Source: Paeniglutamicibacter sulfureus
GTDB lineage: Bacteria > Actinomycetota > Actinomycetes > Actinomycetales > Micrococcaceae
Assembly (NCBI RefSeq): GCF_039535115.1
Contig: NZ_BAAAWO010000001.1
Coordinates: 558,001-622,000, forward strand
Length of the DNA: 64,000 nucleotides
Reading direction: 5' to 3'
Below are positions 1-64,000 of the stretch, piece by piece; position 1 is the stretch's first letter; each line of letters begins with the position of its first letter. Both the position numbers and the translations under genes were made by a program. The notes beneath the pieces were generated by a model that saw nothing but the letters and a program-made list of their open reading frames with translations, was not told the origin of the DNA and searched no databases.

Positions 1-194
1 ACGCCTTGGTGATCAACTCCGCCAAGCGCGCACGCCAGATCAACGCGTACTACGCCCAGCTGCACGAGGGCCTCTTCGAGTACGTCGGCCCGCTGGTCGA
101 CACCCGCCTGAACGAAAAGCCGCTGTCCATCGCCCTGCGCGAAATCAACGAGGGCATGCTCAACGTCTCGAAGATCGAGGAAGCCGCCGAGTAG
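1..194 (+). CDS. rpoZ: RNA polymerase omega subunit, 3' part
   Basis: Omega helps assemble and stabilise RNA polymerase by holding the beta' subunit. Only the C-terminal ~63 residues are inside the window. The reading frame is open to the left edge (codons start at base 3), so the TTG at base 6 is not the real start. The stretch [18 protein letters not shown] followed by a VGPLVD segment and an ALREINEGM segment is typical of actinobacterial omega. It precedes coaBC, a usual actinobacterial neighbour. Identification rests on the conserved core; the N-terminus cannot be assessed. Confidence 0.9.
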
Positions 195-298
195 CCACTC
201 GGCCGCAAACGATTACAACGCGTGGGTGCCGGCGCACCTGGGAGGTGCGGCCGTAACGGGCCACAGCCCCCGGGCCGGCGCGACGCACTAACGCATCG

Positions 299-1597
299 GT
301 GGTAGCAGTGAAGCGCATTGTCCTAGGTGTATCCGCAGGGATCGCCGCCTACAAGGCAGCTTTGCTGCTACGGCTGTTTAAGGAGGCCGGCCACCAGGTC
401 GACGTCATCCCCACGGCAGCCTCGCTCGAATTTGTCGGCCTTGCGACCTGGGAGGCACTGAGCGGACGCCCGGTGCGCACCAGCGTCTTCGAAGCGGTGG
501 ACACCGTCAACCATGTCCGCCTCGGGCAGGAAGCGGACCTGGTGGTCATCGCACCCGCCACGGCCGACGTCATGGCCCGGGCCGCCGCCGGGATGGCCAA
601 CGACCTGCTCACCGGCACGCTGCTGGCCACTGGCGCCCCGGTGGTCATGGCCCCGGCCATGCACACCGAAATGTGGGAGCACCCCGCCACCGTCGCCAAC
701 GTGGCGCTGCTGCGCAGCCGCGGCGTGCACGTGATCGAGCCCGCCGTCGGACGCCTGACGGGCAAGGACTCCGGTGCCGGCCGGTTCCCCGAGCCCGAGG
801 ACATCTTCGCGGCCCTCGCGCCGTATCTGGAAGGAACGCCGGGTGCGTCCCTTCCCGACGCGGCGGGTGCGGTGGACTCGGCTGCAGGGGCCACCGTTCC
901 GCTGGCCGGGAAGATCGTCGCGATTTCCGCCGGAGGCACCCGGGAGCCGCTGGACCCCGTGCGCTACCTGGGCAACCGCTCCTCGGGCCGGCAGGGCATC
1001 GCCCTGGCCAAGGCAGCACTTGCCGCCGGCGCCACCGTCCGCTTCATCGCCGCCCACATGGATGTGCCTGCACCTGCGGGCGTCGAACTCAGCACGGCCT
1101 CCACCGCCCGACAGCTGCAGGTGGCCGTCACCGAGGCCGCCCGAGGCGCAGATGCGCTGATCATGAGCGCAGCGGTCGCCGACTTCCGGCCTGCCGAATA
1201 CGTGGATTCGAAGATCAAGAAATCCGACGACCACGCCGACCCGGTGATCACCCTGGTGCGCAACCCGGACATCCTGGCAACGCTGGTTGCCGACCGCACC
1301 GCCGCGGGCAGCGCGGGCGAACTGCCGCCGCTGATCGTGGGCTTTGCCGCGGAGACCGGCGACGCGGAGGCGGGAGTGCTCGAATACGGGGCGGCGAAGC
1401 TGAAGCGCAAGGGCTGTGAAATGCTCGTCGTCAACGAGGTGGGGGAGAACCTGACCTTCGGGACCGACGAGAACTCGGTGACCATCCTCTTCGCCGACGG
1501 CGCCGCCGCGGTGCACGCCTCCGGGTCCAAGGACGAAGTGGCCGCCTCCGTCATCGATGCGGTTGGACGGGCGCTGGCCCCGGCCCGGCGGCACTGA
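299..1597 (+). CDS. coaBC: Bifunctional phosphopantothenoylcysteine decarboxylase / phosphopantothenate-cysteine ligase
   Basis: Catalyses two steps of coenzyme A synthesis: cysteine ligation to 4'-phosphopantothenate (CoaB) and FMN-dependent decarboxylation (CoaC). The CoaC half (about residues 1-180) shows GVSAGIAAYK near the N-terminus, the catalytic His in VNHVRLGQ (about residue 72), the PAMHTEMW signature (119-126) and a GAGRFPEPEDI clamp (159-169). The CoaB half starts near residue 202 with ISAGGTREPLDPVR and carries the KIKK motif (about 305-308). The 432-residue length is normal. The GTG at 299 gives the longest frame; the GTG at 308 (VKRIVLG) fits family N-termini slightly better, and neither has a clear ribosome site. 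A gap of about 100 bp separates it from rpoZ. Confidence 0.96.
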   Translation: MVAVKRIVLGVSAGIAAYKAALLLRLFKEAGHQVDVIPTAASLEFVGLATWEALSGRPVRTSVFEAVDTVNHVRLGQEADLVVIAPATADVMARAAAGMANDLLTGTLLATGAPVVMAPAMHTEMWEHPATVANVALLRSRGVHVIEPAVGRLTGKDSGAGRFPEPEDIFAALAPYLEGTPGASLPDAAGAVDSAAGATVPLAGKIVAISAGGTREPLDPVRYLGNRSSGRQGIALAKAALAAGATVRFIAAHMDVPAPAGVELSTASTARQLQVAVTEAARGADALIMSAAVADFRPAEYVDSKIKKSDDHADPVITLVRNPDILATLVADRTAAGSAGELPPLIVGFAAETGDAEAGVLEYGAAKLKRKGCEMLVVNEVGENLTFGTDENSVTILFADGAAAVHASGSKDEVAASVIDAVGRALAPARRH

Positions 1598-1721
1598 CGG
1601 CCCCGGCGGCGGGGAGAAGAGCCAGTCCACTTCCGCGCGGCGTCATGAAGCGCCGCGGTGCGCCACGAATTGTCATCATGACGGTGTGGCCACTTCCACA
1701 TGACCTCGACGATCCGCGGAT

Positions 1722-1757
1722 CTGACCGGTGTGTGCTGTTACCGGTAGAGTGGCACA
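1722..1757 (+). promoter_or_regulatory. Promoter of metK, apparently leaderless
   Basis: A -10 element TAGAGT (1746-1751) ends 6 nt before the GTG start at 1758. An 18-nt spacer separates it from a CTGACC -35-like hexamer (1722-1727). Transcription would begin at or next to the start codon, and no Shine-Dalgarno sequence is present. This is inferred from sequence only. Confidence 0.6.
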
Positions 1758-2963
1758 GTGACTTTAGAATCCCCGCAGCTACGCCTCTTCACCTCCGAAT
1801 CGGTTACGGAGGGCCACCCGGACAAGATCTGTGACCAGATCTCCGATGCCATCCTCGACGCCATGCTGGCCCAGGACCCCAACTCCCGGGTCGCCGTGGA
1901 GACCTTGACCACCACCGGACTGGTGCACGTGGCTGGCGAGGTGACCACCGACGGCTATGTGGAGATCCCGGAGATCGTGCGCCGCACCATCCTGGACATC
2001 GGCTACGACTCCTCGGCCAACGGCTTCGATGGAGCGCGCTGCGGCGTCTCGGTGTCCATCGGGCAGCAGTCGCAGGAAATCTCCGACGGCGTGTTCAACT
2101 CCCTGGAGGTCCGCGAGGGCACCGCCGTTGACCCGCGCGATGCGCAGGGCGCCGGCGACCAGGGCCTGATGTTCGGCTACGCGTCGGATGAGACCGCGAC
2201 GTTGATGCCCACCCCGATCCACCTGGCGCACCGCCTTTCCGAGCGGCTGACCCAGGTCCGCAAGGACGGCACGCTGTCGCTGCTGCGCCCCGACGGCAAG
2301 ACCCAGGTCACCATCGGCTACGACGGGGACCAGCCGGTCTCCGTGCAGACCATCGTGGTCTCTTCGCAGCACGCCTCCGAGTTCTCGCTGGAGGACCTGA
2401 AGGACGGCCTGTTGGCAGAGGTCGTCAACCCGGTGCTTGCCGGCACCCAGCTCGACACCTCCGAGACCCGCATCATCCTGAACCCCTCGGGCCCCTTCAT
2501 CATCGGCGGACCGGTGGGCGACGCCGGGTTGACCGGCCGCAAGATCATCGTCGACACCTACGGCGGCTACGCCCGCCACGGCGGCGGCGCCTTCTCCGGG
2601 AAGGATCCCTCGAAGGTCGACCGCTCGGCCGCCTACGCCATGCGCTGGGTGGCCAAGAACGTGGTCGCGGCCGGCCTGGCACGACGCGTCGAGGTCCAGG
2701 TCGCCTACGCCATCGGCGTGGCTCGCCCGGTGGGCCTGTACGTGGAGACCTTCGGCACCGAGACCGTCGACCCGGCCAAGATCACCGCCGCGATCAATGA
2801 GATCTTCGACCTGCGCCCGCTGGGCATCATCGAGGACCTTGACCTCAAGCGTCCGATCTACCAGAAGACCGCCGCGCACGGCCACTTCGGCCGTGAGGAG
2901 GCCGACTTCACCTGGGAAAACCTGGACCGCGTCGACGCCCTCAAGGCGTACTTCAACGCCTAA
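1758..2963 (+). CDS. metK: S-adenosylmethionine synthase
   Basis: Makes SAM from methionine and ATP in the cytoplasm. The 401-residue protein has the N-terminal [14 protein letters not shown] signature (ATP/Mg site, about residues 18-31). It also has [18 protein letters not shown], the glycine-rich [16 protein letters not shown] loop in the last third, and a C-terminal HGHFGRE. The length matches the family. The GTG start is supported by the family N-terminus and by the -10 element 6 nt upstream. Coding sequence ends at TAA. It lies between coaBC and priA, each with its own spacing, so it is probably monocistronic. Confidence 0.97.
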
Positions 2964-2996
2964 GGGGCGATTCTCCGGCCGGAAGACGTTTGGCGG

Positions 2997-3038
2997 GAAT
3001 CGGGTGTCGCGCCCGCAAGGCGATGCGGCACCCGATTC
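2997..3038 (+). terminator. Stem-loop after metK
   Basis: A 10-bp inverted repeat (2997-3006 with 3029-3038) around a GC-rich loop lies 33 nt after the metK stop. No U-tract follows, so it could be a weak terminator. It is followed by a short direct repeat of a 10-bp unit (GCGGTTAAGC, 3039-3064). Confidence 0.45.
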
Positions 3039-3140
3039 GCGGTTAAGCGCGGTTAAGCGCGGTTCGGCCGGGCTGGCCAAGGTTGGCCGGATGCCGACGG
3101 TAGGGTAATTCTCAAGGCGGATAAAGGGGAGGTGCGGTGC

Positions 3141-5189
3141 ATGGAGCGCTCGGCCCAACCATCGTTGTTGGCGGGCTTTGACCTGTCATCCCCGCTGCCC
3201 GGCATCCCCAACATGGCCGAGGAACTGCCCGTCGCCCGGGTCGTGATCGATTCCCCCGTCCCGCACCTGGACCGCCCCTTCGACTACCTGGTGCCGGCCG
3301 AGCTCGACGAGGCGGCGCAACCCGGGGTCCGGGTCAAGGTTCGCTTTGGCGGGCAGGAACTGGCAGGTCTCCTCGCCGAAAGACTCGAACACTCCGATCC
3401 CGGGATCAAGCTGCAGCCGCTGCGCACCGTGGTGTCACCGGAGGTTGTCCTCTCCGCCCCGGTGCTTGCAGTGGCCCGCGCCGTGGCCGAACGCTATGCC
3501 GGCGGGGTCTGGGACGTGCTGCGCTCGGCCGTCCCTGCCCGCATGGCCAGGGTCGAGACCGAGAAGGACGCCGTCGGCGAATCCCCGGCGGAGGAACCCT
3601 CGCCGCACGGGCCCGTCGAACCCTCCGCCGCCTTGCTCTCGGAGTACCACGGCGGTGCGGACTACGCCCAGGCGCTGCGGACCGGAGGAGCGCCGCGCGC
3701 GGTGCTCTCGGCGGTGCCCAACAGGCCCGGGGACTGGCCGGCGCTGCTGCTCGAGGCCGCCGAACTGACCCTGGCCTCCGGACGCGGCGTGCTCATCGTT
3801 GTCCCCGACGCCCGCGACCTCACCCGGCTTTGCGCCACCCTCGATGAGCGCATCGGCGAGCACGGCTACGCCCGGCTCAGCGCCGAGGACGGCGCGACCC
3901 CCCGCTACCGCAACTTCCTGCGTGTCGCCCGCGGAAACGCGCGGCTGGTGGTCGGCACCCGCAATGCCGCCTTCGCCCCGGTGAAGGACCTGGGCCTGGC
4001 GATCATCTGGGACGATGCCGACAATTCCCACGCCGAGCCGCGCGCCCCGTACCACCACGCCCGCGAGGTGCTGCTGCTGCGGTGCGGGATCGAGGACGCC
4101 GGCCTATTGCTTGCTGCTCCAGGGCGAAGCGCCGAGGCCCAGCGGCTGATCCGCAGCGGCTGGGCCGCCGAACTGGTCGCGGAGCGGAAGCTGCTGCGCG
4201 CCCACGCGCCGCGGGTCATCGCCGCCTCCGACGAATTCGAGGCCGACCGGGACCCGATGCTGCACGCGGCCCGGCTCCCCGCGGCCGCCTGGCGCGAGGC
4301 CAAGGCGGCGCTGGCCCACGGGCCGGTGCTGGTGCAGGTGGCACGGACCGGGTTCATGCCCGCGCTGCGCTGCGAACGTTGCCGCACCCCCGCCCGCTGC
4401 ACCGCCTGCAACGGCCCGCTGGCCCTTGACGATGCCCGCGGGGCGCCGGCCTGTGGCTGGTGCGGACTGGTGGCAAACCCCTGGAACTGCGTCGAGTGCG
4501 GATTCATGCGCCTGCGCGCCGCATCCATCGGCGCGGACCGCACCGCCGAGGAACTGGGCCGCGCCTTTCCCCATGTCAAGGTCGTCGCCGCCACCGGGGC
4601 CAAGCCGCTGTACACCGTGCCTGCGACCCCGGCGCTGGTCGTGGCAACCCCGGGTGCCGAGCCGGTGGCCCAGGACGGGTACGCGGCGGTGCTGCTGCTG
4701 GACGGGGACCGGATGATGGCCCGCGAAGGGCTGCGCACCGGCGAGGAAGTACTCAACCGCTGGATGGGTGCCGCGCACCTGGCCCGCGGGCGCGATGCGG
4801 CCGACGGCCGTCCGGGCGGCGGCACCGTGGTGGTTGCCGGGGAACCGGGCGAGCCGATGCGCGCCCTGGTGCGCTTCGACGCCGCGGCCTACGCGGAGGC
4901 CGAACTCGATGAACGGCGCACCCTGGGCCTGCCCCCGGCCGTGCGCACCGCCATGGTCAAGGGACCCGCGGCGACCGCCGACAAGTTCATGGCGGCGCTG
5001 GAGGTGGGCGATGAGGTGCGCCGGCACGGGCCGGTGCTGCTGGGGGAGGGAGAGCACCGTTGGCTGCTGTTCTTCTCCTACGCCCAGGGTCCCGCGGTCA
5101 CCGCTGCCCTGCGCGCGCTGCGCGCCACCTTCAGCGCGGCGAAGGAGCCCGTCGTCTCCATTCGCATCGATCCGGACGGGATCCTCTGA
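3141..5189 (+). CDS. priA: PriA-like primosomal protein N' lacking helicase motifs
   Basis: PriA restarts stalled replication forks. This 682-residue protein has the N-terminal 3'-DNA-binding domain (starting PVARVVIDSPVPHLDRPFDY) and the zinc-binding part with cysteine pairs CERC, CTAC, CGWC and CVEC. It lacks a recognisable Walker A GxxxxGK[ST]; the matching stretch reads AVPNRPGDWPALLLEAAE. The DEAH-like box is replaced by IIWDDADNSHAEPR. Loss of ATPase motifs is known for actinobacterial PriA, so it probably acts as a DNA-binding scaffold. The ATG at 3141 is chosen because AGGGGAGG lies 8 nt upstream; a GTG at 3132 would add only three residues. Confidence 0.9.
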   Translation: MERSAQPSLLAGFDLSSPLPGIPNMAEELPVARVVIDSPVPHLDRPFDYLVPAELDEAAQPGVRVKVRFGGQELAGLLAERLEHSDPGIKLQPLRTVVSPEVVLSAPVLAVARAVAERYAGGVWDVLRSAVPARMARVETEKDAVGESPAEEPSPHGPVEPSAALLSEYHGGADYAQALRTGGAPRAVLSAVPNRPGDWPALLLEAAELTLASGRGVLIVVPDARDLTRLCATLDERIGEHGYARLSAEDGATPRYRNFLRVARGNARLVVGTRNAAFAPVKDLGLAIIWDDADNSHAEPRAPYHHAREVLLLRCGIEDAGLLLAAPGRSAEAQRLIRSGWAAELVAERKLLRAHAPRVIAASDEFEADRDPMLHAARLPAAAWREAKAALAHGPVLVQVARTGFMPALRCERCRTPARCTACNGPLALDDARGAPACGWCGLVANPWNCVECGFMRLRAASIGADRTAEELGRAFPHVKVVAATGAKPLYTVPATPALVVATPGAEPVAQDGYAAVLLLDGDRMMAREGLRTGEEVLNRWMGAAHLARGRDAADGRPGGGTVVVAGEPGEPMRALVRFDAAAYAEAELDERRTLGLPPAVRTAMVKGPAATADKFMAALEVGDEVRRHGPVLLGEGEHRWLLFFSYAQGPAVTAALRALRATFSAAKEPVVSIRIDPDGIL

Positions 5190-5256
5190 TCCCGTGGCCG
5201 ATCCGGTGGCAGATGCCGGCGGTTGATGCCGGCGTGCCGCGACGTTCGCCCGGGCC

Positions 5257-6261
5257 CTAGTTGTTGTGCTGTGCGTGGTTGCCTGTCGCCACACCCGCGG
5301 TCCGGTCACGGTACGTGGTGCGCGGCATGCCTTGCGGCACCCAGGGATGCTCGGAGGCCAGGAAGTCCTCGATGAGCGATGCGGCCTCGGCCGCCTTTTC
5401 GTAGTGGATCAAGTGCCCGACATCGCCAATGACCCGCATCCGGGCCCGCGGGAAGCTGCGGGCGAGGGCGCGCTGGGCGCGGATCGATCCCAGTTCGTCG
5501 TGCTCGCCGACCACCAGCAGCGTGGGCTCGTTGATGCGGGCCGCGACGTCGCGCACCGTCGCGGTGATCGAGGCGCCATAGGCCTCGCGCAGGGTGCTGC
5601 GTGAGGTGAAACCGGAGAAGTAGCGCCGGTGCTGGTCAACGACATAGGAGCGCATCGCCGGGTCCCTGGACTTGAGCATGGCCAGCGACATCACGTCGGT
5701 GACCAGGCGCGAGCGCAGCAGCGCCTCGCCCGCTGCGGCAGGCAGCCTTTCCCCGGCGGCGTAGTACGCCCCCGCAGCCCGGGACATCGCCGCCTGGCTG
5801 CCCTCCAGCGCGGGCTCGCAGATCGGGTTGATGAGCACCAATTGTGCAAAGGAACCCGGGTGCCGCGCCAGGTACGTTGCGGCGACGATGGTGCCGAAGG
5901 AGTGCCCCAGCAGGATGGTCTCCGGGCCCAGTCCCAACTGCCCGCGCAGCGCGCCGATGACCTCGCCGTAGCCTGCCACGTCGTGGCGCGGGGCCGCCGC
6001 GGGGGAACCTGCGTTTGGATCCCCGGTGAAGGGCGTCGAGGCGCCGAAGCCGGGCAGGTCAGGCACGATGATCGCGTAGTCCGGCAGCTGGCCGATGATG
6101 CGGGCCAGGCCGTGGTGGTCGCCGCGGAAGCCGTGAACCGCCAGGATGACGCCGCGGCAGGGGCCCAGGGCCGGGTACATCCAGCTGGAAACCTCCGAGC
6201 CGTGGATGTGGTGGATGCTTTTCAGGGCGCGGCGCGAGGCATGCGGCGGGATCGGGAGCAT
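5257..6261 (-). CDS. Alpha/beta hydrolase
   Basis: A 334-residue alpha/beta-hydrolase-fold enzyme. HGFRG (about residues 43-47) forms the oxyanion region, GHSFG (119-123) carries the nucleophile Ser121, an Asp lies in VGEHDE, and the catalytic His is in GDVGHLIHYE. The C-terminal ~40 residues are polar and unlike the core. The substrate cannot be predicted; the family includes esterases, haloperoxidase-like enzymes and C-C hydrolases. It is convergent with priA and is transcribed alone. Confidence 0.85.
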   Translation of the reverse strand: MLPIPPHASRRALKSIHHIHGSEVSSWMYPALGPCRGVILAVHGFRGDHHGLARIIGQLPDYAIIVPDLPGFGASTPFTGDPNAGSPAAAPRHDVAGYGEVIGALRGQLGLGPETILLGHSFGTIVAATYLARHPGSFAQLVLINPICEPALEGSQAAMSRAAGAYYAAGERLPAAAGEALLRSRLVTDVMSLAMLKSRDPAMRSYVVDQHRRYFSGFTSRSTLREAYGASITATVRDVAARINEPTLLVVGEHDELGSIRAQRALARSFPRARMRVIGDVGHLIHYEKAAEAASLIEDFLASEHPWVPQGMPRTTYRDRTAGVATGNHAQHNN

Positions 6262-6273
6262 GCCTCCAGCCTA
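6262..6273 (-). promoter_or_regulatory. -10 element of the alpha/beta hydrolase gene
   Basis: On the minus strand TAGGCT (6268-6273) lies 6 nt before the ATG at 6261, consistent with a leaderless transcript. A GGAGG also sits in the 6-nt gap but is too close to the ATG to act as a normal ribosome site. Confidence 0.5.
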
Positions 6274-6459
6274 TCCGCTGCGCGGGGGCTGAACGGGTGA
6301 ATGCGCGCGGAAACGGGCACACATGCGGCTCCGGTTCGGCAACGATTCGCCTACGCTTCACCCGCGGGGCTATGCGGTCGCGGCGGTGCCCCGGTAATGT
6401 CGACAAGACCATGTGAAGCACGCTTTACGCCCACTGCAACACCGAAGGATGGCCCCACC

Positions 6460-8166
6460 GTGGAAGCCGCAGCGACCCACCGATCCCAACTGGCGGCACT
6501 GCGCGCCCGGCCCGGAGCCAAGGTGCTCATCGTGGGCGGTGGCATCAACGGCGTGGCGACCTTCCGCTACCTGGCGCTGCAGGGGGTCGACGTGGCGCTG
6601 GTGGAACGCGGCGACTATTGCCAAGGTGCCTCGGGCGCCTCCTCGCACATGATCCACGGCGGCATCCGCTACCTGGAAAACGGCGAATTCCGCCTGGTCC
6701 ACGAGGCGGTACGGGAACGCAACACGCTGCTGGAGATCGCGCCGCACTACGTCAAGCCGCTGCGCACCACCGTCCCGATCTTCTCCACCTTCTCCGGGCT
6801 CCTGGCCGCCCCGTTGCGCTTCGTGACCCACAGACCCGGGCTGCGGGCCGAACGCGGGGCGCTGCTGATCAAGATCGGCTTGGTCATGTACGACTTGTTC
6901 GCCGGGGCCATCGGCCGCAACACCCCCTGGCACCGGTTCCGCGGGGCCAAGGCCTCCCTCGCGGTGCTCCCGAAGCTGCGGACCGACGTGAAGTACACCG
7001 CCACCTACTTCGACGCCTCGGTGCACAATCCCGAGCGGCTCACCCTGGACGTGCTGCGCGACGGGCTGGAGGCAAACCCGCACGCGAGGGCCAGCAACTA
7101 TGTGTCCCTCATCGGGCACGGCGAGCGCGGGGCACACTTGCGCGACGAGCTCACCGGGGAGGAGTTCGACTTCGACGCCCAGGTCATCGTCAACGCCACC
7201 GGGGCCTGGGTGGATGAGACCAATGCGGTGATCGGCACCCCGAGCCGCTTCATGGGCGGGACCAAGGGCAGCCACATCGTGCTGGATCATCCCGAGCTGC
7301 TGGCCGCCTGCGACGGGCGGGAGATCTTCTTCGAGCACTCCGACGGGCGCATCGTGTTGATCTACCCGCTGGGGGACCGGGTGCTGGTGGGCACCACGGA
7401 CATCGACGCGGACATGGGGGAACCGGCGCGCTGCACCGATGCGGAAGTCGCGTACTTCTTCGAGCTGATCGGCCACGTCTTCCCCTCCATCAAGGTCGGT
7501 GAGGAGCAGATCGTCTACAGGTTCTCCGGGGTGCGCCCGCTGCCGAGCCATGAGAACACCGCCCCCGGATTCGTCTCACGGGACTACCGGATCGAGCACT
7601 CGCGGCTGGCCGGGGGCACCCCGATGCTTTGTCTGGTCGGCGGGAAGTGGACGACGTTCCGCGCGCTGGGCAAGACGCTGGGCAACAAGGTGCTGGCCGA
7701 ACTCGGGGTCTCCCCGGCCCCCGGCACCCGCATGCTTCCCATCGGCGGGGGACGGGACTACCCCAAGACCCCGGCGGAACTGGAGGCCTGGTTCGCCCAG
7801 CGCGCCGCACTGGCGCCGCGGGCGCGGCTCGAGGTGCTGCTGCAGCGCTACGGCACCCGCGCCGACGCCGTGCTGGAACACATTGGCCCCCACGACCCGA
7901 CGCTGCCCGGGTGTCCGGAACTCTCCGCGGCCGAGGTGCGCTACCTGGGCACGCACGAGCAGGTCGGGACGCTGGCCGACGTGTTCATCCGCCGCACCTC
8001 GCTGGCCTTCCGGGGACGGGTCACCGAGTCGCTGCTGGCCCAGGTGGCCGAAGCGCTGGCACCCGTGCTCGGCTGGGACGCGGCCGAAACCGCAGCGCAG
8101 GTCGATGACTGCCGGCGCGTGCTCACCGAGGAGCACGGGGCGCATGTGGCCCTGAGCAACGCCTGA
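6460..8166 (+). CDS. glpD: Aerobic glycerol-3-phosphate dehydrogenase
   Basis: FAD enzyme that oxidises sn-glycerol 3-phosphate to dihydroxyacetone phosphate at the membrane and passes electrons to quinone. The dinucleotide-binding motif KVLIVGGGINGVATFR lies about 20 residues in, followed by YCQGASGASSHMIHGGIRYLE. The C-terminal domain after GGKWTTFRALG is the family cap. GTG 6460 gives 568 residues, the usual size, with GAAGGA about 11 nt upstream. The frame is open further left, and ATG 6397 would add 21 residues of poor similarity. It is followed 74 nt later by glpK, forming a glycerol-utilisation pair; no glpF is present here. Confidence 0.93.
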   Translation: MEAAATHRSQLAALRARPGAKVLIVGGGINGVATFRYLALQGVDVALVERGDYCQGASGASSHMIHGGIRYLENGEFRLVHEAVRERNTLLEIAPHYVKPLRTTVPIFSTFSGLLAAPLRFVTHRPGLRAERGALLIKIGLVMYDLFAGAIGRNTPWHRFRGAKASLAVLPKLRTDVKYTATYFDASVHNPERLTLDVLRDGLEANPHARASNYVSLIGHGERGAHLRDELTGEEFDFDAQVIVNATGAWVDETNAVIGTPSRFMGGTKGSHIVLDHPELLAACDGREIFFEHSDGRIVLIYPLGDRVLVGTTDIDADMGEPARCTDAEVAYFFELIGHVFPSIKVGEEQIVYRFSGVRPLPSHENTAPGFVSRDYRIEHSRLAGGTPMLCLVGGKWTTFRALGKTLGNKVLAELGVSPAPGTRMLPIGGGRDYPKTPAELEAWFAQRAALAPRARLEVLLQRYGTRADAVLEHIGPHDPTLPGCPELSAAEVRYLGTHEQVGTLADVFIRRTSLAFRGRVTESLLAQVAEALAPVLGWDAAETAAQVDDCRRVLTEEHGAHVALSNA

Positions 8167-8240
8167 CACCGCGCACCGCACGACGCTTTCCGCCGTCGAG
8201 CGCCACCCCCCTCTGAACGGCACCTTTGAAAGGCACCGAC

Positions 8241-9755
<1,515 letters not shown>

Positions 9756-9778
9756 GCCACTGCGGCTGGCCCCCGGGG

Positions 9779-9803
9779 GCGGGCGTGCATCCGGCGCGCC
9801 CGC
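9779..9803 (+). terminator. GC-rich hairpin after glpK
   Basis: Inverted repeat 9779-9785 with 9797-9803 (GCGGGCG / CGCCCGC), 23 nt past the glpK stop and just before the leuS promoter. No U-run; probable transcription boundary only. Confidence 0.35.
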
Positions 9804-9823
9804 GGGGCCGGCGCCTTGTGGGG

Positions 9824-9836
9824 TAGAATATGGGGC
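9824..9836 (+). promoter_or_regulatory. Promoter of the leuS leader
   Basis: The -10 hexamer TAGAAT (9824-9829) is followed by 7 nt and then the leader-peptide ATG at 9837, so the leader ORF is predicted to be leaderless. No convincing -35 is visible in the GC-rich upstream sequence. Confidence 0.6.
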
Positions 9837-9863
9837 ATGAACGCAGTGCTCTTGCTAAGTTAG
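9837..9863 (+). CDS. Leucine leader peptide of leuS (MNAVLLLS)
   Basis: Eight codons then TAG: M-N-A-V-L-L-L-S. Three consecutive Leu codons (CTC TTG CTA, 9849-9857) sit 6 nt before the first arm of the attenuator hairpins. CTA and TTG are uncommon leucine codons in this high-GC sequence, which would sharpen stalling when charged leucyl-tRNA is scarce. Too short for gene finders; called from its position between promoter and terminator. Confidence 0.75.
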   Translation: MNAVLLLS

Positions 9864-9917
9864 CCGCATGGGATAAACACCCCCCATGCGGCCGCCCCTT
9901 GCATGCAAGGGGCTTTT
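9864..9917 (+). promoter_or_regulatory. Ribosome-mediated transcription attenuator of leuS
   Basis: Three mutually exclusive stems can be drawn. Stem 1 (protector): 9864-9872 with 9883-9891, 9 bp. Terminator: 9894-9901 with 9906-9913, 8 bp with a 4-nt loop, followed by four T (9914-9917). Antiterminator: 9881-9889 can pair with the 3' half of the terminator region (9901-9905 plus 9909-9912). A ribosome stalled on the Leu codons would cover the 5' arm of stem 1 and free the antiterminator. Attenuators of this kind were predicted comparatively before leuS in some Streptomyces. Confidence 0.75.
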
Positions 9918-10016
9918 GTGTGTCAGGGGGCCTACGCCGCCGATGCACGCCAGCAACCAGCAGGACAGCCACGTTCCACCCACAGGCGCATGAACAGAAG
10001 AAGGCGAAACCCGATA

Positions 10017-12533
<2,517 letters not shown>

Positions 12534-12543
12534 GGGCGGCAGG

Positions 12544-12555
12544 TAGCCTACAGAT
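12544..12555 (+). promoter_or_regulatory. -10 element of the degV-family gene
   Basis: TAGCCT (12544-12549) ends 6 nt before ATG 12556, only 10 nt after the leuS stop. No ribosome-binding sequence is present, so a leaderless transcript is likely. Confidence 0.5.
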
Positions 12556-13746
12556 ATGGACGCCTCCCAGCCACCCCCCAATCCGCAGCGGCCCACCCGC
12601 ACCGGCGGTTGGATGGGGCGGCTCTGGAAGCAGCGCGTTGCGGATCCCGCCCACCGTGCCCGCCCCGCCCGGGGCCTGGTTCCGGTGGGCGTGGTCAGCG
12701 ACTCCGCCGCGGCGCTGCCGGAGGACTGGGTGCGGCAGCACGCGCGCTTCCTGCGCGTGGTGCCCATGCCGGTGATGGTCGACGAGCAGATCTTCTCCGA
12801 GGGCACCGACGATGTGCCCACCGAACTGGCCCTGGGCCTGGCGATGGGCAAGGCGGTGCGCACCTCGCGCCCGGCGCCGGGACAGATGCTGCGCGCCTAC
12901 CGGGAACTCGCCGATGCCGGGGTGAAGGAAATCATTTCCATCCACCTCTCCTCGGCGCTCTCCGGGACGGTGGACGCCGCACGCCTGGCGGCCGAGTCCT
13001 CGCCGGTACCCGTCACCGTCGTCGATTCACTCACCGTGGCCCTGGCAGAGGGCTTCACGGTGATGGACGTCGTGGAACTTGCCGCCGCGGGTGCGCCGCT
13101 GGCCGAGCTTGAGGCAGTGGCCAACCGCGCCGCCGAAAACCACGTGTACTTCGCCGTCCCCTCACTGGAGCAGCTGCGCCGCGGCGGGCGCATCGGCACC
13201 CTGGCCTCGGTGCTGGGCACGCTGCTGAACGTCAAGCCGATCCTTTCGGTGCGCGACGGGCAGATCGTCGCCCACGAAAAGGTGCGCACGCATTCGCGCA
13301 CGCTGGCCCGACTGGTGGCCATTGCCCGCGACGAGGCGGCCGCCCGGGGGCCCGAAGCGCGCCTGGCGGTGCACTACTTCGGGAACCAGGACGCCGCCGA
13401 GGAGATCGTGCAGGAACTGGCCGGGGCCTCGCTGTTGGAAGTGCTGGCGGTCCCGGTCCCCGCAGTGCTTGGCGCCCACACCGGGGCCGGCGTGCTGGCC
13501 GTGGCGATTTCCGGAGGCATCGCACCCCCGGTGCCCGGACCTGTACGGCACGAACCCAAGACAAAAGCGGAACCGAAACCAAGGCCCGAACCAAAAGCGA
13601 AACCGGTGGCTAGGCCCCGCAACATTGAGCCGCGTCGGGAATCGCGCCGCCGCACAGCCTCGCCCTCGGCCCAGGGTACGCCCGTCACGCCAACCTCGGC
13701 GTCACCGGACGAGCCGGCCAATCCCGAGGCTTCCGGAACCCCTTAG
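12556..13746 (+). CDS. DegV family fatty-acid-binding protein
   Basis: DegV/FakB-like proteins bind a fatty acid in a two-domain fold; in some bacteria they present it to a fatty acid kinase. The core (about residues 40-330) shows VGVVSDSAAALP, HLSSALSGTVDAAR, LEQLRRGGRIG and GAHTGAGVLAVAI, all family landmarks. The last ~65 residues form a Lys/Pro/Arg-rich low-complexity tail, not part of the fold. The 396 residues exceed the usual ~280 because of this tail and an N-terminal extension. No fatty acid kinase gene lies in the window. Its 3' end is partly duplicated 3.2 kb downstream in front of comEC. Confidence 0.88.
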   Translation: MDASQPPPNPQRPTRTGGWMGRLWKQRVADPAHRARPARGLVPVGVVSDSAAALPEDWVRQHARFLRVVPMPVMVDEQIFSEGTDDVPTELALGLAMGKAVRTSRPAPGQMLRAYRELADAGVKEIISIHLSSALSGTVDAARLAAESSPVPVTVVDSLTVALAEGFTVMDVVELAAAGAPLAELEAVANRAAENHVYFAVPSLEQLRRGGRIGTLASVLGTLLNVKPILSVRDGQIVAHEKVRTHSRTLARLVAIARDEAAARGPEARLAVHYFGNQDAAEEIVQELAGASLLEVLAVPVPAVLGAHTGAGVLAVAISGGIAPPVPGPVRHEPKTKAEPKPRPEPKAKPVARPRNIEPRRESRRRTASPSAQGTPVTPTSASPDEPANPEASGTP

Positions 13747-13870
13747 CGCATTCCCCGCCTCAGACCTTTGGCTGTCGCGGGCCGTGGTTCTCCACAACCC
13801 GGCGGTTCCCGTCCCGCACGGCACCGGGGGTCGTGTGCACTGGAGGACATGGGCTCTCACGAGTGGGTGG
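13708..13870 (+). repeat. Copy A of degV-3'/comEA-5' duplicated segment
   Basis: This stretch (end of degV, intergenic region and first codons of comEA) aligns over about 160 bp with 16949-17110 in front of comEC. Shared landmarks in both copies are the coding of PANP..GT at the end of degV, TTCTCCACA exactly 61 nt before the ATG (13788 here), CGTGTGCACTGGAGG immediately before the ATG, and MGS...DH as the first coded residues. Confidence 0.7.
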
Positions 13871-14631
13871 ATCATGCCGAACGGAGCAACCTGGCTCCGG
13901 TCCCGGGCCGCCTGCGCGTGCTCATTGGCAGGTCCGCCGCGATTGTCCTGATCCTCGGAGCCCTGACCTGGATCTCGGTGTCGTTGCTGTTCAACCCGCC
14001 GCCGCGTGCTCCAAGCGGTGCCGAGTCCATCCCCTTGGAAGTGGCGGAGAGCGGCCACACGGATCCCGCGGCGGAGCCGGGTGCCCAAGATCCGCCACCG
14101 GAACCGGGGGAGACCCCGGAGACGGAGCAAAGACCTCCGAAACCGGGCACCACCGGCCCGCCGGGAAGCGGTGCGAGCGCCGTGGTCCACTTGGTTGGAG
14201 CCGTGAAGAAACCCGGGGTGTACTCCCTGCCGCTGGGATCCAGGGTGCTTGACGCGGTGGATCTGGCCGGCGGGCTGGCGAAGGATGCCGCTCCGGAGGC
14301 GATCAACTTGGCGGCACAGATCCGTGATGGCGAACAAATCCGCATCCCGCGCCGTGGCGAGACCGGGCAGGTTCCGGTGCCCGGGGTTCTGGATTCCGGC
14401 CGTTCGGAGGGTGCGGGTGGGCCAGGCGCGCCGCCGGGGAAAATCAATGTGAACACCGCGGAGCAGGCGCAATTGGAGGAGCTGCCGGGCATCGGTCCCT
14501 CGCTGGCGGGCAGGATCCTGGAATTCCGTCAGGCCAACGGGCCTTTCAAGAACCTCGGGGAACTTGATGCCGTCAGCGGCATTGGCCCGGCGCTGCTGGG
14601 CAACCTGCGCGAACGCGTGGTCTTTGAATGA
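13849..14631 (+). CDS. comEA: ComEA family DNA-binding competence protein
   Basis: Membrane-anchored receptor that binds incoming double-stranded DNA during natural transformation. The 260 residues contain a short cytoplasmic N-terminus, one membrane helix (about 29-47) and a Pro/Glu-rich linker. An SLBB domain (about 112-168, VVHLVGAVKKPGVYSLPLG) and a C-terminal double helix-hairpin-helix follow (KINVNTAEQAQLEELPGIG and DAVSGIGPALLGNLRER). ATG 13849 is preceded by GGAGG only 2 nt away, unusually close, yet the same arrangement is repeated at comEC. In most relatives comEC follows directly; here a comEC fragment and a Fic gene intervene. Confidence 0.9.
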   Translation: MGSHEWVDHAERSNLAPVPGRLRVLIGRSAAIVLILGALTWISVSLLFNPPPRAPSGAESIPLEVAESGHTDPAAEPGAQDPPPEPGETPETEQRPPKPGTTGPPGSGASAVVHLVGAVKKPGVYSLPLGSRVLDAVDLAGGLAKDAAPEAINLAAQIRDGEQIRIPRRGETGQVPVPGVLDSGRSEGAGGPGAPPGKINVNTAEQAQLEELPGIGPSLAGRILEFRQANGPFKNLGELDAVSGIGPALLGNLRERVVFE

Positions 14632-15154
14632 GTTTCCCGGGCCGTGGCCGTGTCGGAGGCGGGGTCACCGGGCTGCTTGGTCACTGAAGGACGGCCGGAA
14701 GGGGATGCCCGCCCTTGGCTCCGGCACAGCCGGGAAGTTGGGGGCCTGCGTTCCCTTGGTCTGCCTGGCCAGGAAGTCCAACAACTCCCTTCTGTGGCCA
14801 GGAGTTGCCCACAGGGGGCCTTCGTGCGGCAGCCGGGGAATTCGACCTTACGGAGCGCGCGCTCGTCACGCACTGTCTGGGCACGTGGTGCACCGACGGC
14901 CGTCCACCACGCATAGTGACCGTGGCCTTGACGGTGTTGGCCGGAAATTTCGCGCTCAAGCGCAGAGGGTGCCCAGCGTGCAGGCAACCCGTTGGAGCTT
15001 GTCGCTCGTGGACGGCGGGCGAGCGGAAGGCTTCCCTCAACGCGTCGGGCCGGGCGGCCCATGTTCGGCGGACCGGCAACTCATGGCCTGTCGCAATGCG
15101 GCCGAGGCGATCGGTGCAACGAATCGAGTGGCGGACAATATCTAAGTCCGGCAC
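14632..15154 (+). other. Non-coding stretch after comEA
   Basis: About 520 bp without a recognisable gene. Open frames on both strands have no domain-like pattern. It is likely decayed DNA linked to the rearrangement of the com locus, but no homology to neighbouring genes could be seen by eye. Confidence 0.4.
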
Positions 15155-15343
15155 GTGTCAAGCATGGCGGATGCTTTACGCGCCCGAATGGCCCGGCGGC
15201 CGAAAGCGGAGCCGGATACCGAGCCCGGTCGGGTCGATCTCCGCGAGTGCTGGGCGTTGGCCGGTGTCTGAGTTGCGGCACTGGGAGGATTGCAGCTGCA
15301 CCAAGTGTTCTGTGCGGTGGGTGTGTGGCTGTTTCGGCTTTGA
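15155..15343 (+). pseudogene. Decayed 5' fragment of a second comEC copy
   Basis: One frame from GTG 15155 encodes MADALRARMARR followed by EPGRVDLRECWALAGV, a TGA stop (15269-15271), VAALGGLQLHQVF and AVGVWL, ending at TGA 15341. The intact ComEC reads LADLMHAALSRR, EPGRVDLRGCWALAGA, VAALGGVQLGQLHQVF and AVGLWL in the same order. The TGA replaces the TGG for Trp, and three residues are deleted. Similarity stops near 15335, just before the Fic promoter. It is therefore a truncated comEC remnant directly downstream of comEA, the position normally held by comEC. Confidence 0.8.
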
Positions 15344-15363
15344 TAACGTTGTCAAGCGTCGTC

Positions 15364-15405
15364 CATACCAAAGGCTAAATGCATAGCCTTTGGTATGTTT
15401 GGATG
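15364..15405 (+). promoter_or_regulatory. Promoter and palindromic operator of the Fic gene
   Basis: A perfect 14-bp inverted repeat (15364-15377 and 15384-15397) with a 6-nt centre overlaps the -10 hexamer TATGTT (15394-15399). That hexamer ends 6 nt before GTG 15406. Such a site could bind a dimeric repressor; the winged-helix-like C-terminus of the Fic protein is one candidate (inference). Confidence 0.6.
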
Positions 15406-16608
15406 GTGACCATAGATAAGCAGCAGTCCGGCGTCTGGCCGGCGACCGGATACGAAGCACGCCCGTGGGTGCGCGCCGGGAACGAAGTCGCCTCACGTAG
15501 GGCCAAGCTCCAGGCCCGCGGCGACTACCGGGCCGCCGTCCCGCCGCTCATCGCTGCAGCACCGGTTGCTCTGCCCGCCGAGGTGATCGCCCTGGCCGAT
15601 GATGCGAGCCAGGAACTCGCCCGATTCGACGCCGAGGCCGGAACGATGGCCGCCCCGTTCGCATCCATCCTGCTGCGAAGCGAGTCTGCTTCCAGCTCGG
15701 AAGTGGAGAACCTCACCTCCAGCGCCAAGCAGGTGGCCCTCGCGGAGATCGGTGAGTCGAAGTCCGGGAACGCGCGCTTGGTCGTCGCAAACGTTCGCGC
15801 CATGACCGCGGCCATCGCGCTGTCCGACCATTTGGATGAGCACTCGATCATCGCGATGCACGATGCGTTGCTGCGGGACACTGCGCCCGAATATGTCGGT
15901 TATTGGCGCAACGAACAGGTATGGATCGGCGGCGGCAGCATTTCGCCGCACGCCGCAGCGTTTGTGCCGCCCCACCACACCCGCGTTTCCAGCCTGATGG
16001 CCGACGTTGTCGCATTCGCCCGGCGCACGGACGTGCCGGTGCTCATCCAGGCGGCGATTGCGCACGCGCAATTCGAGACCATCCATCCCTTCCCCGACGG
16101 CAATGGCCGGACCGGACGGGCACTCCTGCAGGGCATGCTCCGCCACGGCGGCCTGACCCGCAATGTCACCGTGCCCGTCTCGGCCGGGCTCCTCTACGAC
16201 ACGGATGCCTACTTCCGAGCGCTGACCGAGTATCGGGCCGGGAACACAAGCGCCATCGTCACCGCCGTGGCGGAGGCATCCTTTGCCGCGATCCGGAACG
16301 GCCGTGTACTCGTGAGAGACATCCAAGACGCAGCTGCGCGCTGGGACGACTTGATCATGGCCCGAAGCGACTCATCCGTGCACAAGGCGAAGAGCTACCT
16401 GCTCCGCCAACCCGTGGTGAACGCAAAGACCCTGGCCGGTGAGTTGCAGATCAGCGACGTCGCGGCCCAGAAAGCCATCGACCGGCTGGTCGACGCCGAG
16501 GTGCTCACTCAGACCAACACCGGCCGCAGGAACCGTGTCTGGCAGGCGCCGGAGATCCTCGCCGCACTCGATGCGTTCGGCGCACGGGCCAGGCGCCGTC
16601 GCGGCTGA
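15406..16608 (+). CDS. Fic family protein (predicted AMP transferase) with C-terminal winged helix
   Basis: Fic enzymes usually transfer AMP from ATP to a protein hydroxyl. The canonical active-site loop HPFPDGNGR lies at about residues 227-235. An inhibitory motif of the [S/T]xxxE[G/N] type (SSEVEN, about 97-102) lies N-terminal to it, placing the protein in the class with an N-terminal autoinhibitory helix. The C-terminal ~75 residues look like a winged helix (LAGELQISDVAAQKAIDRLVDAEVL). GTG 15406 fits the -10 spacing; ATG 15403 or 15379 are alternatives. It stands alone, with no antitoxin ORF adjacent, inside the disrupted comEA-comEC interval. The target is unknown. Confidence 0.88.
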   Translation: MTIDKQQSGVWPATGYEARPWVRAGNEVASRRAKLQARGDYRAAVPPLIAAAPVALPAEVIALADDASQELARFDAEAGTMAAPFASILLRSESASSSEVENLTSSAKQVALAEIGESKSGNARLVVANVRAMTAAIALSDHLDEHSIIAMHDALLRDTAPEYVGYWRNEQVWIGGGSISPHAAAFVPPHHTRVSSLMADVVAFARRTDVPVLIQAAIAHAQFETIHPFPDGNGRTGRALLQGMLRHGGLTRNVTVPVSAGLLYDTDAYFRALTEYRAGNTSAIVTAVAEASFAAIRNGRVLVRDIQDAAARWDDLIMARSDSSVHKAKSYLLRQPVVNAKTLAGELQISDVAAQKAIDRLVDAEVLTQTNTGRRNRVWQAPEILAALDAFGARARRRRG

Positions 16609-16948
16609 GAGTCGCAAAGCCCGATGTTCGACACTCGCAGAAAGATCTAGACATGCCCTTATCTGCCAGTTATCTCGGGGAACACATTGAGTCCTGGAGC
16701 ATGGGAACCGAAGCGTGGGCCGCGCCTAGGCGCATCTACCGCACATCGGGGCCAACCTTGGCCCGTGTCCGAACTGGTGTCCCGACGCGGAAGCCCCGGG
16801 GGCAGTGCCGAAGAAGCCCTGGAGGCCGACTGCGGACTCTGCTTCGATGAGCCGACCGCCTGGATCTGAACCACCGATGAACCTGGGCTACGACCAACAG
16901 GCATTTTTTCCTTAAGTTGCTGACGCCCGGCAGAATCACCTGAATCGC
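16609..16948 (+). other. Non-coding stretch after the Fic gene
   Basis: About 340 bp with no recognisable gene or clear terminator. Only short frames without family features occur. An AT-rich patch (TTTTTTCC near 16906) precedes the duplicated degV/comEA segment. Confidence 0.4.
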
Positions 16949-17110
16949 CCATCGGACCGGCCAACCCCGGGAGTGCGGGAACCGGTCGGCGCCCCTCTTC
17001 TCGTTCTCCGGATCATCGGGCGTGTTTCTCCACAGTCGGGCGCCGACGCTGAATGCACGGCAGCGGAAACGTGTGCACTGGAGGGCATGGGTTCCTACGC
17101 GCGGCGTGAT
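16949..17110 (+). repeat. Copy B of degV-3'/comEA-5' duplicated segment
   Basis: Diverged copy of 13708-13870 now placed before comEC. TTCTCCACA is at 17026, again exactly 61 nt before the ATG (17087), and CGTGTGCACTGGAGG precedes the ATG. Upstream codons read P-A-N-P-G-S-A-G-T like the end of the DegV protein. The copies differ enough that the event is not recent, or the second copy came from another strain. Confidence 0.7.
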
Positions 17111-19645
17111 CACACCTCAGAAAGCAAATGGCACGCGGCACTCGCCATGGGCAGGCTCGCGGACCTGATGCATGCAGCCTTGTCCCGGCGTTCGAAGGGG
17201 GAGTCGGATCTGGAGCCCGGCCGCGTAGACCTGCGCGGGTGCTGGGCGTTGGCCGGGGCGTGGGTGGCGGCGTTGGGCGGGGTGCAGCTGGGCCAGCTGC
17301 ACCAGGTATTTTGGGCAGTCGGTTTGTGGTTGGTGGCCGGTGCAGGTCTTCTGGCGTTGTTGCGCCCGCGGCATGGGCGGCTGGGCCCGGCCGCGACCCC
17401 CAGTTTTGCCGCACCCGCCCTTGGCTGTGCCGCGGCGGCCCTGGTCTTCACGCAATTGTTCTTGTCCGGGGCGGGCACGAACCCTGACTCGCTTGAACAG
17501 GCAGCCCGCGCTGGGACGCCGGTTCGCATCCAGTTGTCGTTCACCGAGGCCCCGCGGGCATCGTTGCAAACTGACAAGTTCTCCGAAGATGCCAGGCCCC
17601 ACCGGCAATTCACCGTCGCCGCGCGTGCTCTGGTGGTCGCCGGCAACGGCAGTTGGCGGATCTCGGGGGTACCGGTGCGGCTCAGCTACCCCGAATCCCG
17701 GGCGCCGGACATTCCACTGGCCGGCGGGAGCACCGTTGAAGTGCTCGCCACGGTCTCGAACAGCGAGCCAGGGGATAGGCAACGCTTCTGGCTCAATGCC
17801 TCCGCCGATCTCCTGCCCCTGGGCAAATCCACGGCGCCGGGCGTTTTCCAAGGCATGCGGGAACGCTTTGTCGGTGCCAGCGACGCACTTCCACAACCCG
17901 CCCGCGCCCTGCTCCCTGGCATGGTGTTTGGTGACCGCAGCGGGGCGGACGAGGAATTGTCGGAAGCGATGAAGGTTGCCGGACTGTCCCACCTCAGTGC
18001 TGTCAGCGGGGCAAACTGTGCGATGGTGCTTGGTTTTGTCATATCCGTCGGCCGTTTGCTGGGATTGGGTCGGCTGCCCACGTTGGGCTTGGGCTTGGCG
18101 GCATTGCTCGGCTTCGTGTTCCTGGTGGGTTACGAACCCAGCGTGTTGCGCGCAGCGGTGATGGGCACCATTGCGGCCGTGGGCCTGCACGCGTCCCGCG
18201 GCAGGAATGCCATGGCGGCCCTGACGCTGGCCGTGGTGGTCCTGCTGGCCATCGATCCGTGGTTGGCCGGTGAGCCGGCGTTCCAACTTTCGGTCCTGGC
18301 CACTGCCGGCATCGTGATCATCGGCAGGCCGATGGCGGCACGGTTGAATCGGTGGGTGCCGTCCATCGTGTCCGATGGAACGGCCATTGCCTTGGCCTCG
18401 CAGATCGCCTGCCTGCCGGTGCTGGTGGCGCTTAGCCCGGCCTTCTCGCTGTACTCGGTGCCGGCAAACCTCCTGGTTTCACCGTTCATTTCCCTCATCA
18501 CGGTGGCAGGGACGCTCGCCGTGGTCGTCCTGATGGTGTTCCCGCTGGCGGGAATGGCGCTGGTGTGGCTCGCCGGCATGCCCACCATGGTGGTGGGCCT
18601 CGTGGGAACGTGGATTGCTGCTCTCCCGGGGGCGCTGCGGCCATGGCCGGTCGGGGTGGCGGGCGTCCTGCTGGCTTGGGGAATTGTCTTGGGAACCCTG
18701 CTTGCCCTGGGCCACGTGCATCCCGCCGCAGGATCCTGGCAATCACGCATGGGGTTGGCGGCGCAGGGCGTGGTGACGGGGTTGCTGCTCGGGCTGCTGC
18801 TGCCGGTCACCGCACTGGTACCGGCACCGGCCGTCGACTGGATGGTGGTGTCCTGCGACGTAGGCCAGGGCGACGGGTTGCTGATCAACGCCGGGGATGC
18901 CGGGGCGGTGGTGGTTGACACGGGCAAAACGGCCGAAGATATCGCCGCCTGCCTGAAGCACATGCGCGTCACGCGGGTCGCTGCCCTGTTCATCACCCAT
19001 CGCCATGCCGACCACGACGGCGGGATTGCAGGGGTCGGCGACCGGCGACCGGTTGACAAGATCTACTACTCGGCTGCTGACGACCCCGCGGATCCGCCAC
19101 ATCTGACCGACTCCCGGGGCAGTCTGGTGACCGCCAGCCAGCTTGGATCGGGGGCGACCGGAGCCGCAGGCCCCGTGGTCTGGAAGGTCCTGGGCCCGAT
19201 CCCGGACGGTGTGTTCACGGGAGAAAACGACGCGTCCCTGGTCGTCCGCTTCGAGATAGAGGCGGACGGTTTGCAGCGGCGCATTTCCATCCTGGCAACC
19301 GGGGACATGGAAGATGAGGCCATGGACCAGCTGATCGACAAGGGGCTGATCGGACACGCCGACATCTTGAAGGTGTCGCACCATGGTGCCGAGAACGGTG
19401 GCGTGCGCACGGCGCCAACCGTCCGTCCGGCTCTGGCATTGATCAGCGTGGGTGCAGACAACACCTATGGGCACCCCTCGGATGAGGCCTTGCAGGCACT
19501 CGAGGAGAACCACGTGGCAGTCTTCCGCACCGACCTGCGGGGCACCATCATCGTTGGCTGGGACGGGAAGTCGCTTCGGGTCTCGTCATTGGGTCCGACA
19601 GCGGAACGGACGTCGACACGGGGACCGTCAAAGGGTGGGGAATGA
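17087..19645 (+). CDS. comEC: ComEC/Rec2 family DNA uptake channel
   Basis: Polytopic membrane protein that moves single-stranded DNA across the membrane in natural transformation. Of the 852 residues, the N-terminal part has two or three membrane helices and a soluble OB-like DUF4131 region. The central competence domain (HLSAVSGANCAMVLGFVI) has many helices. The C-terminal metallo-beta-lactamase-like domain carries HRHADHDGG near residue 637 and VSHHGAENGG. The first residues, MGSYARRDHTSESKW, resemble the start of ComEA (MGSHEWVDHAERSN), not of the ComEC remnant, so the start appears borrowed from a comEA copy. holA follows 63 nt downstream. Confidence 0.93.
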   Translation: MGSYARRDHTSESKWHAALAMGRLADLMHAALSRRSKGESDLEPGRVDLRGCWALAGAWVAALGGVQLGQLHQVFWAVGLWLVAGAGLLALLRPRHGRLGPAATPSFAAPALGCAAAALVFTQLFLSGAGTNPDSLEQAARAGTPVRIQLSFTEAPRASLQTDKFSEDARPHRQFTVAARALVVAGNGSWRISGVPVRLSYPESRAPDIPLAGGSTVEVLATVSNSEPGDRQRFWLNASADLLPLGKSTAPGVFQGMRERFVGASDALPQPARALLPGMVFGDRSGADEELSEAMKVAGLSHLSAVSGANCAMVLGFVISVGRLLGLGRLPTLGLGLAALLGFVFLVGYEPSVLRAAVMGTIAAVGLHASRGRNAMAALTLAVVVLLAIDPWLAGEPAFQLSVLATAGIVIIGRPMAARLNRWVPSIVSDGTAIALASQIACLPVLVALSPAFSLYSVPANLLVSPFISLITVAGTLAVVVLMVFPLAGMALVWLAGMPTMVVGLVGTWIAALPGALRPWPVGVAGVLLAWGIVLGTLLALGHVHPAAGSWQSRMGLAAQGVVTGLLLGLLLPVTALVPAPAVDWMVVSCDVGQGDGLLINAGDAGAVVVDTGKTAEDIAACLKHMRVTRVAALFITHRHADHDGGIAGVGDRRPVDKIYYSAADDPADPPHLTDSRGSLVTASQLGSGATGAAGPVVWKVLGPIPDGVFTGENDASLVVRFEIEADGLQRRISILATGDMEDEAMDQLIDKGLIGHADILKVSHHGAENGGVRTAPTVRPALALISVGADNTYGHPSDEALQALEENHVAVFRTDLRGTIIVGWDGKSLRVSSLGPTAERTSTRGPSKGGE

Positions 19646-19708
19646 TGAAGCATTTGGCGTTGGAGATAAGATCGATGGGGTTCGTTAAACACTATGTAAG
19701 GGTCGGTC

Positions 19709-20707
19709 ATGGCAGCGCCACGAGGCACATCCAAGAATGCGGGCATTTCATGGCGGTCAGTGGCGCCCGCCCCGTTGATCCTGCTGCAGGGCTCCGAGGA
19801 GCTGCTTGCCACCAGGGCCTTCGAAACCGTGCGCAACACCTTGCGCGGGGGTGCCGAGATCGAACTGACCCGCTTTGAAGCCAACAGCTACGAGCGCGGG
19901 GAAATGCTGCTGGCGTCCAGCCCGTCGCTCTTCAGTGAAACCAAGCTCATTGAGGTCCGCGGGCTGGCCACCATGAACGAGGATTTCCTCAACGACACCC
20001 TCGCCTACGCGAAAGCCCCGGCACCTGAGGTCACCTTGATCATGCACCACGGAGGGGGAGTGCGCGGCAAGAAACTGCTTGACGCACTCAAGGCCGCCGG
20101 CGCGGTAGTCGTTGATTGCCAGCCGTTGAAAAAGGACGCGGAAAAGATCGACTTCGTCACCCAGGAGTTTCGGACGGCCAAGCGCAAGCTAAGCGCCGAA
20201 GGCGCACGCGCCCTGGTTGCCGCCCTGGGCAGCGACCTGTCCGAACTGGCCGCAGCCTGCTCACAGCTCCTGCAAGACACCACGGGCGCCATCGACCAGG
20301 ACATGGTGGACAAATACTACGGCGGTCGCGTGGAGGCCACGGGGTTCAAGGTCGCCGATGCCGCGCTGGCCGGTCGGGCGGACATCGCGCTGAGCACGCT
20401 GCGCCACGCCTTGGCCACGGGCACCGATCCGGTGCCGATTGTCGCCACGCTGGCCATGAAGCTGCGCCAAGTCGCGAAGGTCGCGGGGGCGCGCAAATCC
20501 TCCGGTCAACTGGCCAGCGAACTGGGCATGCCGCCCTGGCAGGTCCAGCAGGCCCAGGAGCAAGCTCGGCATTGGAACGTCGATGACCTTGCCCGTTGCA
20601 TCCGGCTGGTGGCAGAGGCGGATTCGCAGGTCAAGGGCGCCTCGCGTGACCCGGAATACGCCGTTGAGCGGGCCGTTACCCAGATTTCGTTGGCGGCGCG
20701 CCGCTAG
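19709..20707 (+). CDS. holA: DNA polymerase III subunit delta
   Basis: Delta is the clamp-loader subunit that opens the beta sliding clamp. The 332-residue protein starts with LILLQGSEELLATRAFETV, the degenerate P-loop region of delta, followed by LIEVRGLATMNE. The C-terminal helical collar contains SELGMPPWQVQQAQEQARHW and DSQVKGASRDPEYAVERAV. ComEC-holA-rpsT is a conserved gene order in many Gram-positive bacteria, which supports the call. ATG 19709 lies 63 nt after comEC. Confidence 0.92.
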   Translation: MAAPRGTSKNAGISWRSVAPAPLILLQGSEELLATRAFETVRNTLRGGAEIELTRFEANSYERGEMLLASSPSLFSETKLIEVRGLATMNEDFLNDTLAYAKAPAPEVTLIMHHGGGVRGKKLLDALKAAGAVVVDCQPLKKDAEKIDFVTQEFRTAKRKLSAEGARALVAALGSDLSELAAACSQLLQDTTGAIDQDMVDKYYGGRVEATGFKVADAALAGRADIALSTLRHALATGTDPVPIVATLAMKLRQVAKVAGARKSSGQLASELGMPPWQVQQAQEQARHWNVDDLARCIRLVAEADSQVKGASRDPEYAVERAVTQISLAARR

Positions 20708-20835
20708 GGCAGGTAACGCCACGCGGCGCCGGCCGAAAACGATCAAGACAGTTTGCACGTGGCCTCACCACCGGAATGCCCACGGCCATGTCCAAACCCC
20801 AATCCAAGGGGCAAGCCATACGCGGGTTGGGACGC

Positions 20836-20847
20836 TAGGATCGACAC
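20836..20847 (+). promoter_or_regulatory. -10 element of the small exported protein gene
   Basis: TAGGAT (20836-20841) ends 6 nt before ATG 20848; there is no ribosome-binding sequence, so a leaderless transcript is predicted. Confidence 0.55.
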
Positions 20848-21285
20848 ATGAAACGGCGGTGGAAATTCGTGCTTGCCGTTGGCGTGTTTGGGGTTCTCAT
20901 CGCTCTTGTTTTGGTTGTAGTGCGACCCGGTCTCGCGTGCCCGGCAGCGGGGTACGCGGATCTGGGCGACGTTGAACTTGAATTTACCAGCGAGCCGGAC
21001 TCGGTTGCTGCCTGCTTCGGGGACGAGTGCACTCCACAACCCGTCCAGAGATCTGACGACGGCAAATGGAAAGTTCCGCAGTCCTACCCCTACATGCCGC
21101 AAGATTCGGACCTGCATGGCAACGTAAGGCCGGGCAATGTCACCGCCATTCGAATCATGGCTGCACGCCCGTCAGCCGCACCGATCGTCAGTATTATGGC
21201 CATCCATTCGGAACCTGCCGAAGGCGGCCAGTTCTGGTCCACGTGTCCTGGTCCAACGAGGTACATGCCGGTGCAGGTTCCCTGA
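20848..21285 (+). CDS. Small membrane-anchored or exported hypothetical protein
   Basis: A 145-residue protein of unknown function. After MKRRWK comes a hydrophobic segment (about 8-26, rich in V, L and G) that could be a signal peptide or single membrane anchor, then LACPAAGYAD. The mature part has further Cys residues (ACFGDEC and WSTCPG), suggesting disulfides outside the cell. The C-terminus is hydrophobic-polar mixed without a second helix. A promoter-like element lies directly upstream. No family was recognised; it could be lineage-specific. Confidence 0.6.
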   Translation: MKRRWKFVLAVGVFGVLIALVLVVVRPGLACPAAGYADLGDVELEFTSEPDSVAACFGDECTPQPVQRSDDGKWKVPQSYPYMPQDSDLHGNVRPGNVTAIRIMAARPSAAPIVSIMAIHSEPAEGGQFWSTCPGPTRYMPVQVP

Positions 21286-21442
21286 GAACGTCAGCGGCGG
21301 CATAATGGTCGATTCGGAGCATCGGCTGGTACCGGCAATCATTGTGATACAAAAATCGCCCGGCCGGGAATACTACAGGAGCTTCCCATGGCCCCCCTGT
21401 GATCCCCGGCTTCGAAGAACCATATGAGTGGTTAAACACGAA

Positions 21443-21480
21443 AGGCTCCCTTTCCCCTAGATATGGAGGAAAAGGAGCCT
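21443..21480 (-). terminator. rpsT terminator
   Basis: Inverted repeat 21443-21449 with 21474-21480 (AGGCTCC / GGAGCCT), extended by purine/pyrimidine-rich inner arms, 22 nt beyond the rpsT stop on the minus strand. Confidence 0.65.
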
Positions 21481-21501
21481 GACGATTCAGTGAAGCAATC
21501 C

Positions 21502-21762
21502 TTAGAGGGCGTTAACCTTCTTGGAGATGGCCGACTTGTGGTTGGCTGCGTTGTTCTTGTGCAGCACACCCTTCGTAGCGGCCTTGTCGATCTTGCGACC
21601 AGCTGCAACGAGTGCTGCTGATGCTGCATCCTTGTCTTCGGCTGCAACGGCAGTGTTCACTGCGCGGATTGCGGTGCGAAGCTCGGACTTGACGGCAGCA
21701 TTGCGCTGGCGCGACTTCTCGTTGGTGAGAATGCGCTTCTTCTGGGACTTGATATTAGCCAC
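21502..21762 (-). CDS. rpsT: 30S ribosomal protein S20
   Basis: Primary 16S rRNA-binding protein of the small subunit. The 86-residue basic protein begins [16 protein letters not shown] and ends with [13 protein letters not shown], both conserved. The start is a GTG at 21762, with AGAG-type purines about 9 nt upstream on the minus strand. It lies on the strand opposite holA, as in related genomes, and is transcribed alone. Confidence 0.97.
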
Positions 21763-22019
21763 TGTATTAAACTCTCTTGCTCATCGCTTGTATGGTCGGT
21801 GAGGGATATCTTCCGGGCCATTGACTGAGCGGCGTGGGGATACCTATGGCGACCCGGGAGAAGTGCCCGTCGACCTGCGCGGACACACAAGAAATAATAC
21901 TAGCAGGTTCGGATGGCCATCACGAGTCGTTACCGCCCGCCGTGACTGTGAGCTACTTCTGCCGTGGCGAAGCGGGGTTCGCAGGTTTGGCCATGTATGG
22001 AGTTGCCCCTCATGGACGA
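21763..22019. other. Intergenic region upstream of rpsT
   Basis: About 260 bp holding the presumed rpsT promoter on the minus strand and the 3' side of the monooxygenase gene. An AT-rich spot (AAATAATACTAG near 21892) stands out, but no gene or RNA could be assigned. Confidence 0.35.
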
Positions 22020-22055
22020 CGAACGGCCCCTGACCGTGAAGTCAGGGGCCGTTCG
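22020..22055 (-). terminator. Hairpin after the monooxygenase gene
   Basis: Perfect 15-bp inverted repeat (22020-22034 with 22041-22055) with a 6-nt loop, 24 nt beyond the stop of the minus-strand monooxygenase gene. It has no U-run on either strand, so it may stop transcription from both sides only partly. Confidence 0.55.
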
Positions 22056-22078
22056 GGCCTACAGAAGCTGCCTGTTAT

Positions 22079-23923
22079 TTAGAGGGCAAGTTCCATCAGG
22101 TCCTCCATCGATATGCCGGTGTCGGTGGCCGGACGCCCCAGGATCGAGGACAGCACCTCGAAGAGCGCGGCCTGCGGGTCTTCAACCATGCGATGTGACC
22201 TCCAGCCGATGTGCTTGTCAGGGCGGACCAAGATAACGCCGTCTTCCTCGACTTCTCGTTGGTGCAGCCAGTCTCCGTAGAGGTCCTGCACTTCGAGGCC
22301 CTCGCCGATGACCACGGCTACCAGATCGATGCCCAGCCGGGAGCCGAGCTTGACCGCCGCATCCGCCCATGCCTGCCCGGTGATGCCGGTGAATAGCGTG
22401 AACTGGGTGCCCTTGGCGATGTCGTGGGTGGAGAACTTCCGGTCCCTGTCTCCGATCCAGGCATGCGGCAGGCGCAGTCCCGGATAGGTGGACTTCTGGT
22501 GGTGGAGCATCGGGTCTTCCGTTGGCTCCGGGCGTGTGCCGCCGTCGGAAACCACGGCGCTCGATTCGTAGAACTGGCCGATCTCCGTGCCCTGGGCATT
22601 AAATTCGTAGTCCTTGTTGTCCAGCGCCTCCCGGAGCGCCTTGCGGCGTGCCGCGCCTTCGGGGGAGTTCTCCTTGCGCAACTTGAGCTTCTCGATGAAC
22701 TCCTCGTCCGTTGCCGCATCCGTGACTCCCAGGGCATCGAAGATCGGCTTGTACTCGCGTCCCGAGTCGTTGGCGCGGGTGACGATCTGCTTGGCCACCG
22801 GTGCCCGTTCAGCCGAATAGGTCTCCAGCAGCTCCTCGCCGGCCTGGCCCTTGAGTACTGCCGCCAGTTTCCAGGACAGGTTGTACGCGTCCTGGATGGA
22901 CGTGTTGGAACCCAATCCGTGGCTCGGCGGGTGCTTGTGGATGGCGTCTCCCGCGCAGAAGACGCGGCCCTTCTGCAGGTGCGTGGCGTATTGCTCGTTG
23001 TTGCCCCACAGCGAGTAGCCCAGGATCTCGACCTCGAGGTCGTCGATGCCCACCAGGTTGCGGATGACCCTGATCGCTTCGTCGTTGTCGAGCACCGGGG
23101 GTTCCCCGTTGATGTCGAACCCCCAACAGATCAGCCACTCGTTCCACGGCCGGACCATGCGGATCAGTCCGGCGCCCAAGCCGCCGATGTTGGAGCCCGG
23201 GTTGAAGACCCAGTAGAGGATCGACGGACGGTGGGCGGCCAGGTGGGCGAGGTCCGCCTTGAAGGTGATGTTCATGGAACCGCCGATGTCCATGGCGCCT
23301 TCCATGGGCAGGTCGATGTCGGTGGCGACCTTCGAGCGGGCGCCGTCGGCGCCAATGAGGTACTTGGCGCGGATCGTGTACTCGTGGCCGGTGAGCCGGT
23401 TCAGTACCTGCACGCTTACGCCCTCGCTGTCCTGGGTGTGTCCCAGGTACTCGGTGGAGAACTGCGTCTGGGTGCCGCGCATGGTGGCGTTCTTCAGCAT
23501 GATCGGTTCCAGCAGTGTCTGCGGGATGTCGCAGGGCATGGACGGGGAGGCCAGTTCGTAGTCGGCCCGGCGGTCCGGGCGCAGCCCCCAGGTGGGCCGG
23601 CGCCCGATTTCCTCGCCGGCCATGGACTCGCAGTAGACGGTGTCACCCATCAGCTCGTGAGGTGTCGCCTCGGCCAGGACCTGGTCCTCGATGCCTGCAT
23701 CGCGCAGCACCTCCATGGTGCGCTGGTTGGTGATGTGCGCCCGCGGGGTGTTGGCTGTCCAGCGGTATTTGGTGATCATGATGTTCGGGATGCCCTGGTT
23801 GGACAGGAACAGTGCGGCCGAGCTGCCGGCAGGACCGGATCCGACGATCAGGACGTCGGTCTGGACCACGTTCGCGGTCTCCGGAGAAACGGTATCGGTG
23901 ATTCCATCATTGAAAACAGGCAT
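22079..23923 (-). CDS. FAD-dependent aromatic monooxygenase, TfdB/phenol hydroxylase-like
   Basis: Flavin hydroxylase that probably adds an OH group ortho to a phenolic OH using NAD(P)H and O2. The 614 residues show VLIVGSGPAGSSAALFL (about 25-41, FAD ADP site), GADGARS (191-197, NAD(P)H/FAD motif) and GDAIHKHPPSHGLGSN (325-340) before SIQDAYNLSWKL. A C-terminal thioredoxin-like domain follows. The last motif closely resembles 2,4-dichlorophenol 6-monooxygenases. The ATG start has GAGAGG upstream. Its divergent AraC-type neighbour is separated from it by an IS element. No ring-cleavage gene lies nearby, so the substrate is open. Confidence 0.85.
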   Translation of the reverse strand: MPVFNDGITDTVSPETANVVQTDVLIVGSGPAGSSAALFLSNQGIPNIMITKYRWTANTPRAHITNQRTMEVLRDAGIEDQVLAEATPHELMGDTVYCESMAGEEIGRRPTWGLRPDRRADYELASPSMPCDIPQTLLEPIMLKNATMRGTQTQFSTEYLGHTQDSEGVSVQVLNRLTGHEYTIRAKYLIGADGARSKVATDIDLPMEGAMDIGGSMNITFKADLAHLAAHRPSILYWVFNPGSNIGGLGAGLIRMVRPWNEWLICWGFDINGEPPVLDNDEAIRVIRNLVGIDDLEVEILGYSLWGNNEQYATHLQKGRVFCAGDAIHKHPPSHGLGSNTSIQDAYNLSWKLAAVLKGQAGEELLETYSAERAPVAKQIVTRANDSGREYKPIFDALGVTDAATDEEFIEKLKLRKENSPEGAARRKALREALDNKDYEFNAQGTEIGQFYESSAVVSDGGTRPEPTEDPMLHHQKSTYPGLRLPHAWIGDRDRKFSTHDIAKGTQFTLFTGITGQAWADAAVKLGSRLGIDLVAVVIGEGLEVQDLYGDWLHQREVEEDGVILVRPDKHIGWRSHRMVEDPQAALFEVLSSILGRPATDTGISMEDLMELAL

Positions 23924-24130
23924 TGCGTGCCTCTCTTACTTGGACTGGTGCTCACTGCCCGGGGCGGGTGGAGCTGGGTATGCCACGAGTGTTGCAGCTC
24001 ACATGCCCACGGTGGGTGGCCCTTCGCTTTGCTGGCCGCACAGTTGTAAAAGATGTCCGCTGAGTGCAAAACCCCTCGGACACCCTTGGAGGCCGGTGGC
24101 GGGGTAGCGTCCGCCTTGCCTCATGTCAAT

Positions 24131-24178
24131 ATGCTCGCGAAATAATCCCGCATGCCTCAACTAATTTGCTCGCCAAAT
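24131..24178 (+). repeat. IS left end, double inverted repeat
   Basis: Outer repeat 24131-24143 and inner repeat 24167-24178 (TGCTCGCCAAAT, one mismatch to the outer). The transposase stop codon lies between them. Confidence 0.7.
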
Positions 24179-25368
24179 AGGGCATCCCCGGACTGCGCGC
24201 GCATCTTGGCCCGGTTGATGAGATGGTTCTGGATGGCATTGATGCGGCGAGTGATGGCCGCCGGATTCAGGTCCCCGTGGATGCCCGCCAGGGCCTTGGC
24301 ATGTTCCGGGTCCATGGCCTCCAGATCCATGATGCGCTGGTACGCGGTCCGCGGCCGGTCATAAGTCCGCTTCCTGCGACCCGAACGTGCGGTGCCGTAG
24401 CCGTTGGCCTTGACCATCGGCAGCAGGTGGTTCTTGCGCTGGTTCACCAGCGCCCAGAGCTCATTGAGCAGGGCCATCTCCTCCGGACCCTCGTAGCGGA
24501 ACCTGAAGGCATGGCGACGGACCCAATCCCGATTTCGCTGCTCGACATGCGCATTGTCGTTATGCTTATACGCCCGCGCCCTAGTCAGATCAATGTTTCG
24601 TTCCTGCGCCCACTCGATGAGCTGGGTGTTGATGAATTCACCGCCATTGTCGAAATCCAGGGCCCGCATCGGGTAGGGCAGGGACCGGACCAGCAGGTCG
24701 ACCCCGGCCACGACATGGCTGTGCGCACGGTTTTTCACACACGTGTTCACGGTCCACCCGGTGAACACATCTGTCAGGGTGATCGAATACAGGAACTCGC
24801 CCTTGAGGCTGTGTCCGCAGTGGGCGACGGTGTCGATCTCGAAGAACCCCGGTTCCTGCTCCATGGGCGTGCCCGACCACCGCACCGGGATCTCCGAACG
24901 CAGCATCGCCCCGGGCTTGGTCGAGGACAGTGCCGAGGGGTATCGAGCGGCGCGCAACGGCTTCAGATACCGATCCATCGTGGAGGCCGACATGGATAGC
25001 AGCTCGTCCCTGACCTCGTCGGTCAGCAGTCCCGCCACTGTCCCGAGTTCGTCGAAGCGTTCCAAACGCTCGAGCTCGTCGGCCATGATCGGAGCCAAGT
25101 ATTTCCCGCAGGGCTCTCCGGAAAGCGTCCAGATTCGTTCCAGGAGCTTGAGGGCCGCCGGCCCGTACTTGCGGGGCCTGCGCCGCGGCAGGGGCTTCGG
25201 AATCCCGCGTGCGGGCTTACGCAGTTCCGTGGCCAGACGCCGGCGGGCGTTGGCCCTTGACCAGCCGGTCGATGCGCACAGGTAGTCGAGCATCACGCCC
25301 TTCTGTCCCTTGGTCCCTTTCGCATACTCGGCGGCGAAGCCGCTGACGAGCTCTCGCCGGGTGTGCAT
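24157..25368 (-). CDS. DDE transposase with integrase core
   Basis: Catalyses movement of the surrounding IS. The 403 residues start with a helix-turn-helix region (STGWSRANARRRL) and carry the DDE residues in FFEIDTVAHCG, LDFDNGGEFIN and NAHVEQRNRDWVRR, in the right order and spacing for an rve-type catalytic core. ATG 25368 is chosen because AGGGG lies about 7 nt upstream on the minus strand; the frame is open to 25461 but that part covers the terminal repeat. The gene appears intact. Confidence 0.88.
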   Translation of the reverse strand: MHTRRELVSGFAAEYAKGTKGQKGVMLDYLCASTGWSRANARRRLATELRKPARGIPKPLPRRRPRKYGPAALKLLERIWTLSGEPCGKYLAPIMADELERLERFDELGTVAGLLTDEVRDELLSMSASTMDRYLKPLRAARYPSALSSTKPGAMLRSEIPVRWSGTPMEQEPGFFEIDTVAHCGHSLKGEFLYSITLTDVFTGWTVNTCVKNRAHSHVVAGVDLLVRSLPYPMRALDFDNGGEFINTQLIEWAQERNIDLTRARAYKHNDNAHVEQRNRDWVRRHAFRFRYEGPEEMALLNELWALVNQRKNHLLPMVKANGYGTARSGRRKRTYDRPRTAYQRIMDLEAMDPEHAKALAGIHGDLNPAAITRRINAIQNHLINRAKMRAQSGDALFGEQIS

Positions 25369-25425
25369 CGATATCCCCTGTTTCATCTCCCCAGCACAGC
25401 CTGCTGCCCGCCCTGGTGGCCAGAG

Positions 25426-25472
25426 TTTCGCGAGCATTCTTAAATGAGGCACGCACCTCATTTCGCGAGCAT
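25426..25472 (-). repeat. IS right end, double inverted repeat
   Basis: Outer repeat 25460-25472 and inner repeat 25426-25437 (TTTCGCGAGCAT in both). It mirrors the left end with almost the same 35-36 bp offset. Confidence 0.7.
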
Positions 25473-25518
25473 TACTAGTGAGTCAACGCGGCGTCTTTTG
25501 GTCCGTTGTGATTCCGGA

Positions 25519-25545
25519 TACAATTGTGGCTCCATGGGCCACAAT
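25519..25545 (+). promoter_or_regulatory. Promoter of the araC-type gene with hairpin around the start codon
   Basis: A consensus -10 TACAAT (25519-25524) lies 9 nt before ATG 25534. A perfect 8-bp inverted repeat (25523-25530 with 25538-25545) places the ATG in its 7-nt loop. It may be an operator at the transcription start or an RNA hairpin at the initiation codon. The whole site lies just outside the IS right end (25472). Confidence 0.55.
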
Positions 25546-26562
25546 CAAGATGATGCCGAACGGGCATCCGTTGCCGAGCAGGGACAAGACCGCGCAGTTG
25601 CGCCCGGATCCAGGCCGGCCAAGCAACTGCGCTTCAGCACCAACGGCATTCCGGCAACGAATCGGGTTGAGTTGTGGGAGCACCACAACGCCAAGGCGCT
25701 TATTCCCCTGGACATCAGGACCATTGATGAGGAGCCGCTTGAAGCCAGGGAAGTCAGCCTGGGCTACGGCTCGCTCAGGTTTGGCGGCGTCACCGGCAGC
25801 GCCCAAGTCGTGGAACGCAGCGAACGTTTCATCCGGCGGAATCCCACGGATGCGATAGCCGTCTTCTTCACGCTTCGCGGGGAGGCGCTCTTCTACCATC
25901 GCGATGGCCACGAGATCGTGAGGCCCGGCCAGGCCATCATCTGCGACGCGGACCGCCCGTTCATGCGCGGTTTCAGCAAGGGACTGAAGGAAATGGTCCT
26001 GACCATCCCGCGTGAAGAATACCTGGAACTTTCCGCGGGACAGCCGCTGCTCAAGCCCCGGATCATCGATTTCAGCCAGGGGGCGGCGTCAAATCAGCAG
26101 ATGCGCGCGCTGGCCGGACTGGTTAGCTCCACACTCACCGGGCAGCCAGGGAATCGGCCGTGTCCCGAAGGCTCCGCCCTGGACCTGCTCCAGATCCTGG
26201 TATCAGGAGGAAGCAGGGAGACCGGTGCCGGGTACCTGGCTGCGGCGCATGCCCATATCGAAGACCATTTGTGCGACCCGGAACTCGGGACGGCCAAGAT
26301 AGCTGCTGCCATCGGCATCAGTGAGCGGCACCTCTCGCGCATCTTCTTAGAAGCGGGAGAGCCATCCGGCAGCTACATCAGGGAGCGGCGCCTGGAGTTG
26401 GCCCGCGGCATCCTGACCGACCCGGCCAGGCAATCGGTGCCGGTCGGGGCTGTGGCACTGCAGGTCGGCTTCGCGTCGCAAAGCTATTTCACGCGCGCCT
26501 TCAAGTCCCATTACGGCATCACGCCGTTGGCTTCTCGCCGCGAGGCGCTGTGGGGCACCTAA
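25534..26562 (+). CDS. AraC family transcriptional regulator
   Basis: A DNA-binding regulator of 342 residues. The N-terminal ~200 residues match the AraC-binding-like domain of the NphR/FeaR type (NRVELWEHHNAKALIPLDI, RNPTDAIAVFFTLRGEALF). The C-terminal ~100 residues hold two helix-turn-helix motifs (LGTAKIAAAIGISERHLSRIF and AVALQVGFASQSYFTRAFKSH). Relatives of this type activate phenol or amine degradation genes. It is divergent from the TfdB-like monooxygenase gene, with the IS now between them, so it is a candidate regulator of that gene (inference). Confidence 0.87.
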   Translation: MGHNQDDAERASVAEQGQDRAVAPGSRPAKQLRFSTNGIPATNRVELWEHHNAKALIPLDIRTIDEEPLEAREVSLGYGSLRFGGVTGSAQVVERSERFIRRNPTDAIAVFFTLRGEALFYHRDGHEIVRPGQAIICDADRPFMRGFSKGLKEMVLTIPREEYLELSAGQPLLKPRIIDFSQGAASNQQMRALAGLVSSTLTGQPGNRPCPEGSALDLLQILVSGGSRETGAGYLAAAHAHIEDHLCDPELGTAKIAAAIGISERHLSRIFLEAGEPSGSYIRERRLELARGILTDPARQSVPVGAVALQVGFASQSYFTRAFKSHYGITPLASRREALWGT

Positions 26563-26612
26563 GGGGGTAGGTCAGGCAACGGATCTTGCCGCCGGTTCGC
26601 GGTGAAGTTGAA

Positions 26613-27188
26613 TCAGGCCGCGGCGAGTCGTTCGGCGACTCGGGTAAAGGCCTGCTGGCCCAGGATCGCGCCCTCGCGACGGATACCCGCCTCGTGCAGG
26701 CGAATGACCCGATCCAATTTCACCTCGCTGGGACGGCCCTGCCGATCCCAGGCACCGGTGCCGATGTCCACATAGTCGCGGTCCTGGGCCTGCCCGTTGT
26801 TGCGGTCCTTGGAGGTGAGCATCAACGCCAGCAGATACTGGCCGTCGCGCCCGACCAACAACACCGGGCGGTCCTTGCCCTGCGCGTGGTCCTCCTCGTA
26901 GGGAACCCAGGCCCATACGACTTCACCCGGGTCCGGGCGTCCGTCGGCGCGCGGGGAATACGCTGCGTTTACCGCACCCCGGAAGTCCCCGGGGTAGCCG
27001 CCGAACTCCCAGCTGGCGGTCTCGCCCGAGGCCGGAGACGTGGCCGGGTCCCGCCTGCGGGTCGAGGTGGAGCCGGGGCGATTGCCGGCCGGGCGGCCGG
27101 TGCTGCGCTGCTGCCTTGCCGCGCCCCTGAGGGCTGATTCGAGTGCGCGGCCCAGGAGCCTGAGGATGGAGGCGGTGTTGAACTTCAT
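26613..27188 (-). CDS. PemK/MazF-like protein, stand-alone
   Basis: A 191-residue protein. The first ~80 residues are basic and Pro/Arg/Ser-rich. The C-terminal part resembles the PemK/MazF fold: PGEVVWAWVPYEED, then KDRPVLLVGRDG and ALMLTSKDRNN. MazF enzymes cut RNA and are toxins paired with small antitoxins. No antitoxin-sized ORF is adjacent (the neighbours are the AraC gene and lepA), and the long N-terminal extension is unusual. It may therefore not act as a classic toxin. It is divergent from lepA. Confidence 0.75.
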   Translation of the reverse strand: MKFNTASILRLLGRALESALRGAARQQRSTGRPAGNRPGSTSTRRRDPATSPASGETASWEFGGYPGDFRGAVNAAYSPRADGRPDPGEVVWAWVPYEEDHAQGKDRPVLLVGRDGQYLLALMLTSKDRNNGQAQDRDYVDIGTGAWDRQGRPSEVKLDRVIRLHEAGIRREGAILGQQAFTRVAERLAAA

Positions 27189-27200
27189 GTGGTCAAACTA
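27189..27200 (-). promoter_or_regulatory. -10 element of the PemK-like gene
   Basis: On the minus strand TAGTTT (27195-27200) lies 6 nt before ATG 27188, consistent with a leaderless mRNA. Confidence 0.5.
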
Positions 27201-27322
27201 CCAGTTCGGTCATGCTCCTGAGTCGCAATGCGACACCGTGCCCCAAGCATGGGAGAATGGCCTGTGCGAAGTATTTTGCACCCCCCTGAACATTTTCGTC
27301 CCCCATTAGCGAGGTCCCTTAC

Positions 27323-29167
27323 GTGTCACCCATGGCCCGCACCGCACCGGTGCCTGCCGCGACTGATCCGGCGATCATCAGAAACTTCTGCATCATCGCC
27401 CACATCGACCACGGCAAGTCGACCCTGGCCGACCGGATGTTGCAGCTCACCGGAGTCGTCTCCTCACGCGATATGAAGGCCCAGTACCTGGACCGGATGG
27501 ACATCGAGCGCGAGCGCGGCATCACCATCAAGTCCCAGGCCGTTCGCATGCCGTGGGAGGTCGACGGACAGTCCTACGCGCTGAACATGATCGACACCCC
27601 CGGGCACGTCGACTTCACCTACGAGGTCTCGCGTTCGCTGGCCGCCTGCGAGGGCGCCATCCTGCTGGTTGACGCCGCCCAGGGCATCGAGGCCCAGACG
27701 CTGGCGAACCTTTACCTGGCCATGGAGAATGACATGACGATCATTCCCGTGCTCAACAAGATCGACCTTCCGGCAGCGCAGCCCGAAAAGTACGCCGCCG
27801 AGATCTCCAAGCTCATCGGCTGCGACCCGGAGGACATCCTCCAGGTTTCGGGCAAGACCGGCATGGGCGTCGAGGCGCTGCTGGACAAGGTCGTCCGCGA
27901 TCTGCCGGCACCGGTCGGCGATCCGAACGCCCCGGCCCGGGCCATGATCTTCGACTCCGTGTACGACACCTACCGCGGCGTTGTCACCTATGTCAGGGTC
28001 GTCGATGGCAACCTCTCGCCGCGCGAGAAGGTCCAGATGATGTCCACCGGCACCGTCTACGATCTGCTCGAAATCGGTGTTTCCTCCCCGGAGCCAAAGC
28101 CCAGCAAGGGCCTGGGCGTCGGCGAGGTGGGCTACCTGATCACCGGCGTGAAGGACGTGCGCCAGTCAAAGGTCGGCGACACCGTCACCAACTTCGCCAA
28201 GCCGGCCGAAAAGTCCCTGGGCGGCTACCAGGACCCGAAGCCCATGGTGTTCTCCGGCCTGTACCCGATCGACGGTTCTGACTACCCGGCCCTGCGCGAT
28301 GCGCTGGACAAGCTGCAGCTCAACGACGCCGCGCTGACCTACGTCCCGGAGACCTCCGTGGCCCTGGGCTTCGGTTTCCGTGTGGGCTTCCTGGGCCTGT
28401 TGCACCTGGAAATCACCCGTGAGCGCCTCGAGGCCGAGTTCAACCTTGACTTGATCTCCACCGCACCCAACGTGGTGTACGAGGTCATGACCGATGACAA
28501 GAAGCTGCGCACCGTGACCAACCCGAGCGAGTTCCCCGACGGGAAAATCCTCGAGGTCCACGAGCCGATGGTGGCCGGCACGATCCTGGCACCGAACGAA
28601 TTCGTCGGCGCCATCATGGAACTGTGCCAGTCCCGCCGTGGTGTCATGCGCGGCATGGACTACCTTTCCGAGGAACGCGTGGAGATCCGCTACTGGCTTC
28701 CGCTGGCGGAAATCGTCTTCGACTTCTTCGACGTGCTGAAGTCAAAGACCCGCGGCTACGCCTCTCTGGACTGGAAGGCCGACGGCGAACAGGTCTCCGA
28801 CCTGGTCAAGGTCGACATCCTGCTCCAGGGAGAACAGGTTGATGCATTTTCCGCCGTCACGCACCGCGACAAGGCCTACGCCTACGGGCTCATGATGACC
28901 CAAAAGCTGCGGGAACTGATTCCGCGCCAGCAATTCGAGGTGCCGATCCAGGCAGCCATCGGTTCACGCATCATTGCCCGTGAGTCCATCCGCGCCATCC
29001 GCAAGGACGTTTTGGCCAAGTGCTACGGCGGCGACATCAGCCGCAAGCGCAAGCTGCTGGAAAAGCAGAAGGCCGGCAAGAAGCGGATGAAGATGGTCGG
29101 CCGCGTGGAGGTTCCCCAGGAAGCCTTCATCGTCGCCCTGTCATCCGACGAGCCCAAGAAGAAGTAG
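27323..29167 (+). CDS. lepA: Translation elongation factor 4 (LepA)
   Basis: Ribosome-binding GTPase that acts on stalled or back-translocated ribosomes. The 614 residues carry the G1 loop in [15 protein letters not shown] (about 26-40) and [11 protein letters not shown] for switch I. DTPGHVDF and LNKIDLP follow, as does the EF4-specific C-terminal domain ending [23 protein letters not shown] 27323 has GAGGT 7 nt upstream; ATG 27332 is an alternative. hemW starts 2 nt after its stop, so the two are co-transcribed. Confidence 0.97.
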
Positions 29168-29169
29168 CA

Positions 29170-30399
29170 ATGCCTTCTGCCTTGCCCCTCGGGGACCCGG
29201 CGCCGTCGGACGGGTTGCTTCCGGCAACCTGCGCCGAGGGCGCCGCGGACCGGAGTTTTTCGGTCTACGTCCACATTCCGTTCTGCGCGGTGCGCTGCGG
29301 TTACTGCGACTTCAACACCTACACGGCCCACGAGCTGGGATCCGGCTCCAGCCAGGACACCTACGCCGAGGCGGTCTCCGCGGAAATCGCCTTTGGCGCG
29401 AAGGCCCTGGAGGAATCGGGCGTGCCGCGCCGCGAGGTCTCCACCGTCTTTTTCGGCGGCGGAACCCCCACGTTGCTGCCCGCCGAGGACCTGGTCCGGG
29501 TGCTGGCCGAGATCCGCACCCAGTGGGACCTGGCGCCCGACGCCGAGGTCACCACCGAGGCCAACCCGGATTCGGTGACGCCCGAATCCCTGCAGCTGCT
29601 GGCCGACGGCGGGTTCACCCGCGTGTCCATCGGCATGCAGTCGGCGGTCCCGCACGTCCTGAAGACCCTTGACCGCACCCATGACCCCGCGCGGGTTGGC
29701 CAGGCCGTGCAGTGGGCCAAGGACGCCGGCCTGCAGGTCAGCGTCGACTTGATCTACGGCACCCCGGGGGAGTCGGTCGAGGACTGGCGCACCAGCGTGG
29801 CCACGGCCTTGTCCTACGATCCCGACCACATTTCGGCCTATGCGCTGATCATCGAGGAGGGCACCCGGCTGGCCGGGCAGATCCGCCGCGGTGAAGTCGC
29901 CAATATCGACGACGACGACCACGCCGACAAATACCTGATCGCCGACGAGCTCTTTGCCGCCGCCGGCTACAAATGGTACGAAGTCAGCAACTGGTCCAAG
30001 GACGAATCCACGCGTTGCCTGCACAACCTTGCCTATTGGCAGGGCGGCGACTGGTGGGGAGCGGGCCCCGGCGCGCACTCACACGTGGGCGGGCTGCGCT
30101 GGTGGAACGTGAAGCATCCGGCCGCCTACCAGCAGCGCATCGACGCCGGCACCTCGCCAGCGGCAGGACGGGAAACACCTGACGCCGAGGCGCGTTACCT
30201 GGAGAAGGCCATGCTGCTGACCCGCATCGTGGATGGAATGGACACCGCGGACCTTGAGCCCGCGGGCCGCACGGCCATTGCCGGGCTGATCGCCGATGGA
30301 TTGGTGGTGCCCGAGGCGGCCTTCGCCAGGAAGGTCGTACTTACCCTGCAGGGCCGGCTGCTGGCCGATGCCGTGCTGCGGCGTTTGCTGGATTTCTAG
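29170..30399 (+). CDS. hemW: HemW, radical SAM heme chaperone
   Basis: Formerly annotated as oxygen-independent coproporphyrinogen oxidase; HemW proteins bind heme and deliver it to respiratory enzymes. The 409 residues show the radical SAM motif CAVRCGYC (39-46: CxxxCxxC), FFGGGTPTLL, and the HemW-type GAGPGAHSH near residue 300. HemW would fit the cytochrome-rich respiratory genes elsewhere in the window. It is coupled to lepA, a widespread pairing. Confidence 0.92.
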   Translation: MPSALPLGDPAPSDGLLPATCAEGAADRSFSVYVHIPFCAVRCGYCDFNTYTAHELGSGSSQDTYAEAVSAEIAFGAKALEESGVPRREVSTVFFGGGTPTLLPAEDLVRVLAEIRTQWDLAPDAEVTTEANPDSVTPESLQLLADGGFTRVSIGMQSAVPHVLKTLDRTHDPARVGQAVQWAKDAGLQVSVDLIYGTPGESVEDWRTSVATALSYDPDHISAYALIIEEGTRLAGQIRRGEVANIDDDDHADKYLIADELFAAAGYKWYEVSNWSKDESTRCLHNLAYWQGGDWWGAGPGAHSHVGGLRWWNVKHPAAYQQRIDAGTSPAAGRETPDAEARYLEKAMLLTRIVDGMDTADLEPAGRTAIAGLIADGLVVPEAAFARKVVLTLQGRLLADAVLRRLLDF

Positions 30400-30422
30400 T
30401 CCCAGGCGATTTGGCAGGGCAC

Positions 30423-30474
30423 AAAGGAAGGTGTGGTCGGAAACCCCGAGGGGATTTCGACCACACCTTCCTTT
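30423..30474. terminator. Bidirectional terminator between hemW and the DUF4870 gene
   Basis: Perfect 17-bp inverted repeat (30423-30439 with 30458-30474). On the plus strand it is followed by further T residues (TTTTTT at 30472-30477) and on the minus strand the stem also ends in a T-run. It serves two convergent genes. Confidence 0.9.
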
Positions 30475-30490
30475 TTTGGACGTTTCGCTG

Positions 30491-30904
30491 CTACCGGAAG
30501 AGGCGCAGGTTCAATCCGTAGCGGTAGGGGCGGGACTTGTTGACGTTGATTCCCGCACGCACTCCGCTGATGGTCAGGAAGAGCCAGATGGCCACCACCA
30601 GGATCGCGAAGATCCAGCCAATCCCGGGGATCATCGAGAACAGGTGCAGCACGATGGCCAGGACGGTCAGCGGGAAGGTGAAGTTCAGCGCTTCCCTGGA
30701 TTCCTGGGCAGTGAACGGGCCGCGCGCCCGGAAGACCGCGTAGATGACCAGGGAGGGAATGCAGCCCAGGATCGCGCCGAAGTGGGCGATCGTGGCCCAT
30801 TGGCGGTCCTCGGAGGGGGTCAGGGGCAGGGGCGCGGCCGAGGAACCTTCGAATCGATCCGACTGGCTGTCGCCGCCGGGAGCATTTCGTGCCTCGTTTA
30901 CCAC
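30491..30904 (-). CDS. DUF4870 domain membrane protein
   Basis: A 137-residue protein with a polar N-terminus (~40 residues). Three hydrophobic helices follow (ATIAHFGAILGCIPSLVIY, PLTVLAIVLHLFSMIPGIG and FAILVVAIWLFLTISGV), separated by a conserved RARGPFTAQESREALNF segment typical of DUF4870. Function unknown. The start is a GTG at 30904 with GAGGAC upstream on the minus strand; the frame is open much further, but only into the antisense of DUF3097. Its 3' end faces hemW across a strong terminator. Confidence 0.85.
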   Translation of the reverse strand: MVNEARNAPGGDSQSDRFEGSSAAPLPLTPSEDRQWATIAHFGAILGCIPSLVIYAVFRARGPFTAQESREALNFTFPLTVLAIVLHLFSMIPGIGWIFAILVVAIWLFLTISGVRAGINVNKSRPYRYGLNLRLFR

Positions 30905-31104
30905 TGCTGATGTCCTCTTCGTTGGGTTGGTTGAACCGTTGGCCAGTTTATCCCCAATCGGGTGACACCGGCGAACACGAAATGCCGTTCGTTGTGCAAT
31001 TGGGACCAGCTGGCGGATTTGGCCGGGATTCCGCGTTATCCCCGATGGTCCCACGTGCCCGTTCGCGTCGGCGCGGTGATCAACCTCACGCGCGGGTGGG
31101 CGGG

Positions 31105-31959
31105 TCAGTGGTCCCCGGCGGTCAGGAAGTCGATGACTTCCTCGACCCGGCCCAGCAGCGACGGCTCCAGATCGGCGTAGGAGCGCACCTGCCCCAGGAT
31201 CCTCTCCCAGCCCTGGGCGACATCGATCTGCTCCTGGTGCGGCCACCCCAGCCCCTTGAGGATGCCGGTCTTCCAGTCGGTGCCGCGCGGCACGACCGGC
31301 CACGCCTTGATCTTCAGCACGGAGGGGCGGATGGCCTGCCACACATCGACGTAGGGGTGCCCGACGATCAGGACGTTGCCGGCAGCGCCGGGAACGCGCA
31401 TCGCCTCGGCGGCGATCCTTGCCTCCTTGGTTCCTGCGACGAGGTGGTCGACCAGGATGCCGAGCTTGCGCTGCGGGGAGGGCGCGAAGGCACGGATGGC
31501 ACCGGCCAGGTCGTCGACGCCGTGCAGCGGTTCGACGACGATGCCCTCCACGCGCAGGTCGTGGCCCCACACCTTCTCGACCAGCTGGGCATCGTGCTTG
31601 CCCTCGACCCAGACGCGGCTGGCACGCGCCGTGCGTGCCTTCAGGTCGGTGACCATGCGTGAGCCGGAGGCGCTGCGTGCGGTTCCCTGGGGAGCCGGGG
31701 GAGCGGCGGCGGGTTCGATGATTTCCACCGGCTCGCCCTCGAGCAGGAAGCCGAAGCCGGCGCGGAAGGACTTGGTGCGTCCGTGGCGGTCCTCGAGAAC
31801 CATCACGCGCATGCCGCCGGATTTTTCGGTGCGAACCACCTCGCCGACCCATCCGCTTTCCACGTCCTCCAGCAGCAGGCCGCGGGCCAGCGGGACCTTG
31901 CGCAGTGTGCGTTTCCTGGGGGCGCTGATGTCCTGGGCGCCCCAGCCGTGGTAGCTCAT
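31105..31959 (-). CDS. DUF3097 protein, possible Toprim-like domain
   Basis: Actinobacterial family of unknown function, 284 residues. The N-terminal ~75 residues form a beta-rich region (VESGWVGEVVRTEK, MVLEDRHGRTKSF), followed by an Ala/Pro linker. The conserved core begins RVWVEGKHDAQLVEKVWG, then GILVDHLVAGTKEARIA and VGHPYVDVWQAIRP. The VEGKHDA and VDHL..G.KE pair resembles the Glu and Asp motifs of Toprim domains (RNase M5, OLD nucleases), which suggests nucleic-acid metabolism; this is my inference. It lies between a DUF4870 gene and hrcA. Confidence 0.82.
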   Translation of the reverse strand: MSYHGWGAQDISAPRKRTLRKVPLARGLLLEDVESGWVGEVVRTEKSGGMRVMVLEDRHGRTKSFRAGFGFLLEGEPVEIIEPAAAPPAPQGTARSASGSRMVTDLKARTARASRVWVEGKHDAQLVEKVWGHDLRVEGIVVEPLHGVDDLAGAIRAFAPSPQRKLGILVDHLVAGTKEARIAAEAMRVPGAAGNVLIVGHPYVDVWQAIRPSVLKIKAWPVVPRGTDWKTGILKGLGWPHQEQIDVAQGWERILGQVRSYADLEPSLLGRVEEVIDFLTAGDH

Positions 31960-32125
31960 CGTGTCACTTTCAGCTAGTGGTCAACAGGTCCCGGACCCAT
32001 GTACGCAGCGGATTCGTTTGCCAGGGGCCGGGCAGCGTTCCGCCCTCCCACTGGCTGATGTGTCGAACGCGGCATCGCGGTCACGGACCAAACCATGCTA
32101 ACAAGGGATGCGAAAGGTATTAGAC

Positions 32126-32152
32126 TTAGCAGTTGAACGTGTCGAGTGCCAA
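32126..32152 (+). promoter_or_regulatory. CIRCE-like HrcA operator
   Basis: Arms TTAGCAGTT and GAGTGCCAA are separated by exactly 9 nt, matching the CIRCE consensus (TTAGCACTC-N9-GAGTGCTAA) at 7 of 9 and 8 of 9 positions. A -10-like TAGACT (32121-32126) abuts it, so HrcA binding would block initiation of its own operon. Confidence 0.8.
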
Positions 32153-32239
32153 TGCCTGCCGTCGGGCCTCGGTGCGCGGCCGGGGGTGTGGACACTGCCC
32201 CCTGGACCATGGTGATCCGGCTTGCTGGGAGAGGTGAGA

Positions 32240-33253
32240 ATGACCGAACCACGTAGGCTCGAAGTCCTTCGAGCCATCGTTGAGGACTACGTGCAGTCAC
32301 GGGAGCCCGTTGGTTCGCGTGCCCTGCTCGATCGCCACGATTTGGGCGTCTCCGCCGCCACGATCCGCAACGACATGGCATCGCTGGAGGAGGAAGGGCT
32401 CATCGTGGCCCCGCATACCTCCTCCGGGCGGATCCCCACGGAAAAGGGCTACCGGCACTTCGTTGACCAAATCGGGGACATCAAGCCGCTCTCGGGCGCG
32501 GAACGACGCGCCATCGCGGCGCTGCTCGAGGGATCCCACGACGTCAACGACGTGCTGGAAAACACCGTGAGGCTGCTGGCCAGCATCACCCGGCAGGTTG
32601 CCCTGATCCAGGTGCCGCACTATTCGAACGCCACCGTTCGCCACATCGAATTGGTGGGACTGGGCGGCGGGCAGACCCTGGTGGTGCTCATCGCCTCCAG
32701 CGGCAAGGTCGAACAGCGCGTGATCCTGCTCCCGCCCTCCTTGGGGGAGTCGGACCTGCAACAACTGCGCGCGGTGCTTCTCTCCGTCCTGGACGCCAAG
32801 CCGATATCCGACGTCGTCCGGCTCGCCCAGGGTGTCCCGGAACTCGTCGAGCCGCGCCTGGCACCGGCGGTCCGTGCGTTGGCCGAGGCCCTTGGCGCCC
32901 TGGCGCGCAATTCCTCGGTGGACAGGATCCTCACCGCCGGCACCGCGAACCTGGCCCGCGCCAACCTGGATTTCCCGCTGAGCATCACCCCGGTGCTGGA
33001 GGCGCTCGAGGAACAGGTGGTGCTTTTGCGCCTCTTCTCCGAGCTAGAACAGGACGCCCACGGCATTGCCGTGGGCATCGGCACGGAAAACCAATACGGC
33101 GCCCTGACCGAGGCCTCGGTGGTCGCCACCGGATACGGTCCCGGCGAGCAGGCCATGATCGGCGTGCTGGGTCCGACGCGGATGAACTATCCCACCTCGA
33201 TGGCCGCGGTTCGCGCCGTCGCCCGATATCTTTCCCGAATCCTGGCCGGCTAA
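32240..33253 (+). CDS. hrcA: Heat-inducible transcription repressor HrcA
   Basis: Represses chaperone genes by binding CIRCE operators; its folding depends on GroE. The 337 residues start [19 protein letters not shown] (winged helix) with [17 protein letters not shown], then a GAF-like effector part and [19 protein letters not shown] near the C-terminus. ATG 32240 has GGGAGAGG 5-6 nt upstream; an upstream TTG frame start is unlikely. It heads an operon with dnaJ (49 nt later) and rsmE. Confidence 0.95.
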
Positions 33254-33302
33254 TGCGGGTCGTAACATATTTCTTGAAGTACGAAAGGACACAGCGAGCA
33301 CT

Positions 33303-34436
33303 GTGAGCACCCATTACGAAGTCCTGGGCGTCAGCAAGGACGCCACCGGCGAGGAAATCAAGAAGGCCTACCGCAAGTTGGCCCGAAAGCTCCACCCGGA
33401 CGTGAACCCCGGCGAGGACGCGAGCGAGAAGTTCAAGCTGGTCACCCGCGCCTACGAGGTGCTCTCCGATGCGGACAAGCGCGCCAACTACGATGCCACG
33501 GGCAACGAGAACGGCAACGGCCAGACCGGCTTCGGCGGCGGCGGAGGATTCGGCGGGGGTGGCTTCGGTGACATCTTCGAGCAGTTCTTCGGCGGCGGCG
33601 GAGCCCAGGGTCCTGCTTCGCGCACCCAGCGCGGCCGCGACGCGTTGATCACCGCCATCATCGACCTGGCCGACGCGGTGGCCGGGACCGTCTACCCGCT
33701 GGAGATGGAAACGGCAGTCACCTGCCCGACCTGCGAGGGCAGCTGCTGCCGTCCGGGCACCTCCCCGGTCACCTGCACCATCTGCCACGGTGCCGGACAG
33801 GTCCAGCGCCCGGTGCGCTCGTTCCTGGGCCAGATGATGACGGTTGAGACCTGCGCCGCCTGCCGCGGCTTCGGCACCACCATCCCCGACCCCTGCATCG
33901 ACTGCAATGGCCAGGGCCGCATCCGCGAACGCATTTCCAAGCAGCTCAAGGTTCCCGCCGGCGTTGCCAGCGGCACCCGCATCCACCTGGCCAGCCAGGG
34001 CGAGGCCGGCCCGGGGGGCGGACCGAACGGCGATCTCTACGTCGAGATCGAGGTCCGCCGGCACAAGATCTTTGAACGCGACGGCGTTGACCTGCACGCG
34101 CGGATGAACGTGCCGATGACGGCCGCCGCCCTCGGCGCGGACCTGGACCTGGAGACCTTCGACGGCTCCCAGGTGATCGAGGTCGAATCCGGCGCGCAGT
34201 CAGGGGACACTGTTCGGCTTCCGGGCTTGGGCGTCCCGCGCCTGCGCGGCGGCAAGCGCGGGGACATCATCGTCCACCTGCAGGTGGAGACTCCCACCAA
34301 GATCGACTCCGAACAGCGTGAGCTTCTTCAGCAGCTGGCCAAGCTCCGCGGCGAGGAATTCGCCGAGGGCCGCATGGAAAACAGCGGCGGAATGTTCTCG
34401 CGACTGCGCGGGAAGCTGGGCAACCTGGGCGCATGA
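33303..34436 (+). CDS. dnaJ: Molecular chaperone DnaJ
   Basis: Hsp70 co-chaperone of 377 residues. It has a J-domain with HPD at 31-33, a Gly/Phe region (about 74-101) and a zinc region with four CxxC motifs at 141, 158, 184 and 198. A C-terminal substrate domain follows ([20 protein letters not shown]). The first zinc repeat reads CPTCEGSCC instead of CxxCxGxG, so Gly148 is replaced by Cys. Being downstream of hrcA it is the DnaJ2-type paralogue of actinobacteria. The GTG start has AAAGGA about 12 nt upstream. The stop overlaps the rsmE start by 4 nt. Confidence 0.95.
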
Positions 34437-35236
34437 GCAACCAGTGCTTCTTCCTGTCGCCCGGTGAGCTCAAGGATGCGCTGGTAGACGCCGAGCTGCA
34501 GCTGGACGGCCCCGAGGGCCACCATGCGGTAACGGTCAAGCGTGTGCGCGTGGGCGAAATGATCGACCTGGTCGACGGCTCGGGGGTGCGGGCGGTCGCC
34601 GAGGTCACCGCGACGCAGAAGGCGGCACTTGTCGCAACGGTGCGCGCCCTCGAAGCCGAGGCGCTGCAGCCGGTGGCCATCACCCTGGTGCAGGCGCTGG
34701 CCAAGGGGGACAGGGATTTGCAGGCGGTGGAGTCCGCCGTCGAACTGGGCATCGACGCGGTGCGTCCCTGGCAGTCGGACCGGGCCATCGTGCGCTGGAA
34801 CGACGCGAAGGCCGCCAAGGCCCTCGCCAAATGGGAGGGCACGGTGCTCGCCGCGCTCAAGCAGTCCCGCCGCACCTTCCTGCCCGAGGTGCGCCCGATG
34901 CTCAACAGTGCACAGCTTGCCCGGGACATCGCCGAACGGGTCTCGGGCCCGGTTCCTGCCCTGGTGGTCGTCCTGCACGAACGCGGCACCGAGTCCCTCG
35001 CGGCCGTGGTTGCCGGGTGGCTGGAAGCCGCCCCCGTGCCGGTGCCGGACGAATCCGGGACGCGACAGGAGATCCAGCTGGTGGTGGGACCCGAGGGCGG
35101 GATCTCCGATGCCGAGCTCGACCGCTTCACCGCGGCCGGAGCCAAGGTGGCCCTGCTGGGAAGCCATGTGCTGCGCGCCTCCACGGCCGGCCCTGCCGCA
35201 CTGGTGCTCACCCGGCACCTGCTGGGACAGCTCTAG
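34433..35236 (+). CDS. rsmE: 16S rRNA m3U1498 methyltransferase
   Basis: Methylates U1498 of 16S rRNA in the decoding centre. The SPOUT-family protein has 267 residues. It has an N-terminal PUA-like part ([19 protein letters not shown]) and the C-terminal knot with [16 protein letters not shown] and [20 protein letters not shown] overlaps the dnaJ stop (ATGA), indicating translational coupling in the hrcA-dnaJ-rsmE operon, a common actinobacterial arrangement. Confidence 0.95.
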
Positions 35237-35245
35237 GACACCAAG

Positions 35246-35294
35246 GATCCCCCCGTTCCCCGCCGGAATTTTTCCGGCGGGGAACGGGGGGATC
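35246..35294. terminator. Strong bidirectional terminator after rsmE
   Basis: Perfect 22-bp inverted repeat (35246-35267 with 35273-35294), 5-nt loop, followed by TTTTT on the plus strand. It separates rsmE from the convergent lipoprotein gene. Confidence 0.92.
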
Positions 35295-35339
35295 TTTTTG
35301 TGCTGGTGGGGTTCCCGCCAAGCGCCAGGGGTGCAAGGC

Positions 35340-36269
35340 CTAGTGCTTGACGGTGAAGTCCTTGGACTCGGTGCCGGAGCGGCCGCCGGTCTGCGCGTCG
35401 ACGCCCCAGGCCGTGAACGTGTATTCGCCGGGGGCCAGCACATAGCTGAAGGAAAATTCGTTGTGTCCCAGCGCATCGCCGCCGGTGTGCAGTGCACCGG
35501 AGGCCACAACGGTGTCCTCGTCGCCGGATTCGGCGCGGCGGGTGATTTCCCAGAATTCCCCGCCGGAGAAGATCGCGCTCACGCCGTGGAAGGTGACCTG
35601 GCCGGCCTTCTGTGTGGTTCCGAATTGTGGGTCTATGATCCACAGCGGCGCGGCCAGCGCGGTGTCGCGCCCGAAGTCGTGGTCCAGGGTGATGTGGTCA
35701 AAGGCCTCGTAGCCGGTTTCGCCGTCGACGAGGATCCGCACGGTGGGTTCCAGTCCCTCGGTGAGGATTCCGGCGTTCGACGCGGCCGCGGTGGCCGTGA
35801 ACACCAATTGGGCGATGGAACGTTCGGCCAGTCCCTCATCGACGTCCGAGCCGAAGGCCTTGGCCGAAAGGTCCAAGGTGATGACGTTGTCGGGGCCGAT
35901 TGAGGCGCCGACGGACGAGCTGGGGCGCCACGCGCTGAAATAGCGGGGGTCCGCCGGCTCTTGGGAGAGCATGTAGCGCACCGAGTCGGCGATGGGGTCG
36001 GCCGCCTCCTTGACGCGAACGAACTCCCGGTACAGGGAGACGGTTCCGTCGTTTTCCGCCAACCAGTACACCGGGATGTGTGCGGTGGTGTTCAGTGATT
36101 CCATTTCCACGCTTGGCAACGGCGCAGGAGACTGCACGCTGGTTGCCGCTTTAGGCATGGAATACCGCTCGCCCGGTACCCCCAGCCCGCACGCGGCCAG
36201 GGCACCAAGTGCCACAGTCATCCCCAGCACCGCAAGGCGGGAACGGGGGGACCGGCTGGAACGGGACAT
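35340..36269 (-). CDS. GerMN-domain lipoprotein
   Basis: Predicted secreted lipoprotein of 309 residues. Its signal peptide ends in the lipobox LAAC (cysteine near residue 27) after basic SRSSRSPRSR. The first mature domain (PVYWLAENDGTVSLYREFVRV, then VRYMLSQEPADPRYFSAW) matches the GerMN fold. The C-terminal half (GQVTFHGVSAIFSGGEFWEITR) looks like a Gmad2-type immunoglobulin-like domain. GerMN proteins sit in spore or cell-envelope complexes; the role in non-sporulating actinobacteria is unknown. ATG 36269 starts the signal peptide; the frame is open further upstream without signal features. Confidence 0.85.
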   Translation of the reverse strand: MSRSSRSPRSRLAVLGMTVALGALAACGLGVPGERYSMPKAATSVQSPAPLPSVEMESLNTTAHIPVYWLAENDGTVSLYREFVRVKEAADPIADSVRYMLSQEPADPRYFSAWRPSSSVGASIGPDNVITLDLSAKAFGSDVDEGLAERSIAQLVFTATAAASNAGILTEGLEPTVRILVDGETGYEAFDHITLDHDFGRDTALAAPLWIIDPQFGTTQKAGQVTFHGVSAIFSGGEFWEITRRAESGDEDTVVASGALHTGGDALGHNEFSFSYVLAPGEYTFTAWGVDAQTGGRSGTESKDFTVKH

Positions 36270-36558
36270 CGGAATACTGGGCTCTCTGCAGGAATCTGGG
36301 GCGAATGGCTGGACCGGCATGGCGGGGGATTGCCGTGGGTCCTTCCCCAGCTTGGCATAGGTTGTCGACCGGTAGGGCGGGAAATCCGTGATTCGCGTGG
36401 ACTGTTGCCTGATTGATATGTATCGATGCAAGTTGTGCCCCAATCGTTGCCTTCCCAATTTGCAAACCATTCGCTATATGGTTTCTTGGCCGCACGCCCG
36501 TGCCGCCACACGGGTAGTCCTGGTCGGCACTTCCAAGTCCCGACGCTTCCATCCACGA
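36270..36558. other. Divergent intergenic region, lipoprotein gene / phoH
   Basis: About 290 bp with a lower-GC core (36405-36490, including TGATTGATATGTATCG). It must hold the promoter of the minus-strand lipoprotein gene. No RNA or operator could be assigned. Confidence 0.4.
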
Positions 36559-36571
36559 TAGGATTGGAAAA
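36559..36571 (+). promoter_or_regulatory. -10 element of phoH
   Basis: TAGGAT (36559-36564) ends 7 nt before GTG 36572; a leaderless transcript is predicted and this supports the GTG start. Confidence 0.55.
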
Positions 36572-37762
36572 GTGCAGGGAACCCTGGCCGCGGAACGACC
36601 GCAGGCGCCATTCGCCGGCACGGAATGCGGAGGCTTCAACAGTCATATGGACCAACAATTGAACCAAGTGGGCCAGCCCCGGGGAACCGACGCCCTGGTC
36701 CAGTTCGACAGTTCGGACCAAATGGTCGCCACGCTCGGTGCGCACGATGAGCTGCTGCGCGTGATCACGGGAGCCTATCCGCTGGCGGAATTGCACGTCC
36801 GCGGCAACGAGCTGAAGGTCAGCGGCGACGCGGTCCAGGCCCACAAGGCCCTGCGCGTGATTTCCGAGGCCCGCACGCTGGCTGGAAACGGCACCCGCAT
36901 TTCCGCCCAGACCATTGAGCAATTGGTGCGCATGCTGGAAAGCACCGGCGCCGACGAGGCCCAATCGGTGCTGGGCCTGAAGATCCTCTCGGGCCGCGGC
37001 AAGGCCATCCGCCCCAAGACCGTGAACCAGAAGAGCTACGTCGACGCGATCGACGAGAACACCGTCATCTTCGGCATCGGCCCCGCCGGCACCGGCAAGA
37101 CGTACCTGGCCATGGCCAAGGCGGTCGCCGCGCTGCAGGCCAAGGAAGTCAGCCGCATCATCCTGACCCGCCCGGCCGTCGAGGCGGGGGAGAAGCTCGG
37201 CTTCCTGCCCGGCACGCTCACCGACAAGATCGACCCCTACCTGCGCCCCCTCTACGATGCGCTGCACGACATGATCGAGCCCGACTCGATGCCCAGGCTC
37301 CTGGCCGCCGGCACCATCGAGGTCGCGCCCCTGGCCTACATGCGCGGGCGCACGCTCAACGACGCCTTCATCATCCTGGACGAGGCGCAGAACACCACGC
37401 CCGAGCAGATGAAGATGTTCCTCACGCGGCTCGGCTTCGGGTCCAAGATCGTCGTGACCGGGGACATCACCCAGGTCGACCTTCCCGGCGGCACCAAGTC
37501 GGGGCTGCGCGTGGTCACCGAGATCCTCGAGGGCGTTGACGACATCGCCTTCTGCGAACTGGACGCCAGCGACGTGGTCCGTCACCGACTGGTGGGTTCC
37601 ATCGTCGGCGCCTACGAACGCTGGACGGTGCGCCAGGACCCCAATTTCAACCGGTCCCAGGCGCGTGCCCGCCGTCGCGCCGGCACCTCGAAGAACCCCG
37701 AACACGCGGCCGAAAAGAAACAACAGGGCCCCGCGCCCGAAAACCAGGAGCAATCCCCATGA
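36572..37762 (+). CDS. phoH: PhoH family ATPase
   Basis: Cytoplasmic P-loop NTPase of the PhoH/PhoL type, linked to RNA metabolism together with YbeY. The 396 residues carry Walker A GPAGTGKT (170-177) after VIFGI, RPAVEAGEKLGFLPGTL, and Walker B AFIILDEAQNTTPEQ. A sensor region VVTGDITQVDLP follows. The C-terminal ~35 residues are a charged tail. The N-terminal KH-like part (AELHVRGNELKVSG) is present. GTG 36572 is preferred; ATG 36647 would remove 25 residues. The stop overlaps the ybeY start. Confidence 0.93.
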   Translation: MQGTLAAERPQAPFAGTECGGFNSHMDQQLNQVGQPRGTDALVQFDSSDQMVATLGAHDELLRVITGAYPLAELHVRGNELKVSGDAVQAHKALRVISEARTLAGNGTRISAQTIEQLVRMLESTGADEAQSVLGLKILSGRGKAIRPKTVNQKSYVDAIDENTVIFGIGPAGTGKTYLAMAKAVAALQAKEVSRIILTRPAVEAGEKLGFLPGTLTDKIDPYLRPLYDALHDMIEPDSMPRLLAAGTIEVAPLAYMRGRTLNDAFIILDEAQNTTPEQMKMFLTRLGFGSKIVVTGDITQVDLPGGTKSGLRVVTEILEGVDDIAFCELDASDVVRHRLVGSIVGAYERWTVRQDPNFNRSQARARRRAGTSKNPEHAAEKKQQGPAPENQEQSP

Positions 37763-38232
37763 GCGTAGAGGTCAACAACGAATCCGCGGTTGCGGCGGAC
37801 CTGGAGCGCGTCAGCGCGCTGGGACGCCATATCCTGGCGGAACTCTATGTGCACCCGGAAACGGACGTCTCCATCATCCTGCTCGACGAAGAGCCCATGA
37901 GCGCGCTGCACGTGGAGTGGATGGACCTCGAAGGCCCCACCGACGTGATGAGCTTCCCCATGGACGAGCTGCGCCCCGGCGTCCCCGGCTCGCCCACGGA
38001 GGCAGGCATGCTCGGTGACATCGTGATTTGCCCGCAGGTCGCCACCACCCAGGCCCAGGCCCAGGGGCACTCCGTGGAGGACGAGATCCTGCTGCTGACC
38101 ACCCACGGCATGCTGCACCTGCTGGGCTTCGACCACGCCGAGCCGGAGGAAAAGGAGATCATGTTCTCCCTCCAGCGCCAACTGCTCGAGGACTTCCTGG
38201 GCCGCCCGGCTCCCCGGGAGACGATGGACTAG
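37759..38232 (+). CDS. ybeY: Endoribonuclease YbeY
   Basis: Zinc endoribonuclease needed for 16S rRNA 3'-end maturation and ribosome quality control. The 157 residues have the zinc motif HGMLHLLGFDH (His116, His120, His126) and the PTDVMSFPMDE signature (about 60-70). ATG overlaps the phoH stop (ATGA). The next gene starts on the last base of its stop codon, so phoH-ybeY-CBS protein-era is a tightly coupled operon. Confidence 0.96.
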   Translation: MSVEVNNESAVAADLERVSALGRHILAELYVHPETDVSIILLDEEPMSALHVEWMDLEGPTDVMSFPMDELRPGVPGSPTEAGMLGDIVICPQVATTQAQAQGHSVEDEILLLTTHGMLHLLGFDHAEPEEKEIMFSLQRQLLEDFLGRPAPRETMD

Positions 38233-39542
38233 TGACCGCGGTCATTCTCGCGCTCAGTGCGCTGGTCTTCATCCTCAGCGCCGCGCTGCTCACGGCCGCC
38301 GAATCGGCCTATCTCTACCTTTCGCGGCAGCAGGCCGAAGCCCTGCGCAACGACTACGCCTCGCCGCACCTGGCGAACATCCTCGCCGATTCCCAAAGCC
38401 ACACGCACGCGGTGCGCTTCTGGCGGATCTGGTTCGAGACCGCCTCCGCGGTGGCAGTCGCCATCCTCTACCTGGACCGCCTCGGCAACATCTGGCTGGC
38501 CGGGCTGTTGGCCACCGTCACCATGGCGGCGGTCAGCTTCGTGCTGGTCGGGGTGTCTCCGCGACGCCTGGGACGCAGCCACGCCGACACCGTCGTGCGC
38601 TACACCGCGCCGTTGATCCGCTTCCTGCGCGTGGTACTCGGGCCCATCCCGACCTGGCTGGTGGGCATCGGCCAGGCCATGAGCCCGCGCTCGGTCGCCG
38701 AGGAGGATGGCTTCCTGTCCAAGGAACGCCTGCGCGATCTTGTCGACAGGGCCACGGAGGGTGACGCGCTGGAGGACGAGACGGCGGAAATCATCAACTC
38801 GGTCTTCGACCTGGACGACACCTACGTCCGTTCTGTCATGGTGCCGCGCACCGAGATGAAGACCATCGACAAGGGCGAAGGCCTGAAGGCCGCGATGGAC
38901 TTGTTCCTGGCCTCGGGTTGCTCGCGCGTCCCGGTCATCGGGGAGGACACCGATGACATCCTTGGCATCGTCTACCTCAAGGACGTGGCCTACAAGCTGC
39001 ACCTGAGCCCGGAGAGCACCGACAAGGTCGAGGATCTGGCGCGCAGGGCACGCTACGTGCCGGAGTCCAAGTCCGTGGCCGAACTGCTGCCCGAGCTGCA
39101 GCAGGAATCCACCCACATGGCCATTGTCATCGACGAATACGGCGGAACGGCCGGCCTGGTCACCCTCGAGGACCTCATCGAGGAAATCGTTGGCGAGATC
39201 GACGACGAGTACGATCGGCAAAAGGTCGACATCGAGGAGGTGGGCGATGGCAGCTTTGTGGTGCGCGCCCATACCTCCATCGACGAACTCGGGGAGCTTT
39301 TCGACATCGACATCGACGAGGACGAAGTCGACTCGGTGGGCGGACTGCTGGGAAAGGTGCTCGAATCGGTGCCGGTGCTCGGATCCCACGCCACGTTCGA
39401 AGGCATCGAAATGAAGGTCCTCTCACTGAGCGGCCGACGCAACCGGATCGGCAAGATCCTGGTGCGCAAGGAAACAACACCACCCACGACCGGCGAACAA
39501 TCCGCCGCCAAAGATGCAGGGCATCACAAGGAGCAATCATGA
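38232..39542 (+). CDS. CNNM/CorC-HlyC type membrane protein with CBS pair
   Basis: Membrane protein of the hemolysin C/CNNM class, associated with Mg/Co efflux. The 436 residues begin with a DUF21 region of three to four helices ([21 protein letters not shown]). Two CBS domains follow (about 200-330, [15 protein letters not shown] and [21 protein letters not shown]), then a CorC/HlyC domain ([32 protein letters not shown]). The GTG start shares its G with the ybeY TAG stop. The stop overlaps era by 4 nt. Confidence 0.92.
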
Positions 39543-40510
39543 GCCGGAACATCAAGAAGCCACAGATGCTGCCCACCGGAGGCTGGCCCGAGGACTTCCG
39601 CGCCGGATTCACTTCCTTCGTGGGCCGCCCCAATGCGGGCAAGTCGACGCTGACCAACGCGCTGGTGGGGCAGAAGGTGGCCATCACCTCCTCGAAGCCG
39701 CAGACCACCCGCCACACCATCCGCGGCATCGTGCACCGTGAGGATTCGCAGCTGATCCTGGTCGACACCCCGGGCCTGCACCGCCCGCGCACGCTGCTGG
39801 GCCAGCGCCTGAACGACCTGGTTGCCGACACCCTCTCCGAGGTCGACGCGATCGGCTTCTGCCTGCCGGCCAACGAGAAGATCGGCCCCGGCGACAGGTT
39901 CATCGCCGCCCAGTTGGCACAGCTGCAGAAAAAGCCCATCGTCGCGATCGTGACCAAGGCCGACACAGTTGACCGCGCCGCGCTGATGGCCCAGCTGATG
40001 GCAGTCACCCAGCTGGGCGTCGAAACCCTGGGCGAAAGCGGCTGGGCAGCAGTGGTCCCGGTGTCCGCCACCGGGGACTTCCAGGTCTCCGAGGTCGCCG
40101 ACGTGCTGGTGGCGCAGATGCCGCTGTCCCCGCCGTTGTACCCGGACGGTGAGCTGACCGACGAGCCGGAGGCCAAGATGGTTTCCGAGCTGATCCGCGA
40201 GGCGGCCCTGGAGGGCGTGCGCGACGAGCTGCCGCACTCCCTGGCCGTGGTCGTGGAGGAAATGGTCCCGCGCGAGGGACGCCCGGAGGACAGCCCGTTG
40301 CTGGATGTGCGGGTGAACCTGTACGTCGAGCGCTCCAGCCAAAAGGCCATCGTCATCGGCAAGGGCGGGGCACGGCTGCGCGACGTGGGAACGCGTTCGC
40401 GCAAGGCCATCGAGGCGCTGCTTGGCACCCGGGTGTACCTTGACCTGCACGTGAAAATCGCCAAGGAATGGCAGCGCGACCCCAAGCAGCTGGGCAAGCT
40501 CGGCTTCTAG
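39539..40510 (+). CDS. era: GTPase Era
   Basis: Essential GTPase that binds the 3' end of 16S rRNA during 30S assembly. The 323 residues contain GRPNAGKSTLTN (G1, 29-40), TTRHTIRG (G2), DTPGLHRP (G3), TKAD (G4), and a C-terminal KH domain (IVIGKGGARLRDVG followed by YLDLHVKIAKEW). It is the last gene of the phoH-ybeY operon, followed by a terminator. Confidence 0.97.
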   Translation: MSRNIKKPQMLPTGGWPEDFRAGFTSFVGRPNAGKSTLTNALVGQKVAITSSKPQTTRHTIRGIVHREDSQLILVDTPGLHRPRTLLGQRLNDLVADTLSEVDAIGFCLPANEKIGPGDRFIAAQLAQLQKKPIVAIVTKADTVDRAALMAQLMAVTQLGVETLGESGWAAVVPVSATGDFQVSEVADVLVAQMPLSPPLYPDGELTDEPEAKMVSELIREAALEGVRDELPHSLAVVVEEMVPREGRPEDSPLLDVRVNLYVERSSQKAIVIGKGGARLRDVGTRSRKAIEALLGTRVYLDLHVKIAKEWQRDPKQLGKLGF

Positions 40511-40532
40511 TCCTGCAGCCCACCTGGATATT

Positions 40533-40578
40533 CGGCCCCGTGCGCAGCCACCCTTTCGGGGGACCGCGCACGGGGCCG
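40533..40578 (+). terminator. Terminator after era
   Basis: Perfect 13-bp inverted repeat (40533-40545 with 40566-40578), 22 nt after the era stop, ending in TTG. The short U-stretch makes it moderate; it also faces the minus-strand pseudogene. Confidence 0.75.
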
Positions 40579-40596
40579 TTGCATGGGCCGCGCGGC

Positions 40597-43207
<2,611 letters not shown>

Positions 43208-43216
43208 GCATGCCAA

Positions 43217-43266
43217 GCGGCGGCGGGTGCACCTTCGGAAACCCCGGAGGATGCACCCGCCGCCGC
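43217..43266 (+). terminator. Terminator after leuA
   Basis: Perfect 15-bp inverted repeat (43217-43231 with 43252-43266) followed by ATTTCTCT, 9 nt after the leuA stop and only 14 nt before the recO start codon. Confidence 0.8.
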
Positions 43267-43280
43267 ATTTCTCTGGGATC

Positions 43281-44042
43281 ATGGACTACGTGTCACGTTC
43301 AACCTTTGCAGCAAAGAGCTACCGCACCCGCGGCATCGTCTTGCGCACCCACAAGCTCGGCGAGGCCGACCGAATCATCACCCTGCTGAGCCCCGAGCTC
43401 GGGGTGGTGCGCGCGGTGGCCAAGGGTGTGCGGCGCACCAGTTCCAAGCTGGGGGCCACGCTCGAGCCGTTCATGGAGGTCGACGCCCAGATCGTTGCCG
43501 GACGCTCGCTGCACACCATCATCCAGGCCCAGCTGCGCCACCCCTACGGCCAGGCGCTGGTGGCCGACTACTCCGCCTACACCGCCGGGGCCGCAATGCT
43601 GGAGACCGCCGAGCGCCTCACCGACGCCGACGCCGAATCCATAGCCCCGCAATACCGCCTGCTGCACGGCGCGCTGGCCACCCTGGCCCGCGGCGGGCAC
43701 GAATCCGGTACCGTGCTGGACTCCTACCTGCTGCGCGCGCTGGCCACCGCCGGCTGGGCGCCCAGCTTTGCCCATTGCGTCCGCTGCGGCGCGATGGGCC
43801 CCCACCAGGCCATCAACATCCCGCTGGGCGGTGTGGTCTGCCATGACTGCCGGCCCGCCGGATCAATGTCCCCGTCACCGGCTACGGTTTCCCTGCTTGC
43901 AGCCCTGCTCGAGGGCGACTGGGCAGTGATCGACGCGGCGGACGGGGCCACCCGCGCCCAGGGCGCGGCAGTGGTGGCCAACTACCTGCAATGGCACCTT
44001 GAACGAGCAGTAAAATCCCTCAAACTCGTGGAGCGACAATGA
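43281..44042 (+). CDS. recO: DNA repair protein RecO
   Basis: Recombination mediator that loads RecA together with RecR. The 253 residues have an N-terminal OB fold ([37 protein letters not shown]) and a zinc motif in the C-terminal part (CVRCGA and VCHDC). ATG 43281 is assumed; GTG 43290 is also possible, and no ribosome site is evident for either. The stop overlaps the uppS start by 4 nt. Confidence 0.92.
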
Positions 44043-44869
44043 GCAAAGCCCCCAAGATCACCGGCAAGCCCGGGCCCAGCGTTCCGGCGCTGCGGCCGCA
44101 GGACGCGCCCATGCCCTACATCCAGCCCGAGCTCATCCCGCAGCACGTGGCCATCGTGATGGATGGCAACGGCCGCTGGGCCAACGCGCGCGGGCTGCCG
44201 CGCACCGAGGGTCACCGCGCCGGCGAGGCCGCGCTGCTGGACGTCATCGCCGGGGCTGTGCAAATGGGCATCAAGTACGTCTCGGTGTATGCCTTTTCCA
44301 CAGAGAACTGGAAGCGCAGCCCCGAGGAGGTTCGTTTCCTGATGGGCTTCTCCCGCGACGTGCTGCGCCGCCAGCGCGACACCCTCAACGAATGGGGCGT
44401 GCGCATCCGCTGGGCCGGACGCGAGCCGCGGCTCTGGCGAACAGTGGTCAACGAGCTCAAGGCCGCCGAGAAACTCACCGCCGGCAACCAGACCTGCCAA
44501 ATGACCATGTGCGTGAACTACGGCGGGCGGGCCGAGATCGCCGATGCGGTGAAGGCGATCGCCGAACAGGTCGCGGCCGGGACGCTGAAGCCCTCGCAAA
44601 TCTCGGAGAAGACGGTGGCCAGGCACCTGGACGAGCCCGAGATGCCGGATGTCGACCTGTTCCTGCGCACCAGCGGCGAGCAGCGCACGTCCAACTTCCT
44701 GCTCTGGCAGTCCGCCTATGCGGAAATGGTGTTCATCGACGAGTTGTGGCCCGACGTCGACCGCACGACCCTGTGGGATGCGGTGCGCGAATACGCCAGC
44801 CGCGACCGCCGGTACGGGGGAGCGGTGGACAAGCCGGCCATCGCCGGGGACGCGGCCGCCAACGCCTGA
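44039..44869 (+). CDS. uppS: Isoprenyl (undecaprenyl-type) diphosphate synthase
   Basis: cis-Prenyltransferase that makes the long-chain polyprenyl diphosphate carrier for cell-wall precursors. The 276 residues show [18 protein letters not shown] (catalytic Asp about 42), [24 protein letters not shown], and [19 protein letters not shown] with [12 protein letters not shown] overlaps the recO stop. The recO-uppS order is standard in actinobacteria. The exact chain length of the product is not predictable. Confidence 0.95.
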
Positions 44870-44879
44870 GAGAACGCGC

Positions 44880-46079
44880 TCAGCGTTGCCCGTCGTCGGC
44901 GCGCGCCCCGGGCTCCGGCAGGTAGCCGGCGCCCCAGCGGTCCATCGCCGCATAGGCTGCTGCCCTCGGCTCGGGCAGGGACGAGAACACGTCGTGCATG
45001 GCCCCGTGGAGGATCGCGTTGGTGACCTCGCTGCCCAGTTTCAGGGAACGCTCGCGCACCACGTTGACCTCGATGACACTGTCGTTGTGCAACATGGCCT
45101 CGTCGAAGCTGGTGCCCAGATGCGTTGACTTCGAGGTCAGCACCAACACCGGGACCTTGATGTCCAGGCCCCTGGCCACCTCCCGGTGCCCGGCCATCAC
45201 CGCGGTGATCCAGCCGGCGGTCGTCGGGAAGGCAATCGGCGGGCGCCAGCGTGGATGCAGATCCCAGGAGCCATTGCCCTGCCGGGACAGCGAGCGCCAG
45301 TAGTTGTCCAATTCCGGCAGGTGCAGCTTGGCCCGGGGCCGTAGTCGGGCAATGGGCTCGACCACGCCCTGGGCGGCGTAGCGCACCAGGTAGCTGCCCT
45401 GCATCTCCAGCCACGGACTGTTCAGGATCAACGCGTCGAAGGCCTCCGGGTGCCGGTTGACCCACAGGCTTGTCACCAGCCCGCCGGTGGAATGCGCCAG
45501 GCAGATGCCCGTCGCGTCCGCGCCTTCGACGGAACGGATCATCTCCAGCGCCGCGTCCAGGTCCGCGTCGTACTCGTTCAGGGACGCGGTGAATCCGGGG
45601 TTCAGGTGGTGTGCGCGCAGGCTGCGACCGTAGCGGCGCAGGTCCAGCGCGTAGAACGCGTAGCCACGATCGCTCCAATACCGGGCCAGCTCGGCGTTGT
45701 AGAAGTAGTCGCTCCAGCCGTGGACGGCCAGCACGAAGCCGACGTGCCGCCCTGCCGTCGCCGACGTGCCGTCGGTGGATGCTTCCGGTGCCAACGGTCC
45801 GGGCCACAGTGCGCCCAGTGCGCTGCGCAACCGGGAGCCAAGGGCGGGACGTGCATGCGCGGGTGCAGGGGTCGGACGCTGGTGGCGCACCAGGGTGGCG
45901 CACAGCTCGCCTTCGTCGTCCTCGCCCAGGGGCAGGGTGGTGTAGCTGAAGCCCTCGCCCAGGATGTCCGGCTCCCAGGTGCCCGGCAGGGTGGTTGCGC
46001 TGTACTCCGGCCACGTTGCGCTGGGATCGTCCGGAAGCGGTGGTGCGGGTCCGGAGCCGAGGGAGGAGGCGTGCGACAT
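44880..46079 (-). CDS. Alpha/beta hydrolase, monoglyceride-lipase-like
   Basis: A 399-residue hydrolase of the serine aminopeptidase S33 / Hydrolase_4 type. FVLAVHGWSDYFYN holds the oxyanion region (about 116-128), LAHSTGG carries nucleophile Ser197, VLTSKSTH the acid region and GAMHDVFSS the catalytic His. Family members often cleave monoacylglycerols or lysophospholipids. It ends 10 nt from the convergent uppS gene and is divergent from pyrD. Confidence 0.85.
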   Translation of the reverse strand: MSHASSLGSGPAPPLPDDPSATWPEYSATTLPGTWEPDILGEGFSYTTLPLGEDDEGELCATLVRHQRPTPAPAHARPALGSRLRSALGALWPGPLAPEASTDGTSATAGRHVGFVLAVHGWSDYFYNAELARYWSDRGYAFYALDLRRYGRSLRAHHLNPGFTASLNEYDADLDAALEMIRSVEGADATGICLAHSTGGLVTSLWVNRHPEAFDALILNSPWLEMQGSYLVRYAAQGVVEPIARLRPRAKLHLPELDNYWRSLSRQGNGSWDLHPRWRPPIAFPTTAGWITAVMAGHREVARGLDIKVPVLVLTSKSTHLGTSFDEAMLHNDSVIEVNVVRERSLKLGSEVTNAILHGAMHDVFSSLPEPRAAAYAAMDRWGAGYLPEPGARADDGQR

Positions 46080-46091
46080 GTGTTGAGCATA
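46080..46091 (-). promoter_or_regulatory. -10 element of the hydrolase gene
   Basis: On the minus strand TATGCT (46086-46091) lies 6 nt before ATG 46079; leaderless arrangement. Confidence 0.5.
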
Positions 46092-46139
46092 ACCAACTTG
46101 AAGTTGTTTGGAGCCGTGGATGCGGGAAGACTAGGAGTC

Positions 46140-47231
46140 ATGCGCATATATCCCACGATTTTCCGTCTTGTTTTCACGAAGATGGACCCCGAAAAGGCTC
46201 ACCACTTTTCCTTCGACGCCCTCCGGTTGGCAGAGAAACTCGGGGTGTCTGTCATCGCGCGGAAGCTGTGTGCCCCGGACCCTGCGCTGCGCCGCACCGT
46301 GATGGGGATCGATTTCCCCTCGCCCTTCGGCCTGGCGGCGGGCTTCGACAAGGAGGGGGCAGGCATTCCTGCCCTGGCCGACCTTGGCTTTGGCCATGTG
46401 GAGGTCGGAACCATCACCGGTGTCGCCCAGCCGGGCAACGAGAAGCCCCGGCTTTTCCGCCTCGTGGAGGACAAGGCGGTCATCAACCGCATGGGGTTCA
46501 ACAATGACGGCGCGCGCGCGGTGGCCCCCCGCATCCGTGCCGCACGGCTGCGCCTGGGCACCCGCTTTGGCGCCGGCCGCCCGGTCATCGGCGTGAACAT
46601 CGGCAAGACCAAGACCGTGGAACTCGATGACGCCGTCTCCGACTACCTGGTCTCCACCCGTGAACTGGCCGCCCACGCTGACTACCTGGTGGTCAACGTG
46701 TCATCGCCCAACACCCCGGGGCTGCGCCTGTTGCAGGGCGTCGAGACGCTGCGGCCGCTGCTGAGCGCGGTTGGCGCCGAGGCCGACCGCGTCGCCGGAC
46801 GCCACGTCCCGCTGCTGGTCAAGATCGCCCCCGACCTCAACGACGACGACATTGCCGACGTCGCCACGTTGGCCACCGAGCTGGGGCTTGACGGCATCAT
46901 TGCCACCAACACCACCATTGCCCGCGAACCGCTGGTCTCCGACGCGTTCAAGGTTGCCGAGATCGGGGCCGGCGGACTCAGCGGCGCACCGTTGAAGGCC
47001 CGCTCGCTGGCGGTCCTGCGGGTGCTGCGCGAAAAGGTCCCGGCTGAAATGGCGATCATCTCCGTGGGCGGGGTCAGCACCGGGGACGATGTCATCGAGC
47101 GCCTCGAGGCCGGCGCGGACCTGGTCCAGGGCTACACCGCGTTCCTCTACGAGGGCCCGCTATGGGTCCGCGGCATCAACAGGGCACTGGCAAAGGCACA
47201 GGCCCAGGGCAGGTCCCTGGCCAGGAAGTAG
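46140..47231 (+). CDS. pyrD: Dihydroorotate dehydrogenase (quinone), class 2
   Basis: Membrane-associated FMN enzyme that oxidises dihydroorotate with quinone as acceptor, in pyrimidine synthesis. The 363 residues have a hydrophobic N-terminal helix (YPTIFRLVFTKMDPEKAHHF) typical of class 2. They also have FGLAAGFDKEG (Lys71), INRMGFNNDGA, VNVSSPNTPGLR (active Ser region) and IISVGGVSTGDDV. ATG 46140 is preceded by AGGAG at very short spacing. The frame is open far upstream only by chance. Confidence 0.95.
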   Translation: MRIYPTIFRLVFTKMDPEKAHHFSFDALRLAEKLGVSVIARKLCAPDPALRRTVMGIDFPSPFGLAAGFDKEGAGIPALADLGFGHVEVGTITGVAQPGNEKPRLFRLVEDKAVINRMGFNNDGARAVAPRIRAARLRLGTRFGAGRPVIGVNIGKTKTVELDDAVSDYLVSTRELAAHADYLVVNVSSPNTPGLRLLQGVETLRPLLSAVGAEADRVAGRHVPLLVKIAPDLNDDDIADVATLATELGLDGIIATNTTIAREPLVSDAFKVAEIGAGGLSGAPLKARSLAVLRVLREKVPAEMAIISVGGVSTGDDVIERLEAGADLVQGYTAFLYEGPLWVRGINRALAKAQAQGRSLARK

Positions 47232-47245
47232 GCGCATGCGCCGAG

Positions 47246-47283
47246 CGGGGCCCCTTCACCGATCAATCGGCGAAGGGGCCCCG
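47246..47283 (+). terminator. pyrD terminator
   Basis: Perfect 12-bp inverted repeat (47246-47257 with 47272-47283) with a 14-nt loop, 14 nt after the stop; it lacks a clear U-run. Confidence 0.7.
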
Positions 47284-47348
47284 ACTTCGCTTGGGCCGAC
47301 GGGCGGGGGAGCGAGGGTGCTCTTCCATCGGATCCCGGACAGCGAAAA

Positions 47349-47397
47349 GGCGTGTGGCGCCCTGCCGGGAATCCATTCCCCGGGGGTGCCACACGCC
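47349..47397 (-). terminator. Terminator of the DUF3043 gene
   Basis: Inverted repeat 47349-47358 with 47388-47397, 10 bp; on the minus strand the stem is followed by TTTTC. It lies 33 nt past the DUF3043 stop. Confidence 0.75.
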
Positions 47398-47430
47398 TTG
47401 GTGTGGAATCTTGAACGCGTGTGCGTATTG

Positions 47431-48012
47431 TTAGCGCGGATCCTCGCCGCGACGCACCTGCGGCTTGGGCAGGCGCAACTTGCGGAACTGAAGTCCGCGC
47501 ATGATGCCGTAGTAGGTCACGCCGCGTTCGACCGAGCCAAAGCGGGCAATCAGCCCCTTCTTCAGTCCGCGCGACATGATGAAGGCGTCGACGGCAACGA
47601 GTGCCACCAGGATCCACAGTGCAAAGGTGATGTAAACCTGGACCGCCGGGAACCTCGAGAGGGTCAGCGAAACGATCAGGAAAGCGAAGACGGCAAACAT
47701 CAGGTATTCGCCGACCATGAAGCGGCGGTCCACGTAGTCGCGGGTAAAGCGCTTCTGCGGTCCCTGGTCACGGGCTGCCATGAAGCGCTCGTCGCCGGTC
47801 TCATTGGCCAACCGCATGCGGTTCTGGGCCTCCAGGCGCTGGTTGCGCTCGGCCGCGCGCGCAAGCTTGCGGTCGGTGGGTACCAACGGGCGCTGGTTTT
47901 GCGCCTGCTGCGCACTGCGCTTTGGGGTCGGGGCATTTTTGCCGGCGGGCCTTGTGGTCTCTTCTGTGGGCGCTTCTACGGAAGCTGCCTGATCTTTCTT
48001 GCGTCCAAACAC
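47431..48012 (-). CDS. DUF3043 membrane protein
   Basis: Actinobacterial family of unknown function, 193 residues. A charged N-terminal half (KRSAQQAQNQRPLVPTDRKL, QGPQKRFTRDYVDRR) is followed by two hydrophobic helices (YLMFAVFAFLIVSLTL and YITFALWILVALVAVDAF) and a basic C-terminus (RLPKPQVRRGEDPR). The charged-then-two-helix layout is typical. The GTG start lies 6 nt after a -10 element. It is divergent from the M20 peptidase gene, with about 70 bp shared upstream sequence. Confidence 0.87.
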   Translation of the reverse strand: MFGRKKDQAASVEAPTEETTRPAGKNAPTPKRSAQQAQNQRPLVPTDRKLARAAERNQRLEAQNRMRLANETGDERFMAARDQGPQKRFTRDYVDRRFMVGEYLMFAVFAFLIVSLTLSRFPAVQVYITFALWILVALVAVDAFIMSRGLKKGLIARFGSVERGVTYYGIMRGLQFRKLRLPKPQVRRGEDPR

Positions 48013-48024
48013 CTTTCCAGTCTA
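48013..48024 (-). promoter_or_regulatory. -10 element of the DUF3043 gene
   Basis: TAGACT on the minus strand (48019-48024) lies 6 nt before GTG 48012. Confidence 0.5.
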
Positions 48025-48069
48025 GCTTGCACCCGGCACGCCATCGTCATTCGGCGCACGGCGCGGTTG

Positions 48070-48082
48070 TAGGCTTTTTCCC
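48070..48082 (+). promoter_or_regulatory. -10 element of the M20 peptidase gene
   Basis: TAGGCT (48070-48075) ends 7 nt before ATG 48083; no ribosome site, so leaderless. Confidence 0.5.
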
Positions 48083-49492
48083 ATGACTACCAAGAACACC
48101 GCCGCCCCGGCATCATTCGGCGTGGATCGCGAGTCCCTGAGCGCACACGTAGACACCGATTTCAATCGCATCGTCTCCGAACTCGGCAGGCTGGTGGCCA
48201 TTCCCGGCATTGCCTGGGAATCATTCGACCCCGACCAACTGGACCGAAGCGCCGAGGCAGTGGCGCAGCTGGTGCGCGAAGCCGGCATGGAAAATGTCGA
48301 AATCCTCCGCGTTCCCACCCCAGCAGGAGTGCCCGGGGGCCCCGCTATCGTGGCCAATCGCCCGGCCCGCGACGGCAAGCCGACCATCCTTCTCTATGCG
48401 CACCACGATGTGCAGCCTCCGGGCGACGAGGACCTGTGGGACACCAAGCCCTTTGAAGCCACCGAGATCGATGGCCGGCTGTATGGTCGCGGAGCGGCCG
48501 ATGACAAGGCCGGCATCATGGTGCACATTGCCGCCCTGCGCGCGGTGCTGGACAGCATTGCGGACTTCGGCCTGGGTGTCACCTTCTTCCTCGAAGGCGA
48601 GGAAGAGGCCGGTTCGCCCAGTTTCCGCCGGTTCCTGGAGACCCACCGCGATCGCCTGGAGGCGGACGTCATCGTGGTCGCCGACTCCAGCAATTGGAAG
48701 GTGGGGGTCCCGGCGCTGACCACTTCCCTGCGCGGCATGGTCGGGGGAGTGGTGGAAGTCCGCGCCCTGGCCCATGCGGTGCACTCGGGCATGTTTGGCG
48801 GGCCCCTGCTCGATGCCCCCACCCTGGCAGCTCGCTTGATTTCCACTTTCCATGATGCCGAGGGCAACGTGGCCATCGAGGGCCTGGCCTCCCACGAGCG
48901 TGCGGTCGTCGACTACCCCGAGGACTCGTTCCGGGCGGATTCCTCGGTGCTGGACTCGGTCAAGTTGGCGGGCAGTGGCAACATCGCCGACAGGCTCTGG
49001 AACAAGCCGGCCCTTTCGATCATCGGGATGGACATCCCCTCGGTTGCGATTTCTTCAAACACCTTGTTGCCTTCCACGCGATTCAAGCTGAGCCTGCGCA
49101 TCGCCCCCGGGCAGGACCCGGAGTCGGCGGTTGCCGCGCTGCGCGCGCACATCATGGGCCAGGACCTGCGCGGAGCCCAAGTGACCTTTGAAGCCGACGA
49201 GGCCGGGCAGTCCTTTTCCACCGACACCTCGGCCCCGGCCGCGCAAGCTAGCCTGTGGGCGCTGGGGGAAGCGTGGGGAGTCCCGGCGGTTGAAACCGGC
49301 ATCGGCGGATCCATTCCATTCATCTCCGACCTGCTCGAGATCTTCCCCGCCGCGCAGATCCTCGTGACCGGCGTCGAAGACCCGGATTCCCGCGCGCATT
49401 CGGCCAATGAGTCGCTGCACCTGGGCGATTTCCGTCACGCAATTTTGGCCGAGGCGCTGTTCTTGGCACGCTTGAACAACCACGGGCTATGA
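48083..49492 (+). CDS. M20 family dipeptidase
   Basis: Zinc-dependent cytosolic dipeptidase or related amidohydrolase, 469 residues. Metal ligands lie in LLYAHHDVQPPGD (about 103-115), RGAADDKAG (136-144) and EGEEEAGS (171-178, catalytic Glu). A dimerisation domain is inserted in the middle (GMVGGVVEVRALAHAVHSGM). The final His is near AHSANESLHLGDF. It resembles the dipeptidases (CNDP-like) of actinobacteria; the natural peptide is unknown. Confidence 0.92.
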   Translation: MTTKNTAAPASFGVDRESLSAHVDTDFNRIVSELGRLVAIPGIAWESFDPDQLDRSAEAVAQLVREAGMENVEILRVPTPAGVPGGPAIVANRPARDGKPTILLYAHHDVQPPGDEDLWDTKPFEATEIDGRLYGRGAADDKAGIMVHIAALRAVLDSIADFGLGVTFFLEGEEEAGSPSFRRFLETHRDRLEADVIVVADSSNWKVGVPALTTSLRGMVGGVVEVRALAHAVHSGMFGGPLLDAPTLAARLISTFHDAEGNVAIEGLASHERAVVDYPEDSFRADSSVLDSVKLAGSGNIADRLWNKPALSIIGMDIPSVAISSNTLLPSTRFKLSLRIAPGQDPESAVAALRAHIMGQDLRGAQVTFEADEAGQSFSTDTSAPAAQASLWALGEAWGVPAVETGIGGSIPFISDLLEIFPAAQILVTGVEDPDSRAHSANESLHLGDFRHAILAEALFLARLNNHGL

Positions 49493-49600
49493 GGTCCGGG
49501 CGGCGTCGCTGCGCCAGTACGTGCGGTCTCGTCGTACCATTGAAGGTGAGGGGCCGCGCTTGAGGCGTAGTCCAAGTGAGCAGTATATGGAGGATCACGC

Positions 49601-49975
49601 ATGACAACTGCAGCCAACGAGACCACCGCAGACCCGACCGAGCTTCCGAGCCACGAGGTCAAGCTGTCGGAGGTCGCAGCAGAAAAGGTCCGTTCACTGC
49701 TTGAACAGGAAGGCCGCACCGATCTTCGGTTGCGCGTCGCCGTTCAGCCAGGGGGATGTTCGGGCCTGATTTACCAGCTCTACTTCGACGAGCGCCTGCT
49801 GGAGGGCGACGCCGTAAAGGACTACGACGGCGTTGAGGTCATTGTCGACAAGATGAGCGTTCCCTACCTGGACGGCGCTTCGATTGACTTCGAAGACACC
49901 ATCTCCAAGCAGGGTTTCACCATCGACAACCCGTCCGCCGGGGGCTCTTGCGCCTGTGGAGATTCCTTCCACTAA
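49601..49975 (+). CDS. A-type iron-sulfur carrier (HesB/IscA/ErpA family)
   Basis: Carries Fe-S clusters to target enzymes. The 124 residues show RVAVQPGGCSGLIYQLYFDE with Cys53, and a C-terminal CACGDSFH with Cys117 and Cys119, the three conserved ligands. An acidic N-terminal extension of ~18 residues precedes the fold. ATG 49601 has GGAGG 9 nt upstream. It precedes the cytochrome oxidase genes by 200 bp, as in other actinobacteria, and may serve the Rieske protein of the same region. Confidence 0.93.
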   Translation: MTTAANETTADPTELPSHEVKLSEVAAEKVRSLLEQEGRTDLRLRVAVQPGGCSGLIYQLYFDERLLEGDAVKDYDGVEVIVDKMSVPYLDGASIDFEDTISKQGFTIDNPSAGGSCACGDSFH

Positions 49976-50180
49976 GTCGGAACCAAATGCACCGCCCATA
50001 CGTTGAGACATCTTCGTCCCTGGGCGGTGTTTTGGTCGGCATTCGCATGCCCGAGAGGGTAAGCTCTACGATAAGTAGTAAAACTATGGTTTTCTTCGAC
50101 CTCATCAGCGTTGATTCACTTGAGTCCGGCCGCTGGGTGTCGAAGACTCATTCAGCACCAACAAAGAGGAAGGGCCGTCT

Positions 50181-51056
50181 GTGAGTTCGCAAGACCGAAC
50201 CAGCAGCCGCCGCAAAGGCAGAGCCAAAGTCATGGCGATTGCTGGCGCCGGCGCGTTGTTGTTGACGGGATGTTCAGCGGAAGTCCAGCGAGGTTGGCTC
50301 CCAAACGTCGAACGTGACACCACCAACCACACCGGTATGATCCAGGATCTCTGGGTCAACTCGTGGATTACCGTACTTTTGATCGGTATCTTGACGTGGG
50401 GCCTGATGCTTTGGTGCATCATCGCCTACCGCCGCCGCAAGAATGACACTGGCTTCCCGCGCCAGCTCAGCTACAACTTGCCAATCGAAATTTTCTACAC
50501 GGCCGTGCCGCTCGTGCTTGTCCTGACGTTCTTCACGTTCTCAGACAGCACCGAGAAGGCAATCAACACCCAGGTGGATTCCGAGCTCGTGGTCGATGTC
50601 CGTGCCAAGCAGTGGGCATGGGACTACAACTACACCTACCAGGGCCAGGAAAAGTACGATGCCACCGTTCAGGCACACCTGACCGGTGAAGAGGGCGTCG
50701 AGGAAACTCTGCCCACCCTGTACCTCCCTGTTGGAAAATCCGTCACGCTCGAGTTGAACAGCCGCGACGTCATCCACTCGTTCTGGGTTCCTGCATTCCT
50801 GCAGAAACTCGACATGATTCCGGGCAAGACCAATTACATCTACCTCACGCCGCAGGTCGAAGGACGATTCGACGGCAAGTGCGCGGAGCTCTGCGGTGAA
50901 TACCACTCGGAGATGCTCTTCAACGTGCAGGTAGTGTCCGAAGCCGAATTCCTGAACCACCTGGCCACTTTGAAGGACGGCCACATCGGTGAGGAACAGG
51001 ACCGCAAGCCGGGCGAGGTCAACCAGGTTTCGGCCCACGCATCGGAAGGGGAGTAA
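50181..51056 (+). CDS. ctaC: Cytochrome c oxidase subunit II
   Basis: Subunit of aa3 oxidase that receives electrons at its CuA centre. The 291 residues have a lipoprotein signal with LLLTGC (Cys31) and two membrane helices (ITVLLIGILTWGLMLWCII and IFYTAVPLVLVLTFFTF). The cupredoxin domain carries the CuA ligands in VIHSFWVPAF and KCAELCGEYHSEM. GTG 50181 has AGGAAGGG upstream. ctaD follows after 6 nt. The 200-bp upstream region probably holds the oxidase promoter. Confidence 0.96.
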   Translation: MSSQDRTSSRRKGRAKVMAIAGAGALLLTGCSAEVQRGWLPNVERDTTNHTGMIQDLWVNSWITVLLIGILTWGLMLWCIIAYRRRKNDTGFPRQLSYNLPIEIFYTAVPLVLVLTFFTFSDSTEKAINTQVDSELVVDVRAKQWAWDYNYTYQGQEKYDATVQAHLTGEEGVEETLPTLYLPVGKSVTLELNSRDVIHSFWVPAFLQKLDMIPGKTNYIYLTPQVEGRFDGKCAELCGEYHSEMLFNVQVVSEAEFLNHLATLKDGHIGEEQDRKPGEVNQVSAHASEGE

Positions 51057-51062
51057 TCCATC

Positions 51063-52781
51063 GTGACTACTTACGAATACGCAACCGATGAGGTCAAGAC
51101 CCTCGCACCGCGCGTGGTACCGATTTCCAAGGGACGGATCTTCGTCAACTGGATCACCTCCACCGACCACAAGACGATCGGGTACATGTACCTGATCACC
51201 TCGTTCGTCTTCTTCTGCATCGGCGGCGTGATGGCCCTGGTCATCCGTGCCGAGCTGTTTGAACCGGGCATGCAGATCCTGCAGACCAAGGAACAGTACA
51301 ACCAGCTGTTCACCATGCACGGCACCATCATGTTGCTGATGTTTGCAACCCCGCTCTTTGCAGGGTTCACCAACGTCATGATGCCGCTGCAGATCGGCGC
51401 ACCCGACGTGGCCTTCCCGCGCCTGAACGCGCTGGCCTTCTGGTTCTTCTCCTTCGGTTCCACCATTGCGCTGGCAGGTTACCTGACCCCGCAGGGTGCG
51501 GCGTCCTTCGGCTGGTTCGCATACGCGCCGCTGTCGAACACCACCTTCAGCCCCGGCGTGGGTGGAGACCTCTGGGTCTTCGGCCTCGCGCTCTCGGGCT
51601 TCGGCACCATCCTTGGCGCCGTCAACTTCATCACCACCATCATCTGCCTGCGTGCACCGGGCATGACCATGTGGCGCATGTCCATCTTCACCTGGAACGC
51701 GCTGATCACCTCGATCCTGGTCTTGATGGCATTCCCGCCGCTGGCAGCAGCACTGTTCGCGCTCGGCGCGGACCGCCGGTTCGGGGCGCACGTCTTTGAC
51801 CCGGAAGCTGGCGGTGCCGTCCTCTGGCAGCACCTCTTCTGGTTCTTCGGACACCCGGAGGTCTACATCATTGCGCTGCCGTTCTTTGGCATCGTCTCCG
51901 AGATCTTCCCGGTCTTCTCCCGCAAGCCGATCTTCGGCTACAAGGGCCTGGTCTTCGCAACGATCTCGATCGCTGCGCTGTCCGTGTCCGTGTGGGCCCA
52001 CCACATGTACGTCACCGGCTCCGTCATGCTTCCGTTCTTCGGCTTCATGACCATGCTGATCGCGGTTCCGACCGGCGTGAAGTTCTTCAACTGGATCGGC
52101 ACCATGTGGCGGGGTTCGATCACCTTCGAGACCCCGATGCTCTGGAGCATCGGCTTCATGGTGACGTTCCTCTTCGGTGGCCTGACCGGCATCATCCTCG
52201 CGGCTCCGCCGCTGGACTTCCACGTCTCGGACACCTACTTCGTGGTGGCACACTTCCACTACGTGGTCTTCGGAACCGTGGTCTTCGCGATGTTCGCAGG
52301 CTTCTACTTCTGGTGGCCGAAGTGGACCGGCAAGATGCTCAACGAGCGCCTTGGCAAGATCCACTTCTGGATGCTGTTCGTGGGCTTCCACGGCACGTTC
52401 CTGATCCAGCACTGGCTGGGCGTCATCGGCATGCCGCGACGTTACGCCGACTACATGCCGGAAGACGGGTTCACTACCATGAACCAGTTCTCCACCGTGT
52501 TCGCCTTCATCCTGGGCATGTCGATGATCCCGTTCTTCTGGAACGTCTGGACCACGCACCGCAACGCCAAGAAGGTTACCGTGGATGATCCGTGGGGCTT
52601 TGGTGCATCGCTGGAGTGGGCAACTTCCTGCCCGCCGCCGCGCCACAACTTCCACTCGATTCCGCGTATCCGCTCCGAGCGTCCGGCTCTTGACCTCCAC
52701 CACCCGGAACTGAGCGCCCGCTCGACCCCGGAGACCCCGGTGGCCAAGATCTTCGGCCCGGCAGACCAGAAGGACCTGTAG
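51063..52781 (+). CDS. ctaD: Cytochrome c oxidase subunit I
   Basis: Catalytic heme-copper subunit of the aa3 oxidase. The 572 residues and about 12 membrane helices include [18 protein letters not shown] (heme a His), [14 protein letters not shown] (CuB His with cross-linked Tyr), WAHHMY (CuB His pair), and [11 protein letters not shown] (heme ligands). The hydrophilic C-terminal tail is normal for actinobacteria. The GTG start follows GGAAGGGGAG. ctaF starts 2 nt after the stop. Confidence 0.98.
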
Positions 52782-52783
52782 AG

Positions 52784-53185
52784 ATGAAAATTGAAACTTG
52801 GCTCTTCCTGGGCGGCATCTTCTTCTTCACCCCGGTGGCGATCGTGTACGGCATCATGACCAACTGGGAAGAACACGTAGGCTACCTGGCGTTGTTCATG
52901 CTCTCTGGCATGTGCATCATGATCGGCTGGTACCTGCTGCACACTTCCCGTCGCGTTGGTCCCCGTCCCGAGGACCGTCTTGACGGCGAGATCCACGAGA
53001 ACGCCGGCACCGTTGGCCTCTTCTCCCCGTGGAGCTGGTGGCCGCTGGCACTTGGTACGGGTGCCGCGATCGGTTTTGCCGGTTTGGCCCTGGGCTTCTG
53101 GGTCCTGTACATCGGCGTTGGCCTCACGATCGTCGGCCTGGTTGGCTGGGTCTACGAGTACAGCCGCGGTGACCACGCCCACTAA
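52784..53185 (+). CDS. ctaF: Cytochrome c oxidase subunit IV (actinobacterial)
   Basis: Small accessory subunit specific to actinobacterial aa3 oxidase, 133 residues. Four hydrophobic segments are visible (WLFLGGIFFFTPVAIVYGIM; LALFMLSGMCIMIGWYLL; WPLALGTGAAIGFAGLALGF; LYIGVGLTIVGLVGWVYEY). It directly follows ctaD (2-nt gap) and ends the ctaCDF operon, matching the family layout. Confidence 0.94.
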   Translation: MKIETWLFLGGIFFFTPVAIVYGIMTNWEEHVGYLALFMLSGMCIMIGWYLLHTSRRVGPRPEDRLDGEIHENAGTVGLFSPWSWWPLALGTGAAIGFAGLALGFWVLYIGVGLTIVGLVGWVYEYSRGDHAH

Positions 53186-53218
53186 CCCGGGCATGTAACA
53201 CCCGAAGTGCATCGGCGC

Positions 53219-53260
53219 AAGCGGTGCTTCTTTCCCCTCGCGGGGAGAGAAGCACCGCTT
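53219..53260 (+). terminator. Terminator of ctaCDF
   Basis: 12-bp inverted repeat (53219-53230 with 53249-53260) with a second inner stem (CCCC/GGGG), followed by CCGCTTTTT. Confidence 0.9.
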
Positions 53261-53345
53261 CCGCTTTTTAAGCGCCATGGCCCAGGAATGCGGGAGAATG
53301 GAAACCAGAGGGGCCGGAAGCCGGCCCACCGACACTGGAGCAAAT

Positions 53346-54131
53346 GTGAAACCCTACGCGCCGCAGCCCAAGGTGCATGGCCTGATCGATGGCGATTCGC
53401 CCGTGAGCAAGTACCGGCAGATTCGCGAGATCCTGCGTACCCACGCAACCACGGTCTGTCAGCCCGGATACCGGCTTCCACCCGAGCGCGAGCTGGCCGA
53501 GGAATTCGGTGTGGCCCGCAAGACCCTGCGGCAGGCCATCGACTCGCTGGTCGAGGACCAGGTGCTCAAGCGGGTGGTCGGCGTCGGGACGTTCGTGGCG
53601 CACCCCAAGCTGGACCTGCAGATCCGCTTGAACTCCTACAGCGAGGAAATGATCCGACGTGGCATGGTCCCCGATGCGCATGTGCTGCGCTTCGAGGAGT
53701 CGCCGGCTACCAGCAGCCTGTCGCGCCACATGGAGATCGACGAGGGCGAGCCCGTGATCCGCTTCAGCCGTCTCCTGCTGGCCGATGGCAAGCCGATGAG
53801 CCTCGATGAGAACTTCATGCCCAGCGCGTTGGTACCCGGGTTCCTCAACGACCCCCCGCCCATTTCCCTGTACCAGTCGCTGAATGAACGCTACGGCTTG
53901 GTGCTGGAGTGGGGCGAGGACCAGATCGAAAGCACGGCGGCGACCAGCGAGCACGCCGGGCTCCTGAAGGTCGAGGTGGGTTTCCCCTTGCTGCGTATCA
54001 CCCGATACGCATTTGTCGGTGAGGTGCTCGTCGACTATTCGATCTCCCTCTATCGCTCCGACCGCTACAAGCTCTTTGTCCCGCTGCAGCGCCAGGGGAC
54101 CCGCAGTCCGCGCTACAGCACCGTGCGGTAG
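53346..54131 (+). CDS. GntR family regulator, HutC/UTRA type
   Basis: Transcription factor of 261 residues. The N-terminal winged helix (KYRQIREILRTHATT, RLPPERELAEEFGVARKTLRQAI) is followed by a UTRA effector domain (PVIRFSRLLLADGKPMSLDE, GFPLLRITRYAFVGEVLVDY). This subtype, which includes DasR and NagR, often senses sugar phosphates. No sugar operon lies in the window, so its regulon is unknown. GTG 53346 has GGAG about 6 nt upstream. Confidence 0.9.
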   Translation: MKPYAPQPKVHGLIDGDSPVSKYRQIREILRTHATTVCQPGYRLPPERELAEEFGVARKTLRQAIDSLVEDQVLKRVVGVGTFVAHPKLDLQIRLNSYSEEMIRRGMVPDAHVLRFEESPATSSLSRHMEIDEGEPVIRFSRLLLADGKPMSLDENFMPSALVPGFLNDPPPISLYQSLNERYGLVLEWGEDQIESTAATSEHAGLLKVEVGFPLLRITRYAFVGEVLVDYSISLYRSDRYKLFVPLQRQGTRSPRYSTVR

Positions 54132-54274
54132 TCCAGCGCCCGGGAACGCCTCCCAGCGGCCTGGAGGGCGTCCAAGACGCCGTGCGCATGAACCTGGCAA
54201 CATCGGCACGACATGCCGGTGCGCGGAGCGCTGTGTTGGTGCGGCCGACGAACGCCTCGGGGGAGCGGGACCGT

Positions 54275-54714
54275 CTAGGGCGCGGGCTGTTCCGGTGTAG
54301 TGCCGGAAGCCGCTGTCGAAGACGGTTCAAAGAGTTCCACCAGGTTCCCCGAGGGGTCTTCCAGCAGCAACTGCCTGCCGCCGGCACCGGTGATCACATT
54401 CGAGCGCAGTGGCACGCCTGCGGCCACGAGCCGTTCCATTTCAGCGGTGAGGTCCTCCACCAGCAGTGAAAAGCGATTCCATCCTCCGGGTGCGGGCATC
54501 GCGCCGTCCGGCATGGCCTGGCCAGCGCCGCCCGGGACACCGTGTTCATCCGTGCCGCCCGGGGCGCTGAGCATCAGCCGCAAGGCCCCCCGTCCCAGGA
54601 TCGCGAAGCCCGGGCCCGTGTGTACAGGTCCACGCTGAAATCGAGAAGGTCTACGTAGAAATTGACGGCTGAGGAAACGTCATCGACGATGTAGCGGATG
54701 CTTGCCTTTTCCAT
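54275..54714 (-). pseudogene. VOC/glyoxalase-like protein with frameshift
   Basis: ATG 54714 (with AGGTGG upstream) opens MEKASIRYIVDDVSSAVNFY, the first betaalpha unit of a VOC protein. The frame breaks at VDLYT. The other frame continues with GPGFAILGRGALRLMLSAPG, then GGWNRFSLLVEDLTAEMERL and GGRQLLLEDPSGNLVELFEP. The break lies at an (AC)3 tract on the coding strand (54618-54623 plus, GTGTGT); removing one AC would restore the frame. The gene is thus broken by slippage or by a sequencing error. It could also be phase-variable. Confidence 0.78.
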
Positions 54715-55011
54715 GGTGTCCACCTGGAATCGTAGAGTTGCCGTCTGGGGGCTGGCAGCACGGCGACGTGAGTGGCCGATTTCAACGGTGGCATATACCG
54801 CCGCATGCCCACATCCATTGTTGCACCGGGATCGGCCCGTGTATGCCCGATTCCGGGCTTACGACGTTGGCCACGCTTCTGCGCGTGGCGTCGGTGACTG
54901 CCCTGTTGTCGGGCGCGAGTAACGGGCCGACGGCTGGCGGACGGGGGAAGGCCTTGCGGTCCCGCGGAGCTCGTCGCCGGCGGCGACGGGCTGGGCAACT
55001 GCGGGTTAAAC
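54715..55011. other. Intergenic region between VOC pseudogene and qcrB
   Basis: About 300 bp with no gene-like frame. It contains a small hairpin (GCCACGC/GCGTGGC near 54871-54890) and the start region of the VOC gene on the minus strand. Nothing else was recognised. Confidence 0.4.
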
Positions 55012-55045
55012 ACTGCGGGGCCCACCAAATGGTGGGCCCCGCAGT
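55012..55045 (-). terminator. Terminator of ctaE-qcrCAB
   Basis: Perfect 16-bp inverted repeat (55012-55027 with 55030-55045); on the minus strand it is followed by GTTTAA. It lies 22 nt after the qcrB stop. Confidence 0.85.
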
Positions 55046-55067
55046 CAGGATGAAGTCCTGGCAGATA

Positions 55068-56744
55068 CTACTTTTCGATGGATTCCGTGGAGGAACCTTC
55101 GATTTCTGCCGGTCCGTGTCCATGTTCGGCATGCACTGCTGCCAACTCGGAAGGCGTAACCGGGGCCACACGATCCTCGAAGAAGAACTTGGACAGGGCG
55201 CCGCGGCGCTTTTCGCTGCCGCTGATGTGGCCGGCCGCGTTCGGCTGGGCCGGAATGACCTTGCGGTCCTCGTAGTTGACCAGCTGGTGCAGCTTGTAGA
55301 CATCCAGCGCCTCGTGGCGCTCCGAGAAGGTGCCTTCCGGCGACATTTCGATGATTCCGGTTTCGCGACCGTGCAAGACGATCTCGCGGTCCTTGCGCTG
55401 CAGCGACAGTGCGATGCGGCGGGCCACGATGAAGCCGAGGATCGGGCCGAGGAAGAACAGCACTCGCAACCAGTAAGTGACGTCGTTCAACGACACGTGG
55501 AAGTGGGTGGCGATCAAGTCGGAGGAGGCCGCTGCCCACATCACGCAGTAGGAAACGACACCTGCAACACCCATGCCCGTACGGAACGGGGCGTTGCGCG
55601 GGCGATCCAACAGGTGGTGTTCGCGCTTGTCCTTGGTGACCCAGCTTTCGATCCACGGCCATGCGAACATGATCGTGAACATGATGCCGGCAGGGATAAG
55701 AGCCGGAATCAGGACGTTCAGCGTCAGGGTGTTGGTACCCCACGGGAACGGGATGAGCCACTCGAAGGAGAAGTTGCCCAACACGCCCGGCATCAGTCGC
55801 AAGGCGCCATCGACGAAGCCGATGTACCAGTCAGGCTGGGTGCCGGCGGAGACCGGCGAGGGGTCATACGGGCCGTAGTTCCAGATCGGGTTGATGGTCA
55901 GCAATCCGGAGATCGCAGCCACGATGCCGAAGACGATGAAGAAGAACCCGCCTGCCTTGGCAGCGTAGACCGGACCGACAGGGAAGCCCACGACATTGTC
56001 GTTGGTGCGGCCCGGGCCGGGGTACTGGGTGTGCTTGTGCACGACCACCATGAACAGGTGGATGCCGACCATGAGCAGCAGGAGCGCCGGAACAATCATG
56101 ATGTGCAGGGAGTACAGGCGCGGAATGATGACCGTGCCCGGGAATTCGCCACCGAAGAGGAAGAGCGAAATGTAGGTGCCCACCAGCGGGATCGACTTGA
56201 TGACGCCGTCGATGATGCGCAGGCCGTTGCCGGAGAGCAAGTCATCGGGGAGGGAGTAACCGGTGAAGCCGGCAGCCATCGCCAGGATCAGCAGCACGCC
56301 GCCGACAACCCAGTTCAGTTCGCGCGGCTTGCGGAACGCACCGGTGAAGAACACGCGAAGCATGTGGACCGACACGGCGGCAACGAACAGGATCGCCGAC
56401 CAGTGGTGGACCTGGCGCATGAACAGACCGCCACGCACGTCGAAGGAAATATCCAGCGACGTGGAGTATGCGGCGGACATGCCGATGCCCTTGAGCGGGT
56501 TGTACGAACCGTTGTAGATGACGTGTGCCATCGACGGATCGAAGAAGAACGTCAGGAACGTTCCGGAGATCAACAGCAGGACGAAGGTGTACAGTGCCAC
56601 CTCGCCGAACATGAAGGACCAGTGGTCCGGGAAGATCTTGCGACCGAATTCCTTGACGATCACCGATCCGCCGACACGCTGGTCGACGAAGTTGGCAATG
56701 CGTCCGGTGGAAGTCTTCGGAGTGTACTCAGTTGTGGTGCTCAT
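55068..56744 (-). CDS. qcrB: Cytochrome bc1 complex, cytochrome b subunit
   Basis: Membrane quinol-oxidising core of the actinobacterial bc1 complex, 558 residues. Heme-b ligands lie in RQVHHWSAILF and VSVHML, then SLHIMIVPALLLL and GIHLF. GFTGYSLPDDLLSGNGLR and the PDWYIGF quinol-site motif (PEWY-like) are present. The long C-terminal extension (~140 residues, EGTFSERHEALDVYKLHQLV onward) is typical of actinobacterial QcrB. It follows qcrA by 3 nt on the minus strand. Confidence 0.96.
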   Translation of the reverse strand: MSTTTEYTPKTSTGRIANFVDQRVGGSVIVKEFGRKIFPDHWSFMFGEVALYTFVLLLISGTFLTFFFDPSMAHVIYNGSYNPLKGIGMSAAYSTSLDISFDVRGGLFMRQVHHWSAILFVAAVSVHMLRVFFTGAFRKPRELNWVVGGVLLILAMAAGFTGYSLPDDLLSGNGLRIIDGVIKSIPLVGTYISLFLFGGEFPGTVIIPRLYSLHIMIVPALLLLMVGIHLFMVVVHKHTQYPGPGRTNDNVVGFPVGPVYAAKAGGFFFIVFGIVAAISGLLTINPIWNYGPYDPSPVSAGTQPDWYIGFVDGALRLMPGVLGNFSFEWLIPFPWGTNTLTLNVLIPALIPAGIMFTIMFAWPWIESWVTKDKREHHLLDRPRNAPFRTGMGVAGVVSYCVMWAAASSDLIATHFHVSLNDVTYWLRVLFFLGPILGFIVARRIALSLQRKDREIVLHGRETGIIEMSPEGTFSERHEALDVYKLHQLVNYEDRKVIPAQPNAAGHISGSEKRRGALSKFFFEDRVAPVTPSELAAVHAEHGHGPAEIEGSSTESIEK

Positions 56745-56747
56745 GGA

Positions 56748-57791
56748 TTAGCCACGCTCCCAGTAGCTCGGTCCAACAGGCTCCTGGAAATCGCTCTGGG
56801 CGACCAGGAAGCCATTGGAGTCAACCGTGATTGGCAGCTGAGGCAGCGCGCGTCCGGCCGGGCCGAAGATGACCTTGCATTCCTGCGTGAGGTCAAAGGT
56901 CGACTGGTGGCACGGGCACAGCAAGTGGTGCGTCTGCTGCTCGTAGAGGGCCACGGGGCAACCGACGTGCGTGCAGATCTTGGAGTAGGCAACGATGCCG
57001 TCCACGTGCCAGTCTTCGCGTCCCTCGGAGACCTGCATCTTCGATGGATCCAGGCGCATCAGCAAGACAACGGCCTTGGCCTTCTCGTTGAGCATGTCCT
57101 CGGCTTCGTCAAGTCCCTCGGGAATGACGTGGAAAGCCGAACCAATCTGCACATCCGATGCCTTGATGGGGGTTCCGGAGGGATCGCGGGTCAGGCGAAC
57201 GTCCGTGTCCCACATCGTGTGGCGCAGCTGCTCGACCATTTCGCCGGCGTTCTTGCCGGAACGGTCGAGGTCGCGGAACATGAAGATCGCGGGAATCGGA
57301 GCCAATGCCATGGCGCCGATGAGGGTGTTTCGAATCAATGGACGGCGCTTGATGCCCGTCTCTTCGATCACCTGGTTGATGATCTCCTCGGCGTCCTTGC
57401 GATCAGCCTCAGCGGTGATCTCGTGACGCATTTCGGAAATCTCGTGGTCCGGCATCAGGGTCTTTGCCCAGTGGACAATACCGATACCGATGCCGAGCAT
57501 GGCAAAAGTGGTGCCAAGGCCGAGCATCGCGTTCTGTACGCGGATTTCCGAGATGTTTTCCGGACGTCCGAGAACGAAGTAAGCAATAAAGAACGACAGT
57601 GTTCCGACGATGGAGATGATAAACAGCAGCGCTACCTGACGCTCTGCTCGCTTCTCTGCATGCGGGTCGGTATCTGCCAAGCGCTTCCGATGCGGCGGAA
57701 GGCCGGGATCCTGGAATTTCTCCAGGGTTCCCGTGCCAGCCTTAGCAACGGTGCCCGAGTCGTCCGGACTGCCGTGACTATGGTCGCCCAT
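56748..57791 (-). CDS. qcrA: Cytochrome bc1 complex, Rieske iron-sulfur subunit
   Basis: Carries electrons from quinol to the cytochrome c subunit. The 347 residues have three predicted membrane helices in the N-terminal half (VALLFIISIVGTLSFFIAYF; AMLGLGTTFAMLGIGIGIVH; LIGAMALAPIPAIFMF), as in actinobacteria. The 2Fe-2S ligands lie in CTHVGC (273-278) and CPCHQS (292-297). ATG 57791 is preferred, with GAGAG 6 nt upstream; the frame is open 18 codons further left. Confidence 0.95.
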   Translation of the reverse strand: MGDHSHGSPDDSGTVAKAGTGTLEKFQDPGLPPHRKRLADTDPHAEKRAERQVALLFIISIVGTLSFFIAYFVLGRPENISEIRVQNAMLGLGTTFAMLGIGIGIVHWAKTLMPDHEISEMRHEITAEADRKDAEEIINQVIEETGIKRRPLIRNTLIGAMALAPIPAIFMFRDLDRSGKNAGEMVEQLRHTMWDTDVRLTRDPSGTPIKASDVQIGSAFHVIPEGLDEAEDMLNEKAKAVVLLMRLDPSKMQVSEGREDWHVDGIVAYSKICTHVGCPVALYEQQTHHLLCPCHQSTFDLTQECKVIFGPAGRALPQLPITVDSNGFLVAQSDFQEPVGPSYWERG

Positions 57792-57859
57792 GTTGTCTCT
57801 CATCCTTTTCTCAAGATTCATTAGTACGTAGTGATGTGGCGGCACGGGCCGCCAGCGAC

Positions 57860-58648
57860 CTAGGAAGGACGCGAGGTGAGCCAGATGGTGAAGGCAATGA
57901 TGATGCCCAAACCAGCGGTCCAGATGAAGAGACCTTCAGCGACCGGACCCAGCGAACCGAGCTTGGCGCCGCCCGGCGAACCCTGGGCTTCGACTTCCTT
58001 CAGGAAGGTGATCACGTCACGCTTCTCTTCGGGAGTGATGTTCGAGTCGTTGAAGACGGGCATGTTCTGCGGGCCGGTAACCATGGCTTCGTAGATGTGC
58101 TTCTCGGATACACCGGCCAGGGCCGGGGCAAACTTGCCGCGCGTAAGTGCGCCGCCGGCAGCGGCGGCGTTGTGACACATTGCGCAATTCACGCGGAAAA
58201 CCGTACCGCCTGCGGCAGAGTTGCCATGGGATGTATCAAGCATGTCCTCGGACGGGATTGCCGGTCCGGCACCCAGGCTGGCCACATATGCGGAGAGCTG
58301 GGAGATCTGGGCGTCATCGAACTGTACCGGCTTGGCCTGAGCCTGGGGCCCCTGCATCTGCATCGGCATACGGCCGGTTCCGACCTGGAAGTCGACTGCA
58401 GCGGCGCCTACGCCAATCAGCGAAGGACCGTCAGCGGATCCTTCTGCATTCAAACCGTGGCAGGTAGCGCAGTTGGCGACGAAGAGCTTGTTGCCCTCCT
58501 CGATGTCACTTGCGCTGAATCCTGTAGCCGCCTTGGCCTCGTTGACGCTGCCGGCGGCCATGTACAGGCCTCCAGTGATGAGCAGGCCCATCAACAGCAG
58601 TGCGACGGCGGCGAGTGGATGGCGGCGCCTTTGCGAAAGAGCCTTCAC
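57860..58648 (-). CDS. qcrC: Cytochrome bc1 complex, diheme cytochrome c subunit
   Basis: Diheme c-type cytochrome that replaces soluble cytochrome c in actinobacterial bc1-aa3 supercomplexes. The 262 residues have an N-terminal membrane helix/signal (LAAVALLLMGLLITGGLYMA). Two heme sites follow, CATCH (about 60-64) and CAMCH (155-159), with a C-terminal membrane helix (FIWTAGLGIIIAFTIWL). GTG 58648 is chosen because GAGGA lies 8 nt upstream; GTG 58663 would add five residues. It lies between ctaE and qcrA. Confidence 0.94.
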   Translation of the reverse strand: MKALSQRRRHPLAAVALLLMGLLITGGLYMAAGSVNEAKAATGFSASDIEEGNKLFVANCATCHGLNAEGSADGPSLIGVGAAAVDFQVGTGRMPMQMQGPQAQAKPVQFDDAQISQLSAYVASLGAGPAIPSEDMLDTSHGNSAAGGTVFRVNCAMCHNAAAAGGALTRGKFAPALAGVSEKHIYEAMVTGPQNMPVFNDSNITPEEKRDVITFLKEVEAQGSPGGAKLGSLGPVAEGLFIWTAGLGIIIAFTIWLTSRPS

Positions 58649-58714
58649 TTGCTGGTTCCTCACTTATTTTTTAGAACGGGGAAGTTGCCGAAGTAGGCAA
58701 CGTTGTTGGTTGCG

Positions 58715-59353
58715 CTACTTCAGGAAGTAGATGATCGCGAACAAGGCGATCCACACGACGTCGACGAAGTGCCAGTAGTAAGACACGACAATCGCACCGG
58801 TTGCCTCGTAGTGACCTAACTTACGTGCAATAAGCGCACGTCCGATGATCAGCAGGAAGGCGATGAGTCCGCCGGCCACGTGCAAGCCGTGGAATCCGGT
58901 GGTCATGTAGAACACGGAACCGTAGGCGTTGGAGTTCAAGGCAATGCCGTGAGCAATGAGCTCGGTGTATTCGTAGGCCTGAACGGAAACAAAGATGGCA
59001 CCGAGGATGAAGGTCAGGACGAACCATTCAACCATTCCCCATTCCTTCAAGTTGAACAGTCCGCCGGTGCGGCGAGGCTTAAGATCCTCGGCACGGAAGA
59101 CACCCAACTGGCAGGAGAACGAGCTCGAGACCAGGATGATCGTGTTGATAAGTGCGAACGGAACGTTGAGTTTCTCGGTTTCGGTCGCCCACATTTCCGG
59201 CGATGCAGCGCGGAGTGTGAAGTACATGGCGAAAAGCGCGGCAAAGAACATCAGCTCGCTGGCAAGCCAGACGACAGTTCCTACCGACACCATGTTGGGA
59301 CGGTTCGGCGCAGGATGCGCCGGGGCAATTAGGGCATGAGTCGCAGTTGTCAC
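58715..59353 (-). CDS. ctaE: Cytochrome c oxidase subunit III
   Basis: Structural subunit of aa3 oxidase, 212 residues and five membrane helices ([91 protein letters not shown]). HGLHVAGG and [10 protein letters not shown] are signature motifs. GTG 59353 is set by the -10 element 6 nt upstream. The gene heads the ctaE-qcrC-qcrA-qcrB cluster, separated from ctaCDF as usual. Confidence 0.95.
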
Positions 59354-59365
59354 AGAGCCATTATG
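59354..59365 (-). promoter_or_regulatory. -10 element of ctaE-qcrCAB
   Basis: CATAAT on the minus strand (59360-59365) lies 6 nt before GTG 59353; leaderless promoter for the operon. Confidence 0.5.
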
Positions 59366-59473
59366 TCTATAAAAGTACCTCTGACACCAATGCATTGAGC
59401 CCCGCGTGGCGGGAAATTTCACCGCTTCACGCCTACAGCCGCGGAAACACGCGGGATTAACATTTCAGACTTT

Positions 59474-59499
59474 CTACGATTCGTAGATAACCTAGTGGC
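59474..59499 (+). promoter_or_regulatory. trpD promoter with 6-bp palindrome
   Basis: TAACCT (59488-59493) ends 6 nt before GTG 59500. A perfect inverted repeat CTACGA-T-TCGTAG (59474-59486) lies immediately upstream in the spacer, a possible operator between divergent ctaE and trpD. The motif ACGATTCG recurs at 59505-59512. Confidence 0.5.
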
Positions 59500-60552
59500 G
59501 TGTCAACGATTCGAACGGACCCAAAGTTCCCCACATGGCCATCAATCCTCTCTGCGCTGATCGCCCGCGGCGATCTCGACAGGGACCAAGCGTATTGGGC
59601 CATGGGCGAGGTGATGACGGGCAATGCCAGCGATGCGCAGGTGGCCGGTTTCCTTGTTGCGCTCAGATCCAAGGGTGAGACCGTTGCCGAACTCACCGGC
59701 CTGGTGGAGGCGATGATCGCCAATGCCAGGCCGCTGGTCGTCGAGGGCGAACGCCTGGACATCGTGGGCACCGGGGGTGACCGACAGAACACCATAAACA
59801 TCTCCACGATGTCGTCCCTGGTGTGTGCCGGGGCAGGGGCCCGAATCGTGAAGCACGGGAACCGTGCCTCCTCTTCGTCCTCGGGCTCCGCCGATGTGCT
59901 CGAGGCCCTGGGTGTGCGACTCGACGTTCCCATCGAAAACCTGAACGCTGTCTTGGACACCGCGAACATCACTTTCTGTTTCGCGAACATCTTCCACCCC
60001 TCAATGCGGAACGCCGCAGTGCCCAGGCGCGAGCTGGGGGTGCCGACGGCATTCAATTTCATGGGGCCGCTGACCAACCCCTCCGGGCCGACTGCATCCG
60101 CGATTGGCTGCGCGGACCTGCGCATGGCTCCGCTGATGGCAGGGGTGCTGGCCGCGCGGGGGGTTCGTGCGTTGGTCTTCCGAGGCGAGGATGGACTGGA
60201 TGAACTGACCACGACCGCCGACAACAGGGTCTGGGAAGTTCGTGACGGCACGGTCACCGAGTCGCGCTTCGATGCGCGGGACCTCGGCATGGCCCGGGTG
60301 ACGCTCGACGATTTGCGCGGGGGAGACGCCCAGCACAACGCGCAGGTGGTGCGCGACGTGCTTGACGGTGTCCGCGGCCCTGCCCGCGATGCGGTCTTGC
60401 TCAACGCCGCGGCCGGGTTGGTGGCCTTTGACCAGGATGCCTCCGGCTCCGTCCAGGATCGCTTAGGGAAGGCGGTCGTGAAGGCCGCGGAGTCGATCGA
60501 TTCCGGATCCGCCCGGCTGGTTCTGGAGAAATGGGTCAAGGCGACGGCCTAG
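59500..60552 (+). CDS. trpD: Anthranilate phosphoribosyltransferase
   Basis: Second step of tryptophan synthesis: anthranilate plus PRPP to phosphoribosyl-anthranilate. The 350 residues show [20 protein letters not shown] (PRPP loop), [22 protein letters not shown], and [20 protein letters not shown] with [10 protein letters not shown]. It stands alone, away from other trp genes; a monocistronic trpD next to ctaE is seen in several actinobacteria. Confidence 0.96.
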
Positions 60553-60581
60553 GAATTCTTGCGTGCGGATCTGCACGCCGC

Positions 60582-60622
60582 CTGGCGCGTCCTCCATCCT
60601 GTACGGATGGGAGGCGCGCCAG
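60582..60622 (+). terminator. Imperfect hairpin after trpD
   Basis: Arms 60582-60599 and 60605-60622 pair with one mismatch and two GU pairs around a 5-nt loop, 29 nt after the stop. No U-run. Confidence 0.5.
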
Positions 60623-60820
60623 TGCCGTTTCAGGGGCCCCGCGCCCGATTTGTTGGCCAGCTCCCACGAATGTCTTTTTCGGACGCTGATGGGCCTCGTG
60701 TGGTTTTTCGGGCAGGAGCGTGCGGGCTTTGGCGGTCACCGCTGGTCGTGCGGTTCCGCAACCGAGGTCGAGCGGAGCGCGCCCGGAAACCCGAGCGGGT
60801 CCAAGGCGGTGGTTAAATGC
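60623..60820. other. Intergenic region, nothing recognised
   Basis: About 200 bp between the trpD hairpin and the next terminator. It contains several T-rich spots (CTTTTTC, GGTTTTTC) but no gene, RNA or repeat could be seen. Confidence 0.4.
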
Positions 60821-60872
60821 AGTGGCGGGTGTGCCGCTTGCCTCCGTCAAGGCAAGCGGCACACCCGCCACT
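60821..60872. terminator. Strong bidirectional terminator before the AsnC-like gene end
   Basis: Perfect 22-bp inverted repeat (60821-60842 with 60851-60872), 8-nt loop, ending in TTTT on the plus strand. It lies 28 nt past the minus-strand gene that ends at 60901. Confidence 0.9.
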
Positions 60873-60900
60873 TTTCATGCGCTGGGGACCGGCAGTGTGG

Positions 60901-61179
60901 CTATTCGAGACCGAGGGAGAACGCAGCATCCAGGTCGTGGCTTGAATATGCCCGGAACGCAATATGTGTTTGGGTTCCGGTGATGCCTGGAACCTTGGAT
61001 AGTTTGTTGGCGATGACTTCGGCGAGCTCTTCGTGGTGGCGGACCCGGGCGATGGCGATGAGATCCCAGTCGCCGGCGACCGAGTAGACCTCGGAGATGC
61101 CTTCGATGTCCGAAATCTTTTCGGCGCACTCGGGAATGCTGTCAGAAGCGGTTTGGATCATGACGAATGCAGTGACCAC
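60901..61179 (-). CDS. Stand-alone Lrp/AsnC ligand-binding (RAM) domain protein
   Basis: A 92-residue protein made only of the RAM sensor domain of Lrp/AsnC regulators: MVTAFVMIQTASD, AEKISDIEGISEVYSVAGDWD, and VPGITGTQTHIAF. No helix-turn-helix precedes it, so it cannot bind DNA alone. Such small proteins oligomerise and may bind amino acids or modulate full Lrp proteins. The GTG start has GGAGG 8 nt upstream. Confidence 0.88.
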   Translation of the reverse strand: MVTAFVMIQTASDSIPECAEKISDIEGISEVYSVAGDWDLIAIARVRHHEELAEVIANKLSKVPGITGTQTHIAFRAYSSHDLDAAFSLGLE

Positions 61180-61236
61180 GTGGGTACCTCCAGATGGTTA
61201 TGGGCGGTGGTTTTCTGAACTTGATTTGAGCCTAGT

Positions 61237-61620
61237 TCAGGAAGTTGGCGTGCGCACGCGGCGGCGCGCTATAAGGTTTGTGGCTACCCTGCGTCCCACC
61301 AGGAACACTCCGAGAACAATCGTTGCGACAATGATGAACGGCACCGCGGCGGTGGCGCCAAACAGCACGCGCAGGGATAGCCCCAAGGCGACGGTGCCGA
61401 GCCATACGAGGATGCCGGTGGGCCAGATGCGCGAGTGGTTGGTCCAGGGGCGTGAGAGCAGCGTCAGTGCGGCCAGTGCCAGCAGGAAAGGCGCGGCGGT
61501 CTGGAGCACGCCCAGAATGGTCAATGAATGTTGGTGGGAGCCCCGCCCGCTCAACGCGAAGATCAGGACAAGGACCACATCGATCGCGAAATATGCGATC
61601 CAGGTCTTACGAGAGGTCAT
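61237..61620 (-). CDS. DUF3054 membrane protein
   Basis: Actinobacterial/haloarchaeal family of unknown function, 127 residues with four hydrophobic helices (AYFAIDVVLVLIFALSG; LTILGVLQTAAPFLLALAAL; LVWLGTVALGLSLRVLFG; VPFIIVATIVLGVFLVGRRV). The FALSGRGSHQH segment between helices 1 and 2, IWPTGILVWLGT, and the C-terminal VPFIIVATIVLG are family traits. ATG 61620 sits 6 nt after a consensus -10. Confidence 0.87.
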   Translation of the reverse strand: MTSRKTWIAYFAIDVVLVLIFALSGRGSHQHSLTILGVLQTAAPFLLALAALTLLSRPWTNHSRIWPTGILVWLGTVALGLSLRVLFGATAAVPFIIVATIVLGVFLVGRRVATNLIARRRVRTPTS

Positions 61621-61632
61621 GCTTTTATTCTA
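61621..61632 (-). promoter_or_regulatory. -10 element of the DUF3054 gene
   Basis: TAGAAT on the minus strand (61627-61632) lies 6 nt before ATG 61620; leaderless arrangement. Confidence 0.55.
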
Positions 61633-61687
61633 CGTGGCGTAGTACATAGTTGTGCCCCCAACGTGAGTGTGACCGATCGGAAGTGCC

Positions 61688-64000
61688 TTACGGTGAGGGC
61701 GTGGGCGTTGGACTCGGTTGCCGTGCCCTGGTCGGTGTTGGCCTTGGTGCCGGTTTCGGTGGTCGTGCCTTCGAGGGCCCCGGTGGCGCGGGCTTGGTCG
61801 TGGGCGTTGCGGGGCGGGGGAGCAGGTCGAGTTCGACCAGCACAGTCTTCTCGGTGGAGCCAAAGACCCCGCCCGAGGGAGTGGCTGCCAGTCGGGGACT
61901 GAAGCGCTGCTTGCCCTTCGGGGTCCCGATGACCGCCTTGGTGCCGGCGCGGAAATCCACGACCGTGGTGGTGCCCGTCGCGCTGTGCACGAGCTTGGAA
62001 CCGTCGCCCACCTGGGCGATGTCGGCGTTGGCCCATCCCGGGCGGTGGGCGGCGTTGCGAGTCGGGGTGAGGCGGTGGCGCCGGACGAGTTTGCCGTTGG
62101 CGGGATCGATGATGTTCAGGCCCTCGACGTCGGCCACCACCAACCACCCGGCGATGAGCTTGGGTGCATAGAGGGCACCGGAAGAAGCGACTGGTGAGGT
62201 TTCCCAGACCTTCTTTTTCGTGGCGATTTCCAACTTGAAGACCTTGGCCGGTCCCTTGGTGTCCGGGATGCCGTAGCCGTTGCGCACCGACGATGTCCCG
62301 TAGACATAGCGCTCATCGGCTGCCAGGCCGATGATGGAGTGGGCGCGGACGAATCCGGCACCGCCGCCGTTGAGCACCCAGCTGATTTTGTTGCTGCGGG
62401 GATCGATCATTCCCAGCACGCCGCCGGCCCGCCCGTAGTCCGGCACGGTGCCGAAGAACACGTTGCGTGAGTTCACGGCCCAGCCGAACGGACGGGACTG
62501 GTGGTATTTGCGGCTCAGCCGTTCAAGCCGCACATAGCCCCCGGGCTTGTCCTTCATTGAGCTGTCCATGCTGATGATGTCCGCCGAGCCGTAGGAACCG
62601 ATGTAGCTGCGCGTGGCATCGAATTCGATCATGGCCTCAATCTGGTTGACGAGGCTTTCGTCGTCGGGGGAGTGCCAGCGTGCGCCGGTGTCGGGATTGA
62701 CCGCGGCCAGCCCGTCACCCATGTAGCCGCCCACATACACCTTTCCATCGGAGTGCCCCATGAGCGACTGGATCGTGAATTCCCCGTCGGTGAGCGAAAC
62801 CGTGCGCACCTTGTCGATCTTGCCGGTGGCGAGGTTGAAGGTTTCGAGGCGCAGGCCCGTGGGGATCTGGCTGGCCACGAGCACCGCCTTGGAGGTGGCG
62901 TGAAGTGCCAGGGGTGCACTGGTGCCTACCGGACCGAGCTTGGTGTCCCGCCACGTCGCGGTGTCCGTCGCGTAGAGAATTCCCTGGGAGATGTTGAAGA
63001 TGCGCCCGCCGCCCTTGACCTGGGCCGAAGCGCGCCCGCCGCCTTGGGCCGGCTTCTGTCCGCTGCCCTTGATTTCCGCCGAGGCGCGGCGGGCGCCCCA
63101 GACCCGATCGACCTTGCCCGTCCACTTCTTGCTGACCGGGTCCAGCAGCAACTGGGCAGTGATGTCGCTGGCCGTGACCACGACGCGGTTTCCGATCACG
63201 TCGATGGAGGAGATGAAGCCGTTGTGCATCGGGTCGGGCAGCTGGACCTCGGTGCGGCGCCCGGGGTGGCTTGCGGGGAAGGTGAATAGCCGCGGGTTGC
63301 GGGAACCTGTCCCGACCCAGACCTGGTCGTTGGGGCCGATGGCCACGCGTCTGACGTAATCGGTGTCGGCCGCGACGCGTGAGTGGGCCCGGATCTTCTT
63401 GGTCGCCGCGGTGTAGGTAAAGGTTGCACCGTTTGGATAGGTGCCTCCCCACACGTTTCCGACCGAATCCAGGCGCAATTCGTAGAGCACCGTCGCCCCG
63501 GGAACCACCGCGACCCGGCGCACCTGCTTGGGGCTGGCTGGGCTCCAGGACAGTAGGCTGCCACTGGTGCTCAGATAGAGGGTCTTGCTGGCCCGGTCCC
63601 AGACCAGGGATTCGATCCCGCCGTTGTGGCTGCCGGGAATCGACACCACGTGCATTGGCGCCCCGGCATCGGGGTTGACGATCTGCAGTTGGTTGACCGG
63701 TCCGACGATTGACACCGCAAGCCAGGGGACCGGTGCCGAGGTCAGCCCGGGCAGGGGAACCACGGCCTTGACGTTCATTGCCGGGAAGGCCCCCTTGAAG
63801 CTCGAAATGGCGCCGCGGGTGTTGGCCGCCCGTTTCAGCGGAGTCGTCAACAAGGGGTCGCGGTGCCGCCACGGCGGTGGGCCGGGATTGGCCGTTGGCG
63901 TCGGCTTGGGCGTCGGCTTTGCGGTCGGAGCGGGAGTTTGCGGCTTCGGGACAGCCACCGGGTCCTCGGTGGGGGAGTGCAGGGGAGAGAGGGCGACCCC
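61688..64000 (-). CDS. Large beta-propeller-like protein, 5' end outside the window
   Basis: At least 770 residues; the frame is open to the window edge, so the GTG at 63958 is probably not the start. After a PT-rich linker (PKPQTPAPTAKPTPKPTPT) come many repeats of the propeller kind (e.g. GIESLVWDRASKTLYLSTSG, LDSVGNVWGGTYPNGATF, MGHSDGKVYVGGYMGDGLA). A PQQ/NHL-like propeller is likely. An insert near the middle holds a tandem ASAEIKGSG / ASAQVKGGG. A second PT-rich tail ends the protein. The PT linkers suggest secretion; binding to polysaccharide or cell wall is a guess. Confidence 0.7.
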   Translation of the reverse strand, partial: GVALSPLHSPTEDPVAVPKPQTPAPTAKPTPKPTPTANPGPPPWRHRDPLLTTPLKRAANTRGAISSFKGAFPAMNVKAVVPLPGLTSAPVPWLAVSIVGPVNQLQIVNPDAGAPMHVVSIPGSHNGGIESLVWDRASKTLYLSTSGSLLSWSPASPKQVRRVAVVPGATVLYELRLDSVGNVWGGTYPNGATFTYTAATKKIRAHSRVAADTDYVRRVAIGPNDQVWVGTGSRNPRLFTFPASHPGRRTEVQLPDPMHNGFISSIDVIGNRVVVTASDITAQLLLDPVSKKWTGKVDRVWGARRASAEIKGSGQKPAQGGGRASAQVKGGGRIFNISQGILYATDTATWRDTKLGPVGTSAPLALHATSKAVLVASQIPTGLRLETFNLATGKIDKVRTVSLTDGEFTIQSLMGHSDGKVYVGGYMGDGLAAVNPDTGARWHSPDDESLVNQIEAMIEFDATRSYIGSYGSADIISMDSSMKDKPGGYVRLERLSRKYHQSRPFGWAVNSRNVFFGTVPDYGRAGGVLGMIDPRSNKISWVLNGGGAGFVRAHSIIGLAADERYVYGTSSVRNGYGIPDTKGPAKVFKLEIATKKKVWETSPVASSGALYAPKLIAGWLVVADVEGLNIIDPANGKLVRRHRLTPTRNAAHRPGWANADIAQVGDGSKLVHSATGTTTVVDFRAGTKAVIGTPKGKQRFSPRLAATPSGGVFGSTEKTVLVELDLLPRPATPTTKPAPPGPSKARPPKPAPRPTPTRARQPSPTPTPSP

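Follow-up and report, generated by a model that had tools for sequence, protein, structure and literature searches.

The DNA-uptake gene comEC appears to be a recurrent insertion place in Paeniglutamicibacter, tolerated through one old leader fusion

Introduction

How did comEC of Paeniglutamicibacter sulfureus come to lie behind a fic gene and a second copy of the beginning of comEA, with a decayed piece of comEC on the far side, and how did it stay intact? A first-pass annotation of this locus read its order as degV, comEA, a comEC fragment, fic, a copy of the degV-3'/comEA-5' junction and an intact comEC. It took the fragment and the junction copy for the remains of the two copies of a degV-comEA-comEC unit, arising either from an old duplication or from a foreign segment. 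Here, we compared the locus in 15 Paeniglutamicibacter genomes (G000-G014) and in relatives outside the genus. The window, that is, the whole stretch of 64,000 nucleotides analysed, covers positions 558001-622000 of G000, a genome in a single contig of 4.57 Mb; G013 belongs to the same species. In the open-licence literature, we found no paper on comEC in Paeniglutamicibacter, only unrelated titles on insertion in or duplication of comEC, and nothing naming Arthrobacter in connection with comEA, comEC or natural competence.

Results

Pfam matches and alignments gave the gene order that had been claimed, followed by a holA-like gene on the right flank. The features are, in window coordinates:

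12556..13746, + strand: degV, left flank (Pfam DegV, E 2e-66)
13711..13908, + strand: P, consisting of the degV 3' end, the comEA leader with GTTCTCCACA and GGAGG, and the first 20 comEA codons
13849..14631, + strand: comEA, intact, with SLBB and helix-hairpin-helix domains (Pfam HHH_3, E 1.9e-18; SLBB, E 1.6e-15)
14628..14650, + strand: trace of the old operon comEC start, its ATG overlapping the comEA stop (DNA alignment with G005, side-by-side reading)
15155..15334 (approximate), + strand: psi1, decayed comEC 5' remnant, codons about 1-63 (alignment to comEC; orthologues in G013 and G008)
15340..16616, + strand: Fic cassette common to G000 and G010 (94.2%)
15364..15397, no strand: perfect palindrome at the fic start, 14-bp arms and 6-bp spacer
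15403..16608, + strand: fic, Fic/DOC family protein (Pfam Fic, E 2e-19; Fic_N, E 3.7e-07)
16956..17146 (approximate), + strand: P', second copy of the segment from the degV 3' end through the comEA leader to comEA codon 20, reading in frame into comEC
17087..19645, + strand: comEC with a comEA-like N-terminus, 852 aa (Pfam Competence, E 1.4e-48; Lactamase_B, E 2.3e-08)
18002..18009, + strand: GTCAGCGG inside comEC, codons 286-288, 8 bp, undisturbed in G000
19709..20707, + strand: holA-like gene (DNA polymerase III delta), right flank (Pfam DNA_pol3_delta_C, E 2.2e-16)

The same layout is present in G013, an assembly of 20 contigs, with 98.1% DNA identity over window positions 13632-16905, which makes an assembly artefact unlikely. 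The DNA alignment of G000 with G005, a genome with a plain operon, extends to 14650, and the roughly 20 bp 3' of comEA (14628-14650) are all that remains visible of the operon comEC in the window. For fic, the start may be 15379 (409 aa) or the second in-frame ATG at 15403 (401 aa), and the GGAGG in P resembles a ribosome-binding site. ComEA scored under the cut-off of TIGR01259; ComEC reached 166.3 bits against TIGR00361, under the cut-off of 190.05, and was over the cut-off of TIGR00360.

The significance of the repeats was judged by comparing local alignment scores with those of 300 dinucleotide shuffles. The fragment psi1 is 66% identical in amino acids to codons 4-62 of the comEC 5' end, with a score of 100 (shuffles 19.7 +/- 2.8), and the junction copy scored 56 (shuffles 19.8 +/- 2.6). 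In both cases, 0 of 300 shuffles scored as high. The duplication proposed earlier is real, with complementary loss: comEA was kept in one copy and comEC in the other. For the degV end of the junction copy by itself, the window gives weak evidence, with 4 of 300 shuffles reaching its score. That end is likely genuine, as the P' of G010 can be aligned to the comEA leader of G007 over 172 bp that take in the last degV codons, with the degV stop lost. Segment X, the 145 bp upstream of the G007 P', gave no degV match; the corresponding piece of G010 does reach the degV end.

Because P', with its ATG at 17087, is joined in frame to comEC, it is probably the start region of this gene rather than a dead leftover, and 17087 the start codon. 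In all eight genomes in which comEA and comEC are split, the N-termini are alike and 60 nt separate the P' start codon from comEC codon 1 (extrapolated from codon 3 in G003). This identical in-frame spacing points to a single fusion event behind all eight genes. The P in G000 is of the source type for P'. P' copies aligned best to the G007 leader (scores of 56-136, compared with 29-68 for their own comEA leaders), and only in G007 is the own leader joint best, tied with that of G000. In G011, G014 and G003, the P' scores are low, so that the single origin of P' rests mainly on the fusion spacing. Taken together, the comparisons fit one old fusion, inherited vertically or sideways, and not separate recent local duplications.

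Conservation between the leaders peaks at the box TTCTCCACA and at the start codon region about 45 bp further on. The box is present upstream of comEA in 14 of the 15 genomes, G002 having TTATCCACA instead, and in seven of the eight P' copies, that of G007 reading TTGTCCACA. In G000, the box is GTTCTCCACA, at 13787-13796, about 60 bp upstream of comEA, and it is conserved in the leaders of the other 14 genomes. It differs by one base from TTATCCACA, which we take to be a DnaA box, and may be a control site of competence genes. GTTvTCCACA is absent from both dprA loci of G000.

Seven of the 15 genomes (G005, G006, G012, G001, G004, G009 and G002) have the direct comEA-comEC linkage for which relatives were to be searched, with the overlap of comEA stop and comEC start read as 4 bp; G012 is 88% complete and its comEC ends at a contig end. 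In the other eight (G000, G013, G008, G010, G011, G007, G014 and G003), comEA and comEC are split. The distance from the comEA stop to the P' start codon is 2027-3667 bp in the five fic genomes, 7865 bp in G007, 11883 bp in G014 and 15822 bp in G003. Outside the genus, none of 80 scored genomes is split, and the comEA-comEC gap, extrapolated from partial matches, is estimated at 316 bp at most. This count is drawn from the matches listed (95 rows for comEC and 82 for comEA), with 82 genomes in both, 80 of them with the two genes on one contig and strand and two with the genes on different contigs; it covers these 80 out of 230 genomes of the family that lie outside the genus. From these sequence comparisons, comEC appears to be a place where insertions recur, so far in this genus only, and one old fusion of the leader appears to have made them tolerable.

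The comEC frame is intact in all eight split genomes, and in none of them is the target gene left without an intact copy. Seven comparisons, including one of two plain genomes, gave dN/dS ratios of 0.13-0.22 for comEC, with 0.13-0.20 in the five that involve G000, indicating that the gene is under purifying selection.

Stubs of comEC are kept in five of the eight split genomes, to the left of the cargo with the full comEC to the right, and in these five the new DNA lies between direct repeats of its target, one partial and one full. The stubs cover codons about 1-63 in G000 and G008, codons 4-62 before fic and 178-288 after it in G013, codons 74-287 in G010, and P' with the start, then codons 108-177, in G014. 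G011 and G003 gave no stub, and G007 only 11 bp.

The psi1 of G000 is 98.3% identical in G013 and shows 90.5% DNA identity in G008. Since this G008 orthologue begins with a P'-like start of its own, psi1 of the window is most likely the descendant of a second fused P'-comEC copy, and the G000 locus needs at least two rounds of events. The stub of G010 follows on from the opening eight codons of the operon gene (MSAPHGGR), resumes at codon 74 and breaks off at codon 286-288; it is therefore the resident operon comEC, with blocks that share 95.6%, 96.5% and 84.7% identity with the intact comEC of the same genome. The stub of G014 likewise resembles the intact gene beside it, at 97.5% and 93.2% identity in DNA. 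In G013, which has three comEC copies, psi2 is preceded by the beginning of a P' copy and is closer to the comEC of G008 (84.1%) than to its own (76.0%). The G013 stub ends at GTCAGCGG and the G010 stub at a one-base variant of it, and the tail that follows both also follows GCTGTCAGCGG in the G007 array. A search of the 15 genomes turned up this tail at no locus but these three, except for a weak match in G008 over about 30 bp. With one tail in common, the three junctions may go back to one event.

Several comEC genes are mosaic. The comEC of G010 is G008/G000-like up to about codon 19-27 (break at nt 56-81) and G005-like beyond, and that of G008 is G000/G007-like up to nt 2292-2338 and resident-like beyond. 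The G007 gene resembles that of G006/G010 as far as nt 855 and that of G008 from nt 864 on, the break being GTCAGCGG. Informative sites divide 137 to 42 before this switch and 34 to 276 after it (chi-square 214.5; maximum in 1000 permutations 18.2). The break can be explained by a conversion tract spanning the homology between operon stub and P'-comEC, from the fusion point, with a break at nt 57-90, to the stub end; a site-specific step at GTCAGCGG is possible as well. Between the comEC genes of G013 and G000, no sharp switch was found at codon 288.

Midpoint-rooted FastTree trees were built for leuS (13 of the 15 genomes), holA (14 of 15), comEA, comEC and degV (15 of 15 each). G008 groups with G005/G006/G010 in the leuS (0.883), holA (0.995) and degV (0.932) trees, and with G000/G013/G007 in the comEA (0.996) and comEC (0.977) trees, a conflict which implies that the com block crossed species. 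The comEA-fic-comEC block of G008 comes from a G000/G007-like donor, and psi1 and fic are common to G000 and G008 as one block (95%). Transfer of com segments between species, suggested earlier, is thus borne out by the trees and by the mosaic genes of G008 and G010.

The cargo between comEA and comEC differs among the split genomes: fic in five, a toxin/immunity-like array in G007, catabolic genes in G014 and metabolic genes in G003. The G007 cargo (L160:5041-12840) encodes a 666-aa protein with GHSWG and small lipoprotein-like proteins, together with partial or orphan repeats of both, and looks like a toxin/immunity array. Pfam was silent for five of its ORFs and NCBIfam for three, and among 16 related proteins, those that bear a name are called hypothetical. 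In G014, the cargo comprises genes for a solute-binding protein, a PucR regulator, a permease, dehydrogenases and arginase, and in G003, genes for phosphoketolase, acetate kinase, an ABC1 kinase-like protein and a glycosyltransferase. G011 and G014 are sister species in the comEC, comEA, degV and holA trees, yet carry different cargo. No recombinase or integrase was found by Pfam in 19 cargo ORFs (seven of G014, five of G007 and seven of those of G003), nor is fic one.

In G008, a minus-strand frame between comEA and psi1 (L025:4799-5299) reads like a small membrane protein; it has no counterpart piece in the window. By tblastx, and with G013 left out, the window spacer 14632-15160 clearly matches G008 only, and it matches G013 at the DNA level; the other tblastx matches are short and resemble the background noise of GC-rich DNA.

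The fic gene was a later arrival, as the annotation had it. When G000 is compared with G008 or G010, dS is 0.12-0.18 for fic and 0.31-0.74 for leuS and holA, so that fic moved recently between these lineages. Of the 245 genomes of the family, five from other genera have a Fic that is at least 76% identical in protein sequence, and none of these copies lies near comEC as judged by position. The piece common to these genera is the palindrome plus the ORF, about 1.25 kb long with 69-83% DNA identity, slightly shorter than the piece that G000 and G010 have in common. In a scan of named genomes with Fic, the 80 loci listed were all at most 68% identical to the query.

Discussion

Overall, we favour a history in which DNA was added by homologous recombination within comEC, possibly through transformation, and P' gave the gene its new start; we consider this reading rather probable, though well short of settled. 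An ancestral comEA-comEC operon with its 4-bp overlap would have been duplicated once, and a deletion within one copy would have joined comEC to the degV-3'/comEA leader with the opening 20 codons of comEA. Since such a P'-comEC would have its own start and a putative promoter in P', comEA in front of it would no longer be needed. The fused gene may then have spread within Paeniglutamicibacter. DNA carrying cargo beside part of comEC would enter through homologous recombination in the comEC 5' region, by what may have been a single crossover of the Campbell-like or merodiploid-like kind, for which natural transformation is a plausible route. Cargo would be added and not swapped, leaving a truncated comEC 5' stub on the left, the cargo in the middle and a full P'-comEC on the right. 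For G000, the cargo would be the mobile fic cassette and psi1 the left stub, with comEC whole.

One alternative is that, as in the first of the annotation's two models, degV-comEA-comEC was duplicated in tandem once, locally and long ago, in the G000 lineage; one comEC and one comEA would then have been lost and fic inserted by chance, with nothing recurrent about it. The diverged copies in the window, and trees in which comEA and comEC of G000 group with their kin, speak for it. Against it, eight genomes have the same fusion with different cargos, G013 has three comEC copies, and a single duplication cannot yield a stub that is itself a fused copy, as the P'-like start before the G008 psi1 implies; we therefore think it quite unlikely. 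It is scarcely credible that P' should be a mere conserved regulatory box and ribosome-binding region, alike in comEC and comEA by convergence and without any duplication. The conservation is indeed strongest at the TTCTCCACA box and the start codon region, but P' carries in-frame comEA codons, and in G010 also the degV 3' end with its stop lost; coding stretches from two genes, still arranged as in the original locus, speak against convergence.

A site-specific integrative element that enters at GTCAGCGG and brings P' with comEC codons 1-288, rebuilding the gene, would explain why the stubs of G013 and G010 end at this motif, why GCTGTCAGCGG precedes the same tail in the G007 array, and why the ancestry of the G007 gene changes just there. 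We consider such an element unlikely, since a recombinase family was matched by 0 of the 19 cargo ORFs scanned with Pfam (those of G014 and G007 and part of those of G003), three genomes have stubs that stop at other codons (about 63 in G000 and G008, 177 in G014), the three junctions with one tail may be a single event, and a conversion tract stopping at the end of the stub homology gives the same break in G007. Finally, split and cargo may have arisen once, the rest being allelic replacement between species and decay, without repeated additive entry. The donor-derived block of G008 and the psi1-fic block that it has in common with G000 are of this kind; however, G010 retains a truncated copy of its operon comEC next to a P'-comEC resembling the resident gene past codon 27, and the recent P'-comEC stub of G014 lies across the cargo from the gene that it resembles so closely. 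As an account of all eight loci, we regard this spread as very unlikely.

The annotation named the right kinds of event and is partly supported, but more than one round is needed, and psi1 and P' are not simply the remains of a single pair of degV-comEA-comEC units, given the P'-like start of the G008 orthologue. As to its choice between an old duplication and a foreign segment, the fusion is old and common to eight genomes, and the com block is foreign in G008 and partly in G010, while the comEA and comEC trees do not show it to be foreign in the G000 lineage.

Mobile DNA that breaks competence genes gains protection from replacement by transformation. In PMC4774983 and PMC11472951, mobile elements are described that break comYC, comFA, comK and comM, together with a mefA cassette in comEC, and PMC12955456 reports comEC of Piscirickettsia broken by transposable elements. 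The Paeniglutamicibacter locus is alike in that foreign DNA sits at a competence gene, but here comEC is of full length and under purifying selection. IMEVchUSA3 in dusA and SXT in prfC are integrative elements that rebuild the gene they enter (PMC8409611), with an integrase and a site at the 5' end. All eight split genomes have an in-frame new N-terminus for the target gene, and promoter activity of P' is putative. In contrast to those elements, no recombinase was seen in the 19 cargo ORFs scanned, a 5' stub of up to 288 codons remains, the cargo is not the same from genome to genome, and the new start was copied from comEA next door. As to an attachment site, GTCAGCGG is common to G013, G010 and G007, and the other stubs end elsewhere. 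In pneumococcal transformation, partly homologous DNA that has been taken up can give merodiploids with tandem duplications through unequal exchange; these span about 100-900 kb (PMC3784515), whereas the repeats here are short, decayed and fixed across species.

We tentatively suggest, as a possibility that we hold to be less than even, that comEC might be a self-mending landing place, in which the uptake gene serves as the homology and a portable comEA leader and start preserves the gene through each insertion. If this is true, Fic and toxin/immunity-like cargo could ride on transformation without shutting uptake off, the reverse of the elements that kill competence genes. Within this one genus, the insertions at the uptake gene leave a whole copy and a readable record of stubs, mosaic breakpoints and cargo turnover, on which the idea that cargo may tolerate or require DNA uptake by its host can be tested. 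The competence gene content of G000 comprises comEA, comEC and two DprA-family genes (C1:2548213-2548851 and 779926-780579), both over the Pfam cut-off. The DprA family also occurs in bacteria without a known capacity for transformation, and 11 of the 14 control genomes matched it, so that its presence is weak evidence for competence.

The Fic protein scored 70.6 bits against Pfam Fic (cut-off 24), and its nearest solved chain is 7cb8_A, a Fic/DOC protein of the Fic_N type, with a full-length match (E 5.6e-64). SoFic is more distant, the NCBIfam score of 55.6 bits lying below the cut-off of 550. The translation contains the Fic core motif HPFPDGNGRTGR and, in its N-terminal part, SSEVEN, which may be the inhibitory motif of class II Fic proteins, [ST]xxxE[GN] upstream of the Fic core. 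In contrast to known Fic/DOC proteins with Fic_N, the fic of G000 travels as a single-gene cassette with its own palindrome. The palindrome occurs once in the 4.57-Mb genome and accompanies fic in other genera, being better kept than the ORF in G067 (92% compared with 70%), and is probably an operator.
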